A stretch of DNA of 64,000 bases from Candidatus Aminicenantota bacterium. GTDB lineage: Bacteria > Acidobacteriota > Aminicenantia > Aminicenantales > UBA8522. Below, one piece after another: positions 1 through 64,000 of this stretch (position 1 is its first letter; each line of letters begins with the position of its first letter). The DNA is taken from positions 33,419 through 97,418 of the forward strand of contig JAFNEO010000057.1 in the NCBI GenBank assembly GCA_017886205.1, given 5' to 3'. Position numbers and translations under genes: made by a program. The notes under the pieces were generated by a model. That model was given only the letters and a program-made list of their open reading frames with translations, made no database searches and had not been told where the DNA came from.

Positions 1-311
1 GTCCCCCCCGGCTCGACTCCCAGCTCCTTTTTCATCTCGTCGAAGACCCCGGCGCCTCCGCGGACATGGCAGGAAGTGCCCTGACAGACAGTCACCAGGT
101 GTTTGCCGCGGGGCTGCAGTCGAAAAGCTTTATAAAACGTCAGCACTCCGTACACTTCATTCTCGGTGGTGTTCAGATGCTCGGCGATGCGGCGGACGGC
201 CTGGGCGGGGATGTAGCCGTACTCGGCCTGAACCTTGTGCAGGATTTGGGTCAGGTCCTTCTGCTCGCGGCCGAATCCCCGCAGAAGGTCATCCATCTCA
301 ACACCAGTCAT
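1..311 (-). CDS. NuoE/HndA-like 2Fe-2S (thioredoxin-like) subunit, truncated by window edge
   Basis: Not in ORF track. Reverse complement from ATG at 311 reads MTGVEMDDLLRGFGREQKDLTQILHKVQAEYGYIPAQAVRRIAEHLNTTENEVYGVLTFYKAFRLQPRGKHLVTVCQGTSCHVRGG, typical of the 24 kDa subunit (C..GTSCHVRG). Confidence 0.85.
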   Translation of the reverse strand, partial: MTGVEMDDLLRGFGREQKDLTQILHKVQAEYGYIPAQAVRRIAEHLNTTENEVYGVLTFYKAFRLQPRGKHLVTVCQGTSCHVRGGAGVFDEMKKELGVEPGG

Positions 312-318
312 TGATCCT

Positions 319-1431
319 TCAGGCCGAGAAAAGATCCCGGCAGTCCAAGCCGAAACGCTCGGCGATGTTTTTCTTGGTGAGATGGCCCCGTCCCATGTAG
401 ACTCCCCGGCTGAGAGCCTTATTTTCCTGGATGGCTTGATCGATGCCGAGCGTGCCGATGGCGTGCAGGTAATGGACGATCAGGTTGGAGAGGACCTTAG
501 TCGAGGTCCGACTGACCGCCGCGGTGATGTTGGGAACGCAGTAGTGGATGACGCCTTCGTCGATATAGGTCGGATGCTCGAGTGTGGTCGGACGGCTGGC
601 CTCGATGCAGCCGCCGTGATCGATGGCCAGGTCGATGATGACCGACCCTTTTTTCATGGCCTTGACCATCTCGCGGGTGATCATCACGGGGGCCCTCTCT
701 CCGGGCCGGAGGACGGCGCCGATGAGGACGTCGGCCACCTTGGCCATCCGGGCCAGGTTGTACTTGCTCCCCATCAGGGTGACGGCGCGCCCGCCGGTCA
801 TCTCCTCGATCCTTCTCAACCTCTCCATGTTGTGGCCGACGACGATGGTGTGGGCACCGGCACCGAGCATCGCCCGGCAGGCGCTCCGGGACAGTACGCC
901 GCTCCCGACGATCACGACCGTCGCCGGGGCAACGCTGACGACACCGCCCAGGATGGCCCCGCGGCCGCCTTGGTTGGTCTGGAGGTAGTGACCGGCGATG
1001 GCCAGGCACATCTGCCCGGCAACCTCGCTCAAGCTCTCGTAGAACGGCAGAACATCGTCGTCGTCCTGGATGATTTCGTAGCCGATCATGATGACATTTT
1101 TCTTGAGGAGCTCCTCGACGATCGCCTTCTTGGCGATAGCCAGATGATGAAAACCGAGGAGGATCTGGTTCGCCTTGACCAGCCGGCATTCTTCCTGGTT
1201 GAGAGGAGAGATGTTCAGGACGATGTCGGACCGGCCGAAGACCTCCTCTTTGGTGAAAACGATGTGGGCTCCCTGCGCGATGAACTCCTCATTGGTATAT
1301 CCGGCCTTCAGACCGGCCCCGGCTTGGACATAGACCTTATGCCCTTTCTCGACCAAGAAGGACACGCCGCTCGGGTTGAGACCGACCCGGTTCTCTATTT
1401 TTGCGCTCTCGTTGATGATTCCGATTTCCAT
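319..1431 (-). CDS. ald: Alanine dehydrogenase
   Basis: 370 aa; MEIGIINESAKIENRVGLNPSGVSFLVEKGHKVYVQAGAGLKAGYTNEEF plus Rossmann VVIVGSGVLSRSACRAMLGAGA; AlaDH/PNT family. Confidence 0.85.
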   Translation of the reverse strand: MEIGIINESAKIENRVGLNPSGVSFLVEKGHKVYVQAGAGLKAGYTNEEFIAQGAHIVFTKEEVFGRSDIVLNISPLNQEECRLVKANQILLGFHHLAIAKKAIVEELLKKNVIMIGYEIIQDDDDVLPFYESLSEVAGQMCLAIAGHYLQTNQGGRGAILGGVVSVAPATVVIVGSGVLSRSACRAMLGAGAHTIVVGHNMERLRRIEEMTGGRAVTLMGSKYNLARMAKVADVLIGAVLRPGERAPVMITREMVKAMKKGSVIIDLAIDHGGCIEASRPTTLEHPTYIDEGVIHYCVPNITAAVSRTSTKVLSNLIVHYLHAIGTLGIDQAIQENKALSRGVYMGRGHLTKKNIAERFGLDCRDLFSA

Positions 1432-1499
1432 CTATTCCTCCTTAAAAAAGACTTCCTATATTACCAAAACAAGAACCATTCAACAACTGAATCTCCCCC

Positions 1500-3188
1500 T
1501 CAATTCGGGAAGACGATGCGGCCGCCGACGATCGTCGTCTTGACTCGAGCCTCAACTATCTTTTCGGGGGAAACCTCAAAGATGTTCCGGTTAAGGACGA
1601 CGAGGTCGGCCAGGAAGTCCTCCTTGATCAGGCCCTTGGACTTCTCGGCGAATTCGGCATAGGCGCCATTTGTCGTGTACGCCCGGAGCGCCTCTTCGAG
1701 CGAGATCTTCTGCTCCGGGTACCAGCCCTCAGGGTGCTTTCCGTCGGTCGTCCTCCGCGTTACGGCGGCGTAGATCCCGGCCAATGGGTCGAGCGGCGCC
1801 ACCGTCCAATCGGACCCGGCGGCGAGCCTCACGCCGCTGTCGAGGAGGGAGCGGAAAGCATAGGTGGTCCGGCAGCGCGCCGGTCCGATCTTCCGCTCGG
1901 CCCAGCGGCCGTCGTCGATGGCGTGGTACGGCTGGACCGAGGCGATGATGCCCAGCCTCGCCATCCGCTCCATGTCCCCCGGCCGCAGGTGCTGGGCGTG
2001 CTCGATTCGCCAGCGCCGGTCTCTCGGCCCGTTCTGAGCGATCACTTTTTCGAAGATATCGAGGAGGACCGCGTTGGCCCTATCTCCGATCGCATGGACG
2101 GCCACCTGCAAGCCCGCCGCGTCAGCAGCCCGGATTCGCTGCTCCATGACGCCCTCGGGAATCATGTCGGGGTGGAAGAGCCCCGACACTTGCGGATCAT
2201 CGGCATACGGCTCGAAGAAAAGGGCTGTCGAGGAGCCCAGCGAGCCGTCGACGAACCCCTTAAGACCGCCGATCTTGATAAATTCGTTCCCGAATGGCGT
2301 CTTCAGCGAGAGGCGCGAGAAAGCGTCCACTTCGACGATCGGGACGTAGAGGAAGATCCGGCAGGTTAGCTTTCCCGAGTCGAGCAGCTCCCGGTAGACA
2401 GCGAGGTTTCCGGTGCCGTAGGCCATATCGTGAGTCGAGGTGACCCCGTTCTCTGCGGCGAGGCGAAGGGCCGCCCCGGCCGCCTTCAGCCTGATCCCGA
2501 ACGTCGGTTCGGGGATATGCCTGGTTACCAACTCCATAGCCGCGTCCTTGAGGATCCCGGTGGGTTCTCCTGTCCGGGGGTCTTTGAGGATCTCTCCCCC
2601 AGCAGGGGAAGAGGTTCCGGCGGTGACGCCGGCCAACTTCAAGGCCAAAGAATTAGCCAGGACCATATGTCCGTCATGGCGGTTCACGCACACGGGATTT
2701 TCAGGGGTAACCGCATCAATCCACTCCCGGTGGGGAAGCTCGGGCGGGTCGAACTGCTGGTGGTCCCAATCGCCGTTGAGGATCCATTCGCCTTTGGCCA
2801 GCTCTGCAGCCTTGTCCTGGATCCGGGCCACGAAATCGTCTCGACTCCTGGCCTCCCGCAGCCGAATGCTGAGGAGCGCAAAGCCGCCGTCCAGGAAATG
2901 GGTGTGGCTGTCGATGAAGCCCGGGACGACGAGGGCCCCTCCGAGGTCGATGACCCGGCTGTCTCGACCGACCAGCCGGCGGATATCTTTCGAGGTGCCG
3001 ACCGCGACGATCCTTCCGCCCCGGACGGCCACGGCCTCGGCCCAGGGCCGACCGCTGTCCCCCGTCCAGACCGAGCCACCGAGGAGGGCCAGGTCAGCCA
3101 TGGCTCGCACCCTGGCACAGGCCGGCAGGAGAGCAGTCCCCGCCAGAAAAACCAAGAGAATCCAGGTTCTTTTTTTCATCGCCTTCAC
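1500..3188 (-). CDS. Secreted/lipoprotein amidohydrolase (YtcJ-like, amidohydrolase family 3)
   Basis: Signal-like N-terminus; VVPGFIDSHTHFLDGG; IEHAQHLRPGDMERMARLGIIASVQPYHA; AAGSDWTVAPLDP. Confidence 0.85.
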   Translation of the reverse strand: MKAMKKRTWILLVFLAGTALLPACARVRAMADLALLGGSVWTGDSGRPWAEAVAVRGGRIVAVGTSKDIRRLVGRDSRVIDLGGALVVPGFIDSHTHFLDGGFALLSIRLREARSRDDFVARIQDKAAELAKGEWILNGDWDHQQFDPPELPHREWIDAVTPENPVCVNRHDGHMVLANSLALKLAGVTAGTSSPAGGEILKDPRTGEPTGILKDAAMELVTRHIPEPTFGIRLKAAGAALRLAAENGVTSTHDMAYGTGNLAVYRELLDSGKLTCRIFLYVPIVEVDAFSRLSLKTPFGNEFIKIGGLKGFVDGSLGSSTALFFEPYADDPQVSGLFHPDMIPEGVMEQRIRAADAAGLQVAVHAIGDRANAVLLDIFEKVIAQNGPRDRRWRIEHAQHLRPGDMERMARLGIIASVQPYHAIDDGRWAERKIGPARCRTTYAFRSLLDSGVRLAAGSDWTVAPLDPLAGIYAAVTRRTTDGKHPEGWYPEQKISLEEALRAYTTNGAYAEFAEKSKGLIKEDFLADLVVLNRNIFEVSPEKIVEARVKTTIVGGRIVFPN

Positions 3189-3227
3189 CCGCCTTATTCG
3201 GAAATGGAGTCAGGGCGTATCTCATGT

Positions 3228-4004
3228 TCATAACGAGATCCGCTGGAGATCCCGCGGGACGATCAGCCGACCCTTGAAGTGGCGCCGGATCTCGGCTCGA
3301 ACTTCGGTGGGAACAGCCCAGACATCGGCCAGGAAATGACAGGGAATCAGGCATTTGACGCCGGCGTCCTGGCTCCATCGCCCGAGATCGAGCGAAGAAG
3401 TGTGGATGCCGCAAAGCCTCGGATATTTCTTGAAATAGCGGGACGGAGCGCTGGCCTCATGGACAAGGTAGTCGATCGCTCGGGCGTCTTTGAAGAGAGG
3501 CCTGTGGACCGGAGTGTCTCCCGAAAAAACGATTTCCTTTCTCTCCTCGTTCAAATAAAGATGGTAGGCCAAAGACGAGGAGTGGTGGGGAACCCGAAAA
3601 CCGCGGAGAGACAAGGCGTCGTCGAGCCGCAAGATTTGTCCAGACCGGAGAGCCTGAAAGCGAACCCGTGTCCTGACGTTTTTTTCCCGCAGCCCGAAAA
3701 GGTCCAGGAGGCGGCGGGCGAAGCCGACCGTCTCCTCGGAACCCAGGAGCCCGATCTCACCATCATCGAGGATCAGGCTATGGACGAAAGACGGCAGGCC
3801 ATAGATATGGTCCGGATGGACATGGGTGAGAATGATGGTCGAGACTTTGCGGGGGTCGAAATCGAGCCTCCTGATTTTGGCCACGACGCTCCCGGGGCAG
3901 TCGATGAGGATGAGCTTAGCGCCCGCTCGAAGCAGGACAGAGGTATTGTCCCTCTGCGGCGTGGCTACCCAGCCGCCTGTACCTAAAAAATAAATTTCGG
4001 CCAT
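3228..4004 (-). CDS. Metallo-beta-lactamase fold hydrolase (ribonuclease Z-like)
   Basis: ILTHVHPDHIYGLPSFVHSL motif, FSGDTPVHRPL. Confidence 0.8.
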   Translation of the reverse strand: MAEIYFLGTGGWVATPQRDNTSVLLRAGAKLILIDCPGSVVAKIRRLDFDPRKVSTIILTHVHPDHIYGLPSFVHSLILDDGEIGLLGSEETVGFARRLLDLFGLREKNVRTRVRFQALRSGQILRLDDALSLRGFRVPHHSSSLAYHLYLNEERKEIVFSGDTPVHRPLFKDARAIDYLVHEASAPSRYFKKYPRLCGIHTSSLDLGRWSQDAGVKCLIPCHFLADVWAVPTEVRAEIRRHFKGRLIVPRDLQRISL

Positions 4005-4184
4005 GTCCCTCAGCGAAGAGCCATATTTAAACCAAGTCGATCCCTAAAATCAAATCTGATCCGAGTTATCGTTGCTACTATCATCTTTGAATCTAATCTT
4101 TTTTTGCCAAGGCGAAGGATTCAGGTGAGGAACCCGACCCGAAACGCCCCCAAGAATCGATTCTTTATATATTAATCCCCCTTA

Positions 4185-4208
4185 TCCCCCTTGACCAATC
4201 AAGGGGGA
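4185..4208. repeat. Perfect 9-bp stem hairpin (tcccccttg-accaat-caaggggga)
   Basis: Direct reading of arms 4185-4193 and 4200-4208. Confidence 0.75.
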
Positions 4209-4280
4209 CCTAGAATAGGTCGGCGTTTCGGGAAAAGGTCGGAGCGGGCATGGCCTATTTATTATTTGTTGGAGAACGAG

Positions 4281-4416
4281 GGGGAGTCCCTGGCGAAAGC
4301 CCTCCGCAGCGAAGCGGGCATGGTTCCTCTCGGCGTGCCGAGAGGAGAGCGGAGCGAGGACAGGGAGCGAATTTTTCACGCTGGGAAAAATTCGAGTCTT
4401 TCGCAGGGACTCTCCC
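4281..4416. repeat. Structured intergenic repeat element: outer imperfect inverted repeat plus two internal perfect 10-bp hairpins
   Basis: ggggagtccctggcgaaag (4281-4299) vs ctttcgcagggactctccc (4398-4416); hairpins 4325-4346 (tcctctcggc-gt-gccgagagga) and 4368-4394 (cgaatttttc...gaaaaattcg). Sequence 4281-4319 recurs inverted at 60623-60661. Confidence 0.7.
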
Positions 4417-4506
4417 GAGTTCTCCCGAGCCTCTTTGTTGACAGCCGGGCGGAGTTCAGCTAAAAGGAAGGGTGCCGTTCGACGGATGAAGCCCTGAGGA
4501 GGACGC

Positions 4507-5073
4507 ATGATCAACGCCACGCAGATCCGCAGAGGGATGCTCATCATCCAGGAAGGCCAGCTCTTCCGCGTGCTCGAGGCCATCCATGTCACCCCGGGGC
4601 GATGGAAGGCCATGATGCAGACGAAGCTCCGCAACATCAAGGACGGAAGCCTGCTCAACTACCGGTTTCGTTCCGAAGACCGGGTCGAGCAAGCCTTTCT
4701 CGAAGAAGTGAAAATGGAATTTTTATACAAGGCCGGAGAGGACGCCGTCTTCATGAACCTCGAGAACTACGAGCAGATCCGTCTTTCTCCCGAGATCATC
4801 GGTGACGGCGGCAATTATCTCGTTCCCAACATCGTCTTCATCATCGAACTCTATGAAGGCCGGCCGGTCGCCGTCCGGCCTCCTCTAACCGTCGAGCTGA
4901 AGGTTATCAAGACTGAGCCGTTCATGAAGGGAGCGACCCAGTCGGCCAGCAGCAAGCCGGCCACACTGGAGACAGGGCTGATCGGCACCGTCCCGCAGTT
5001 CATCAACGAGGGAGATGTCGTCCGCATCGACACTCGGGACGACAAGTATGTCGAACGGGCCAAGACCGGCTGA
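4507..5073 (+). CDS. efp: Elongation factor P
   Basis: MINATQIRRGMLIIQEGQLFRVLEAIHVTPGRWKAMMQTKLRNIKDGSLLNYRFRSEDRVEQAFLE...; EF-P C-terminal GDVVRIDTRDDKYVERAK. Confidence 0.97.
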   Translation: MINATQIRRGMLIIQEGQLFRVLEAIHVTPGRWKAMMQTKLRNIKDGSLLNYRFRSEDRVEQAFLEEVKMEFLYKAGEDAVFMNLENYEQIRLSPEIIGDGGNYLVPNIVFIIELYEGRPVAVRPPLTVELKVIKTEPFMKGATQSASSKPATLETGLIGTVPQFINEGDVVRIDTRDDKYVERAKTG

Positions 5074-5076
5074 CGA

Positions 5077-7248
5077 TCAGAACGTCTGTCTGTAGACGCC
5101 GATGTTATGGTGCCTGTCGGTCACCCGCACGGTGACCAAGTACTCGGCGTTTGACGGCAACGGCACCCGGAACTTAAAACTCTCGACACGGGAATCGCAG
5201 ACGCCGTCGGCCGGAAAGATCACCCGCCACTCCCCCGGCCGGATGAGATACTCGACCCCCTGGATGGCGGAGAAGGAATCCTCTACTTGAAAGGCAACCT
5301 CGAGGGAGTTCCGATCCCGAGCTGCGGTGAAGCTTTTGACGACCGGCAGGGAATTATCGATGACCAGAGGGGAGCTCGTTTTTTCCGACCTGAGCTCTGA
5401 GCCCGGAGGGTTGGAGTCCAGGTCGCTGGCCCCGAGCTTGATAAAATAGACTCCGTCGGGATAGGAAAGCGTATCGAACACAAAGAGGGAATCCCTCCAG
5501 CCGTCCTTGACTGCGCGCCAGGTGTTCTCTCCATCTTTCCTGATCGATATAGTGTAGAGAAGCCGGTCATCGTTCTCGTCGGTCGCCTCCCAGGTCACGG
5601 TTTGAAAACCTTGGCGCTCAACCTTCTTGGCCATGTGCAGGGAACGGTCTTCCCTCTGGCTCTGTCCCCGGCCCGCCGGCGACTCTTCCGCTCCCCAGAC
5701 GACCTCCTCCTGGTCGGGAGGCTTGAGGTAGACCTCGTTGGGGGCGAGCAGGTCCAGCTTCTGGATGAGAGGAGCGATGTTCGCTTGAAGGTAGAAGAGG
5801 GCCACCCGCTGCAGCCAGGGAGAGACGTTGCCGGACTGAGTCCTGAATAGGACCTTGAGCTGGAGATAGCGGGCCTTCGGACTCAGGATCTGCTCGTCTC
5901 TCTTCTGGATGGGAGGAGACCAATCGCTCCACATGCTGTTCGGCTCGAAGGAATTCCCGCTCCTCGTCTGGATCTGGATAGTTGCTCCCGCCGGCAACTG
6001 GCCGTCGAACTCCATCCGGCCCCAGGAGGATATGGTCCGGGCGTTCAGCACGTCGCTGATGTACTCGCCGCTCGACCTCTGCTCGGAGGAAAAAACCGTC
6101 AGCCGAGAGGGATTATCGGCCAGGACATAGATCTTCGTGTCGGCGGGCTCGAGCGCATACACCTGCTCCGAGCTGCCTTGGATGAGCAGCGAGACCTTCT
6201 CATCGCTGTCGATGGTGTAGATACGGCCTTTGTTTCCCGTCCCAAAGAGGAGCCTCTTCTCCCCTTCTTTCCAGAGCAGCGAGTAGATGAGTTCGTCCTC
6301 GGACTCCCACAGCTTCTTGGCGATGCCATCGGGCCGGACCCGGATGAGCGCGCCCGGTTCTTTTCCGGAGGAAAGCAAAGCCGTGGGCATCGGCGCGCCG
6401 GAGGGGGCCGAAGCGCTCGCCGTGACGGTGACGTCCGTGGAGATGCGGACGGGCGGTTCGGCGGCCTCTTCCTTCTTGGTCCGTGACGGCGTCCCGCCGC
6501 AGGCGGCGTAGATGTTGCCGTCCGCGTCCAGGGCCAGGCTCTTGATCTCTTCGAAGGAGGATTCGAACAGGACCGTGGTCCGGCCCTCGGCATTGAGCCG
6601 GTAGACGACACCGACGCCGCCGCTCCCGGCGAGAAAATCCCCACCGCCGGACTTCTGCAGACAGAGGATGTGATTCTCTTCGGCCTTGAGCACCCGCTGG
6701 CCCTCCCCCTGAAGGTTAATCTTGTAGATGCCCCCCGCCTCTCCGACCGCAACCATCAAGAATCCGTCGTCGGAGAAGGCCAGGTCCCAGATGTATTTCT
6801 CTTCCGGGTTGAAGAAAGACTCTCCCTGGTCTTTCCCGCTGATCTTGTAGACCTTACCGTTCGGCGACGTCCCGGCGAACAGTACGCCCTTGGCGTCCAT
6901 GGCCAGGCAGGTGATGTCCATCTCCTGAACCTGGTAATAAAGCTCGGCCTTGCCGTCCTTGCCGATCCGGTAGATCTTCCCCCCATGTCCCGTGCCGAGA
7001 TAGCCGATCCCGTCCTTTCCGAGGAGAAAAGAGAGATAAAAGTCCTCGGCCGGCCCTTCCAGCTTATCTTCTTTCGGAGCGAGGGACAGGACGCCCTCGA
7101 AGGACACGGAGATGCCGTCCAGCTTGCCCTTGAGGAAATCGTCCTTGGTCCGGAGTTCCCATTTGCGGGGGACTACGGCCTCGAGCGAAGAAACTAATCC
7201 GACTATTCCTATAATAAAGATAGCCTTCCGGATTCTGTTCATTCTCAT
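5077..7248 (-). CDS. Secreted beta-propeller-like protein of unknown function
   Basis: Start refined to MRMNRIRKAIFIIGIVGLV (signal peptide); repeated blades such as YLGTGHGGKIYRIGKDG, LFAGTSPNGKVYKISGKD. Confidence 0.75.
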   Translation of the reverse strand: MRMNRIRKAIFIIGIVGLVSSLEAVVPRKWELRTKDDFLKGKLDGISVSFEGVLSLAPKEDKLEGPAEDFYLSFLLGKDGIGYLGTGHGGKIYRIGKDGKAELYYQVQEMDITCLAMDAKGVLFAGTSPNGKVYKISGKDQGESFFNPEEKYIWDLAFSDDGFLMVAVGEAGGIYKINLQGEGQRVLKAEENHILCLQKSGGGDFLAGSGGVGVVYRLNAEGRTTVLFESSFEEIKSLALDADGNIYAACGGTPSRTKKEEAAEPPVRISTDVTVTASASAPSGAPMPTALLSSGKEPGALIRVRPDGIAKKLWESEDELIYSLLWKEGEKRLLFGTGNKGRIYTIDSDEKVSLLIQGSSEQVYALEPADTKIYVLADNPSRLTVFSSEQRSSGEYISDVLNARTISSWGRMEFDGQLPAGATIQIQTRSGNSFEPNSMWSDWSPPIQKRDEQILSPKARYLQLKVLFRTQSGNVSPWLQRVALFYLQANIAPLIQKLDLLAPNEVYLKPPDQEEVVWGAEESPAGRGQSQREDRSLHMAKKVERQGFQTVTWEATDENDDRLLYTISIRKDGENTWRAVKDGWRDSLFVFDTLSYPDGVYFIKLGASDLDSNPPGSELRSEKTSSPLVIDNSLPVVKSFTAARDRNSLEVAFQVEDSFSAIQGVEYLIRPGEWRVIFPADGVCDSRVESFKFRVPLPSNAEYLVTVRVTDRHHNIGVYRQTF

Positions 7249-7258
7249 GCCGAATCTC

Positions 7259-9058
7259 CTATTTCTTGATCTTGACCGGAATCGAGACCATCCCCCGAAA
7301 AACATAAGGGATGGGGAGCTGGTATTCCCCCAGGGTGGACCGAGTCAGTTCGGTGGGTCCCGAGGCCGCGGCCCGCGGAGAAGCGAATAGGGATTTCATC
7401 GAGGGCGGCAGGTTCGGCATCTCCTCACCTTTGAGAAAAAGCCCCGGCTTGGAGGCCATCATCTTAAAGTAGATGCGGTTATTTTTGCGCAGGCTGTTGA
7501 GGATACGAATCAATTGCCCCAGGCTGCGCGGGACGAAATCCTGACTCCGGTACTGGAGAGCCTCGACCTGATGGATGGAAGCGGCATCGGCGATGATCAG
7601 CTGGAACTCGGATCCGGCCGGAAGCGGAGGTGCTTCGATGACAACCTCCTCCTCGAAGCTCTGGCCGCCGAAGGCACGGCAGTAGATCTTCACCTGGATC
7701 CGCTCGCCGGACGAAACTTCGTACTTGTCCAGCCAGACCCTTTCCAGGGAGGAGAACCTCGCTTCTTCCATGGCGCGGATGTTCAGGTTGATGCGGTGAA
7801 TGCCGACGGCCTGGAACTCGTTGTTAGTCAGGAAATAGACCACCGCCGTCAGCAGGCCGCTGAGGTTAGTCTTGGCCGCATCCAGGTTACCCGAGAAGAG
7901 GTCCTCGAGATGGACGCCGGCCCCGTTGTCCAGATAGACGTCGCCGTCGAGCGCATAGGAGAGATCGCCGATGGACCGTTCTTCGCTCGAGAGAACGGAA
8001 GCGACCGTCATATTCACGAGCAATGGGGTCAGGATCTTGTCGTTAGTCAGTTCGAGCTTGAATTCCTTACTCCGTCCGCCGGCTTCGCTGAGGCGGATCT
8101 CCAGCGGGACGGGCTGAGGCATCCTGCCCAGCTCGCCCAGCAAACCGGCCGTCCGATCCTGCAAGAAACGTCCCAGCCGCATTCCCGCAGTGGCCAGCTT
8201 GAACGAGTTCTCGAGGCTCGGGACAATGACCACGACATTGGCCGCGGCCATGGTGTAGTCTACCTTTCCCAGGTTATAGAGGGAATGCCCGAAGGCCAGG
8301 ACCCGCTCCCCATCGACATAGGTCACGGTGCCCACCGCGGCCGAGCGGAGGTCTCCGCCGACCAGCTCGACGGCGACGGGGTCCCCTTCTCGCAGGGTCA
8401 TCCCAGCCGCGGGCGCAACGGCTACGGACTGCCCCGGGGTGCCTGAGTCCATCGGGTTGAGTCCCCAGCGGGCGAAGAGAGGCCGGGCTTCCTCAACGAC
8501 CGCCCGAGAGAACCCGCCGAAGACAAGGGGGACACCGATCGGGGCCAGCGTCTGCCCCCGGGAGAACACGGCCGGCCGGGTCGCAACCAGGTCTTTGACC
8601 ACGGCTATAAGGTCAGCCAGCGAAAGGCTGGTCTGGAGCGGGAGCGAAGGGACGGCGGAAGGCTTGGCTGGCCCGGGCGACTCGGCCACGGCCAGCATCT
8701 CACCGATCGGCGTGATCCCGGCGATCGGCTCCTTGGAAAAGGGAAAAGAATAGGCGATGGCGCCGATGAGTTTGCCGTCGATATAGACGGGACTTCCGCT
8801 CATCCCCTGGATGATGCCGGTGCTCTCGAGGCCCTTGCCGGAAAGCCTGGCCAGGATAATATTCCTCTTCGGCTGGTTGTTGGCGATAAGGCCCAGGATC
8901 TCGACGTCGAACTCCTCGATATCTCCGGCCAAGAAAACGGTCCGGCCCTTCCCTTTCATGCCCGGCTTCACCTGCTCCAAGGGCATGATGGGGGTGGACG
9001 CCTGAATCAGCCCAAGACACGTCCCCAATATGACGGCCAGCGCCGTGATGTGCTTAAT
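7259..9058 (-). CDS. SpoIVB peptidase S55-domain protein
   Basis: GIIQGMSGSPVYIDGKLIGAIAYSFPFSKEPIAGITPIGEML; track start 9028 (TTG) truncates the signal peptide; candidate ATT start at 9058. Confidence 0.8.
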   Translation of the reverse strand: MKHITALAVILGTCLGLIQASTPIMPLEQVKPGMKGKGRTVFLAGDIEEFDVEILGLIANNQPKRNIILARLSGKGLESTGIIQGMSGSPVYIDGKLIGAIAYSFPFSKEPIAGITPIGEMLAVAESPGPAKPSAVPSLPLQTSLSLADLIAVVKDLVATRPAVFSRGQTLAPIGVPLVFGGFSRAVVEEARPLFARWGLNPMDSGTPGQSVAVAPAAGMTLREGDPVAVELVGGDLRSAAVGTVTYVDGERVLAFGHSLYNLGKVDYTMAAANVVVIVPSLENSFKLATAGMRLGRFLQDRTAGLLGELGRMPQPVPLEIRLSEAGGRSKEFKLELTNDKILTPLLVNMTVASVLSSEERSIGDLSYALDGDVYLDNGAGVHLEDLFSGNLDAAKTNLSGLLTAVVYFLTNNEFQAVGIHRINLNIRAMEEARFSSLERVWLDKYEVSSGERIQVKIYCRAFGGQSFEEEVVIEAPPLPAGSEFQLIIADAASIHQVEALQYRSQDFVPRSLGQLIRILNSLRKNNRIYFKMMASKPGLFLKGEEMPNLPPSMKSLFASPRAAASGPTELTRSTLGEYQLPIPYVFRGMVSIPVKIKK

Positions 9059-9151
9059 GGTCCTTCTCCCTAGGAACGTCCATTCTCAGCTTCTCCTTGT
9101 CAGGACCGGCCGACGTTGACCATGAAGGGCAACTTTTATACAATCGGGCCG

Positions 9152-10117
9152 ATGAAGGCTTTCCTCACCGGCGGAACCGGTTTCATCGGAACTCATCTGA
9201 TCGATCTCCTGCTGGCCAGGGATGTGGAGGTCTATGTCCTTGTCCGGAACCCGGATAAAGAACCGGCCCTCCTGGAAAAGGAAGTCCGGGTGCTGAGGGG
9301 GGACCTTTTCTCTATCCCTGCCCTTCCGGCCGGCCTCGACATCGTGTTCCACCTCGCCGGCAAAACACGATCCCTGAATTCGGATGATTATTATACTGTA
9401 AACCAAGAAGGAACGGCAAGCCTCTTCCGCTCCCTGGGCCGACTCAAAGAGCGTCCCAAGGTTATTGTCCTCAGCAGCCAAGCCGCGGCCGGCCCGTCAC
9501 TCGGAGGGCAACCGGTTAAAGAGAGCGACCCGCCTCGCCCGGTCACGCCCTACGGATGGAGCAAGCTTCGCGGCGAGCAGGAAGCCCTCAAGTTTAGGAA
9601 CGAGTTCCCCATCGTCATCGCCAGGGCCTGCTCAGTCTTCGGACCCCAGGACCGGGACTTCCTCACCTATTTCAGGCTCGCGGCAAGGGGGATCGTCCTT
9701 ACTCTAAAGACAAAAAAAGCCGCCAGCCTGATTTATATCAAGGACCTGGCCGAAGCGCTTTTCCTCTGCGCCCGAACAGGACTCCCGAGCGGAGAAATCT
9801 TCAACATCGCCGACTCTCGGATATACACCTTGGAAGAACTCGGGATGGCGGCGGCCGCTGCGCTGGGAAGAAAATGCCGGATAGTGAAGATCCCGAAGAG
9901 CCTGCTCTACCTCGTTTCGCTGCTCTTTGAGGCTGGCCATCATGTGACGAGGAACGCCGGGCTTTTCAACCGCGATAAGTATCGTGACCTGATGCAGCCC
10001 GGATGGCTGGTGGACGTCAGAAAGGCCGCCGAGTTGCTCTCCTTCCGCACCCGCTATCCCCTGGACCGGGCGGTAGAGGAGACGATATCCTGGTATCTCG
10101 CCGAGCGGAGGCTGTGA
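9152..10117 (+). CDS. NAD-dependent epimerase/dehydratase (extended SDR)
   Basis: MKAFLTGGTGFIGTHLIDLLLARDVEVYVLVRN; VIVLSSQAAAG; YGWSKLRGE. Confidence 0.88.
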   Translation: MKAFLTGGTGFIGTHLIDLLLARDVEVYVLVRNPDKEPALLEKEVRVLRGDLFSIPALPAGLDIVFHLAGKTRSLNSDDYYTVNQEGTASLFRSLGRLKERPKVIVLSSQAAAGPSLGGQPVKESDPPRPVTPYGWSKLRGEQEALKFRNEFPIVIARACSVFGPQDRDFLTYFRLAARGIVLTLKTKKAASLIYIKDLAEALFLCARTGLPSGEIFNIADSRIYTLEELGMAAAAALGRKCRIVKIPKSLLYLVSLLFEAGHHVTRNAGLFNRDKYRDLMQPGWLVDVRKAAELLSFRTRYPLDRAVEETISWYLAERRL

Positions 10118-10136
10118 AGGGCCTCAGGGGCCCTTC
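10116..10136. terminator. Convergent-gene hairpin (gaagggcc-tcagg-ggcccttc), possible bidirectional terminator
   Basis: Perfect 8-bp stem spanning the stop codons of two convergent genes; no U-tract seen. Confidence 0.35.
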
Positions 10137-10606
10137 CGGACGGCCCCGGGACGGGTGGAAAAGCTGACGAAAAACTTGGCCGTGTTCTTGACGCACCAGC
10201 CCTCTTCGCGAGACCGGGCGAAATATCTGACCCGTCCTTCCAGTATATGGCTCCCCTTCTTGGCTTCCAGGCTGATGGTGAATGGGATCCGGATGGCCTT
10301 CTCGAGGTCGAGCGACTCTTCTTCCTCTCGAACGACGGTTTCGATCTCCAAGTCGGTGGCGGTATAGAAATTCTTGGGGAAGTTGACCTCGGCGCAGGGC
10401 TTGAACTCGATCGTGAAATCCGGCTGCGGGCTGACGGCGATGCCTTCGTGGAGACTGAGCTTCAAGAGAACCGCTCCCTCCTCCCCCCGTGAGAGCTTGC
10501 GGGGGACGATCGAGGCCTCTATCTTGAGAAAGTCCTCCTGAACAGAAAAAAGACTGAGCAGAGCCAGGCAGAGGGCGCCCGGCAACCGACGGATTGGACT
10601 TGTCAT
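10124..10606 (-). CDS. DsbD N-terminal-like secreted domain protein
   Basis: Signal peptide from MTSPIRRLPGALCLALLSLF; SPQPDFTIEFKPCAEVNFPKNFYTATDLEIE...GRVRYFARSREEGWCVKNTAKFFVSF. Confidence 0.55.
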   Translation of the reverse strand: MTSPIRRLPGALCLALLSLFSVQEDFLKIEASIVPRKLSRGEEGAVLLKLSLHEGIAVSPQPDFTIEFKPCAEVNFPKNFYTATDLEIETVVREEEESLDLEKAIRIPFTISLEAKKGSHILEGRVRYFARSREEGWCVKNTAKFFVSFSTRPGAVRKGP

Positions 10607-10729
10607 CGGGGCTCCGATTCCACTTTCCACCCGAGGACTATGGTACTCTCGGAAACCGAGCCCGTCAACCCGGATCAAAATCTCGCCTTTATTTTTCAAA
10701 ATTCATCCATTATAATGGGGGCCATTGCC

Positions 10730-11731
10730 ATGAACAGACGAACGATCATCACCGGAATCGGTCACTTTGTTCCCCCCCGCGTGGTCACCAACTTCGACCT
10801 CGAAAAGCTGATGAACACCTCGGACGAATGGATCCGCCAGAGGTCGGGCATCGTGGAGAGGCGCCACGTCGAGCCCGGAGTCGGGACTTCGGACCTCGCC
10901 TATGAGGCCTCGCGGGTGGCGATCCGAAGCGCCGGCATCGAGAAATCCGAGATCGACCTCATCATCGCCGCCACCCTCTCCCCCGACCACTATTTTCCCG
11001 GCATCGGCGTCCAGGTCCAGGCCAAGCTGGGCCTCGCCCCGATCGGTGCCATCGATATCCGGAATCAGTGCTCCGGTTTCATCTACGCCCTCTCGGTGGC
11101 CGACCAGTACGTCCGGACGGGCGCCCACAAAAAAATCCTGCTGGTGGCCGCCGAAGTCCAATCGACCAACCTGGATTACTCGGACAGCGGCCGGGACATG
11201 GCTGTTTTGTTCGGAGACGGGGCGGCCGCCCTCATCCTCGAGCCGCACGACCAAAACGACGGCCGGGGCATCTTGTCCACCCATCTTTTCGCCGACGGCC
11301 GCCATGCCTCCGACCTCTGGTTGGAAAAGCCGAGCTGCCTGGATAAGCCGTGCGTCACCGAAGAGCTGGCCCGGACCAAGAAGTTCTTCCCTTACATGGA
11401 CGGCAAGAACGTTTTCAAGAACGCCTCTGAAAAAATGCCGGAAGCGGTCCGGATCGCTCTCCAGCACAACGGCCTTAAGGTGGAGGACGTCTCTCTGCTC
11501 ATCCCCCACCAGGCCAACGACCGGATCACCCAGATGGTCGCTCACAACCTCAAGATCCCTCTGGAAAAGGTCATCCGCAACATCCACAAATACGGCAACA
11601 CAACGGCGGCGTCCATCCCCATCGCCCTCGCTGAGTCCATCCAGGAGGGCCGGGTCAAGGCCGGCGATATCATCGTACTGACGGCCTTCGGGTCCGGCTA
11701 CACCTGGGCATCTGCGGTCCTGCGATGGTGA
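10730..11731 (+). CDS. fabH: 3-oxoacyl-ACP synthase III
   Basis: MNRRTIITGIGHFVPPRVVTNFDLEKLMNTSDEWIRQRSGIVERRH; IDIRNQCSGFIYALSVADQYV; LLIPHQANDRI; YGNTTAASIPIAL. Confidence 0.95.
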   Translation: MNRRTIITGIGHFVPPRVVTNFDLEKLMNTSDEWIRQRSGIVERRHVEPGVGTSDLAYEASRVAIRSAGIEKSEIDLIIAATLSPDHYFPGIGVQVQAKLGLAPIGAIDIRNQCSGFIYALSVADQYVRTGAHKKILLVAAEVQSTNLDYSDSGRDMAVLFGDGAAALILEPHDQNDGRGILSTHLFADGRHASDLWLEKPSCLDKPCVTEELARTKKFFPYMDGKNVFKNASEKMPEAVRIALQHNGLKVEDVSLLIPHQANDRITQMVAHNLKIPLEKVIRNIHKYGNTTAASIPIALAESIQEGRVKAGDIIVLTAFGSGYTWASAVLRW

Positions 11732-11825
11732 GGCAAAAACTTTCTTGGAATCCCTTGCCTTTTTGTGATAGGATTCAGGGCAAGGAATTTTTCGGGCCGT
11801 GGATTGTATAAATAAGGAGGCTTCT

Positions 11826-13601
11826 ATGCGAAAACCGATCGTTCCTATTTTCCTCTTCGTCTTCGCCTTTGCCTTCCTGGGTCTGGGCTTTCTCCTCTCC
11901 CAGCAGAATCAGGAAGAAGCCAAGTTTCAGAAGGTGATGGACGCCTATCTCGATGCCTACTGGAAATTCTACCCGACTGCGGCCACCATGGCCGGTTATC
12001 ACAAATACAATGACAAGCTCGAGGACCTGGGCGAGAATAACATCGAAAAACACCACGAAGAGCTGGACTTGTTCAGCCAGGATATGGTGACCAAGGCGGA
12101 CAAGACCAAGCTCGGCGCCGAGTCCCAGATCGACTACGACATCCTGAGAAACGCCCTGGACCTGGAGCTGATGCGCCATGAGAACCTCCTCCCCTGGCAA
12201 TACAACCCCATTTTTTATAATCAGATCTTCATGGACAGCCTCAGGAGCCTCTTAACCAAGGAGTTCGGTCCCCTTGACGCCCGGATGAAGGCCGCCATCG
12301 AAAGGGCGAAAGCCATCCCCGGCCTGGTTAAACAGGCCAAGGCAAACCTTCAAACCCCGCCCCAGATCTATACAGAAACGGCCATCAAGCAGTTCCCCGG
12401 GATCATGGATTTCTACAAGGTTGATGTGCCCAAGCTCATCGAACCGGCGCCGGCCGAGATGAAGTCCCGGTTCCAAGCCGAATGGACCAAGGTTGTGGCC
12501 GCACTGGAAGACTACCAGTCGTTCCTTCAGACTCAGCTCTTGCCCAAGTCCACGGGCAATTTCCGGCTCGGTGAACAGGCGCACTCCCGGCTGCTCACCC
12601 TGACCAGCGAGTTCAGCATTCCCGCCCAGGAGCTGGTGGCCCGGGCAAACGCCGACTATAAAAACCTCCGTCGGGAGATGTTCCTCGTCGGCATCCCCTT
12701 TTACCGGATCATGTACCCCAACATCAACCTCGAGCAGCTAACCACCCAGCGCGGTGAAGAGGAAGTCCGCGACGCCGTCATACAGGGAGTGTTCGACAAG
12801 ATCAAGGTCGAGCATCCGACGCGGGAGAACCTCCTCGACCGGGACAAAGCGAACGTCGAAGCGCTCAAGAGTTTCTTCGAACAGACGAAGTTCATCGACC
12901 TCCCCGACACGGGCCTGATGATCGAACCAATGCCCCTGGCCTGCCGGGGTCTCACTTTAACGAGGCTGCTGGCTCCCGGACCTTATGAGACGGGCGGCAC
13001 CTACACCGTCGAAATCAGCCCCCTGCCCGTCGACCTGACGGATGATCAAGCCAAGGATCTATTGGAAGAGTACAACAACTTCTACTCGCCTTTCTGGGCT
13101 GTGCGGAGCATTTACCCGGGCTCGTTCGTGCCCACATTCTTCACTCAGAAATCGGGCTCTCTATTGAGAAAGTTGTATCCCAACATGCCGCTCCTCAAAG
13201 GATGGCCGGTCTATGTCGAGGAGATGTTGATCTACGGAGGGTTCGGCAACTACGACCTCCGCCAGCGGCTCAACCAGATCAAGAGCCAGCTCAAGATCGT
13301 TATGGACTTCCAGCTCGAGCTCAACATCCATCAGGCGGGGATGACCAAGGAGCAGGCTATCTCCTACATGACCAAGCGCGGATTCCAAACGCCAGCCGAG
13401 GCCGAATCCAAGTGGAATCGCATCCTGCTCAACCCCTGCGATGCGGCCTATCCATACATCGGCATCCAGGAAATCCGGGACATAGAGAAAGACTACAAGA
13501 AGATGAAGGGCGAGGCGTTCAGCCAGAAGGAGTTCCTGCAGAAGCTGCTGAGCTACGGTGCGCTGCCCATCCGCCACCTAAAGGCCAAGCTCGCCCAATA
13601 A
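11826..13601 (+). CDS. DUF885 family protein (putative secreted peptidase-like)
   Basis: Signal peptide; full-length DUF885-like pattern (FYPTAATMAGYHKYNDKLEDLG... HIHQAGMTKEQAISYMTKRGFQTPAEAESKWNRILLNPCDAAYPYIG). Confidence 0.8.
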   Translation: MRKPIVPIFLFVFAFAFLGLGFLLSQQNQEEAKFQKVMDAYLDAYWKFYPTAATMAGYHKYNDKLEDLGENNIEKHHEELDLFSQDMVTKADKTKLGAESQIDYDILRNALDLELMRHENLLPWQYNPIFYNQIFMDSLRSLLTKEFGPLDARMKAAIERAKAIPGLVKQAKANLQTPPQIYTETAIKQFPGIMDFYKVDVPKLIEPAPAEMKSRFQAEWTKVVAALEDYQSFLQTQLLPKSTGNFRLGEQAHSRLLTLTSEFSIPAQELVARANADYKNLRREMFLVGIPFYRIMYPNINLEQLTTQRGEEEVRDAVIQGVFDKIKVEHPTRENLLDRDKANVEALKSFFEQTKFIDLPDTGLMIEPMPLACRGLTLTRLLAPGPYETGGTYTVEISPLPVDLTDDQAKDLLEEYNNFYSPFWAVRSIYPGSFVPTFFTQKSGSLLRKLYPNMPLLKGWPVYVEEMLIYGGFGNYDLRQRLNQIKSQLKIVMDFQLELNIHQAGMTKEQAISYMTKRGFQTPAEAESKWNRILLNPCDAAYPYIGIQEIRDIEKDYKKMKGEAFSQKEFLQKLLSYGALPIRHLKAKLAQ

Positions 13602-13662
13602 CAAGAGCCCTTTGACTCGCCGGAGATCGGCCGTGATCTCCGGGAGGAGAAACCGTTTCCTG

Positions 13663-14439
13663 ATGGAAATCGCCGACTCCCATGCCCATCTGGACATGGC
13701 CGAGTTCGACCCGGACCGCGAAGAGGTGGTGCGGCGGGCCTGGGCCGGCGGCGTCAAAGTTCTGCTCTGTCCCATCGACCTGACGGCTCCGGAGAGCCTT
13801 CCCCGAATTCTCAAGCTTAAGCAGGAATTCTCCTGGGTCTCGGCCGCGGCCGGAATCCATCCCCACCAGGCCAAGGATTTTTCCCCGTCGCATCTCGAAA
13901 CGATCCGCAGGCTGGCGAGGGCCGGGAAGATCGCGGCGGTCGGGGAGATCGGGATCGACCACCACTACAACTACTCCCCTGCTCCGGTCCAGGCCGAGGT
14001 CTTTCGGGCTCAGCTCCGCCTGGCCCAGGAGTTGGAGCTTCCCGTCGTCGTCCACAGTAGGGACGCAGGAAAGCAGATTCTGGAGACAGTTGAGGAGGAA
14101 GGGTTCAGCCGCGGAGGCGTGCTCCATTGTTTCACCGAGGACCAGGAGACCGCCGAGCGAATGATCGGGCTGGGTTTCTTCATCTCCTTTTCGGGAATCC
14201 TAACCTACCCCAACGCGCAAAACCTCAGGGAGATCGCGGCCGGGCTCCCCCTGGAAAAAATCCTCGTAGAAACCGACTCGCCCTATCTCGTGCCCCAGCC
14301 GCTGCGCGGTATCAAGAAGAGGAATGAGCCGCTTTTCGTCATCGAAACGGCCAAGATCTTGGCTGAGCTCAAGACGATCACGCTGGAGGAGCTGGCCGCC
14401 ATCACCCTGCGCAACTATCGCTCGGCCTTCAGGGTTTGA
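13663..14439 (+). CDS. tatD: TatD family hydrolase (DNase)
   Basis: ADSHAHLDMAEFDPDREEVV; AAAGIHPHQAKDF; AVGEIGIDHHYNYSP; VVVHSRDA; LVETDSPYL. Confidence 0.93.
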   Translation: MEIADSHAHLDMAEFDPDREEVVRRAWAGGVKVLLCPIDLTAPESLPRILKLKQEFSWVSAAAGIHPHQAKDFSPSHLETIRRLARAGKIAAVGEIGIDHHYNYSPAPVQAEVFRAQLRLAQELELPVVVHSRDAGKQILETVEEEGFSRGGVLHCFTEDQETAERMIGLGFFISFSGILTYPNAQNLREIAAGLPLEKILVETDSPYLVPQPLRGIKKRNEPLFVIETAKILAELKTITLEELAAITLRNYRSAFRV

Positions 14440-15877
14440 TCGACGAGATGATCCGGCGGAGCTCCTGTTCGAGTTCGGGGTTAAGCGGGGCGGGTCGGTG
14501 AGTCTCGAGAATGCTCTTGGCCTTGTCCCGGGCCCAGTCAGGCGCGCCATCCCTCTTTTTTTCCCAGACGCTGAACGGCCGGCGGTCCAGGAAGGAGTTC
14601 TGCCAGATCTCACGTAGGTGCCGCTTGGTATGGCCGTGGGTCAGGAACGTCCCTCCCGGGCCGACCTCCCGAATAACTTCGACGGCCAACGTTTCCTCAT
14701 TGACGGCGATTCCTTCCATCATCTTGGCGATGATCCCGAAGATCTCGCAGTCCATGATCATCTGGACGAACGACCAGACCGTGCTCCCGCTCAGCAGACC
14801 AACGCCCAGGAGCATGTCCGACATGGCCAATGACGACATGAAAGTGGACAGGGAATTTTCCAGGCCGGCCTGCCAGTTCGGCTCCTTGGCTCCGGTGGCG
14901 AAGGACCCCATCGAAAGCGGGACGCGGTAAAAATCGGCCAGTCGATTGCTGGCCGCGCCGAAAAGAAAATCCTCGGGTCCTCCCCCCGTGTAGGCGCCCG
15001 TCCTGAGGTCCATCACCGTCTGCGCCGCCGCATAAAAGACGGGTGCTCCGGGATAGGCGAGCTCGACGAGGGCTAAGCCGCTCAACACTTCCGCGTTGGC
15101 CACGACGAGGTTTCCGGCCGGGGTCGCCGGCGCGGAAGACGCGGACGAGGCCATGCTCATGAAACCCACGGGGAGGCCGTATTCCGCTCCGACCAGGGCA
15201 GCGTCGAGGCTGCCGCCATCATGGCCCAGGGGAGAGACAGTGCATTCCATGATCGAGAGCAGAGGACGCCTCCGCAGCGCGTCTTTTCCTCCGGCGAGGA
15301 CGGCGGCCATCTCCGCGGCGGCGCGGGCTTCTCTCCCCGAATAGATGCTTTCCGTCTGCACATGCTTGGTCGAGTTCTTCCAGATGGCCAGAAGCTCGTG
15401 GAGGCCGCGCGATTCGGGCGGACAGTCCTGAGCCGAGACAGGAACCCAGTGAAAAGCGACTTCTTCGAGATAATCGGCAACGCGAGCGATGTTTTCCACA
15501 TCCTGGAGGACCGACCGGCGTCGTTCCCCGGTGTGGATGTCAATCACTTCGACCCCGCAGCCATCCGTTCCGACGTAGACATGATTTCCGTCAAGCGGGA
15601 GGTCCAGGACCGAGTTGCGGGCCGCCAAAGTATAGACAGGCGGCGCCTTTTGGAGGGCCTCCTCGATCAGCCGCCCGGGGGCCCGGACGACCATCGAGCC
15701 CGGGTCCACTTCGGCTCCGTGGGATCGCCAGATATCCAGGGCCCTCGGCGAAGGGAATCTGACGCCCACCGATTCGATCACCCTCAGGCTGGCCCGATGG
15801 ATCGCATGAACATCTTCCGGGCTGAGGATATTCAAGCTCAGCCGGGGATTGGAGATGGACTTAACTCTCTCACTCAC
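14429..15877 (-). CDS. Trimethylamine methyltransferase (MttB) superfamily protein, non-pyrrolysine
   Basis: 482 aa; LRVIESVGVRFPSPRALDIWRSHGAEVDPGSMVVRAPGRLIEEALQKAPPVYTLAARN; MttB-like body; uninterrupted ORF (no in-frame TAG). Confidence 0.85.
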   Translation of the reverse strand: MSERVKSISNPRLSLNILSPEDVHAIHRASLRVIESVGVRFPSPRALDIWRSHGAEVDPGSMVVRAPGRLIEEALQKAPPVYTLAARNSVLDLPLDGNHVYVGTDGCGVEVIDIHTGERRRSVLQDVENIARVADYLEEVAFHWVPVSAQDCPPESRGLHELLAIWKNSTKHVQTESIYSGREARAAAEMAAVLAGGKDALRRRPLLSIMECTVSPLGHDGGSLDAALVGAEYGLPVGFMSMASSASSAPATPAGNLVVANAEVLSGLALVELAYPGAPVFYAAAQTVMDLRTGAYTGGGPEDFLFGAASNRLADFYRVPLSMGSFATGAKEPNWQAGLENSLSTFMSSLAMSDMLLGVGLLSGSTVWSFVQMIMDCEIFGIIAKMMEGIAVNEETLAVEVIREVGPGGTFLTHGHTKRHLREIWQNSFLDRRPFSVWEKKRDGAPDWARDKAKSILETHRPAPLNPELEQELRRIISSIKP

Positions 15878-17319
15878 TGTTCAACTCCTTTCCCAGGGGA
15901 TGCGGCGGCCCTCGCCCTCCCTTTCCAATAGAAATAGGCGGGTATTCCCAGGCCCAGCATGAGCAGGCCGAAGAGGGATTTCTGAGGCTGGGAAATAATG
16001 GTGTTGATGAAGATGAAGAGGTTGATCAGGGCAAAAAGGATGGGGACGACGGGGTAGCCCCAGGTCCGGTACGGCCGGGGAAGATGGGGCCGCTTGCGGC
16101 GGAGGACGATGACGGCCAGGCCCGTAGCGCCGAAAAAAATGACCAAAGCAAAAACGACAAATTCATAGAGGTCCCGGTAGGTCCCGGAGAGACAGAGGAG
16201 GCAGGACCAGACCGCCTGCCCGATGAGGGCCTTGGACGGAACACGATAGCGGGGATGGATATAGCTCATGCTGCGGAAGAAAAGCTTGTCCTCGGCCATG
16301 GCCAGGTAGACTCTTGGGGCGAACAGGATATTCGCGCTCAGGCACCCGAATATGGATATGGTGATCGCTCCCGAGATGATCGAGGTCGCGGTCGGACCGA
16401 AGAGCTGGCTCGAGGCCAGCTCACCGACCCGGGCGATTCCGCGCATTCTGTCCACCGGCAGGGCGAGGACGTAGACCACGTTGACCAGAAGGTAAATAAG
16501 GGTGATGCTCAAGGTTCCCAGGAGAAGCCCGAGCGGGATGTTCCGCTCCGGCCTCTTGATCTCCTCTGCCGTGCAGTTGACGGCATACCAACCATCATAG
16601 GTCCAGAGGGCGGCGATCAGGGCCAGCCCGAAAAGAGTGACGGCATGAGGACCGATATCGGAGCCGCCTCGAAAGAGGTCCTGGACGCTGCTGATCCCGG
16701 CCCGTTTTCCCACCGTTAGGCCGAGGACGACCAAGGCCAAGACTGAGCCGATCCGGAGAAAGGTGAAGATGTCCTGGACAATCGCTCCGCTCTTGACGCC
16801 GAAATAGTTCACTCCGGTCAAAAAGACGATCGTGGCGGCCGCCACGAGCTGCCCGGCCGAGAGAGAATACGGATGCCCAAAGACGGTTGTCTTCAGGAGC
16901 AAGGTCTGGGTGGACAGGCCGGGGGCAAAATAGCCGAAGTACTCGGCAAAACCGACGGCCAGGGCGGCTATCCCGCCGCCCATGATGAACCAGAAAAAAC
17001 CCCAGCCATACAGATACCCCGCAAACGATCCGTAGGCCTCGCGGATATAGACATATTGGCCGCCCGCCCGGGGATACATCGCTCCCAGCTCGGCGCAGGA
17101 CAGGGCTCCCCCGAGCGTGAACAGGCCGCCCACGAGCCAGACCAGCAAGAGCCATCCCGGCGATGACACGTATTCAAGGATATACCCCGAGGTCATGAAG
17201 ATTCCCGACCCGACCACCGCCCCGATGACCAGAAGGGTGGTGTCCAGAAGGTTGAGCCGTCTCAGGAGTTTTGGCTTGTCCGGGTTTCTTTGTTCGGGGG
17301 GCATGGCTGGAGTCGGCAT
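15874..17319 (-). CDS. APC superfamily amino acid permease
   Basis: LLRRLNLLDTTLLVIGAVVGSGIFMTSGYILE; multiple hydrophobic segments; YDGWYAVNCTAEEIKRPERNIPLGL. Confidence 0.9.
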   Translation of the reverse strand: MPTPAMPPEQRNPDKPKLLRRLNLLDTTLLVIGAVVGSGIFMTSGYILEYVSSPGWLLLVWLVGGLFTLGGALSCAELGAMYPRAGGQYVYIREAYGSFAGYLYGWGFFWFIMGGGIAALAVGFAEYFGYFAPGLSTQTLLLKTTVFGHPYSLSAGQLVAAATIVFLTGVNYFGVKSGAIVQDIFTFLRIGSVLALVVLGLTVGKRAGISSVQDLFRGGSDIGPHAVTLFGLALIAALWTYDGWYAVNCTAEEIKRPERNIPLGLLLGTLSITLIYLLVNVVYVLALPVDRMRGIARVGELASSQLFGPTATSIISGAITISIFGCLSANILFAPRVYLAMAEDKLFFRSMSYIHPRYRVPSKALIGQAVWSCLLCLSGTYRDLYEFVVFALVIFFGATGLAVIVLRRKRPHLPRPYRTWGYPVVPILFALINLFIFINTIISQPQKSLFGLLMLGLGIPAYFYWKGRARAAASPGKGVEQ

Positions 17320-17335
17320 TTAGTCTTTCCCAAGT

Positions 17336-18454
17336 CTAAAGAGCCTGCTCGAGCGCCTTAGCGAAATACTCGTTCTCTTCTTCGAGCCCGGTCGATACAC
17401 GGATGCAGTTGGGCAGGCCGAAGGCACGAAGAGGCCGCACGATGATGCCCTTGTGCAGGAGCTTGTCATACAGCTTGTCCACCGTTTTTTCTGAGTCCAG
17501 TATCATGGTTACAAAATTGGCGTGCGACTCGAGGTACGGGATGCCGAGCCGGCTAAACAGCTCATAATAGACTTTTAGGCCCAACCGATTGAGCCGGAGT
17601 GTCTTTTCTAAAAAATCCGTGTCGTTCATGGCCGCGATCCCGGCCGCTTGCGCCAGATGACTTGGCTCGAAGGTGAGTTTGACTTTCATAAGGTTGCCGA
17701 TCAGGGGTGCTGCGGCGAAGCCGTAGCCGATCCGGACTCCCGCAAGCCCGTAAGCCTTGGAGAAGGTGCGGAGGGTGATGACGTTGTCCAGCCGGTACTG
17801 CATGGAGTCGGGAAAAACCGGGTCATGATGGGCGAACTCAAAGTAGGCTTCATCCAGGATGACCAGAACGCGGTCGGGGACGCGTTTCATGAAATCCCGG
17901 AATTCACTCACCGTAAAAACCGTGCCCGTCGGGTTATTGGGGTTGGCCAGGTAGATGACCTTTGTCTTGTCGTGGATGCGATCGGCGATCGCGCGCAGGT
18001 CAAGACGGTAGTCCTTCAGGGGAGCTTCGCTGATCTTTATGCCCCGCGACTGGGCCTGAATCCGGAAGCTGATGAAAGTGTTGGCCGATGTCAGCGCTTC
18101 CTCATCATCCAGAAGAAAGGTGCCCATGATGACGGCGATAATGCCCTCCGAACCGTGCGCGGCGAAGACGTTATCGGTCTTGACATCATAGCGCTTGGCC
18201 AAGGCCCGGCGCAGGTCATAGAAGTCGGGGCTCGGATAGCGGTTGACGTTGGGCAGGGCGTCCCGCATGGCTTGAAGAGCCTTCGGGGATGCGCCCAGGG
18301 GGTTTTCATTAGAGGCCAGTTTGACGATCTTTTTCAAACCCAGCTCGCGCTGCAGTTCCTCGATCGATTTTCCCGCCCTGTAAGGCTCCAGCAATTGAAT
18401 GTGCCTGGGAACTAACGGCTGGGCTGATGTTTCAACCTTACGATGGCTGTTCAT
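17336..18454 (-). CDS. hisC: Histidinol-phosphate aminotransferase-like PLP enzyme
   Basis: IVKLASNENPLGASPKALQAMRDALPNVNRYPSPDFYDLRRALA; VIYLANPNNPTGT; LDEAYFEFA; RTFSKAYGLAGVRIGYG. Confidence 0.85.
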   Translation of the reverse strand: MNSHRKVETSAQPLVPRHIQLLEPYRAGKSIEELQRELGLKKIVKLASNENPLGASPKALQAMRDALPNVNRYPSPDFYDLRRALAKRYDVKTDNVFAAHGSEGIIAVIMGTFLLDDEEALTSANTFISFRIQAQSRGIKISEAPLKDYRLDLRAIADRIHDKTKVIYLANPNNPTGTVFTVSEFRDFMKRVPDRVLVILDEAYFEFAHHDPVFPDSMQYRLDNVITLRTFSKAYGLAGVRIGYGFAAAPLIGNLMKVKLTFEPSHLAQAAGIAAMNDTDFLEKTLRLNRLGLKVYYELFSRLGIPYLESHANFVTMILDSEKTVDKLYDKLLHKGIIVRPLRAFGLPNCIRVSTGLEEENEYFAKALEQAL

Positions 18455-18559
18455 TCTCCAACTCTCCATCGGTATCCGAAACGGATCATCGTGCCCGTTA
18501 TCGCCGGATGACTTTCCCACAGGCGGCGGGTCCGGAAGATCGAGTCCCGGGGGTCTCGC

Positions 18560-20026
18560 CTAGGGCAGCGCGGGCAACGAGGCTATTCCATTGGCTTTAG
18601 CGTAGGCGGTCAAGATCCGGGTCAACTCGTTTCGGACATCCTTCTCCACGAGAGCGGGTGGGTTGGACCGCAGGATCTTTTCTACGTGTTCGGAAGCCCT
18701 GTCCGCGATCGGCTTTTTCCCCAGGGCCACCCAGGCGTCATAGGTATCCCTGTCCGCGATCACGGGATAGGAATGCTCCAACCGGTACCACTTTTTGGTG
18801 TGGGGCATGGAGAGAAATTGAGTCTCAGGGGTGAAGCCTTCGAACTTGTCCGTGGCGATCGGGTCCTCGCGCTGGGCGATCCCGGAGATCAGCCGGTAAG
18901 CCATGCCGCAGATCTCGTCGTCGATGACGAGTTTCTCCAGGCTTTGGCAGCTCTCGAAGTCGAGCATTCCGGGACCGGAGATGACGTTGACTCCGGCCAG
19001 GGCGCCGAGCACGGCCCCGAGCCCGGTCTCCAGCCCGGCCTGAGCGTCGTTTGTCTTGGCGTCGCTCAACCCCATATAGGCATGGGTCGGGAGGTTCAGG
19101 TATTTCCCGATCTGGGCATAGCCCACATCGATCATCATTGTCTCGATGGCTCCCATGGGGGTCGTCCCCCGCCTCATGTCGAAACTCGAGGGCGAGCCCC
19201 CGAAGATCACCGGCGCGCCCTTCTTGGCGAGCTGGACGATGGCGACGCCGCAGAGGTTTTCAGCGACGTGCTGGACCAGGGTGCCCGAGATGGTCACCAG
19301 AGAGGTGGCGCCGGTCATGCCCATTGAAATCAGCTCGGAGGGGAGGCCCGCGCGGGCCGCATCAATGAGGCTCTGGGTGGTGAGGTTGCTCCACTTGAGC
19401 GGCGGGGATGGACAGGCATCGAAGATGGCCAGGGGCTTCGCGGCCAGCTCTTTGTCGCCGCCCCGGACGGCCGCCAGGAGATCCTTCATCGGCCGGAAGG
19501 ACTCCACCCTGAAGGTGCCCGTCACGACGGGCTTCCGCGAGAAGACGAGGCCGAAGTAAAGCCTGTAGATGTCGGCGATCGGATGGGGAACATCGGAGCT
19601 GATCAAGCCCGTGCTCTGGAAATGGATGTTGTCCAGGCATTCGGTCAGCCGGCAGTAATCCACCAGGTCCTTGGTCTCCGGCTTTCTTTCTTCTCCCGTC
19701 TTATGGTCGAGGATCGTGACGGCCGCTGAACCCGGGTCGAAATGGACCTCGTCGCCGCCGACCGTGTATTCCCTTTCTCCCGTCCGGTCGTAGAGCTTGA
19801 TGACGGCCGGGGCTGTGGTCAGGCATTTTTCGACCAGGCGGCGCTTCAGATGGACGCGGTGCGTTTTTTTCTCCACCTTCATTCCCGCCTGGCTGAAAAG
19901 CTTCAGGGCCTCTTTGTTCTCGACGAAAATCCCCTGTTTGTCCAGGATCTCATAGGCCTCATCGATGATTTTCTCAATGAACCGGCGGCTCAACAATTCG
20001 AGTTTCGGTCTGATTGTCTTGATCAT
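18560..20026 (-). CDS. Trimethylamine methyltransferase (MttB) superfamily protein, non-pyrrolysine
   Basis: 488 aa; SRRFIEKIIDEAYEILDKQGIFVENKEALKLFSQAG...; ISMGMTGATSLVTISGTLVQHVAENLCGVAIVQLAKKGAPVIFGGSPSSFDMRRGTTPMGAIETMM. Confidence 0.9.
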   Translation of the reverse strand: MIKTIRPKLELLSRRFIEKIIDEAYEILDKQGIFVENKEALKLFSQAGMKVEKKTHRVHLKRRLVEKCLTTAPAVIKLYDRTGEREYTVGGDEVHFDPGSAAVTILDHKTGEERKPETKDLVDYCRLTECLDNIHFQSTGLISSDVPHPIADIYRLYFGLVFSRKPVVTGTFRVESFRPMKDLLAAVRGGDKELAAKPLAIFDACPSPPLKWSNLTTQSLIDAARAGLPSELISMGMTGATSLVTISGTLVQHVAENLCGVAIVQLAKKGAPVIFGGSPSSFDMRRGTTPMGAIETMMIDVGYAQIGKYLNLPTHAYMGLSDAKTNDAQAGLETGLGAVLGALAGVNVISGPGMLDFESCQSLEKLVIDDEICGMAYRLISGIAQREDPIATDKFEGFTPETQFLSMPHTKKWYRLEHSYPVIADRDTYDAWVALGKKPIADRASEHVEKILRSNPPALVEKDVRNELTRILTAYAKANGIASLPALP

Positions 20027-20072
20027 CTGTTTTCCTTCGCTTTGGCTTGACGTCGGGACACCGGCGGCAGCG

Positions 20073-20723
20073 TCAGGCCCCCATCAGCCGCTTGGCCAAT
20101 TTGACCGCGAGCATGGCGTTTTCCGCATACCCGTCGGCCCCGATCTCCTCGGCCCATTTCTGATTGGCGGGCGCTCCGCCCACAAGGACCTTGAATTTCC
20201 CGTATAGGTTCTTCTGTCTGAGCAGCTCGATGGCCTTCTTCTGCCCCAGCATGGTCGTGGTCAGCAGGGCCGAAAGGCAGATGAAATCGGCCTTGGTCTC
20301 CTCGGCCTTCTCGATGAACTTCTCCAGCTTGACATCGGCGCCGAGGTCGACGACGTCGAACCCGTTGGCCGAGAGCATCGAGGCGACGAGGTTCTTGCCG
20401 ATATCGTGGATGTCTCCTTCGACCGTGCCGATCACGACCTTGCCTTTAGTCTTTGTCTTGATGTTCGCCTTGTCCAGCTCGGGCTGGAGGACCGCCATCG
20501 CCGCCTTCATGCACTCGGCGCTGGTGATGAGCTCGGGCAGGAAGTAATCGCCCTTTTCCCACAGGTCGCCGACCTTCTGAATACCTGGAACATATCCTTT
20601 TTCAATGACTTCGGTGAGGTCGATTTTGGCCTTGACCGCCTCCCGGGCGAGGTCTTCGGCCTCGGATTTGCGGCCTTCGATGATCGCCTTCTCGATCCTG
20701 GCAAACAATTCCTCTTTCTTCAT
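20073..20723 (-). CDS. Methyltransferase cognate corrinoid protein (MttC/MtbC-like)
   Basis: Start refined to MKKEELFARIEKAIIEG; VVIGTVEGDIHDIGKNLVASMLSANGFDVVDLGADV (DxHxxG); B12-binding C-terminus. Confidence 0.93.
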   Translation of the reverse strand: MKKEELFARIEKAIIEGRKSEAEDLAREAVKAKIDLTEVIEKGYVPGIQKVGDLWEKGDYFLPELITSAECMKAAMAVLQPELDKANIKTKTKGKVVIGTVEGDIHDIGKNLVASMLSANGFDVVDLGADVKLEKFIEKAEETKADFICLSALLTTTMLGQKKAIELLRQKNLYGKFKVLVGGAPANQKWAEEIGADGYAENAMLAVKLAKRLMGA

Positions 20724-20778
20724 CACTGCTCCTTTCCCGGATTTATAAGCCTCCATGATATCCAACACAGAGAATAAA

Positions 20779-21666
20779 TCAACCCTCTTTTTTGACGATG
20801 AAAGCCATGCGGCGAATGTAGTCGGGGTTCGTCCCGCAACAGCCGCCGACGACGTTCGCTCCGTTCGCGATGATCTTGGGAATATGCTGGAGATAACTCT
20901 CCAATCCCTGCGAGTAAGAGACTTCGCCTTCGCTGGAAAGCGAGGGCTTCCCGGCATTGGCCTGGGCGATCAAGGGAAGTCGGGTTATTTCTCTCATCGC
21001 CTTGACCAGGTCCGCCATGTCCGAGCTGTCCAGGGTGCAGTTGGCGCCCACCGCGGGCACTCCTTCTTTTTCCAGCTCCTGGAGGCATTGGGAGGCGCTG
21101 TTTCCCATGAGGGTGAAGAATCCTCTAGGAACCCGGTTGTAGGTCATAGTCACAAAAACCGGCAGGGCCGCGACCTTCCGGGCTGCCCGGAGAGCGCAGA
21201 GCGCTTCTCTCAGGTCGTACTGAGTTTCAATCAAAAGGAAATCGACCTTCCCGTCGGCCAGTCCCCTGGCCTGCTCGGCGAAAGCGGCCTCGAACATCGG
21301 TTCCGTGAACTCGCCCTGCGGCTGGAGAAATTTCCCGGTGGGCCCGATGCTTCCGCCGACGAACCCGCCCTTGGGTTTGACCTCGTTGGCGATCGTGGCC
21401 GCCGCTTTGTTCAGTTCATAGCACCTCTTGTCCTGGCCGTGGGAGGCCAGCTTGATCGTGCTCCCCCCGAAGCTGTTGGTCAGGACAGCGTCCGAGCCGG
21501 CATCGAAATAGCTCTTGTGGATCTCCTTGACGACTTCGGGCCGTTCCACGTTCCAGGTCTCGGGACAGGCTCCCTGGGGAAATCCCCTCTGGATGAGCTC
21601 GGTCCCGAACCCGCCGTCGAGGAGCACCCTCCGTTTCCGGATCAACTCCAGGATCGTCAGGCTCAT
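20779..21666 (-). CDS. Stand-alone homocysteine S-methyltransferase domain (MetH N-terminal/BHMT type)
   Basis: RRVLLDGGFGTELIQRGF; VGANCTLDSSD and VGGCCGTNPDYIRRM zinc-ligand motifs. Confidence 0.88.
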   Translation of the reverse strand: MSLTILELIRKRRVLLDGGFGTELIQRGFPQGACPETWNVERPEVVKEIHKSYFDAGSDAVLTNSFGGSTIKLASHGQDKRCYELNKAAATIANEVKPKGGFVGGSIGPTGKFLQPQGEFTEPMFEAAFAEQARGLADGKVDFLLIETQYDLREALCALRAARKVAALPVFVTMTYNRVPRGFFTLMGNSASQCLQELEKEGVPAVGANCTLDSSDMADLVKAMREITRLPLIAQANAGKPSLSSEGEVSYSQGLESYLQHIPKIIANGANVVGGCCGTNPDYIRRMAFIVKKEG

Positions 21667-21688
21667 TCTCTTCCTCCTTTGAGATTTC

Positions 21689-23611
21689 TCAATCGTCAAG
21701 CCTCTTACCGGGCCTGAGGAACTTTTTTACCGAAGGGAAAAGTCCGATGTCCGTGTGGGGCAAAAAGAGAGAGCCCGTGTACTCGTTCATATAGCCCGGC
21801 TCCGCGTTCAACTCGATGTAAGTCATCTTTCCGGCGATCGCATTGACCAACTCCCGGTTCTTTTCCGAGAGCAGGACGAGATAGGCCCCGCTGAGAGAAG
21901 TGTTCCCCAGATAATGGAATTTCTCCCGGTCTAGGTCGGGCAAGAGGCCGATGCGGATGGCGTTGTCCACGTCAAGATGCTGTCCGAAGCCTCCCGCGAT
22001 GTAAACGGCGTCCAGCTGGTCAAAGGTCAGGCCGATGTTTTTCAGAAGGAGGGCGCAGGCGGAAAATATCGCGCCCTTGGTCCGGATCAGGTTGGTGATA
22101 TCTTTTTCAGTGAGGATGAGGTCCCGGCCCCAATAAGAGCGGGGGGCCTTTTCGACCAGGAATCCCGTCCCCTCCCCGTTCCGGACGAGCCTCTTCCCCG
22201 CCCTTTCCTGGTCCAGCTTTCCGCTGCGGTCGAGATAGCCATGGACAAAAAGCCCGGCCAGAAGGTCGACGAGTCCCGAGCCGCACAGCCCCTTGGGTTT
22301 GCCTCCCCCGATGACCCGGTAGGCGAGGTCGCCGCTCTTGGAGATGGTCACGGCCTCGATCGCGCCCTCGATGGCCGGAAGGCCGCACTTGGTCCCGCCG
22401 CCCTCGAAGGCCGGGCCGGCCGAACAGGCGCAGGTAGCCAGCCAGTCTCTGTTGCCGATGACCAGTTCGCCATTTGTGCCGGCGTCGATGAAGAGAGACG
22501 TTTTTTCCGCGTCCCGGAGGATAGGAGTCGAGAGAAGCCCGGCGGTAATGTCCCCGCCGACATAGCTGCCGACGGCCGGAGCACAGTGGACCCTGGCTTC
22601 GGGGTTGACGTTCAGGCCGAGGTCAGACGCCTTAACCATAGGGACCAGGTTCATGGTCGGGATGTAGGGCTCTTCCCGGATGAATCGGGGGTCAAGGCCG
22701 AGAAGAAGGTGGGTCATCGTCGTGTTGCCGGCCACGGAGACATAATAGATGTCGTCGCTCGATATCCCGGCCTCCCGGCAGGATTTCTCGGCCAGGGCGT
22801 TGATCGTCTGGACGGCGAGGGTCTGCAGTTCCTGAAGTCGGCCCGGCCTTCTGGCATAGTCGATCCTCGAGATCACGTCCTCGCCGCAGCGCAGCTGCTG
22901 ATTAAACCCCGTCGTGGTGCTCAGAACCCTGCCGTCCTCGAGGTCGGCGATCTCGCAGACAACCGTGGTGGTGCCGATGTCACAGGCCAGGCCGCAGAGG
23001 TTCTTAGAGGGCGGGTTGGGCTGGAGATCCACAAGGGTCCAGCCGGGCCCGGTCTTGACCAGGATGGCCGTCACCTCTCCCTCCTTTTCCCTCACCGCTG
23101 CGGCCAGCTTTTTCAGGACGCGATGTTCGGCCTGGAGGCAGCGGAGCCCCTTCTCTTTATGGATCTGCCGCTGCAGCCGGCGGAGGTCGCTCGAGTTGTC
23201 GGAGAGAGTCGCCGCGGGGACGGAAACCTGGATCTTCCGGACAACCGGGTTGACTTCGAAAACCCCGGAGATCCGGTCGCGGTGCTCTTCGAAGAAGCGC
23301 GAGCCGGCCACCGTGCGGATCGACTGCTCTTCAAACCTCGGCAATTCGACGGTGAGATCTTCCTCGATCTCAGTCTGACAGGCTAAGGCGTATCCCAAAC
23401 GCCGCACCTCCTCGGGAAGGGCCGCCGAGGTCCGGATCCTGGCCTCCCCGCCTTCGATACGGACCAGACACTCGCCGCAGGTCCCTTTTCCGCCGCAGGT
23501 CGATTTGAGAGGCAGCCCGGCCTTTCTGATGGCGTCCAAAAGATTGGTCCCGCGGGCGAAGGAGTGGGTACTCCGGAAAGGCAGGAATTCAACCTTGAAG
23601 GCCTTTCTCAT
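21689..23611 (-). CDS. RACo-like corrinoid protein reductive activator (2Fe-2S ferredoxin + ASKHA ATPase)
   Basis: N-terminal STCGGKGTCGECLV ferredoxin motif; GLACDIGTTTVVCEIADLEDGRVL; LFIDAGTNGELVIGNRDWLATCACSAGPAFEGGG. Confidence 0.92.
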   Translation of the reverse strand: MRKAFKVEFLPFRSTHSFARGTNLLDAIRKAGLPLKSTCGGKGTCGECLVRIEGGEARIRTSAALPEEVRRLGYALACQTEIEEDLTVELPRFEEQSIRTVAGSRFFEEHRDRISGVFEVNPVVRKIQVSVPAATLSDNSSDLRRLQRQIHKEKGLRCLQAEHRVLKKLAAAVREKEGEVTAILVKTGPGWTLVDLQPNPPSKNLCGLACDIGTTTVVCEIADLEDGRVLSTTTGFNQQLRCGEDVISRIDYARRPGRLQELQTLAVQTINALAEKSCREAGISSDDIYYVSVAGNTTMTHLLLGLDPRFIREEPYIPTMNLVPMVKASDLGLNVNPEARVHCAPAVGSYVGGDITAGLLSTPILRDAEKTSLFIDAGTNGELVIGNRDWLATCACSAGPAFEGGGTKCGLPAIEGAIEAVTISKSGDLAYRVIGGGKPKGLCGSGLVDLLAGLFVHGYLDRSGKLDQERAGKRLVRNGEGTGFLVEKAPRSYWGRDLILTEKDITNLIRTKGAIFSACALLLKNIGLTFDQLDAVYIAGGFGQHLDVDNAIRIGLLPDLDREKFHYLGNTSLSGAYLVLLSEKNRELVNAIAGKMTYIELNAEPGYMNEYTGSLFLPHTDIGLFPSVKKFLRPGKRLDD

Positions 23612-23626
23612 CTCTCTATCGTCGTC

Positions 23627-24964
23627 CTACACCAACTTCACGCTTTTCACAAAAGAGGGGATGTCGGCAGCTTCCTGACAGCCGACGATGACTTCCCAGC
23701 CCGGAAGTTTCTCCTCCAGTTCTCCAGAGATCTGAGCCACAAACCCGGGGATGACGATTTTTCGGGTTTTGACCTTCTCCTCGAGCTTGATATCTTTGAT
23801 GAACTTGGCGATCTTTTCCGGGACGAATTTTCCTCCGGCCCAGGCTGTCAATACAGACTGCCCTTCGGTATCGCAGACCACAAGATGGGCCGAGGTTCCC
23901 GAGTTTTCGATCTCTCCCGAGACGATGAAATAGGTCAGGGAGAAGTTAGTCGTCACGAATATGGGCGAATCCGGAGTCGGGTCACCGATGGCGTAGATTT
24001 TGGGATCGACCTGGATCGGCTTCTGGGGATCGGTGTAGATGTTCTGCCGGAGGGTGAAGAGGGTGAAGAGCAAAGCCTTGTCAAACCGGGGCAGGATGAT
24101 GATCGAAGTGTATTTGCATAGGAGGGCGGCCGCCGCGGCCAGCGACTCGAACCCGTCTTCGTCCGCAACCCGGGCGAAAAGGGGGAAACCGAAAGGCTTG
24201 AAGTTCTTCTTGAGAGCGCTCCGCCTCAGGATGGCGTTGTTCTGAATCGCCGCTCCCAGTCCCTCGCCCTGGCAGTTCAGGATGAGGTTCGTCAGGCCCG
24301 CCTGCCTGGCTTTTTCTGTCTGATCGGCCAGTTCCTGGTGAGACGATGCGGTGATGACCAGGCTTGCGCCGGAGTCTTTGGCCATTTCTATGTCTTTTTC
24401 GGTCAATGGCCTTCGCAGGCAAATCGCGGGCCGGTCGTCACGGAGAAGCTCCAGTCCCTCCTTCAAGGCCTCTTCCTGCGGGCAGTCGATGACCAGACCC
24501 TTGGTCGAATTCGCTTTAGCCAGGGAAATAGTCCTCAGGAAAGCCGCCTTCTCCGCTGAATCGTGGGAGACAAAAAAGAGGTTGGCCTTCAAGACCTCAC
24601 CCACCCGGTCAGCCTGATAGCTTTCCAGCCGCCGAATGTCCTTTAGGATTTTATCCTCTCCCTGCGAAGTCCGGATCTCCACTCCGATTCCCGTGGGGTG
24701 AAAAAAAGTCTTCTCATGGCGGAAGAGGACCGTCTCGCCTCCGACCTCCAGCCCGTTCCCGCCGCCGATCTTGACCAGCCGGACCGGGGGCTCGCCGGCC
24801 GCCCCCAGTGCCGCTTTGGCCTCTTCAGAGGCATGGGGACAGCTGGAAAGCTCGGCCTTTTTCTGGGCGATCTTCATGGCAAAGGCCATGCAGGTGGGCA
24901 CACCGCAGTCCCCGCAGTTCGTCTTGGGCAGGAGCTTGAAGATATCAAGCCCGGAGAGAGCCAT
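23627..24964 (-). CDS. acsC: Corrinoid iron-sulfur protein large (gamma) subunit
   Basis: MALSGLDIFKLLPKTNCGDCGVPTCMAFAMKIAQKKAELSSCPHASEEAK, CFeSP 4Fe-4S motif. Confidence 0.95.
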   Translation of the reverse strand: MALSGLDIFKLLPKTNCGDCGVPTCMAFAMKIAQKKAELSSCPHASEEAKAALGAAGEPPVRLVKIGGGNGLEVGGETVLFRHEKTFFHPTGIGVEIRTSQGEDKILKDIRRLESYQADRVGEVLKANLFFVSHDSAEKAAFLRTISLAKANSTKGLVIDCPQEEALKEGLELLRDDRPAICLRRPLTEKDIEMAKDSGASLVITASSHQELADQTEKARQAGLTNLILNCQGEGLGAAIQNNAILRRSALKKNFKPFGFPLFARVADEDGFESLAAAAALLCKYTSIIILPRFDKALLFTLFTLRQNIYTDPQKPIQVDPKIYAIGDPTPDSPIFVTTNFSLTYFIVSGEIENSGTSAHLVVCDTEGQSVLTAWAGGKFVPEKIAKFIKDIKLEEKVKTRKIVIPGFVAQISGELEEKLPGWEVIVGCQEAADIPSFVKSVKLV

Positions 24965-25943
24965 GGCCTCCCTCCTTATTGGGATGGAACATCTCGGCGA
25001 TCTGCTTCCGGACAACCTTCACCGCCTGGGGGTGGTCCATGATGAGCAGGTCCGCACCGGCGATGAGCAGGCTCATCGCCGTGGCGATCTCCCAGTAGGC
25101 GCCCCGCCGCTTCTCGTCCCCCCAATGGGGGTTGTCCTTTTCCGTGGCCCTGGCTTCTTTGACCTTGGCGCACTCGGCGCCGGGGGTAATGAGCATCGGG
25201 AAGCCCAGCATCCGGTCGCCGGCCAGGCCTTCATTCCGGATTCTTTCCATGATGGAATAGGAATACTCCAGCCCGTAGCCCAGCGCCCCGGTCAGGGGGT
25301 CCATCACCAGCCGGTCCTGAGGGAAGTTTATGTCGGTCAGGAGGATATTTAGCTGTTTGGCCAGGTTGACGTCGATGGGCGTCTGGGCGACGAGCGTATG
25401 ATGATAGGCCAGGCAGGCCGCGGCGATCGTCTTGTAGTTGTTCGTCTCGACATAGTTGATCAGGCAGTTCTCGCCGGCCGTAGCCTCGCAGACTTTCTTC
25501 ATGACCTCGTTGTTTTTTTCGAAATGGCTGTGCCCGGTGATGATCAACGGGACCTCCACCGCGGCCAGGACATCCTTAACTACTTCGACGGCTTCCTCGG
25601 TGCTCCGGCCGCCCTTTTCGGGGTGGGTCCCCTCGAGGCGGACGCTGACCATCTCGGCCCCGAAATCGGCGACACATCGCCGGGCCATCTCTCCGGGCTT
25701 GTCCAGGACGTCCTGGTAATATTCCCGAAGTGAATCCGGGTACTTGGCCGGGGCTTTGTCGAAGACCTCCATGGCCACGACGGGACGGTGGGGATGCAGT
25801 CCTTCGAAGAAATGAAAAGGCAGGGCCGTGCTCCCACCGATCGTCACGGACCGCGAGCGCGTCCCACCCTGGTCCGATGTCGCGCCGATGGTCACCTCGA
25901 TGATCTTTCCGGGGTTGGTTTCTCTGGGTATTTCAAAGGTCAT
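24945..25943 (-). CDS. acsD: Corrinoid iron-sulfur protein small (delta) subunit
   Basis: IEVTIGATSDQGGTRSRSVTIGGSTALPFHFFEG; MDPLTGALGYGLEYSYSIMERIR. Confidence 0.94.
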   Translation of the reverse strand: MTFEIPRETNPGKIIEVTIGATSDQGGTRSRSVTIGGSTALPFHFFEGLHPHRPVVAMEVFDKAPAKYPDSLREYYQDVLDKPGEMARRCVADFGAEMVSVRLEGTHPEKGGRSTEEAVEVVKDVLAAVEVPLIITGHSHFEKNNEVMKKVCEATAGENCLINYVETNNYKTIAAACLAYHHTLVAQTPIDVNLAKQLNILLTDINFPQDRLVMDPLTGALGYGLEYSYSIMERIRNEGLAGDRMLGFPMLITPGAECAKVKEARATEKDNPHWGDEKRRGAYWEIATAMSLLIAGADLLIMDHPQAVKVVRKQIAEMFHPNKEGGHGSLRA

Positions 25944-25955
25944 GGGTCGACTCCC

Positions 25956-26708
25956 TCACGGGTCCAGACTGTCCATCATCCGGTCGACGGCCAGGCAGGC
26001 CGGAGAGCTCGCTCCGACCGACCAGATCGGGATCCCCTCCCGGTCCATTTTCAAGAGCGTGTCGTCCTCTGGGATCGTGGCCAGGAGGGCGAACTTTTCT
26101 TCGCGGATGGCGGCTTCGACGGTGTTCGACACCGGTCCGGCGACCCGGTTGAGGACGAGATACCTGCGGCCGACGCGGGTCTCGAGCTCCCGGAGAAGCC
26201 GGCTGATTTTTCCGGCCGTGGCGATCCCCCGGGCTGTGGCGTCAGAGATGATCAGGAGATAATCGATGGCCTGGCTCGTCCGCCGGCTCAAATGCTCCAT
26301 CCCGGCTTCGTTGTCGATCACCACGTAGTCATAGTTCCCGGCCAGCGTCCTGAGGATATCCTGGAGCAGGTTGTTGGCATAGCAGTAGCATCCCGGACCC
26401 TCCGGCCGGCCCATGGCGATCAAGTCGAAGTCCGGACCTTCCACCAGGCTCGTCTGAATCTTGTACTCGAGGAACTGCTGTTTGGTCATCCCTCCGGGGA
26501 GGTCGGCGATCCGCGTCCTCATCTCTTCCCGGATGGCGCCGACCGTCTCCTTGAGGCGGACGCCGAGCAGGTCATTGAGGTTGACGTTGGAGTCGGCATC
26601 CACCGCCAGGATGGACCGGCTCTTCCTCTCGCTCAGCCAGCGGATGATCAGGGCGGCCGTGGTCGATTTCCCCGTCCCCCCTTTTCCGGCGATGGCGATC
26701 GTCTTCAT
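25956..26708 (-). CDS. cooC: CooC-type Ni-insertion/maturation ATPase
   Basis: MKTIAIAGKGGTGKSTTAALIIRWL; YDYVVIDNEAGMEHLSRRT. Confidence 0.9.
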   Translation of the reverse strand: MKTIAIAGKGGTGKSTTAALIIRWLSERKSRSILAVDADSNVNLNDLLGVRLKETVGAIREEMRTRIADLPGGMTKQQFLEYKIQTSLVEGPDFDLIAMGRPEGPGCYCYANNLLQDILRTLAGNYDYVVIDNEAGMEHLSRRTSQAIDYLLIISDATARGIATAGKISRLLRELETRVGRRYLVLNRVAGPVSNTVEAAIREEKFALLATIPEDDTLLKMDREGIPIWSVGASSPACLAVDRMMDSLDP

Positions 26709-26723
26709 GTGCCCGTTGCTCCT

Positions 26724-28928
26724 TCAAAACAGGGGAGGCATGGACAGCGCCGGATGATTCATCTTGGTGATGTAGGCCAGCACCTCCTCTTCGGTCACGG
26801 CCACGGTCTCGTCGGCGATCATCTCCCAGAAATTTTCGATCCCCTCGCCCCGGCCGATCTTGCGCAGCTCCGGCGCCAACTCTTCCTTGAGGTCCCGGTT
26901 CATCCAGACGACCCGCTTGGCCCCGCCTTCGGCGCTGATGAACTTGCCGCTGGCGACATAACGCTTGCTGTGGCCGATGAACCCGGGCGTCTGCAGGCCG
27001 CCTCCGACCGTCCCGGCCAGGGTCGAAAACTTCATGCCGCTCGGCGTCATGCCCGGGAAATTCCGGTAGACCGTCATGATGCCGTTGGTGGACGGGAGGA
27101 CGCAAGAGATGCATTCGAAGCAGCCGCAGGAAGTCATGGGATTGTCGATGATGCTGTAGGCGCTGAAGAGCTGGAGCGTCTTGTGGGAAGCGTTAAAGAC
27201 GAACTCGTTGATCCCCTGCCACTGGCCTCTGGCTGCGTCGACGACCTGGGCTTTCAGGATGGGCTGGTTGGGGCCGGTGGGGTTGATCTGGTGGGCGGCC
27301 TTGCCGTCGAGCCAGTTGTAGGCTCCGCAGAGGCCGGAGCGCTCCGGTGTGATGACGCAGACATGATTCGGCGCAAAGGACTGGCAGAGGGTGCAGGAAT
27401 AGAAGGTCTCTACGGCCTCGTCGGTCAGCCCGGCCAGGCGTTCATCGCGCCGGCGGTAGGCCTTCCGGGCAGTCTCGATCAGGTCCATGATCTCTTTCTC
27501 CCGCGTGTAGATCTTCACCTGGACCTTGTCCACGATCTTCCCGAATTCCCCGTGGATCTTGGCATGGATGATCGACCCGAAGTGCCGGAACCGCAATCCT
27601 TTGTCCTTGGCCTCCTTGCTGACCCTGACCCAGTTGATATCCCGCTGTCCCATGTGAAAAACGCCGTGGGCCATGTTCATAAAATCGTGCAGGCGCCGTT
27701 CCAGGATGGGCTCGAAATCGGCCTGCATCTGACGGCCGGCGACTTCCACCCAGAAGGCCAGGGGGAGTTGGCTCCCTTCGGCCACTTCGTCGATCTCCGG
27801 CCCGACAACCTCGATCTTGCCGTCCTCGACTTCCTCCATGCCCTTCCCGGTCAAGTATTCAAACCCGTGCTTTTCCGTTCCGGCCAGCTCGACGTACATG
27901 TCTTCTTTGCGGATCCTCTCTCCCTGAAAGGCGGGGCCGAACGGGACGGGAATCGGGACTCTGGTCACCGTGATCTTAAGGCCCCGGACCTCGATGGCCT
28001 TGGAGACGATCCGGTCATGAGGGACAGGAGAGACGACATGTTCATAGGTACAGATTCCCGTCGGCAGGATGTTGTCGATGTCTGTATCGGCGATCGTCGG
28101 GAACCCGTAATTGATGGCCCCGGCCGCCTGGGCATGCTTTTCGTCATCGACCGGGCCGAGGGCCAGGACAAAGGCGAACACCCGGTTCTTGTTATAGCGG
28201 AGGACGCGCTGGTAATCACCGGGCTGGGCCCCGCCGAAGGAGAGGGCCACCCGGGTCGAAAACCCGAGGGCATGGATGGTGGCGGTGACGTCGTCGCCGA
28301 AGGGCACAAGCCGCGTCTCCCAGCCCATCTCGATCCCCTCTTCGGCCAGTTGCCGGGCCATGGATTTTCCTTCCGTGGCCGCCGACATGAAGACGTAGAG
28401 GTTTTTTTCCTGGAGCTCGCGGGCGATCCTGACCGCGATTTCGTTGGTCGGGCAGTAGCCGACGCAGGCGGCAAACCCGGGCGCGGTGTTGTCGACGAAC
28501 TCGATGCCCCTCTCGCGCATGATGACGTCGTTGGCCGCTCCCAGCCAGAGATGGCCCTCTTTCGGGTGGGTTTCAGGAAGATACGGCAGGGGAGTCCGGG
28601 TGTACTTGACGGCCTCGATGATCTCGTCGGCAAAGAGTGTCGCCATGCCGGCGTCGAGAGTGTTCCCGAGATAAGGGAGCCAAAGGTTTTCCGAGGGGAC
28701 CGGGGGCAGCAGCTCCTTGGCCTCGGCCAGCAAGTCCAGGAGCCCGCCCAGAGTTTCGATTCGGAGCCCTAAGATCCCATGCGATATGGGAAGATAGTAG
28801 CCCGTGTTCGGGAATTCGACCCGGGTGTCCGGACCTTTCTCGGCGATGGCGGCGGCGAGCTCCCGTTCGGCCCGGGCCACCAGCTTATGGGCGCCCCGGA
28901 TGGCCCTGGTGGCGATTATCCTGGACAT
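26724..28928 (-). CDS. acsB: Acetyl-CoA synthase (CODH/ACS alpha subunit, bacterial full-length)
   Basis: SCTLCQSFAPNHVCVITPERSGLCGAYNWLDGKA and GCFECISCVLPSTNGIMTVYRNFPGMTPSGMKFSTLAGTVGGGLQTPGFIGH (A-cluster region). Confidence 0.97.
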   Translation of the reverse strand: MSRIIATRAIRGAHKLVARAERELAAAIAEKGPDTRVEFPNTGYYLPISHGILGLRIETLGGLLDLLAEAKELLPPVPSENLWLPYLGNTLDAGMATLFADEIIEAVKYTRTPLPYLPETHPKEGHLWLGAANDVIMRERGIEFVDNTAPGFAACVGYCPTNEIAVRIARELQEKNLYVFMSAATEGKSMARQLAEEGIEMGWETRLVPFGDDVTATIHALGFSTRVALSFGGAQPGDYQRVLRYNKNRVFAFVLALGPVDDEKHAQAAGAINYGFPTIADTDIDNILPTGICTYEHVVSPVPHDRIVSKAIEVRGLKITVTRVPIPVPFGPAFQGERIRKEDMYVELAGTEKHGFEYLTGKGMEEVEDGKIEVVGPEIDEVAEGSQLPLAFWVEVAGRQMQADFEPILERRLHDFMNMAHGVFHMGQRDINWVRVSKEAKDKGLRFRHFGSIIHAKIHGEFGKIVDKVQVKIYTREKEIMDLIETARKAYRRRDERLAGLTDEAVETFYSCTLCQSFAPNHVCVITPERSGLCGAYNWLDGKAAHQINPTGPNQPILKAQVVDAARGQWQGINEFVFNASHKTLQLFSAYSIIDNPMTSCGCFECISCVLPSTNGIMTVYRNFPGMTPSGMKFSTLAGTVGGGLQTPGFIGHSKRYVASGKFISAEGGAKRVVWMNRDLKEELAPELRKIGRGEGIENFWEMIADETVAVTEEEVLAYITKMNHPALSMPPLF

Positions 28929-28958
28929 AGGTTTTCCTGATCCTTTTCCCGACCGCTT

Positions 28959-30893
28959 TCAAACCTCCAGCTGTCTTCTCATCTCCATGTCGAACAGCAC
29001 GCGTTCCTTGCCCTTGCCGATGCCCAGCTTTTCCCGTTTGGCGTGAATATGATCGATGATCAGGCCGGCTATCTTGGTTTGATCGGGCTGAGCCGCCCAG
29101 TGGCCGCCGAAAAGGTCCTTGTACTCTTCGAAGATGTGGCGGCAAAAGAGCTCGCTTCCGGTGACCGGGAGGCCGATGCCGAAGACCGTGAAGACTCCGG
29201 AGGCGACGAAGTACTGTCCGATGGCAATCGCCTTCTCGCTCATCCACTCAGGAGCCGCGCCGGCCACCGGCAGGTCGCTGATGTCCTGACCCAGCCCCCC
29301 GACCTTGACCATCTCGGACAGGGCGATCAGGATGCGGCTGTTGTCGACGCACGACCCGGAGTGGAGAACCGGGGGCATGCCGACAGCCCGGCAGACCTCA
29401 GCCAGCCCTTTGCCGGCGTGCTTGACGGCCGATTCCGGAGTTAGGAACCCGGCCTTGGCGCAGGCGATGGCGGAACAGCCGGTCTGGACGACCAGGATGT
29501 CGTTGGCGATGAGCTCTTCGACCAGGCCGACGTGTCCTTTGTCATGGGTCGTCTTGGGGTTGGAGCAGCCGACCACCCCGGCGACTCCCTGGATCCGGCC
29601 GTTGATGATGTTGTCGTTGAGGGGCACGTAGGAACCGCGAAAAGAGCCGCCGAGCATGTAGGTGATGGCTTCATGGCTGAAACCGGCGACCAGGTCCATC
29701 TTGTCCCGGGGGATGTCGACCGCACCCCGATTGGCGTAGTTGGCGATGGCCTCCCGGACGATCGTCCGGGCACCTTGATAAGCGTTCTCCGCTTGAATAT
29801 TCATGGACCGGGCCCCCTCGATCTTGGCCTTGGGCGAAGTGGTGATGAGCAGGGTGTGGAAATTTTTGCAGAGCTGGGGCAGTGACGGCATGATACACTG
29901 GACGTCGACGATCATGGCGTCGACCGCGCCCGTGGCCACGGCCAGCTCCTGCTGCAGGACGTTCCCGGCGATCGGCAGCCCGTGCCGGATAAGGACCTCG
30001 TTGGCCGTGCAGCAGATCCCGGCCAGGGTGATTCCAGTCGCTCCCGCCGACCGCGCGAGATCCAGCAGCTCCTTGTCCCTCGCGGCCAGGGCGAGCATTT
30101 CAGAAAGAACGGGCTCGTGTCCGTGGACCACCACGTTGACGTCGGTTTTAGAGAGGACGCCGAGGTTGACCTGCCCGCGGATCGGGGACGGCGTCCCGAA
30201 CAAGATGTCCTGGAGTTCGGTGGCGACCATCGAGCCGCCCCAACCATCGGCTAAAGCCGTCCGGGCGCCATGGAGCATGATGTTGCGGTGGTCCTGGTCC
30301 ACTCCCATGCTCGTCCGGTGGATCATCTCCACGACTTCGCGGTCGATCCCCCGCGGCACGATGCCGAGTTTGCGCCAGATGGCCTGGCGCTTCTCCGGGG
30401 CCACTTTGATAAAGGAGATCTCGCCCTCCTGCCGACCGAAATCCGCCAGGGCGCGCTCGGCCACCTCGAGGGCCATCTTCTCCTTGGGCTTGTCCTGGAT
30501 GGAGATGCCGAAGACTTGAGCGACCCGCTTAAGCTTCCGGACATCGCGGATCGCATAGCCGGAATCGGGGTTCGTGGCCGCCAGAAGCAGGGTCTTGGCC
30601 ACCTCCCGTCCATGGTCGGAGTGAGCGGCCGTCCCGGAGGCGATCATCTTGGCAAAATTCCGGGCGACGATCACTTCGGCGGTCGCGCCGCAGACGCCCT
30701 TTTGCGGCTTTTTTCCGGTCGGGTTGATGCGGCAGGGCCCCATATAGCAGGCCCGGCAGCAGAGCCCCCGCTCGCCATACACGCAGTGGGGCTTCTGCTC
30801 GTCGGCCCTGTCCCAGATCGTCTCCAGGCCTCGGGTTTTGGCGTGTTCGAGCATCTCGTTGACCGTGCTGTCAATGCTTTTCGGGTTCGACAT
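28959..30893 (-). CDS. cooS: Anaerobic Ni carbon monoxide dehydrogenase catalytic subunit
   Basis: CVYGERGLCCRACYMGPCRINP; VGVLSKTDVNVVVHGHEPVLSEM-type motif; GVVGCSNPKTTHDKGHV; start refined to MSNPKSIDSTVNEML. Confidence 0.97.
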   Translation of the reverse strand: MSNPKSIDSTVNEMLEHAKTRGLETIWDRADEQKPHCVYGERGLCCRACYMGPCRINPTGKKPQKGVCGATAEVIVARNFAKMIASGTAAHSDHGREVAKTLLLAATNPDSGYAIRDVRKLKRVAQVFGISIQDKPKEKMALEVAERALADFGRQEGEISFIKVAPEKRQAIWRKLGIVPRGIDREVVEMIHRTSMGVDQDHRNIMLHGARTALADGWGGSMVATELQDILFGTPSPIRGQVNLGVLSKTDVNVVVHGHEPVLSEMLALAARDKELLDLARSAGATGITLAGICCTANEVLIRHGLPIAGNVLQQELAVATGAVDAMIVDVQCIMPSLPQLCKNFHTLLITTSPKAKIEGARSMNIQAENAYQGARTIVREAIANYANRGAVDIPRDKMDLVAGFSHEAITYMLGGSFRGSYVPLNDNIINGRIQGVAGVVGCSNPKTTHDKGHVGLVEELIANDILVVQTGCSAIACAKAGFLTPESAVKHAGKGLAEVCRAVGMPPVLHSGSCVDNSRILIALSEMVKVGGLGQDISDLPVAGAAPEWMSEKAIAIGQYFVASGVFTVFGIGLPVTGSELFCRHIFEEYKDLFGGHWAAQPDQTKIAGLIIDHIHAKREKLGIGKGKERVLFDMEMRRQLEV

Positions 30894-30937
30894 TGTCTTC
30901 CGTCCTACTGGTTTCTCCGTATCGCCCGCTCTTCGAT

Positions 30938-31978
30938 TCAGGATCTCAGCCGCCGGCTCACCTCGCCCAAGTGAGCAAAAACCTTCTCGGATATATCTAA
31001 GGGAAGAGAACCGGTTCCGCAGCTCGGAGTGACCAGGCACTTTTCCCAGATCAGGCTCTTCGGGACGCCCTTGCCGGCCAGGTTATCGACGGCGGAGCGC
31101 AACCGTCCGAGCAGGGTATCCGGGGTTTCCGCCGCGATCTTGGCCGAAGTCGGAACGATGCCCCAGGCCAGAACCCCGCCTCTCTCCAGATAATCCTTTA
31201 TTGGACCAGAATAGTAGGCGATGGTCTCCCCGTACTCGAAGGCATCAAAGCTGATGACGTCCGTTCCGGCATCGACGAGGATCGTCCATTCGGTGTTCCC
31301 GCAGCAGTGGATTCCGGCCAGGCCGCCCTCTTTGTGAACGGCCGATATGACGTCCCGCAGGTATTGGACGACGTCGGAGCGCTGGACGCTGACATAGGTC
31401 GAGGAGCCGAAGGCCGAGAGGATCGGCTCGTCGATGAAGCAGAGCTGCGGCACCCCCAGTCCCTGGAAATGCCTCAACATCCAGCGGGCCTTCATCTCTG
31501 TGCCTTTGACCACCACATCCCGCATCATCTCGTTGTAATAGATGGAGCGCTTATTTTCGTCCGTGCGGCCCAGGCCGACGGTGATGGGGCCGGTCACGTG
31601 GTTCTTAAAGTACCGGAGAACGGCCGGTTTCTGCGCGGTCAGAATTCTCTCCATCTCGTAGATGCCCCGGCTGAAACCCGGAGAGATCTGGAAGTAGTCG
31701 AGGTTCTCGGACATATAGTTCTCATAGAACTTCTCCAGTCCCGAGGTGATATCCCCGCCGGTATCGAAGTGCATCCTCCGGCCGATGGGATCAAGGACGA
31801 CGCCGGGCAGACCCTCCGAGTACTGAATCTCCATGCTTTCCCGAAAATCCATGGCCGGCAGCTGCGGCCAGATCGGGATTTCCGGGATGCTGTCGAGGAT
31901 GACCCGGCAGGCCGCCTCAGGGTTCCGGTGGGGCAGGCTGCCGATGGCCGTGGCCAGGCCTTGAGGGTTGAAGCTCAT
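30938..31978 (-). CDS. UROD/core-MetE-like zinc methyltransferase (candidate folate-independent methionine synthase or corrinoid methyltransferase)
   Basis: AGIHCCGNTEW (HxC) followed 24 residues after H by E in FDAFEYGE, then TPSCGTGSL; resembles the MetE zinc-ligand pattern; lacks MetE N-terminal duplication. Confidence 0.75.
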   Translation of the reverse strand: MSFNPQGLATAIGSLPHRNPEAACRVILDSIPEIPIWPQLPAMDFRESMEIQYSEGLPGVVLDPIGRRMHFDTGGDITSGLEKFYENYMSENLDYFQISPGFSRGIYEMERILTAQKPAVLRYFKNHVTGPITVGLGRTDENKRSIYYNEMMRDVVVKGTEMKARWMLRHFQGLGVPQLCFIDEPILSAFGSSTYVSVQRSDVVQYLRDVISAVHKEGGLAGIHCCGNTEWTILVDAGTDVISFDAFEYGETIAYYSGPIKDYLERGGVLAWGIVPTSAKIAAETPDTLLGRLRSAVDNLAGKGVPKSLIWEKCLVTPSCGTGSLPLDISEKVFAHLGEVSRRLRS

Positions 31979-32093
31979 GATAGACCTCTCTCTTTGTGTT
32001 CCATGTCCAGGATATCCTTTTTCGACGGCGGAAGATAGGAATGATAAGATTAGAATTTGTATGATTATGCTATTTTCTTCGGGAGAAAACCGG

Positions 32094-32885
32094 CTAAGAT
32101 TGAGTCAGTCGACTTTCCCCGACGAGTCCCCGGAAGACGGCCGTGAATTCCTTCCGGAGACGGTCATCCAGAACGTCGATGAGCGGCTGTTCATTCCGGT
32201 CGGCGTCCCGGATCGCCTCGCTGTAGGGGATCATGCCCAAAATGAGGGAGGGGGGAAAATGAGCGCGGATCCAGCGTTCCTGGTCTTCATCCTGGACCTT
32301 ATTTCCGATGACCCGAAATTCCTCGAGGCCGATCTCCCGGGAGAGCTTCATAATGGTCAGAGCCGTGTCGATGCTCCGGGAGCCGGGCTCGACGACGATG
32401 ATCATTTCCTGGATTGCCGAGGCGGTGGCCCGGCCCAGGTGTTCGATCCCGGCCTCCATGTCGACGATGACGGCTTCGTCCCGGTGGAGGATGATCTCGG
32501 AGAGCAGGCTCTTGAGCAAGACATTCTCCGGACAGGCACACCCCTCCCCTCCCTTTCGTACGGCCCCCATGACCAACAGCTTGATGCCCCGAAAACGGAA
32601 CGAGTATTCCTCGGGGATATCATCGACACGGGGGTTCATCTTGAACAGCTGGCCGAACTGCCGGGGAGAAGCGCCCGTTCTTTCCTTGATCAGCTCCCTC
32701 TGGTGAGAGATGGACACGATCTTGGCCGCGTCGGATTTGGGAATGCCCAGGGCAGAGGCCAAGTTGGCGTCGGGGTCGGCATCGACGGCCAGGACCTTGT
32801 AGCCGTTCTGGACAAAATAATGAGCCAAAATGCCGGCGATCGTGGACTTGCCGACTCCGCCTTTTCCGGATATCGCGATCTTCAT
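32094..32885 (-). CDS. cooC: Second CooC-type ATPase
   Basis: MKIAISGKGGVGKSTIAGILAHYFVQNGYKVLAVDADPDANLASALG; VIVDMEAGIEHLGRATA. Confidence 0.92.
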   Translation of the reverse strand: MKIAISGKGGVGKSTIAGILAHYFVQNGYKVLAVDADPDANLASALGIPKSDAAKIVSISHQRELIKERTGASPRQFGQLFKMNPRVDDIPEEYSFRFRGIKLLVMGAVRKGGEGCACPENVLLKSLLSEIILHRDEAVIVDMEAGIEHLGRATASAIQEMIIVVEPGSRSIDTALTIMKLSREIGLEEFRVIGNKVQDEDQERWIRAHFPPSLILGMIPYSEAIRDADRNEQPLIDVLDDRLRKEFTAVFRGLVGESRLTQS

Positions 32886-32895
32886 CCTCTCTCCC

Positions 32896-33534
32896 TCAAA
32901 CCTTGGACAGCAGTCTTTTGACCAACTCCAGGGCGGACGCGGCGTCGGGTGCGTAGCCGTCGGCCCCGATCTCGTCAGCGTAGGACCGCGTCACGGGAGC
33001 GCCTCCGATCGCAATCCGGACCCGGCGTCTGAGCCCGGCGTGTTCCACGGCTTCGACGACCTCCCTCATGTAGGACATCGTCGTCGTCAGCAGCGCAGAC
33101 AGCCCGAGGACGGACGGCCGGTTCGTCTTGATCGCCCGGACGATGTTGCCCATGGAGACATCGATTCCCAGGTCGATCACCTCGTACCCGGCTCCCTCGA
33201 GCATCATCCCGACGATCTTTTTGCCGATATCGTGGAGGTCCCCCTTGACCGTGGCCAGGATGATCCGACCTCGGAGATGGGCCCGGTCGGAGGAAAAGAG
33301 CGGGCGGAGAATCTCCAGGCCCACATTCATCGCCCGGGACGCGATCAGGACTTCCGGGATGAAGACCTCGTTGCTCTTGAACTTCTCCCCGACCGCCGAC
33401 ATCCCCTGGACAAGACCATCGTCCAGGATCTTCTCCGGGCAATGTCCCTGGGAAAGCGCCTTCCTGGTCAGTTCCTTGATCTTGGCCGAATCCCCGGCTT
33501 CGACGCTCGCCGCGATCTCGGTCAGGGTCCGCAT
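32896..33534 (-). CDS. Corrinoid (B12-binding) methyl-carrier protein
   Basis: IILATVKGDLHDIGKKIVGMMLEGAGYEVIDLGIDV (DxHxxG), GLSALLTTTM. Confidence 0.93.
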   Translation of the reverse strand: MRTLTEIAASVEAGDSAKIKELTRKALSQGHCPEKILDDGLVQGMSAVGEKFKSNEVFIPEVLIASRAMNVGLEILRPLFSSDRAHLRGRIILATVKGDLHDIGKKIVGMMLEGAGYEVIDLGIDVSMGNIVRAIKTNRPSVLGLSALLTTTMSYMREVVEAVEHAGLRRRVRIAIGGAPVTRSYADEIGADGYAPDAASALELVKRLLSKV

Positions 33535-33556
33535 GGCCTTTTCTCGGCTTCTCTTG

Positions 33557-33562
33557 TATAAT
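33557..33562 (+). promoter_or_regulatory. TATAAT -10-like hexamer in the 62-bp divergent intergenic region
   Basis: cttgTATAATtttgc between the corrinoid gene start (33534) and the regulator ATG (33597); no convincing -35 seen. Confidence 0.35.
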
Positions 33563-33596
33563 TTTGCTAGAAAACGCTCCGAGGAATTATACCAGA

Positions 33597-34862
33597 ATGG
33601 AGACCGGGAAAACCATAGCCGCGGCCAAGTTCAAATCTCTGGCCGAAGAGTACCGGCAGAAGACGGGCCTTCACCTCATCCTGGTCGACCTCAGGGGCAA
33701 AATCATCTCTGGGTCCGGGGGCTGTGACTTTTGTCGGAAGGCTGGTGCGGGCAGAGAGGAGAAGCTGGTTAAGAGCTGCCACCAGAAGATGGCCCAGGCC
33801 GTCGAGGAATCGTTCCGCTGGGGAGAGGGCTACATCACGACCTGCCCGCTGGGGTTTGTCCTCTTCGCCGTGCCCATCGTCCAGCACAGGAGACTCAGGG
33901 GGGGACTGATCAGCGGTTTCGCCATCTTTGCCGAGATGAAGGAGGATTTCGCCGAAGAGGTCTCCGCCAACTTGGCCAAGTTCGGCGCGGCCGCTAAGCC
34001 CCTCGGCCTCAACGCCAAGGGCATCAGGAACATTTCGCTCAAGAAAGCGAAAGAGGCCGTCTCCCAGTTGATGTCCCTGACCCAAAAGTACGAAATTAAC
34101 GACCTCGCTTTTTTGAAGGAGCGGAACGAAAAATACGTCCAGCAGTACAAGATCGCCAACTTCCTGGAGAAGCTGAAGAGGGAAAACCCCGACATCGCCC
34201 GGAAGATCCTGGACAAACAGGACGAGATCATCCAGAAGGTGAAGCTGGGAGACAGGGCCGGGGCCCGGGAGATCCTGAACGAATTCCTGGGATCGATTTT
34301 TTTTGAGAGCGGGATGAACTTCGAGGTGATCAAGGTCCGGATCATCGAGCTCATCGTCATCATTTCCCGGGCGGCCATCGAGGCCGGCGTCGGGGCGCAG
34401 GAGTTGCTCGGGCTCAACTATTCCTACTTGACCGAGCTCAGCAAAGTGACTGACCTGGAAGAGCTGCTCTTCAAGGTTACCCGGGTCCTGGAGAACTTCA
34501 TCGCCAAGGTCTCTCTGGGCAAGGAGAAAAAGCGGAAGGTCCGGTGCCAGAGGATGCGCGATTTCATCCACCGGAACTTCACCCGGAAGATCACCGCCCG
34601 GGACGTGGCCGAAGAGGCCGGACTCAGCGTCGGACGGGCCCTCCACCTGTTTCGAGAAGAAACGGGGATGGCCCTGACGGGCTATATCAACAAGATGAAG
34701 GTCGACTATGGGAAGTATCTTCTTCTGAACAGCGACATCCAGCTGGCGGAGCTGGCCGACCAGCTCGGCTACTATGACCAGAGCCATTTCACCAAGAATT
34801 TCAAGAAATTCGAGAAAATCACCCCCTCCCATTTTCGGTTGAGGTATAAGACGGAGATCTAG
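33597..34862 (+). CDS. PocR sensory domain + AraC-type HTH transcriptional regulator
   Basis: N-terminal FKSLAEEYRQKTGLHLILVDLRGKIISGSGGCDFCRKAG...CPLGFVLFAVPI (PocR-like); C-terminal DFIHRNFTRKITARDVAEEAGLSVGRALHLFREETGMALTGYINKMKVDYGKYLLL...GYYDQSHFTKNFKKFEKITPSHFR. Confidence 0.9.
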   Translation: METGKTIAAAKFKSLAEEYRQKTGLHLILVDLRGKIISGSGGCDFCRKAGAGREEKLVKSCHQKMAQAVEESFRWGEGYITTCPLGFVLFAVPIVQHRRLRGGLISGFAIFAEMKEDFAEEVSANLAKFGAAAKPLGLNAKGIRNISLKKAKEAVSQLMSLTQKYEINDLAFLKERNEKYVQQYKIANFLEKLKRENPDIARKILDKQDEIIQKVKLGDRAGAREILNEFLGSIFFESGMNFEVIKVRIIELIVIISRAAIEAGVGAQELLGLNYSYLTELSKVTDLEELLFKVTRVLENFIAKVSLGKEKKRKVRCQRMRDFIHRNFTRKITARDVAEEAGLSVGRALHLFREETGMALTGYINKMKVDYGKYLLLNSDIQLAELADQLGYYDQSHFTKNFKKFEKITPSHFRLRYKTEI

Positions 34863-34947
34863 GATCCGAATGCCCATGATATTCTGAGGAACGAAACGAT
34901 AGGGAAAAGGTCGTAGAAATCGGCCTCCAGAAGTTGAGCGAGGAAAG

Positions 34948-37032
34948 ATGAATTTTCAAAAAACCAGGTCCTTATTTTGGGCTGTTTTTTTCCTGGCCAC
35001 ACTCCCCGTTCTGCCGGTCCGGTTCCCTTCGGCCCAAGAACGTTTCGGACCCTCCCAGCCGGCGTACGATTTCGGGATAGAAACCGGCTGGATCACGATG
35101 CCGGACGGGGTCCGGCTCTCGACGACATACTACAAGCCTGTGCCCCTCGTTCCCGACGAGAAATTCCCGGTCGTCTTCGAGTTCCTTCCCTACCGAAAGG
35201 ACGATTCGGGCTACATCGGCACCTATGCTCTCTACACTTATTTTGTCCGCCGGGGATATATCATGGTTCGGGTCGATATCCGGGGGACGGGATCATCCGA
35301 GGGGATTTTCCCCCTTCGTGAGTATTCTGAACAGGAACTCGACGATGCCGTCGAGATCATCGACCGGCTCTCCAAGATGCCGGGGTCGAACGGCCGCGTC
35401 GGCATGTGGGGCATCTCCTGGGGTGGCTTCAACGCCATCCAGGTGGCCATGCGCCGGCCTCCGGCCCTCAAAGCCATCCTCGCCGCCATGGCCACGGACG
35501 ACCTTTATCATGATGATGTTCACTACATGGACGGGGCGTTTCATGTGGACGAATGGGCCTTCTGGTTCGATCATGCCAAGGCCATTCCTCGGTCTCCTGA
35601 TTACCCTCTCGACGAGGCCTATTTCAAGGAACGCTTCGAGTCTTACCCCGGCCTGTTGACCTATCTCAAGCAGCAGAAGGACGGAGAATTCTGGCGCCGG
35701 AATTCCCTCCGCTGGCAGTACGACAAAATCCAGATCCCCTGCTATCTTATCGGCGGTCTCCTTGACGGCTATCGGGACAGCGTCCCGCGAATGCTCGAGA
35801 ATATGAAAGTCCCGATCAAAGCCGAGATCGGGCCCTATAACCATTCCTGGCCGGACGACGGAATCCCGGGACCCAATTATGAATGGCGGCATGAAGCGGT
35901 CCGCTGGTGGGACAACTGGCTCAAGGATATCGACACCGAAGTCACGGCCGATCCCCGGCTGGCCTTATTTATGAGGGAGGGGCATGCCCCGGACTCCAAC
36001 CTCCAGACGACGCCGGGACATTGGATCACGACCGATTGGCCGATCCCCGGGACAACCTGGCAAAAGCTCTTTCCGGCGGAAAACCACGGGCTTTTGGAGA
36101 GCCCGGAAAAGCCGGGCGAGGAAGGCCTCCGCTATGTCCCGACCTATGGAATAAGCAGCGGGCTATGGTGGGGAGAGCCGACCGGTGACATGAGGCCGGA
36201 TGACGCCGGGAGTCTCGTCTTTGACAGTCCGCCCCTCAATAAAAGCTTCGCTATCGCCGGTTTTCCCCAGGTCTTCCTGCGCGTCTCTGCGGACGCGCCC
36301 CTCGCCCACTGGGTCGCCCGGCTCGAAGATATCCAGCCGGATGGAACGGTCTCTCTCGTCGCCGGGGCCCTTCTCAACGGCGCCCAGAGAAATTCCCGGA
36401 TCGACCCGGAGCCGCTCGTCCCGGGAGAAACCTACGACCTCGGTTTTGACCTGCATTTTACGACCTGGACGTTCCAGGCCGGACACAGAATCCGCCTCTC
36501 CGTTTCCAACTCCCTATTCCCGATGATCTGGCCGACCCCCTACCCCATGACCACCCGGCTTTTCATCGGGACCGGAGAGACCCGGGTCGAACTGCCGGTC
36601 GTTCCCGAGGAGAAGCGTCCGGCTCCCCGCTTCGAGCGACCGCAGCCGCGGGAAACACGGACGGACGCTCTCGACCTCGGCGGAGAGGTCTGGCCCCAGG
36701 GCTTCTATCAATGGCGGCGCGACCTCTGGAAGGGAACCGTGGGAGTGGAATGGCACGGCTCCAGCCGCTATGAGATCGGAGGAGTCCGCTTTGAGTCGAC
36801 TGAAAAGAACGACTACGAGACCAGCGACAACAGCCCCGCCGCCTCACGTTTCCTCGGCGAGGACAGCGATCGCATCCGGCTCCCCGACCGGAATATCTAT
36901 TTGCTGACCACGGTGAATATCCGTTCCGAAGAAAAGAGCTTCGAGGTGATCTTTGTCCGGCAGGTCTATCTGAACGACAAGCTTCTCCGGCGAAAGGAAT
37001 GGCAGGAGACGATCCCGCGGCAGGGCCAATAA
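34948..37032 (+). CDS. CocE/NonD family secreted hydrolase (X-Pro dipeptidyl-peptidase-like)
   Basis: Signal peptide; RVDIRGTGSSEG; GMWGISWGGFNAIQVAM; C-terminal XPP beta-sandwich HRIRLSVSNSLFPMIW. Confidence 0.92.
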   Translation: MNFQKTRSLFWAVFFLATLPVLPVRFPSAQERFGPSQPAYDFGIETGWITMPDGVRLSTTYYKPVPLVPDEKFPVVFEFLPYRKDDSGYIGTYALYTYFVRRGYIMVRVDIRGTGSSEGIFPLREYSEQELDDAVEIIDRLSKMPGSNGRVGMWGISWGGFNAIQVAMRRPPALKAILAAMATDDLYHDDVHYMDGAFHVDEWAFWFDHAKAIPRSPDYPLDEAYFKERFESYPGLLTYLKQQKDGEFWRRNSLRWQYDKIQIPCYLIGGLLDGYRDSVPRMLENMKVPIKAEIGPYNHSWPDDGIPGPNYEWRHEAVRWWDNWLKDIDTEVTADPRLALFMREGHAPDSNLQTTPGHWITTDWPIPGTTWQKLFPAENHGLLESPEKPGEEGLRYVPTYGISSGLWWGEPTGDMRPDDAGSLVFDSPPLNKSFAIAGFPQVFLRVSADAPLAHWVARLEDIQPDGTVSLVAGALLNGAQRNSRIDPEPLVPGETYDLGFDLHFTTWTFQAGHRIRLSVSNSLFPMIWPTPYPMTTRLFIGTGETRVELPVVPEEKRPAPRFERPQPRETRTDALDLGGEVWPQGFYQWRRDLWKGTVGVEWHGSSRYEIGGVRFESTEKNDYETSDNSPAASRFLGEDSDRIRLPDRNIYLLTTVNIRSEEKSFEVIFVRQVYLNDKLLRRKEWQETIPRQGQ

Positions 37033-37142
37033 GCATCCGGAGAAAGGCCCTCTCCCTGTCACCTTGAGGGCGGCCGGCAAGAAAAATCCGTGTTGCCGGG
37101 ACGGTTTGAAAAAAAGGCTTTTCAATGATAAGATAATGCCCC

Positions 37143-37634
37143 ATGGCCCAGGAGCATTCGTTTGACATCGTCTCCAAGATCGAATGGCAAGAAGTCTCGA
37201 ACGCCGTCCATATCGCCCTTAAGGAAATCACCAACCGGTTCGATTTCAAGCACAGTCGGGCCGAGATCATCCAGGAAAAGGGCAAGCTGATCTTGATCGC
37301 CGAGGACGGCACCAAGCTTCGCAGCCTCATCGATGTCCTGGAACAAAAAATGGTCAAGCGTCACATCCCCCTCAAGGCCGTCCAGTACCAGAAGGTCGAG
37401 GACGGACCCAACCGGACGGTCAAGCAGGAGGTCCATTTCCAGGTCGGGATCCCCATGGAGAAGGCCCGGGAGATCGTCAAGCTGGTGAAACAGCAGAAGT
37501 TCAAAGCCCAAGCGGCCATCCAGGGAGACCAGGTCCGGGTCTTTTCTCCCAAGATCGACACCTTGCAGGAAGTCATCGGCTTTCTCAAGGCGCAGGATTT
37601 CGGCATCCACATGGAATTCGCCAACTACCGATGA
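37143..37634 (+). CDS. yajQ: YajQ family nucleotide-binding protein
   Basis: MAQEHSFDIVSKIEWQEVSNAVHIALKEITNRFDFKHSRAEI. Confidence 0.96.
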   Translation: MAQEHSFDIVSKIEWQEVSNAVHIALKEITNRFDFKHSRAEIIQEKGKLILIAEDGTKLRSLIDVLEQKMVKRHIPLKAVQYQKVEDGPNRTVKQEVHFQVGIPMEKAREIVKLVKQQKFKAQAAIQGDQVRVFSPKIDTLQEVIGFLKAQDFGIHMEFANYR

Positions 37635-38653
37635 GAAACGCCCTCCCCCAGAAAGCCCGCGACCTGCTCCGGCAGAGGAAAGACCTGGATGATGTCTACA
37701 ACCATATCCAGGAGGAACTCGGTCGGGTCGAAGATAGCCTCAAGATCTTCTCTTACTCGCCCAATCGGCTGATTTCCGAGATCAGCACCTATCTCTTCCA
37801 GAAAAAGGGCAAGCGCATCCGGCCGGCCCTTCTCATCCTCTGCTCCAAGTTACTCAACTACCGGGGAGAGGAGCATATCTTCATGGCGACGCTGGTCGAA
37901 TTCATCCACACCGCCAGCCTGATCCACGACGACATCATCGACAACGCCGACCTCAGAAGGGGAAGGGATTCCGTCCATGCCCGCTGGGGCCCGAACATAT
38001 CCGTCCTGCTGGGCGATTATCTTTATATCAGTACCATCGGCAGGTCCCAGGAAAGCGCCCATCCCCAGGTCATCCGCATCCTGACCGATGTCTCGGCCCG
38101 GATGATCGAGGGCGAGCTGACCGAGTACCACTTAAGCGGCAACCTGGAGACGGCCGAGCAGGACTACATCGACATCATCGACAAGAAAACAGCCTCGCTC
38201 TTCTCTGCGGCCTGTCAGATCGGGGCGATCCTGAGCCGGGCGACGCCGGAGCAGGAAAAACGGCTCGTCGACTACGGCCGCAACCTGGGCCTGGCTTTCC
38301 AGGTGACCGATGACCTGCTCGATTTCCAGGGTGACGAAAACCGGCTGGGCAAGCCCGTCCTCTCCGACCTGAGCGAGGGCCGCATCACCCTGCCTTTGAT
38401 CTACGCCCTTCGCCACGATGGTTCTGAAAGCCGTGACCGCCTGCGGACCCTGCTCGCAAGAAAGAATCTGGACCGGCGGTCGAAGGGAGAGATCCTGGAC
38501 ATCATCAAGGCCGACGGCGCATTCGATTATAGCCATCGAAAAGCGGAAGAGTTTTCCCTACGGGCCCGGGATGTCGTCTCCGGGTTCCCGGAATCCACGT
38601 ACCGGGATGCGCTCAGCCTGCTGGCCGAGTTCGTCTTGAACAGGGACAGATAG
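37631..38653 (+). CDS. ispB: Polyprenyl diphosphate synthase
   Basis: HTASLIHDDIIDNADLRRG and LAFQVTDDLLDFQGD aspartate-rich motifs; 4-bp overlap with yajQ. Confidence 0.93.
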   Translation: MRNALPQKARDLLRQRKDLDDVYNHIQEELGRVEDSLKIFSYSPNRLISEISTYLFQKKGKRIRPALLILCSKLLNYRGEEHIFMATLVEFIHTASLIHDDIIDNADLRRGRDSVHARWGPNISVLLGDYLYISTIGRSQESAHPQVIRILTDVSARMIEGELTEYHLSGNLETAEQDYIDIIDKKTASLFSAACQIGAILSRATPEQEKRLVDYGRNLGLAFQVTDDLLDFQGDENRLGKPVLSDLSEGRITLPLIYALRHDGSESRDRLRTLLARKNLDRRSKGEILDIIKADGAFDYSHRKAEEFSLRARDVVSGFPESTYRDALSLLAEFVLNRDR

Positions 38654-38667
38654 AGGCGGACGAGACT

Positions 38668-39183
38668 TTGGTCGAGATCGAAGTCAAAGTCCGGGTCAAG
38701 GATGCTGCCGCCATGCGCCAGGCCATCCTTCGGTCCGGCGCCCAGCTCGAAAAGGAACGCTATCCAGAAGAAAACACCCTCTTCGACCTCCCCTTACGGG
38801 TCCTGACATCCAAGAAATGCGCGCTGAGGTTGCGCCGGGCAGGCCGCAAGGTTTTCCTGACCTTTAAGGGAGCGCCCCAGAAATCGCGGCGGTTCAAGGT
38901 CCGCGAGGAGCACGAGACCGAGGTCCGGAACGAAAAGGCGCTGCGGCGGATCCTGCGCGGACTGGGGTTCGTGGCCGTCTTCCGCTATGAGAAGTCGAGA
39001 ACGACTTTTCGGAGGGGCCGCCTGCGGATCTCGCTCGATGAAACGGCGGCGGGTGTCTTCTGTGAGTTCGAGGGGGAGCGGAGCGATATCGTCAGGTATG
39101 CCCGAACCCTGGGTTTCTCTTCCGCGGAAATGATCAAGCAGGACTATGTGGAGATCCTGCAACAACAGGGGAAAAAGGCCTAG
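38668..39183 (+). CDS. cyaB: Class IV adenylate cyclase / CYTH domain protein
   Basis: TTG start; MVEIEVKVRVKD (ExExK), YPEENTLFDLP, LRLRRAGRKVFLTFKGAPQ, SLDETAAGVFCEFEG. Confidence 0.88.
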   Translation: MVEIEVKVRVKDAAAMRQAILRSGAQLEKERYPEENTLFDLPLRVLTSKKCALRLRRAGRKVFLTFKGAPQKSRRFKVREEHETEVRNEKALRRILRGLGFVAVFRYEKSRTTFRRGRLRISLDETAAGVFCEFEGERSDIVRYARTLGFSSAEMIKQDYVEILQQQGKKA

Positions 39184-39575
39184 CCCTCTCCCTCTTCTTC
39201 TCCCTTCTCTTCTTCCAGCTCTTCGAGCGGCTCGAACTCCTCGGAGAACTTGGGTTCGGCCTCTTCTTCCTTGCCCCCGGCAGCTTCATCGCCTGAAACC
39301 CCGGGCTCAACGGCTGCGGCCCCCTCTTCCTCGATATCGCCGACCACTTCGTCACCGAGAAAGACGTGCTCCTCCGGCTCGGGAACGTCCTCTTTTTTGG
39401 TCTTCAGGATCTCGAACTCGACGAGGCCCAACTTGACCTCATTCTGGGCGATTCGGACGGGGTTCCGGGATTTTGACTTGAGGCGCGATTTTGCACCCTT
39501 GAGAAGTTCTTTCGCTCTTTTCGAGGCGATAATCACGAATCGGTACTTGCTGTCGACATTGCCCAATTCTTTCAA
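39180..39575 (-). CDS. rpoZ: RNA polymerase omega subunit with long acidic C-terminal tail
   Basis: VDSKYRFVIIASKRAKELLKGAKSRLKSKSRNPVRIAQNEVKLGLVEFEIL then E/P-rich tail. Confidence 0.8.
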   Translation of the reverse strand: MKELGNVDSKYRFVIIASKRAKELLKGAKSRLKSKSRNPVRIAQNEVKLGLVEFEILKTKKEDVPEPEEHVFLGDEVVGDIEEEGAAAVEPGVSGDEAAGGKEEEAEPKFSEEFEPLEELEEEKGEEEGEG

Positions 39576-39731
39576 CGGAATTGATTCCTCCTCTTTTTTT
39601 CCTTGGTAGACGTGAAGGAAGGATAGCAGAAATGCTCGAAAAATTCAATTTATTTCCTGGGAATATTCACATCCCTAGGCGACTGTGCTAAAATAGAAAT
39701 TCGTTTTTTTGTTCGAATAACAATCGACCCT

Positions 39732-40682
39732 ATGTCTGAATACTCAAAACACCCGAAGGCCATCTGGGCGATCGGCGGAGGCAAAGGAGGAACGGGCAAG
39801 ACCTTCCTCTCCGCCAACCTGGCCATCGCCCTGAGTGTCGAACGGGGAGACATCGTCGCCGTCGACGCCGACCTCGGCGGCCCCAACCTGCACACCCTTC
39901 TCGGCGTCCGGGAAAACGGCCAGGACCTGGGGGATTTCGTCAGGAACGAAGTCACCCGGCTGGAAGACATCGCCCTGCCCACATCCTTCCCGGGGTTACG
40001 TCTTATCCGCGGGAGCGAGAACACGCTCTTCCTGGCCAACCTCAACCACTACCGGAAGCTGAAGCTCATCCGGCAGATTAAGAGCCTGCCTACGAGCGGC
40101 GTCGTCATCGACTTGGGCACGGGAAGCGCTTACAACACCCTGGACCTCTTCATGACCGCCAGCCCTGGGGTCCTTGTGGTCACGCCCGAGCCAACGGCGA
40201 TCGAGAACGCCTACCTGTTCCTGAAATCGTGCGCCCTCAGAGTTTTAAAAGCGTACGCCCGGTATTTCGGGATCCGGGACTTCGACCAGAAGATGAGTCA
40301 ATGGCTCGAATACCCGTCCGCCACGCTGAGGAAGTTCATGGAGATCCTTTCCGCCGGCGAAGGCTCGGCCGGCCAGGTCCTTACCGCCGCGTTGAATAAC
40401 TTCAAGGTCTATCTCGTCGTCAACAAGGCCCGGGACAGGAAGGACGTCCATCTCGGCCGTTCCATCGTCGACGTCGTCCGCAAGTACTTCCTCATCGACA
40501 TGGACCTCCTGGGGACTGTCCCCCAAGATGAGAGGGTCAACTGGAGCCTGAAGAAGTTCTCCCCGTTTATATTCGAACACCCGGAGAGCGAAGTCTCCAG
40601 GGCGATCCAGTCGATGGCCGAGAGGCTGTCCCTGGAATCGCCCCTTATCAAACCGGAAGAGAGGCCGTCCTCGCAGGCCTGA
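39732..40682 (+). CDS. MinD/ParA (FlhG-like) P-loop ATPase
   Basis: IWAIGGGKGGTGKTFLSANLAIALS; IVAVDADLGGPNLHTLLGV; PGVLVVTPEPTAIENAYLFLK. Confidence 0.9.
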   Translation: MSEYSKHPKAIWAIGGGKGGTGKTFLSANLAIALSVERGDIVAVDADLGGPNLHTLLGVRENGQDLGDFVRNEVTRLEDIALPTSFPGLRLIRGSENTLFLANLNHYRKLKLIRQIKSLPTSGVVIDLGTGSAYNTLDLFMTASPGVLVVTPEPTAIENAYLFLKSCALRVLKAYARYFGIRDFDQKMSQWLEYPSATLRKFMEILSAGEGSAGQVLTAALNNFKVYLVVNKARDRKDVHLGRSIVDVVRKYFLIDMDLLGTVPQDERVNWSLKKFSPFIFEHPESEVSRAIQSMAERLSLESPLIKPEERPSSQA

Positions 40683-40685
40683 ACG

Positions 40686-41360
40686 ATGATCAGGAAGATC
40701 GAGGAGATGGACTTCTATGAGCTCTTGAACATGCCCCTCGACGCCTCGCCGAAAGACATCGAAAACGCCTATCTCCTGGCCGTCGCCACATATCACCGGG
40801 AAGGCCTAGCCTCCTATGGAGGGCTCGGGGACGTGGACCGGAGACTCATGCTGGACAAGGTCGAAGAGGCGTTCCAGACCTTGCGTGACCCGGAAAAGAA
40901 AAAAGCCTATGATCCTCTCGTCCTCCCCGGACATCCGGAATTCCAGCAGCGTGCCTATTTCCGACGCTCGACCAGTAGGCTGGAGATTGAAGACGCCTCC
41001 GAGGAAGAAAGGCTCTGGGACAAGATCAAGGCCGTCCTCAGTCCCCCCCGGCATCGCGGAGACGGCCACGGACATCGTAAAAATGGAGACGAATGGGAGC
41101 GGGAGAGGCTGCCCCAAGATTTCTATTATTACGGCGATTATCTCAAGAAGGTCAGGGAGAAAAGAGGCCTGTCCCGGGAAGATATCGCCGAGCGGTGCGG
41201 AATCAGCCCGGCCCGGCTCGAATCATTGGAGGAGGAAAGCTTTCCTTCCCTTTCCCATGGAGAAGAGCTTCTGGAAGGCCTCAAGCGCTACGCCAAGTGC
41301 TTGGGGCTCGACTCTGAGAAAGGGCGGGGTTCCCCCTTTTCCGATCGCTTTACTGAATAG
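40686..41360 (+). CDS. Degenerate J-domain + HTH (RodZ-type) protein
   Basis: MDFYELLNMPLDASPKDIENAYLLAVATYHREG...AFQTLRDPEKKKAYD, then LKKVREKRGLSREDIAERCGISPARLESLE. Confidence 0.8.
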   Translation: MIRKIEEMDFYELLNMPLDASPKDIENAYLLAVATYHREGLASYGGLGDVDRRLMLDKVEEAFQTLRDPEKKKAYDPLVLPGHPEFQQRAYFRRSTSRLEIEDASEEERLWDKIKAVLSPPRHRGDGHGHRKNGDEWERERLPQDFYYYGDYLKKVREKRGLSREDIAERCGISPARLESLEEESFPSLSHGEELLEGLKRYAKCLGLDSEKGRGSPFSDRFTE

Positions 41361-41362
41361 GC

Positions 41363-41734
41363 TCAGCGTTCAAGGAGGATGTCGTCGTCCGTATCGAACG
41401 TCCTGTCTTTTCCCGCGGCAACCAGGCGATAGTCCGAGTCCGACAGCCGTTCATACTTGAGGGGAGTGCCCCAGCCGTCGGACGGGTCGCCGGAGAACAG
41501 GCGGGCGGCGAAGAGCGTTTTCAGGTCCGCCGGGGCCTCGCCTTCCGTGGCCATAAAATAGTCGATCGCCTTCTGCATCGTCGCCATATTCACCTGAGTG
41601 AGTTCCGTCCGGATCCTTTCGTTGGCGTCCTGGGTGGCCTCGATGTAGCTCTTCTTCCCGGCCTTGGCAAAATAGAGGAAATACACGATCACCATGCCCA
41701 GGAGAAGGAGAATTAAGGCGCCCCGTATTTTCAT
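41363..41734 (-). CDS. Small membrane-anchored GspG C-terminal-like protein
   Basis: Single N-terminal TM; ...FSGDPSDGWGTPLKYERLSDSDYRLVAAGKDRTFDTDDDILL. Confidence 0.65.
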   Translation of the reverse strand: MKIRGALILLLLGMVIVYFLYFAKAGKKSYIEATQDANERIRTELTQVNMATMQKAIDYFMATEGEAPADLKTLFAARLFSGDPSDGWGTPLKYERLSDSDYRLVAAGKDRTFDTDDDILLER

Positions 41735-41747
41735 GGCAAGAAAAAAG

Positions 41748-41820
41748 TGACCCGTGGAGGACTCGAACCTCCAACCCGCGGATTAAGAGTCCGCTGCTCT
41801 ACCTATTGAGCTAACGGGCC
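41748..41820 (-). tRNA. tRNA-Lys (CTT)
   Basis: Reverse complement GGCCCGTTAGCTCAATAGGTAGAGCAGCGGACTCTTAATCCGCGGGTTGGAGGTTCGAGTCCTCCACGGGTCA folds as cloverleaf; anticodon CTT. Confidence 0.96.
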
Positions 41821-41869
41821 GGAAAATCCTCATTAGTTTAGATGACTCCTCCCCTCTTGTCAAACGCCA

Positions 41870-41910
41870 GAATTCGGTGCCAGGCACCAAATTCACGTGG
41901 CACCGAATTC
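41870..41910. repeat. Palindromic REP-like element (gaattcggtgcca-N15-tggcaccgaattc)
   Basis: Perfect 13-bp arms 41870-41882 and 41898-41910 with internal ggtgccaggcacc. Confidence 0.8.
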
Positions 41911-41979
41911 ACGCTCCCACGCTAGGAATTGCACTTGCCGGGCCGATTTCTTTATAATACGGGAAGAACGCAAACGATC

Positions 41980-43044
41980 ATGGACCTGAACATCTTCATC
42001 CTCGCCGTTCTGATCATTACCGCGATCGTCCTCTTTCTATTCCTGTTGTCCCTAGTCCGCTCAGTCAAGACGACTTCGGGGCGGATCGAGGACTGGAGAC
42101 GCTCCCAGGCAGAAAACCCCGCCCTCTCCCTCATGCAGCAGCAGATCGGCCAGCTCACCCAGCAGGTCAACCAGCAGCTCCAGAACATGAGCAGCCAGTT
42201 CCAGAGGACCACGGGCGATATCGGCCAGACTCTGGGAAGCGTGCAGAGCCACCTGGGCAAGGTCGAGGTCACGACCAGGGAAGTCCTGGATAAGGCAAGA
42301 AGCATCGCTTCCCTCGAGGACCTGCTGCGCGCGCCCAAGTTCCGGGGCGGGATGGGCGAGTTCTTTCTCGGCGACCTCCTGGGACAGATCCTGCCCCCGG
42401 CCTGCTTTACCCTCCAGCACCGCTTCAAGAGCGGCGAGAAAGTCGATGCCGCCATCAATATCAACAACCGTCTGGTCCCCGTGGATGCCAAGTTCCCCCT
42501 GGAAAATTTCAAGAAATACATCCAGGAGGCCGACGAAAAAAACAAGGAGGCCATGCGCAGGAAGTTCGTCGTCGATGTCAAAAAGCACATCGACGACATC
42601 GCCACCAAGTACATCCTGCCGGAGGAGGGCACCTACGATTTTGCGTTGATGTATATTCCCGCCGAGAACGTCTACTACGAGACCATCCTCAAGGACGAAG
42701 CCCTGGGCGAAGACCGCGGCCTTTACAGCCACGCCGTCCGGAAACGGGTCATCCCCGTCTCTCCCAATTCTTTCTTTGCCTATCTCCAGGTGATCGTTTA
42801 CGGACTCAAAGGCATGGAGATCGAAAAATCCGCTCACCTGATCTACCAGACACTGGCTCAACTTCGCGGCGACCTCACCCGGTTCCAGAACGACTTCCAG
42901 GTCCTGGGCACGCACCTTGTCAACGCCAAGACGAGGTTTGATGAAGCAGAGAAGCGGTTGGTCAAGTTCTCTGACCGGCTGGAGCTCGCGGGTGGAGAGA
43001 AGACGGTCGAGCTCACCGAACCCAAGAATCCGGAAAGCGATTAA
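41980..43044 (+). CDS. rmuC: RmuC family DNA recombination protein
   Basis: N-terminal TM, coiled coil, KFRGGMGEFFLGDLLGQILP, VDAAININNRLVPVDAKFPLENF, YIPAENVYYETI. Confidence 0.92.
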   Translation: MDLNIFILAVLIITAIVLFLFLLSLVRSVKTTSGRIEDWRRSQAENPALSLMQQQIGQLTQQVNQQLQNMSSQFQRTTGDIGQTLGSVQSHLGKVEVTTREVLDKARSIASLEDLLRAPKFRGGMGEFFLGDLLGQILPPACFTLQHRFKSGEKVDAAININNRLVPVDAKFPLENFKKYIQEADEKNKEAMRRKFVVDVKKHIDDIATKYILPEEGTYDFALMYIPAENVYYETILKDEALGEDRGLYSHAVRKRVIPVSPNSFFAYLQVIVYGLKGMEIEKSAHLIYQTLAQLRGDLTRFQNDFQVLGTHLVNAKTRFDEAEKRLVKFSDRLELAGGEKTVELTEPKNPESD

Positions 43045-44078
43045 GTCCGCTCGCCGGCGGCTACCTTTTCGAACGCCTTCAACGTCTCCGGGCTTCCGAT
43101 GAAAATGAAGACATCCGTTTCCTGGATAATCCTGTCCGAAGGCGGGTTGAACTCGTAATCCTTTGTTCCGGCTGTGCGCACGGCCACCAGGAGCGCTTTG
43201 GTCCTCTCCCTGAGCGCCGACTCCTGGATGGTCTTGCCGATCAGAGCCGACCCCTTCCCCACCTCGACCTCCTCGACGCGGAGCACCCGCTCCTTGCCGT
43301 AGAGCATCATATCGAGGAAGGTGACGACCGCCGGCCGGACCATGTCAGAGACCATCCGCATCCCGCCGATGAAGCTGGGAGAAACGACGCTGTCGGCGCC
43401 GGCCCTTTTCATCTTGTCATGGGACTTGAGGTCGATGCCCTTGGCGATGATCCGGGTCTTGGGGTTGAGGCTCCGGGCGGTGAGGGTGACGAAGAGGTTG
43501 GCTTCATCCGTGGGGAGCAAGAGCAGGATCCCCTTGGCCCTGTCTACGCCGGCTTTCTGGAGGACGGCGTCCTCGGCGGGGTCTCCCAGCACATAAAGGA
43601 AACTCCCGAGCGAGGCGATCTTCTCGATCTTCTCTTTGGACGGTTCGACGACCACAAAGTCCCGCTGGGTTTGGAGGAGTTCCCGGATGACGGTCTGGGC
43701 GGTCTCGTCGCTCCCGCAGACGATGTAGTGGTCATTGAGCCTGGCGATGTCCTTTTCCATGCGTCTTCTCCCCAAGAGGTTTTTGAGCTCGCCCTCGACG
43801 ATGAAGGCCGTGATCGAGGAGACGGCGAAGGCGATCGTCCCCAGGCTGAGGATGATGAAGAGGATGTTGAAGACACGGCCGGCCGGGTTTCCGCTCAGGT
43901 CGACCACCTCGCCGTAGCCGATGGTCGAGATGGTGATCGCCGTCATGTACAGGCAATCCAGGAGGCTGACCTCCGGACCGCCGAAGAGCTTGAACCCGAT
44001 GACGCCGATGAGGAAAACGGCCGCGAACAGGACGAGCGAAATATGGATTCTTTTTCTGTTATCCATGGGCGAGAGCAC
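43041..44078 (-). CDS. Two-TM potassium channel with TrkA-N/RCK (NAD-binding) domain
   Basis: Selectivity filter TISTIGYGEV; HYIVCGSDETAQTVIRELLQ; C-terminal TrkA-C. Confidence 0.92.
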   Translation of the reverse strand: MLSPMDNRKRIHISLVLFAAVFLIGVIGFKLFGGPEVSLLDCLYMTAITISTIGYGEVVDLSGNPAGRVFNILFIILSLGTIAFAVSSITAFIVEGELKNLLGRRRMEKDIARLNDHYIVCGSDETAQTVIRELLQTQRDFVVVEPSKEKIEKIASLGSFLYVLGDPAEDAVLQKAGVDRAKGILLLLPTDEANLFVTLTARSLNPKTRIIAKGIDLKSHDKMKRAGADSVVSPSFIGGMRMVSDMVRPAVVTFLDMMLYGKERVLRVEEVEVGKGSALIGKTIQESALRERTKALLVAVRTAGTKDYEFNPPSDRIIQETDVFIFIGSPETLKAFEKVAAGERT

Positions 44079-44215
44079 CCTTTTTCATCGCTCCCGATTA
44101 TAGTCCATCCGGACGGCTTTTTCAGCAAAAAAAATCCTGTTGTCTAGCCGGGCTAATCTCCCTATAATCTTTGAATCATGCTCCTTGTGGGCTCACCTAC
44201 GAAAGGAACATAAAC

Positions 44216-46012
44216 ATGCATCTCCACACCATTGATTGGGTCATCGTCTTCGCCAGCCTGCTTATCTGCTTCGTCCCCGCGCTGTTCTTCCGCAAGCGGG
44301 CGGGCCAGAGCACCTCGGAGTTTTTCGTCTCCGGACGGGCCGTACCCTGGTGGCTGGCCGGCCTGTCGATGGTGGCCACGACCTTCAGCAGCGACACCCC
44401 CAACTTGGTCACCGATATCGTCCGCCGCAACGGCGTCGCCGGTAACTGGGTCTGGTGGGCGTTCACGCTGACTGGTGTGGCCACGGTGTTCTTCTACGCC
44501 CGGATGTGGCGGCGCTCCGAGGTCATGACCGACCTCGAATTTTACGAACTCCGCTACTCGGGAAAAGCGGCCGGTGTCGTGCGCGGTTTCCGGTCGGTCT
44601 ATCTGGGATTCCTGTTCAACTGCATCATCATGGCCACGGTCAACTTGGCCGCCTGCAAGATCGCCGCCATCCTGTTCGATCTGGAGCGCTGGCAGACGCT
44701 CGCCCTGGTCGGCGTCCTCAATGTCATCTTTGCCACTGTCACCGGTTTGTGGGGTGTTCTGATCATCGACATGATCCAATTCTTCATCAAGATGACGGCC
44801 GTTATCGCCGCTGCCTATTTCGCAGTGAAATACGTCGGCGGGATGGACGTGTTGGTGTCCACCCTGTCCGCCAAAACCGGACCGAACGGCGTCCATTTCC
44901 TCAACATGCTGCCCGATTTTAAGAGCAACTGGGACCTGGCTATCGCCATCTTCATCATGCCGCTGGCCGTCCAATGGTGGGCCGTCTGGTACCCTGGCGC
45001 CGAGCCCGGCGGCGGCAGCTACATCGCCCAGCGGATGCTAGCCTCGAAGTCCGAGAAGGACTCGCTCGGGGCGGTCCTTTTCTTCAACATAGCCCACTAC
45101 GTCCTGCGTCCCTGGCCGTGGATCCTGGTCGGGCTCTGCTCCCTGATCGTCTATCCGCAGCTCGCTGATATCCAGAAGGCTTTCCCGAACCTGGACCCGA
45201 GCCTCCTGGGACACGATATTGCCTTTCCGGCCATGCTCAAGTTCCTTCCCGTGGGTTTCATCGGACTCATGGTCGGTGGCCTGATCGCGGCCAATTCCTC
45301 GACCAACCTGACCCACCTCAATTGGGGGGCGTCCTATCTAGTCCACGATTTTTACCGACGCTTCCTGAAGAGGGACGCCACCGAAAAACACTACGTCATG
45401 GTGGGCCGCCTGGCTACGATCGTCCTCTTCCTCTCGGCCGGGGCGTTGGTCTTTGTGCTGGAAACCGCCAAGGACAGCTTCGACATCATCCTCCAGGTCG
45501 GCGCAGGGACCGGCCTCCTCTATCTTGTCCGCTGGTTCTGGTGGCGGGTCAACGCCTGGTGCGAGGTCAACGCCATGATCAGCAGCTTCGGCTTCTCCAT
45601 TCTGCTGCTTATTCTCAGGAAAGTCGGCCTGGTCATCCCGACCCACTATGCCCTCACCCTGACCGTCCTGGCGACCACGGCCGTCTGGGTGCTGACGGCC
45701 TTCTTGGGGCCCAAGACCGATCCGCAGACGCTCGTCAAATTTTATAAAAAGGTCCGTCCCTTCGGGCCCGGGTGGGAACCCGTTCGCAAGCAAGCCGGCC
45801 TTTCCAAAGCCGAGGCCAGGACGACCGGCGACAACTTCCCGGTAGCCCTCGTCGGCTGGGTATCCGGGTCGCTTACAATCTGGTCGGCGCTTTTCACTGT
45901 GGGAAACTTCCTCTACGGCCGGACGACCTACGCGCTCGTGCTTTTGGCGGTCTTTATCGTCAGCGGGACGGTCCTGCTCCGGGTGATTAACAGGCTTTGG
46001 GCGAAGGGCTAA
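44216..46012 (+). CDS. Sodium:solute symporter family transporter
   Basis: FFVSGRAVPWWLAGLSMVATTFSSDTPNLVTDIVRRNG; multiple TM segments; NSSTNLTHLNWGASYLVHDFYRRF. Confidence 0.92.
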   Translation: MHLHTIDWVIVFASLLICFVPALFFRKRAGQSTSEFFVSGRAVPWWLAGLSMVATTFSSDTPNLVTDIVRRNGVAGNWVWWAFTLTGVATVFFYARMWRRSEVMTDLEFYELRYSGKAAGVVRGFRSVYLGFLFNCIIMATVNLAACKIAAILFDLERWQTLALVGVLNVIFATVTGLWGVLIIDMIQFFIKMTAVIAAAYFAVKYVGGMDVLVSTLSAKTGPNGVHFLNMLPDFKSNWDLAIAIFIMPLAVQWWAVWYPGAEPGGGSYIAQRMLASKSEKDSLGAVLFFNIAHYVLRPWPWILVGLCSLIVYPQLADIQKAFPNLDPSLLGHDIAFPAMLKFLPVGFIGLMVGGLIAANSSTNLTHLNWGASYLVHDFYRRFLKRDATEKHYVMVGRLATIVLFLSAGALVFVLETAKDSFDIILQVGAGTGLLYLVRWFWWRVNAWCEVNAMISSFGFSILLLILRKVGLVIPTHYALTLTVLATTAVWVLTAFLGPKTDPQTLVKFYKKVRPFGPGWEPVRKQAGLSKAEARTTGDNFPVALVGWVSGSLTIWSALFTVGNFLYGRTTYALVLLAVFIVSGTVLLRVINRLWAKG

Positions 46013-46019
46013 AAGGGAG

Positions 46020-46092
46020 CGCGCCTGACAGGGGTCGAACCTGCGACCTACGGATCCGGAGTCCGTCGCTCTATCCACTGAGCTACAGGCGC
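46020..46092 (-). tRNA. tRNA-Arg (CCG)
   Basis: Reverse complement GCGCCTGTAGCTCAGTGGATAGAGCGACGGACTCCGGATCCGTAGGTCGCAGGTTCGACCCCTGTCAGGCGC; anticodon CCG. Confidence 0.96.
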
Positions 46093-46448
46093 GCCGTGAG
46101 AACAATATTACCCCATTAGAGAGCCGATGTAAATCGGCGAGGACAAGTCACAATCAGGTCACAATTGCCAAGAACGGCTTAAGATTGGATTCTATCGAGC
46201 CTCTTCCTGCCATCCTTGACTTCAGGCACTCCAAGGTCGGCGTTCTTCCGAGATCAAGGATGCGCATATCAGGAATCCTCACTCAGCCATCGCAGCGGAA
46301 AAGGAAATTCGCTAAATCCTCTTGAATTCTGCAATCCCATCCCTCCACCGGTCAGCTTCTTAGCGGACCCCTCTTGGGAGGGATGTCAGGTTGCGATATT
46401 GAACTTTCAACGAATCTTCATTAATATCCTTTTAAAGGAGAAGCCAAT

Positions 46449-48272
46449 ATGAACATCACTTCAAGACCCAGGCGGCGCAGCGTATGTCTGTGGATATTCG
46501 CAATCGGGCTATTGGCGCTGGCTGCTAAGCCAGGCCTAATTGCCCAGGACAAGGAGATCGCCAAGAAGCTGCAGGGTTTCGACGCTTACATAACAAAGAT
46601 TCTCAAAGACTGGAACGCACCCGGCGTCGGCGTAGGTATCGTGGCCGGGGACAAGCTCGTCTTCGCCAAAGGATACGGCTATCGGGATTACGAGAAAAAG
46701 CTGCCCTTCACACCCACGACATTGTGCCAGATCGCTTCCAACACGAAACTCTTTACGGCGGTGGCCGCAGGACTCCTGGTGGATGAGGGGAAACTGACCT
46801 GGGACAAGCCCGTCCGCGATTCGGTTCCGTCTATCCAATTTTATAACGATCAGCTTAACAACACGGTCACTCTTCGGGATATGCTCGCCCATCGCACAGG
46901 TATCACTCGACACGACACGATCTGGTTCAAGTCGGACTTCACCCGCTTGGAGCTCTATGAGCGGATCAAATATCTGGAGCCCCGGGAGCCGATCCGGCAG
47001 ACTTTTCTCTACAACAATTTGATGTACGCCGCCGCGGGATATCTCATTGAGCTGCAATCCGGCAAGACTTGGGAAGAGTTTGTCCGAGAGAAGATTTTCG
47101 CCCCCCTCAACATGACCGGCACCGTTTACTCCATCGCGGACATGCTCAAGCAGCCTGACTTTGGAGTGCCTTACACTGAGAAAAGGGACAACTTCGAACT
47201 CTACAAGATTCCTTACTACGAGGATATAGCGGGCGTCGCCCCCTGCGGTGCTATCATTTCCAACATCCAAGACATGTCCCACTGGCTCGTCGCCCTGATG
47301 GACGACGGGAAATATGCGGGCCAACGAATCCTCCCAGCAGATGTGCTCAAAGCGACGCTGGAGCCGGCCATAGCGCTGCCCAATACGATGGCGGAGACGC
47401 GTGGCTACTGGGAACTCTTGAATTCCGCCTACGGGATGGGCCGCGAGACGACCTCCTATCGGGGCCACCTCCTCACCTTCCACGGCGGAGACCTGCCCGG
47501 ATTCCACAGCCAGATTTCCTTCATGCCCCGCGAGCGAATCGGAGCGATCGTCTTCGTGATTGGAAACCACTGTGCTAGTCTTTATAACACTATTAGCTAT
47601 AACATCTACGAGCGCCTGCTTGGCTTAGACCAGACTCCCTGGAGCGAACGCTTGCTGGAGCTGAGGCTGAAAGGAAAGAAGGCAGGAACGGAGGCCCGGG
47701 CCAAGGCCGGAGCGGAACGCATCCCGGATACCAAGCCTTCCCATTCTCTCTCCGATTATGTGGGAGAGTATGAGCATCCCGCTTACGGCGTCTTGAAGAT
47801 CGGATTAGGGGACAGACAGCTTCAGTTCGACTTCCATAAAATTCAGTTCCCGCTGACCCATTTCCACTTCGACCGTTTCGACACGCCCGATGATGAGCTC
47901 TACGGAAAATGGTCGGTGAATTTCCAAACAAATCCCCAGGGCGACATCGACAAAGCCGTCATGTCCCTGGACGAAGCAGAGGCTCTCTTCACGCGCAAGC
48001 CCGAAGCTCTTGAACCCGGGTTGCTCAAGCAACTGGCTGGGACCTACGAGACCCCGACCGGTTTCAAGTTCCAGGTTACCTTGAAGGAGGACAACGTCCT
48101 TTATCTGGTGTATCCGGGTGAGCCTACGGAAACGCTGATTCACTACAAGGGGCTCAAGTTCCGGCTCAAGGAGTTTTCCGACTTGGTCTTCGAGTTCGTC
48201 ATCGAAAACGGTGAGGTCAAAGCCCTTAAGCAGAGGGATCCCTCCGGAGAATTCGTCTTCACGCGAAAATAA
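46449..48272 (+). CDS. Beta-lactamase-family serine hydrolase with DUF3471-like C-terminus
   Basis: QIASNTKLFTAVAAGLLVDEGKL (SxxK), YNNLMYAAAGYLIE (YxN), HGGDLPGFHSQISFMP. Confidence 0.9.
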   Translation: MNITSRPRRRSVCLWIFAIGLLALAAKPGLIAQDKEIAKKLQGFDAYITKILKDWNAPGVGVGIVAGDKLVFAKGYGYRDYEKKLPFTPTTLCQIASNTKLFTAVAAGLLVDEGKLTWDKPVRDSVPSIQFYNDQLNNTVTLRDMLAHRTGITRHDTIWFKSDFTRLELYERIKYLEPREPIRQTFLYNNLMYAAAGYLIELQSGKTWEEFVREKIFAPLNMTGTVYSIADMLKQPDFGVPYTEKRDNFELYKIPYYEDIAGVAPCGAIISNIQDMSHWLVALMDDGKYAGQRILPADVLKATLEPAIALPNTMAETRGYWELLNSAYGMGRETTSYRGHLLTFHGGDLPGFHSQISFMPRERIGAIVFVIGNHCASLYNTISYNIYERLLGLDQTPWSERLLELRLKGKKAGTEARAKAGAERIPDTKPSHSLSDYVGEYEHPAYGVLKIGLGDRQLQFDFHKIQFPLTHFHFDRFDTPDDELYGKWSVNFQTNPQGDIDKAVMSLDEAEALFTRKPEALEPGLLKQLAGTYETPTGFKFQVTLKEDNVLYLVYPGEPTETLIHYKGLKFRLKEFSDLVFEFVIENGEVKALKQRDPSGEFVFTRK

Positions 48273-48500
48273 CTGACGCCCCGCAAAGAGTTTCATGCTT
48301 ATTTGCGTCGGCTCGTTGAGGCCGGCTATGGGAAACAGATCATGTTCGGTTCTGACAATATGTATTGGCCGGAATCCATCCGCCTGGCTGTTGAAAGCAT
48401 TGAATCCGCCGATTTCCTAACCCCGGAGCAGAACCGGGATATCTTTTACAACAACGCGGCGAAATTTCTCCGTTTAGCTGAAGAAAGCAGGGCAAGATAA
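48273..48500 (+). pseudogene. C-terminal remnant of an amidohydrolase family protein
   Basis: LTPRKEFHAYLRRLVEAGYGKQIMFGSDNMYWPESIRLAVESIESADFLTPEQNRDIFYNNAAKFLRL, an amidohydrolase C-terminus lacking the N-terminal barrel; in frame with the upstream CDS stop. Confidence 0.75.
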
Positions 48501-48516
48501 TGAGAAGTGGGAATTT

Positions 48517-49074
48517 TTAGTTTCTGCGGAGACGAGGCAGGAAACGTGGAACCTGGTTCATGTACTCACGATAATTCGGTAGCCGCTGAAGTAGATCGTA
48601 TTCTTCGAGCCTCGTCTGGATCAGAACCCAGATAACCCCTAGGACGCAGGCGATGGCTATCGACTGAGTTGGCTTGAGGAGAAAAAGCCCTGCGAACTCT
48701 AGGAAGGCTCCTGTATGGATCGGATGACGCACCTGGGCATATAGGCTATTTCGGACGAGATGATCTCGAGTGGAGGGCGCGACCGCTCGCAATCTGATAG
48801 CGACAAGGGCGATTAGGATGATCAAGCCTCCGGCCATGATAATGAGCAGTCCGATCACATCCGTCACGATCATTTTCGAAAAAAGCAGTTGTGACTGAGT
48901 GCGGGCGGCCAGACCAAAACCGATTGCCCAAACGGGGATGCCGAGGATATTCCTCAGGATCATGGTGATGAGAGAGCCTCGCCGATCGCCCCAGCGGCGA
49001 GAAGAAGCCGTGGTCAAGGCGCTTGCCAAATTGAAGATAAACCCGATCACTAAAGGTATTAAAAAGAGAAACAT
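48517..49074 (-). CDS. Isoprenylcysteine carboxyl methyltransferase/NnrU-like membrane methyltransferase
   Basis: NSLYAQVRHPIHTGAFLEFAGLFLLKPTQS...TRLEEYDLLQRLPNYREYMNQVPRFLP. Confidence 0.8.
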   Translation of the reverse strand: MFLFLIPLVIGFIFNLASALTTASSRRWGDRRGSLITMILRNILGIPVWAIGFGLAARTQSQLLFSKMIVTDVIGLLIIMAGGLIILIALVAIRLRAVAPSTRDHLVRNSLYAQVRHPIHTGAFLEFAGLFLLKPTQSIAIACVLGVIWVLIQTRLEEYDLLQRLPNYREYMNQVPRFLPRLRRN

Positions 49075-49358
49075 GTAATATCCATCACCTTTTGTTCGAG
49101 ATCCATCGTGGGGGCTATACCAAAAGTATATTGCCGACCGACGAGTGATGTCAAAGAGAGAATACGATCAACACCAAGGGCAAGCCGGAGCGGCTAGCGG
49201 GAAAAGGTGACAGGAGGGTCAGTTCAACTTGACATCCCTTCACGCTGCGATTTATCATCCCTAACGATGGGATGAGGCAAAATTGGTGCATGAACGCTCA
49301 CTCAGCCGGCACACCAGAAAACGAAATTATTATCAATTGGTCGGCTGAAGGACTGAAG

Positions 49359-50774
49359 ATGCCCAAGACAAAGATCGTCTGCACCATCGGGCCGGCCTCC
49401 CGGTCCCCTGAAACCTTGGCCGACCTCATCACCGCGGGCATGAGCGTCGCCCGCTTGAATTTCTCTCACGGTTCGCACGCCGAGCACGCCGCGGTCATCT
49501 CGCATCTCCGCCGTCTTGCCGACGAGCTCGGCCGGCCCGTGGCCATCCTCCAGGACCTGGGCGGACCCAAGATCCGGGTCGGCCCGGTCGCCGGGGGGAC
49601 GGTGATGCTCGAGCCCGGCTCGCTCTTCACCATGACCCGTCGCCGGGTCCCGGGAAGCGCCAGGGAGGTTTCCATCAGCTACCCGGCTCTCCCCCGGAAT
49701 GTCCGCCGGGGGGATACACTGTTGCTCGGAGACGGGGCGATCGAGCTCCGCGTCTCCCGGGCAACACCGCAGGACATCGAGTGCCGGGTGATCATCGGCG
49801 GGCCCCTGAGCTCCCACAAGGGGATCAACCTTCCCTCCCAGAGCCTGCGGCTTCCCGTCCTCACGGAAAAAGACGAGAAGGACCTGGCCTTCGGCATCCG
49901 TCAGAAGGTCGACTACATCGCTCTCTCTTTTGTCAGGAGGGCCAAGGATATCCTGCGGGCGAAAAAGCTCATGGCGGCGAGAAAATGCGACATCCCCCTG
50001 ATCGCCAAGATCGAGAAACACGAGGCCCTGGACAACATCGACGAGATAGTTCCGCTCGTCGAGGCCGTCATGGTCGCCCGCGGCGATCTCGGCGTGGAGA
50101 TTCCCCTGGAGAGCGTGCCCCGGGTCCAGAAATGGCTGATTCACAAATCCAACGTCAGCGGGAAACCCGTGATCACGGCCACCCAAATGCTGCGCAGTAT
50201 GGTGGAAAACCCCCGGCCGACCCGGGCGGAGGTGGCCGACGTGGCCAACGCGGTTTTGGATGGGACGGACGCGGTCATGCTGTCCGAAGAGACGGCCATT
50301 GGCCGGTTTCCCGTCGAATCCGTCCGGATGATGGCCAGGGTCGTTGCGGACGCGGAGATAGGGTTTCCATATGCCGACTGGATCCGCAAGTGGTGGGGGG
50401 AAAGCGGAAAGTCACTCTCAGAAGCCGTGGCCTTTTCAGCCTGCAACCTGGCCGAAGAGATCCGGGCGGCGGCCATCATCAGTTTCACCCAATCGGGGCT
50501 CACCGCCCGGCTCGTCTCCAAGTTTCGCCCCGCTTGTCCTATTTTGGCTCTGACGCCTCTCCGCGAAACCTACCGGCGCCTCAGCCTGGTCTGGGGGGTG
50601 ACTCCGGTCATGGCCACCGGCCTGAAGACGACCGACGATATGATCGACCGCGCTTTCCACGCCGCCCGGAAATCCGGACTAGTCAAAAGGGGACAGAAGG
50701 TAGTCATCACAGCGGGTGTTCCCCTGGGTGTTCCCGGAAAGACCAACCTGGTCAAGGCGGAGGTTCTGATATGA
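49359..50774 (+). CDS. pyk: Pyruvate kinase
   Basis: MPKTKIVCTIGPASRSPETLADLITAGMSVARLNFSHGSHAEH; VMVARGDLGVEIPLE; TRAEVADVANAVLDGTDAVMLSEETAIG. Confidence 0.97.
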   Translation: MPKTKIVCTIGPASRSPETLADLITAGMSVARLNFSHGSHAEHAAVISHLRRLADELGRPVAILQDLGGPKIRVGPVAGGTVMLEPGSLFTMTRRRVPGSAREVSISYPALPRNVRRGDTLLLGDGAIELRVSRATPQDIECRVIIGGPLSSHKGINLPSQSLRLPVLTEKDEKDLAFGIRQKVDYIALSFVRRAKDILRAKKLMAARKCDIPLIAKIEKHEALDNIDEIVPLVEAVMVARGDLGVEIPLESVPRVQKWLIHKSNVSGKPVITATQMLRSMVENPRPTRAEVADVANAVLDGTDAVMLSEETAIGRFPVESVRMMARVVADAEIGFPYADWIRKWWGESGKSLSEAVAFSACNLAEEIRAAAIISFTQSGLTARLVSKFRPACPILALTPLRETYRRLSLVWGVTPVMATGLKTTDDMIDRAFHAARKSGLVKRGQKVVITAGVPLGVPGKTNLVKAEVLI

Positions 50775-50780
50775 TCGCCG

Positions 50781-51706
50781 CTAGAGATGTTTGATCTCGT
50801 CTTTCGTCCTGTCCGTTTCGTCTTTCTTGAACTTCTCCTCCAAGAGCGACCTGGCGATGTCCTTTCCCCCGAGACCGAAAGCCAGGACCAGCGCCAGGAC
50901 CAGCCCGCCGAAGACGATGGTGAAGGCGGCCAGAACGGCTTGGCGTCCGATGCCGAGCTGCTCCATGGCCATGACAAAGGCAAAGAGCACGACCGTTGTC
51001 TTGACCGCCCGGCTCAGCAGGCCGGACTGCTTGATCCCGGCATTGACGGAAGCGATCAGGGCGGCCCGGCCCAGAAAATTCCCGATGAGCACACCGACGA
51101 TCAGCAGGAAAGCGGCGATGAAGACGTTGGGAAGATAGAGAAGAAATCTTTCCAGGAGCTGGTCGACGCGGGCAGCTTGAGCGCGTTCAGGGCGATAATG
51201 AAGAAGATGATCACGATCAGCCAGAAGAAGATCCGGCCGATGAATTTTGTCAGCGTGTCCTTGACGACGATCTTCTGCAGGGATTCGGTGATACCCAGGC
51301 GGGAGAAAAGCTTGTCCAGTTTCAGGAGCTTGAAGACCCGGACGTTGAGCCGCCGGGCGATCTCGAAGACGGTCCGAAAGGCGCTGCCTTTTCCCGGGAT
51401 GCCGTGGTAGGGCGTCACCAGCTTGAGGACGCCGCCGGCCGGCTGGTCGATAAGAATGGAATCGAGGTCGACCTGCGTCGCCTTAACGATGTCCCTCGTC
51501 CCATCCGTGGACCCTCCGTCGGAGTTAACGAGCAGGGACCTGAAAGTGGAGAAGTATTTGGACAGGCCGGCCTCCACCGCCTTGACAACGTGAACGACGG
51601 TCCTGGAATTATTGTAGCTGGGAACACCGATGAGAATGTCGACCTCTTTTAGGGCGGCGATCGTCTCCTGGACGTCTCCCCCGAGGACGATCTTGTTGTC
51701 CGGCAT
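50781..51706 (-). pseudogene. Fused and frameshifted gene: glycosyltransferase (GT2-like) N-terminus joined to mechanosensitive-channel-like TM protein
   Basis: MPDNKIVLGGDVQETIAALKEVDILIGVPSYNNSRTV...HGIPGKGSAFRTVFEIARRLNV| RVFKLLKLDKLFSRLGITE...FIIALNALKLP, then frame change to VDQLLERFLLYLPNVFIAAFLLIVGVLIGNFLGRAALIASVNAGIKQS. Confidence 0.75.
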
Positions 51707-52095
51707 TCTCCCTTTTATCGTTTCCGTATTTTTTTTCATTATAGATTTCGAGGGAAGCGATTGCAACCATTTTCCCGTTCTTGACAGCAATCTACGACGG
51801 CGATATAGTCGTTTTGCGATGGGCGGTCTCGAGATTCCGAGCTTATTGGGTGCTTAAGTCGCAGAATGCAAAAAAGCAAATCCTTATACACCGCCGCGCT
51901 CGGGCAGAGAACCTGGGTCATCGGCGAGCTCGTCGCCGGGCGGCACGAGGTCGCCCCGGTCTGAGGGAATTCCGGGAGGCGCGAGGACGATGATCTGGAT
52001 TGAGTTCCTCGCGGGCGCCGGGCTGATCGTCCTGCTCGACATCCTCTGCCGCTCCGGACCGCTTCTCCAGAAGGTCTATCCCGGCCACGTCCTCT

Positions 52096-52133
52096 CCGCG
52101 GGGCTCGGGGTGATCCGCGGGGCTCGGGGTGAT
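52096..52133. repeat. Perfect 19-bp tandem duplication (ccgcggggctcggggtgat x2)
   Basis: Read directly at 52096-52114 and 52115-52133. Confidence 0.9.
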
Positions 52134-52218
52134 GTTCATCTGTTTTTAATTCCAGAGCTAACCCCCCAGCGTAGGTAGTGTATGTGCTACGATATAACAA
52201 TAAGAAGGAGACAACCCC

Positions 52219-53361
52219 ATGAATGTATTGACAAGAAATAATCTAAAGTTACTGATGGAGATACACCGAGGGCCGTGTGTCTCAGTTTTTATGCCCATGC
52301 ACCGTTCAGGACCAGAAACCCAGCAGGATCTGATTCGGTTTAAGAATCTGATTCGAGAGGCTGAGGAAAGCTTGATTACACGAGGGATCCCCGCTCCCGA
52401 GGCAAGGGAGTTGCTGGAATCGGCCCAGAAACTTTTGCACGGCGATCTTCTCCATCAACACCAAAGCGACGGACTTGGGATGTTTCTTTCTCCGGAAGTG
52501 TTTCGCTACTACTTGCTCCCGTTCGCTTTTAGGGAACTGGTGTTTGTCGCCGACCGTTTTCACATCAGACCTCTTCTTCCCCTACTCAGTGGCGACGGAC
52601 GATATTATATTTTGGCTCTCAGTCAGAACAAGGTCAGACTGCTTCAAGGCACACATTACAGCGTAAACGAGGTTTCTCTGGCCGACGTTCCGAAGAATCT
52701 TGCTGAGACCCTCAGCGATGACGATTCCTGGAAAGAGCTCCAGATGCATTCGGGCATATCAGGAGGGCAGGGCAAACTTTCGTCTGTTACGCATGGGTCT
52801 GAGGTTGATAGCAAGGAGAACATCAAGCGATACTTTCGGAGGATTGATAAGGGTTTGCATGAGTTGGTTAGGGACGAACGAGTGCCTTTAGTGTTGGCCG
52901 GGGTTGATTATCTCCACCCCATTTACAAAGAGGTGAATACTTATCCCCATTTGATGGAAGCTGGAGTTGGGGGGAATCCCGAAAGGTTGAGTGCCAAAGA
53001 GTTGCACGCACAGGCTTGGACAGTCGTAAGACCTTACTTTCAGAAGGCGCAGCAAGAGGCGGCTGATCAGTATAAACAATTTATCAGTTCCGGGAGAGCT
53101 TCTAACCGTTTCAGAAAAATCATTTTAGCGGCTTATCATGGACAGATCGAGTTATTATTTGCCGTCCCTGATTTTCAGCAGTGGGGCACCTTTGATCCGA
53201 GCACTGATGAGATTCACCTACACAAGAAAGAAAAAACCGGCGACGAGGATTTATTAGAGTCCACGGCAATCCAGACCCTCCTGAACGGAGGTACTGTCTA
53301 TGTGGTCAAGCCAGGAACAATGCCTGATACCGGATCGTTAGCAGCCGTGTTCCGCTATTAA
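52219..53361 (+). CDS. baeRF-like (bacterial archaeo-eukaryotic release factor superfamily) protein
   Basis: MNVLTRNNLKLLMEIHRGPCVSVFMPMHRSGPETQQDLIRFKNLIREAE...YYILALSQNKVRLLQGTHYSVNEV; C-terminal LLESTAIQTLLNGGTVYVVKPGTMPDTGSLAAVFRY. Confidence 0.75.
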   Translation: MNVLTRNNLKLLMEIHRGPCVSVFMPMHRSGPETQQDLIRFKNLIREAEESLITRGIPAPEARELLESAQKLLHGDLLHQHQSDGLGMFLSPEVFRYYLLPFAFRELVFVADRFHIRPLLPLLSGDGRYYILALSQNKVRLLQGTHYSVNEVSLADVPKNLAETLSDDDSWKELQMHSGISGGQGKLSSVTHGSEVDSKENIKRYFRRIDKGLHELVRDERVPLVLAGVDYLHPIYKEVNTYPHLMEAGVGGNPERLSAKELHAQAWTVVRPYFQKAQQEAADQYKQFISSGRASNRFRKIILAAYHGQIELLFAVPDFQQWGTFDPSTDEIHLHKKEKTGDEDLLESTAIQTLLNGGTVYVVKPGTMPDTGSLAAVFRY

Positions 53362-53417
53362 ACACATCATTGACCCCGACTTCGACAGTCAGAGGCATAT
53401 TTTAGCATAATTTAGAG

Positions 53418-53668
53418 GATGCGGCTGAAGCTGAAGCGCGGTTGGAGAGCCCGGCTCTGCATTTTGTCAGGAGCGTTCCTCTGGGAGGAGCCTACCTGCT
53501 GCGGAAACTCTGGGAACGGCTGGGACTTGAGAAGATGCTGACTCAGGTTGGGCTGGAAGCTGGGACGATGCATTTGGGTCATGGACCGGGGGATGTCGAG
53601 CGATGAGAACCGGATTCTTCTGCAGAGAGCCGGCGGGCATTATATCCTGTTCCGTTTGAAGGCCTAAA
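53418..53668 (+). pseudogene. Degraded IS1634-like transposase remnant
   Basis: Frame 1: ALHFVRSVPLGGAYLLRKLWERLGLEKML...; other frame: VMDRGMSSDENRILLQRAGGHYILFRLKA*; matches separated parts of an IS1634-type transposase, truncated both ends. Confidence 0.65.
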
Positions 53669-53969
53669 CCTGTAGGCACACGCCAAAATTTTGACTCAAC
53701 CCTAAGTTATTGATATTATTAGAGTACGCAGCTGTCGCGTGTTTATGACTGTCGAACGTGAGGTAAATTGAGCAACCTCTAAAGGCCTAAGGGCGATGGA
53801 AGCATAGGCAGCGCTAAGGCTGTCCCAGGAGTTTGCCTCTCCCGGGGTGTTTGGCGCAATAGATTGCCTAGATTCTTGAAGTTTGGCAAATCGGCTACGA
53901 ACCCGGGAAAAGAAAGAATTGACACGTTTTGTAACCGTGATAAAATCTTGTCGTAGAGCGAGGGAGAGC

Positions 53970-54389
53970 GTGAACAAGCTCCGCGAAAAAATAAAAAGGC
54001 TGGCAGGCCGATACAATCTCCAGCTCATCTATGCTTTCGGAAGCCGAGCGAAAGAGGCCTATGACTTGACCCACGGGAAAAAAGCGGCTCTCCAAGCGTC
54101 TTCCTCTGATCTCGATATCGGCGTAAAGCCCGAAAGGTCTCTCAGCGTCGAGGAAAAGGTCAAAATAGCCGTCTTTTTTGAGGACCTCTTCGGGGTGCCG
54201 AGAGTGGATGTGGTGGTGCTGCCCGAAGCCCCTGTCATGCTGGCACTGGAAATTGTTCAAGGGGAGTTGCTTTTTGCCGAGGCTGATCGGTATGAGGCAG
54301 AGTATCAGCTCTACATTATGCGGCTGGCGGCCGAGCTCGCTCCCTACGAAAGGATGAAGAGGGACCTCATCTTGGAGATGCGGAAATGA
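53970..54389 (+). CDS. MNT-type nucleotidyltransferase (MntA-like antitoxin)
   Basis: LIYAFGSRAKEAYD...SSDLDIGV (GS...DxD) and VDVVVL; GTG start at 53970 favoured over track start 53883. Confidence 0.82.
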   Translation: MNKLREKIKRLAGRYNLQLIYAFGSRAKEAYDLTHGKKAALQASSSDLDIGVKPERSLSVEEKVKIAVFFEDLFGVPRVDVVVLPEAPVMLALEIVQGELLFAEADRYEAEYQLYIMRLAAELAPYERMKRDLILEMRK

Positions 54390-54829
54390 CCTCCGGAAAA
54401 ATCAATGATCGTGTCGTTGTCCAGCGTGTCCAATGGATCAAGCAGATGAGGGAGGCCATCAGAGACCTGCCTATCCAGGACAAGAAGGAGTTCTTGCGCA
54501 ATCCGCACAATGTCGCCGCCGCGGAGTCCTATCTGAGACGGGCCTTAGAAGCGCTGTTCGATATCGGACGGCACATCCTTGCCCGGAAATTCGCCTATCC
54601 TGCCGCCGAGTACAAGGAAATTGCCAATGGGCTTCTCGAAAAGAGAATCATCTCTCGGAAAGTTGCCGATCTCCTCAGGCAGATGGCAGGCTATAGAAAC
54701 CGGATGGTCCATTTCTATCACGAAATCAGTGCGGAAGAACTCTTCGATATTTGCACCCATCATCTGGACGAAATCCAGCTCTTGTGCAACCATCTCGTCA
54801 GCCGGCTGCGGAAGCCCAAAAAAGGATAA
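54386..54829 (+). CDS. HEPN (HepT/DUF86-like) protein
   Basis: AGYRNRMVHFYHEI (RX4HXY) motif; ATGA overlap with the upstream MNT gene. Confidence 0.88.
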   Translation: MTSGKINDRVVVQRVQWIKQMREAIRDLPIQDKKEFLRNPHNVAAAESYLRRALEALFDIGRHILARKFAYPAAEYKEIANGLLEKRIISRKVADLLRQMAGYRNRMVHFYHEISAEELFDICTHHLDEIQLLCNHLVSRLRKPKKG

Positions 54830-54963
54830 CCTGCCGAAAGCGGGTTCCCAACAACAATCACCGCAGAGCTATTTCAACGTGTCTTATGTAGAAGGCCTCC
54901 TCTTCCTATTTCTACGGCTCCGAGATATGATATACGGCCTTATTCTATAAGTGATGCCGCCCT

Positions 54964-56196
54964 ATGAAGTCGCCGACTGAAAGACTAGCTTCCCTTGATG
55001 CGTTCCGCGGGTTTGACATCCTGGTCATGATCTTCGTCAACTACATCGCCGGGATGTCCGGGATCCCGTTCTTCCTGCGGCACGCAGCCGCGGACATGGA
55101 CACGTTCACCCTGACCGACGTCGTTTTTCCGGGGTTCTTGTTCATCGTCGGAGTGGCCATCCCCCTTTCCCTGGAAAAAAGGCTGGCCCTGGGCGAACCC
55201 CTCGGGAAAATCCTGAGACGGATAGTCCTCCGGACCGCCGGACTTCTCTTCCTGGGCGTCCTTTTCGTAAACGAGAACCGCTATTCGGAGGGGGCGACGG
55301 GAATGAGCCGGGATCTCTGGTATTTCCTCGCCCTCCTGGCCACGGTCCTGCTCTGGATGACCTACCCCAGGACGGATAGCCGGTCCAAGGGCCGACTCTA
55401 TCTCTGGCTGAGGATCGGAGCCGCAGTGCTTCTTTTCGGCCTTGTGATCATCTGGCGGGGCCAGAATCCGGACGGGACTTTTTCCTGGCTGAGGCATTCC
55501 TGGTGGGGAATCCTGGGTATGATCGGCTGGACTTACCTGGCGGGAAGCCTGTTTTACCTTCTCGCCAAAGGGGGCCGGGCTACGCTCATGGGAGGGCTGG
55601 GATTCCAGGTCGCCCTTTATATCGGCGCCCGCCACGGCGTCCTGGACTTTTTAAACCCGGTCAATGACTTTGTGCAGATCGGGAATATCTTCGGCTCCCA
55701 TCTGGCCATCGTTACGGCCGGGATGCTGGTGGGGACGCTGTTTACGCCCGCCGGATCGGGGATGAAACCCAAGGCCAGAATCGCCTGGATGGCCGTTTTC
55801 GGCAGCGGGCTCCTGGCGACCGGGTTTCTGCTGCGGCCGCTCCACGGGTTCAGCAAGATCCACGGCACGGAATCCTATTGCCTGGCCACCTCCGGCCTGT
55901 GCCTTCTGCTCCTCCTGATTTTCTATTGGCTGATGGACGTGCTCAAGTTCAGGAGCTGGGCGGCTTTTTTACGCCCGATCGGCGCCAACCCGCTCCTGGC
56001 TTATATTCTGCCCGATATTGTCCGCACCCTCATCGACTTCGGCTCGAATCTTTTTCGCCTGGACCTCTGGAAGACGGTCTGGCCATACTGGGAACGAGGG
56101 GGCGGCCCCGGCATGCTCAGCGCTGCCGGCATGACGGGGGTCATACTGCTTCTGACCTGGGCCCTGACCCGAAAAAAAATTATCCTAAAAATCTAA
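54964..56196 (+). CDS. DUF5009/heparan-alpha-glucosaminide N-acetyltransferase-like membrane protein
   Basis: ERLASLDAFRGFDILVMIFVNYI...LTDVVFPGFLFIVGVAIPLSLEKR; about 10 TM segments. Confidence 0.85.
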   Translation: MKSPTERLASLDAFRGFDILVMIFVNYIAGMSGIPFFLRHAAADMDTFTLTDVVFPGFLFIVGVAIPLSLEKRLALGEPLGKILRRIVLRTAGLLFLGVLFVNENRYSEGATGMSRDLWYFLALLATVLLWMTYPRTDSRSKGRLYLWLRIGAAVLLFGLVIIWRGQNPDGTFSWLRHSWWGILGMIGWTYLAGSLFYLLAKGGRATLMGGLGFQVALYIGARHGVLDFLNPVNDFVQIGNIFGSHLAIVTAGMLVGTLFTPAGSGMKPKARIAWMAVFGSGLLATGFLLRPLHGFSKIHGTESYCLATSGLCLLLLLIFYWLMDVLKFRSWAAFLRPIGANPLLAYILPDIVRTLIDFGSNLFRLDLWKTVWPYWERGGGPGMLSAAGMTGVILLLTWALTRKKIILKI

Positions 56197-56218
56197 CGCC
56201 CCACCCTCTGCTGGCTTC

Positions 56219-59210
<2,992 letters not shown>

Positions 59211-59214
<4 letters not shown>

Positions 59215-60494
59215 GGGGCAACGCCTCGTAAACGTCTCAGGACTTTTTCCTTTCCCAGAAGTTCCATCATCTCAAACAGGCCGGCTCCGCTCGTTTTTCC
59301 GCTGATGGCCAGGCGGGCGGGGTGGATCAACCCGGCAGCCTTGAGCCCGCGCTCTTCGGCCAGCTGCCGGCAGGCCGCCTCGATCTCGGCCGGGGCAAAA
59401 GAGGCCAGCGCTTCCAGCCGGACGGCCAGGAGCCGAATGTTTTCGATATTCTCGGGCTTGGCAAGGTATTTCTTCTTCCCCTCCTCGTCGACGGCGAAAT
59501 CGTCGCGGAAGAAGCAGTCGGTCATCTCCACGAAGTCCCGGAGCGTCTTCAGCCGTATCTTGTAGAGGTCGATGAGGCGGAGCAGAAACTCGTCGCTCAC
59601 GCCGGAGAGCGGGACGCCGCCCGCGGTGAGATGGCTCTTAATGAGCGGCAGGAGCTCGGCCGAGGTCCTCTTCATGATATGGGAGGCATTCAGCCAGCGT
59701 AGTTTCTGGAGGTCAAACTTGGCCTGGACGTCCCCCATCTGGGCGATGTCGAACATCCCGACCGCTTCTTCGAGGGTCATAACCTCGTGCTCCTCGCCCG
59801 GGTACCAGCCCAAAAGAATCAGGTGATTGACCAGCGCCCCGGGGAGATAGCCTTCGTTCCTGTATTCCTCGACGGAGACTCCGCCGTGCCTCTTGGAGAG
59901 TTTGGCGCCGTCCGGACCGAGGATCAGGGGCATGTGCCCGAACCGGGGCGGGACGAGCCGGAAAGCCTCATAGAAAAGAATCTGTTTGGGGGTGTTGGAG
60001 ATGTGGTCATCCCCGCGCAGGATATGGGTGATGCCGAGCTCGGCGTCGTCGATGACGCAGGCAAAGTTATAGGACGGCGAGCCGTCCGATTTGATCAGGA
60101 CCTGATCCTTGATATCGTCCGTCCGGACGGCAATACGGCCATGGATGAAGTCGTCGTATTCGACGGCCCGCCCCTTCTCCACCCGGAAAAGGATGGCCTC
60201 CCCTTCTCTGTAGGCCTTCCCGCCCGCCAGGAGCTCCTCGGCCTTCTGCCGGTACAGGGGAAAGCGCCGGCTCTGGTAGATGGGCTCGCTGTCCCAGTCC
60301 AGTCCGAGCCAGCGCAGGTCGTACAGGATTTCTTCGAGGAAGCGGACGTCGGATCTGACCTGGTCGGTATCTTCGACCCGCAGCAGGAACCGGCCCTCCA
60401 TATGCCGGGCATAGAGCCAGTTAAATAGAGCGGTGCGGGCACTCCCGAGATGGAGATAACCTGTCGGGCTGGGCGCGAATCGGACTGTAACCAT
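59211..60494 (-). CDS. gltX: Glutamyl-tRNA synthetase
   Basis: [66 protein letters not shown]. Confidence 0.97.
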
Positions 60495-60584
60495 TTTTTT
60501 CGTCCCTAAAATAGCATAGGAGTCGGGAGCGGTCAAACTGGAAGCTCGGGCCAATTGGCTCCAAACCACGCCGTTTTTGTCCCG

Positions 60585-60661
60585 GCGAGCCAAAAACGGC
60601 TCGCTTTGGTGAAACAAGGAGTGCCCGCTCCGCTGCGGAGGGCTTTCGTAGGGACTCTCCC
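60585..60661. repeat. Second copy of the structured intergenic repeat seen near 4.3 kb, with adjacent 7-bp hairpin
   Basis: gcccgctccgctgcggagggctttcgtagggactctcccg (60623-60661) closely matches the reverse complement of 4281-4319; hairpin gcgagcc-aaaaac-ggctcgc at 60585-60604. Confidence 0.7.
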
Positions 60662-60711
60662 GAGCTTTGATAACTGAAAAAGAAAGACTTCCGTGCTCTA
60701 ACTTTGGCGGA

Positions 60712-62121
60712 TTACCTCGTAGTGCAGCCCGGCGACACTATCATGCCGGAGATGTCATCCGTTAAATTGGTCATGCAGACTTGACCTTGGCCCGTAAGCT
60801 GGACAATGACGATCGTCCCTGAACTGCCCACGGGGATGGCCTGGGATGGGTCTCCAGCAAACCCTCCGATTCTGACACCTGAGCTAGTCTGGCTAAAGCT
60901 GAGTTGAGCCCAGCTCCCCGTCAGGCTTCCCCTTTTGATCCCCACAACGCTTAACGCGTTCTTATCATAGGTCAGGTCCAAGCCAAACGCTTTGATCTGC
61001 TGTGTGTTGCCCAGGATCGTTATCAAGATATCGCCCCTAGAGCTCGAAATCCCAATCCTGTTATTCGTCGGGGTTTGACCCAGGTCGAGTGTCACCGCTA
61101 CGGTCTGGGGACTGTTCGTGGCGTTAGGGCTCGAAATCGTGATCCGGCCCGTATAATTCCCTGTGGTCAGGCCGGCGATGTTGACAGAAACTCTATGGGA
61201 GACTTCCCGGCCTGTTGAAGTCCCGCTCGCCGGACTGACATTGAGCCAGGCGGAGTCACTGGAGACGGCATAATTGAGAGTCCCCTGACCGCTATTCCGG
61301 ACCCGGATATTTTGGGAGCCGGGATTCGACCCCCCGACCCTGGCGCTGAACCTCAGGATGCCTGGACTTACTGCGATCGTCGGGGGGAGCGAGGTGCCGA
61401 TTTCCAGGGTAACGTTGACCGCCTGAGGGTTGTTGACCGCGTTGGCGTCGACGACGTTGACTGTAGCGGTGTATGTTCCCGTAGCCAGGCCGCCGGTGTT
61501 TACGGTCAGAGTATGGGCATTCTCGCTTCCGGTTGAGGTCCCAGAGGCCGGGTTCACGTTGAGCCAACTGGAATCTTCGCTGAGCGTGTAGCTGAGGGTC
61601 CCCTGGCCGCTGTTTCTGACCCGGATTGTCTGCGCCGGCGGATTCGACCCGCCGACGGTGGCGATAAAGCGGACGTCCTTCGGAGTGACCGAAATCTCCG
61701 GCGGAGGCTCCTTGCTAAGGTTGAGTGAGACGCTGACCTGCTGAGGGCTGTTGCAGGCCTGGGTGCTCATGATAGTAATCTTGGCCGTGTAGGCATCGGA
61801 TCTAGAGGCGAGGCCGGACTTGTCCACGGAAATGGCGTGATCGAGGACCTGCCCGGAGGACGTCCCCGAGTTCGGGCTGATGGTTAGCCAGTCGACGTCA
61901 TCGGCGATCGTGTAGATCAGGGTCTCGACTCCCGAGTTCTTGATCTGAATGACCTGGGGGGATGGATTGGAACCGGCCTCGGAAGCGGAAAAGGTGAGCT
62001 GGTAGGAACTCACCCAGATCACGGGATGAGTTTCATAGGTGAACGGCCCTTTACAGCTGGTCTGATAAGCCAGCATGAGAATGATCGCAGGGATAATGAA
62101 TCTGGCCCTCTTCGAGAACAT
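60712..62121 (-). CDS. Secreted lipoprotein-like protein with three BACON-like repeats and a C-terminal cohesin-like domain
   Basis: Repeats of IRVRNSGQGTLSYTLSEDSSWLNVNPASGTSTG...; C-terminal GDILITILGNTQQIKAFGLDLTYDKNALSVVGIKRGSLT. Confidence 0.78.
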   Translation of the reverse strand: MFSKRARFIIPAIILMLAYQTSCKGPFTYETHPVIWVSSYQLTFSASEAGSNPSPQVIQIKNSGVETLIYTIADDVDWLTISPNSGTSSGQVLDHAISVDKSGLASRSDAYTAKITIMSTQACNSPQQVSVSLNLSKEPPPEISVTPKDVRFIATVGGSNPPAQTIRVRNSGQGTLSYTLSEDSSWLNVNPASGTSTGSENAHTLTVNTGGLATGTYTATVNVVDANAVNNPQAVNVTLEIGTSLPPTIAVSPGILRFSARVGGSNPGSQNIRVRNSGQGTLNYAVSSDSAWLNVSPASGTSTGREVSHRVSVNIAGLTTGNYTGRITISSPNATNSPQTVAVTLDLGQTPTNNRIGISSSRGDILITILGNTQQIKAFGLDLTYDKNALSVVGIKRGSLTGSWAQLSFSQTSSGVRIGGFAGDPSQAIPVGSSGTIVIVQLTGQGQVCMTNLTDDISGMIVSPGCTTR

Positions 62122-62144
62122 CGTTTTATACTCCCAATCCATGG

Positions 62145-64000
62145 CTATTCCAAACGAAGATTTCCTCTTGTCACCGCAGCCTTTGCCAGGTCATCGACAA
62201 GATACTCCAGGCTGATTACTGCCCCCGTTGTATTTCTACGGAAAACCAGCTCGACCAGGACTCCCGGCTCCCTCCTCAAATCCTCGGACATCCGGAAACC
62301 TCCAACCCGGACACGCCCCGGCTCGACCTCCCGAGCACGGAGATCGACCAAGCCGTCGTCCAAACCCGGCCGGCGGATCCCCAGGAAGGCGGCGGTCTCC
62401 GGCCCGTAGCTGACTTCGAACCCGAATGCCTTGAGTCCGAACAGCTCGTTCAACAAGACCGGGACTCGGAACAGAGATTCGCCGGCGGAGACCGGGTTCC
62501 CAAAGCTCACCCATCTCAGGTCCATTCCTCGGCTTCCCGAGCGCAGGAAGATCCCCTCTGAGACCTCGGCATCTCTCAAGTCCATCGCCGGGTTCAAGAC
62601 CTGAATAGGCAGGGAAAGATCCGCTCCCTCTCTGACTCTGAAGGTCAAGAGCACCAGGCTGCCGAGTTCACTTCCCGGGATAGCCTCTTGGCTCTCTGCC
62701 TCGACATGAATCACCCCCGGGCTTTCTTCGGTGCCTAAAACATAATCGAACCCCTTGGTCAACGATGTCTTCTTAGCTCCCCAATACTCGAGCATGTCAT
62801 TAGGATAGAGGACATCAAAGCCAAAGGTGCGGAGCCCACTCGGATTGGACACGATTACGGGCACACCTACAGGCTCGTTGGGCCTGCCTATGGTGTCGAG
62901 AGGATAAAGAGTGCGTCTGAAACGGGAATCGTTCTCTCTGTTCCCGGTCCTATCGATGGACTTGGAGGATTGCGGTGGCCGAGTGCCGCGCTCGCGCAGT
63001 ATCACCCTGGCCTCCTCCAGATCCAGGAGAGATGTCAATGAGGTCGCCCGGGAAGACGCCGCGGCTGCCTGGGCGCAGCAAAACGGAAGACTTATCATCC
63101 CCAGGTAGTGCTCGAAGATATTCTGGGCATCACCGGGTGTGGTGCTGCGGCTGCAGTTCCCATCCGAAGTCATCTCCTGACAGAAGGTGGGGGTCAATAT
63201 CCCCAGATAGATCTCGAAGGCTTCCTGGGCATCTCCTGGCGTCACACTTCCATCAGCGTTGACATCTCCCAGGAGAGAGCAGGGAGTGAAAGTGAAATTG
63301 GCCGTGCTGGGCAGAGGGAGGAACCCGTCCAACAGGTCATCGGTGTAGTTCTCCAGGAGGAGCGGGCTCAGCGTGGGCACGGCATAGCTCAGGCAATTGA
63401 CCTGGAGGTTGACCGTGACCAGGCTGCCGCTGCTGGAGGCTGGAATGGCCGTCCCGCCAACCCCCCTGATCCTCAGCCGTCCTGCTGTCGAGCTGTCGAC
63501 CGTGATGCTCCAGTTTGCGGCTAGAGTGCCGACCTCATTGCTCTTATAGGTGAAGTCCGTCCCGCTAAAGACAAGGTCTATCCCGAAAACGGCGAGTTGC
63601 TGTCTGTTGTCGGAGATCTCCACCGCGGCGTTGACGAGCATTCCGGAGGTGCTCAGGCTGGGATCGAGAACCAGGGCGATAGTGCCGTTGTCCATATCGT
63701 CATCCTGCTCGATCGCTGTCAGGTCCTTGTTCGGCAGGCCAAGTCCGCTGACTTGGATCGTCGCCGTCCCGTCGATTGTGTCCACATCCTCCGCCGCCGC
63801 CAATGTCACCGTCTGGTAGGTGTCCCAGTTCGCCGTCGTGAACGTCAAGGCGGCCCCAGACTGGACCGTTATGTCCGTATCCCCGGAAGCCCTCGTCACT
63901 GTCGCATTGACATCGGCTGAGGGCCGGGCGGTAAGCCTCACTTGGAATGTCGCCGTGCTCCCCTCCGGCACGTTGACCGTGCTCACGTTCGTCTCGAAGT
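62145..64000 (-). CDS. Secreted protein with cohesin-like and dockerin-like modules, N-terminus beyond window
   Basis: GDVNADGSVTPGDAQEAFEIYLG and SDGNCSRSTTPGDAQNIFEHYLG F-hand pair; cohesin-like VNAAVEISDNRQQLAVFGIDLVFSG; frame remains open (..FETNVSTVNVPEGS) to the edge. Confidence 0.75.
   Translation of the reverse strand, partial: FETNVSTVNVPEGSTATFQVRLTARPSADVNATVTRASGDTDITVQSGAALTFTTANWDTYQTVTLAAAEDVDTIDGTATIQVSGLGLPNKDLTAIEQDDDMDNGTIALVLDPSLSTSGMLVNAAVEISDNRQQLAVFGIDLVFSGTDFTYKSNEVGTLAANWSITVDSSTAGRLRIRGVGGTAIPASSSGSLVTVNLQVNCLSYAVPTLSPLLLENYTDDLLDGFLPLPSTANFTFTPCSLLGDVNADGSVTPGDAQEAFEIYLGILTPTFCQEMTSDGNCSRSTTPGDAQNIFEHYLGMISLPFCCAQAAAASSRATSLTSLLDLEEARVILRERGTRPPQSSKSIDRTGNRENDSRFRRTLYPLDTIGRPNEPVGVPVIVSNPSGLRTFGFDVLYPNDMLEYWGAKKTSLTKGFDYVLGTEESPGVIHVEAESQEAIPGSELGSLVLLTFRVREGADLSLPIQVLNPAMDLRDAEVSEGIFLRSGSRGMDLRWVSFGNPVSAGESLFRVPVLLNELFGLKAFGFEVSYGPETAAFLGIRRPGLDDGLVDLRAREVEPGRVRVGGFRMSEDLRREPGVLVELVFRRNTTGAVISLEYLVDDLAKAAVTRGNLRLE

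Follow-up and report, generated by a model that had tools for sequence, protein, structure and literature searches.

The closest known system to the protein studied here is the core-MetE enzymes of the MesB type, represented by cbdbA481 of D. mccartyi (PMC7005905, PMC7857596). These are proteins of a reported ~38 kDa, without a folate half and linked to CFeSP and the Wood–Ljungdahl pathway. The zinc ligands of the D. mccartyi enzyme are His215, Cys217, Asp236 and Cys312, which places the Asp 21 residues after the His (PMC7005905); characterized MesB is likewise reported with Asp at that ligand position (PMC7857596). It has been proposed that methyl-CFeSP from acetyl-CoA cleavage feeds the core-MetE of D. 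mccartyi (PMC7005905). For MesB in general, CFeSP as the direct methyl donor is a proposal that is unproven in the literature cited here (PMC7005905, PMC7857596). The published cut-off for MesB lies at ~29% identity / 130 bits or more against the D. mccartyi protein (A0A0V8M4G6), and Price et al. caution that homologues distant from MesB may differ in function (PMC7857596). Two further systems are relevant: the Mtg system of marine bacteria, in which MtgE, MtgC and MtgB make up a split methionine synthase and betaine demethylase (PMC12478193), and the MtaA/MtbA coenzyme M methyltransferases, which belong to the same superfamily as our protein and have the HxC motif in common with it.

The window (the whole 64,000-nucleotide stretch of Candidatus Aminicenantota DNA that was analysed) contains an intact open reading frame for a 346-residue core-MetE-like protein, hereafter the target protein, whose ATG is preceded by the purine-rich leader GAGAGAGG. 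The host genome is 3.5 Mb and 93% complete. No Pfam or NCBIfam model matches the target protein, PF01208 and PF01717 included. It resembles MesB in size, in its HxC...D(+21)...C ligands, in having no folate half and in being found with CFeSP/ACS, both by operon and by co-occurrence; it differs in its conserved operon with HMT, two CooC, CooS and AcsB and in escaping PF01717, a comparison drawn from published descriptions and ligand positions. The gene lies in an unbroken minus-strand run, CorrP1-CooC1-target-CooS-AcsB-CooC2-AcsD-AcsC-AcsV-HMT-CorrP2-MttB (Table 1), and the flanking by cooC and cooS given in an earlier sequence-only reading is correct. We use "operon" for such a conserved co-directional cluster, known here from gene order alone. 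CorrP1 is next to the target gene in Aminicenantes loci only, and the divergent PocR-sensor regulator is kept in other Aminicenantes (L006, L007, L027). At 18560-21699 (minus strand), HMT, an MtgC-like corrinoid protein and MttB adjoin AcsV, so that a Mtg-type set for methyl transfer to homocysteine sits within the CODH/ACS gene run. The likeness to the Mtg system is one of the target's neighbours; MtgE belongs to PF02574, which the target does not match.

Table 1. Features of the gene run and the adjoining regulator in the window
Feature	Description	Position	Strand
MttB	MttB-family methyltransferase	18560..20026	-
CorrP2	second MtgC-like corrinoid protein, start set by eye	20073..20723	-
HMT	stand-alone homocysteine S-methyltransferase (PF02574), NC...GGCC zinc motif, start set by eye	20779..21666	-
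AcsV	corrinoid reductive activator	21689..23611	-
AcsC	CFeSP large subunit, start set by eye	23627..24964	-
AcsD	CFeSP small subunit	24945..25943	-
CooC2	second CooC-type ATPase	25956..26708	-
AcsB	acetyl-CoA synthase	26724..28928	-
CooS	Ni-CODH catalytic subunit, likely start ATG at 30893	28959..30893	-
Target	core-MetE-like, predicted Zn ligands H224/C226/D245/C320, predicted homocysteine contacts S14/D183	30938..31978	-
CooC1	CooC-type P-loop ATPase, neighbour of the target kept in most loci	32094..32885	-
CorrP1	MtgC/MtbC-like corrinoid protein	32896..33534	-
Regulator	PocR-sensor AraC family, divergent from the gene run	33564..34862	+

An AlphaFold model of the target protein, calculated with 22 orthologues as input, has a mean pLDDT of 87 and a pTM of 0.88; residues 132-144 and 189-196 are of low confidence. 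When the model was compared with the PDB by Foldseek, the nine highest-ranking entries were without exception MetE or MetE-like proteins (E as low as 1e-7), with moderate TM-scores of ~0.58. Sequence searches of the PDB (single target sequence, A1, A5) found no relative, and none was found in viral contigs and phages. A homologue in Tsukamurella (tblastn E 1e-7) itself matches PF01717 at 7e-12 and thereby ties the target to that family; its gene (L125:2974-3987) adjoins mnmA. Among the 22 orthologues one matches PF01717, at 0.0012. A protein encoded on a Desulfosarcina ovata plasmid is related to the target (tblastn 1e-36, 28% identity, 147 bits) and is not established as MesB. This plasmid homologue (L124:5974-7002, ~30% identical) is without the Ser motif, lies near genes for Hcp and the flavoprotein FprA, and probably has another function.

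The target protein could instead belong to the UROD family or be a coenzyme M methyltransferase of the MtaA/MtbA type. With shallow profiles, hhalign preferred a UROD set to a four-sequence MetE set, and aligned the target with UROD paralogues of its own genome at 84% probability across the 114 columns surrounding HCCG. The target nevertheless has no PF01208 match, MetE comes first in the fold search, and the GS.P and DEP motifs of MetE, present in the target, occur in none of the host UROD paralogues. A 22-row tree puts the target together with MetE and PF01717 proteins, and seven host UROD paralogues beyond a 100/99 branch. The tree has long branches and was built without MesA-D, MtaA, MtbA and heme UROD references, so we read it as settling the choice between MetE and UROD only. 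Within these limits the UROD-clade placement that had been named beforehand as fatal to the core-MetE assignment did not occur. We regard the UROD/coenzyme M reading as disfavoured by tree, fold and motifs, and highly improbable despite the hhalign signal; "UROD-fold-like", as the protein had been called, is apt at superfamily level only. Fold, tree and active-site residues uphold the core-MetE assignment, and the target almost certainly has a core-MetE fold and active site.

The residues were checked in a superfamily alignment with the E. coli MetE sequence as reference. Ser433, Asp599, His641, Cys643, Glu665 and Cys726 of MetE align with Ser-14, Asp-183, His-224, Cys-226, Asp-245 and Cys-320 of the target, so every zinc or homocysteine residue of MetE that can be aligned is present. 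The barrel of the MetE C-terminal catalytic domain has its counterpart in the modelled fold of the target; the two proteins differ in overall sequence (~18% identity), in Asp for Glu665, in the missing N-terminal half noted from the start, and in that Glu484 has no clear counterpart. The HCC motif (H224-C225-C226) and the downstream SCG (S319-C320-G321) are as first described. The Glu placed 24 residues after the His was chosen for that spacing. Glu-248 does stand at +24; however, the loop is three residues shorter in the target than in MetE, making Asp-245 (+21) the counterpart of Glu665. As a zinc ligand Glu-248 is ruled out: the MetE residue opposite it is Arg, and the position is not conserved, a homologue (genome G136) 38% identical to the target having Phe there. 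By contrast all six aligned residues are invariant in the 22 orthologues, which come from several phyla, and to judge from these sequences the conservation of this reading frame is not due to chance. With His/Cys/Asp/Cys and an H-D spacing of 21, the predicted zinc site is closest in design to that of MesB.

Orthologues are found in CODH/ACS operons of Treponema, Oscillospiraceae, Bacteroidota, Spirochaetaceae, Synergistaceae, Defluviitaleaceae, Phycisphaerae and others. Outside Aminicenantes the gene order, as far as contigs reach, is HMT-target-CooC-CooC-CooS-AcsB(-AcsD fused)-AcsC-AcsV. HMT adjoins the target gene in most loci and is absent from its side in three (L019, L023, L029); the divergent G136 homologue directly follows AcsD. 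Among 143 Aminicenantia genomes the target occurs in 25, AcsB in 23 and both in 19 (Fisher p=6e-15, with genomes counted as independent regardless of phylogenetic relatedness). Most of the exceptions are contig ends or fragmented or degraded copies: where a target-only locus has space left for neighbours, CooC, CooS or AcsV is still there, and the ACS-only loci stop short of the place expected for the target. The cross-phylum operon and the co-occurrence with AcsB together make the link to CODH/ACS very strong.

The 93%-complete host assembly, which has no PF01717 match at all, yielded neither a complete MetE nor a complete MetH; a complete MetH had also been named beforehand as a refuting observation. 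Canonical MetE was found in none of the 27 genomes that carry the target, and 15 of them (the host and 14 others) show neither it nor MetH. MetH is present in about nine of the 27, and in G045, G050 and G055 it is short, cut or broken. MTHFR is missing from 13 of the 27, and an AcsE-like protein (PF00809 of AcsE size) from several. Most of these genomes are incomplete MAGs, whose gaps weaken any single absence. Three carriers hold a different core PF01717 protein (L042:1420-2424, L043:1459-2466, L044:1456-2466), which has a DEANIPGNP motif and the full set of HCEC zinc ligands; its gene lies beside a probable ROK-type sugar kinase gene in L043 and L044.

We consider that the target protein is, on balance, a zinc-dependent core (MesB-like) methionine synthase which takes its methyl group from the CFeSP of the CODH/ACS pathway. 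This is the best functional reading because the family keeps its zinc and homocysteine residues unchanged and CFeSP accompanies it constantly; it draws on a modelled MetE-type barrel, predicted H-C-D-C ligands and homocysteine Ser/Asp, the lack of a folate half and a near-obligate CODH/ACS operon. Homocysteine would be bound by Zn2+ as the thiolate, whose attack on the corrinoid-bound methyl group of AcsCD, the CFeSP encoded alongside the target, would yield methionine and leave Co(I)-CFeSP. CFeSP may itself be methylated by way of the methyl branch; where the genome lacks MTHFR, AcsB may supply the methyl group by cleaving acetyl-CoA, cf. D. mccartyi; carriers without MTHFR, MetH or an AcsE-like protein resemble the situation of that organism. 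The methyl-corrinoid-to-homocysteine role first suggested for the target is supported in part; its methyl donor is inferred. About nine MetH-bearing carriers count against this reading. The main complication is that the co-operonic HMT, with its intact zinc motif, could be a methionine synthase. The host encodes, besides HMT with CorrP2 and MttB, an HMT-MTHFR fusion (at a contig end) and a MeTr-like protein, and its methionine synthesis therefore may not depend on the target alone.

The same fold and active site could serve a thiol methyltransferase with another donor or acceptor, for example an MtgC-like corrinoid protein or a different thiol. The Aminicenantes operon begins with just such a corrinoid protein, some Aminicenantes operons have an extra RACo-type activator, and the distant homologues in D. 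ovata (plasmid) and Tsukamurella (by mnmA) lie outside ACS clusters. Loci beyond Aminicenantes lack an adjoining corrinoid protein, however, ACS genes are nearly always close where the contig permits, and the Ser and Asp of the homocysteine pocket show no variation across the family; we judge this reading unlikely. That invariance, with that of the zinc ligands, bears equally on the idea that the target stands in for AcsE (methyl-THF or methyl-corrinoid to and from CFeSP) and HMT alone makes methionine. AcsE chemistry requires no zinc-thiolate site, the target has no folate-binding half, and carriers without MTHFR could supply no methyl-THF. The idea would account for the long operons in which no AcsE was seen (L107, L109, L111, L117), for the several carrier genomes without an AcsE-sized PF00809 protein and for HMT beside the target in most loci, but we think it has little chance of being right. 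Strict AcsE replacement is unsupported, since the host and some relatives (G040/G041) keep MeTr-like proteins elsewhere in the genome.

It is similarly improbable that methionine is made by a Mtg-type split route (HMT as MtgE-like, CorrP2 as MtgC-like and MttB as MtgB-like component, with MeTr elsewhere) and that the target assists CODH/ACS as a helper or in its assembly. HMT, CorrP2 and MttB are clustered in the window as a likeness of the MtgE/C/B of marine bacteria (PMC12478193), and cooC maturation genes surround the target in nearly all loci, yet a maturation factor would need no intact homocysteine and zinc site, and the three loci without an adjacent HMT show the two genes to be separable.

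Going beyond the methyl-CFeSP methionine synthase reading, it is possible, if doubtful, that the target represents a fifth core methionine synthase group, built into CODH/ACS operons of several phyla. In lineages without MTHFR and AcsE the operon might then be an acetyl-CoA-fed generator of methionine methyl groups, with HMT and the target as alternative homocysteine ports on methyl-corrinoid proteins. If the target is a methyl-CFeSP-fed methionine synthase, folate-independent methionine synthesis would reach many anaerobic phyla that seem to have no methionine synthase, and there would be genetic ground for testing CFeSP as a direct methyl donor. The family itself, missed by Pfam and NCBIfam, is a marker of CODH/ACS operons.

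Some further features of individual loci were observed. The single-contig Aminicenantes genome G040 has two copies of the target gene (L179:8920-9975 and L180:9073-10113), one in an intact ACS cluster, the other where the ACS genes look decayed. In genome G084 a degraded copy with stop codons (L147:1555-1923) has an AcsV-like gene alongside. AcsB and AcsD form one fused protein of ~1150 residues (L107:13801-17268, L117:6284-9838), in Treponema by family scan and in Bacteroidota carriers as judged from length.
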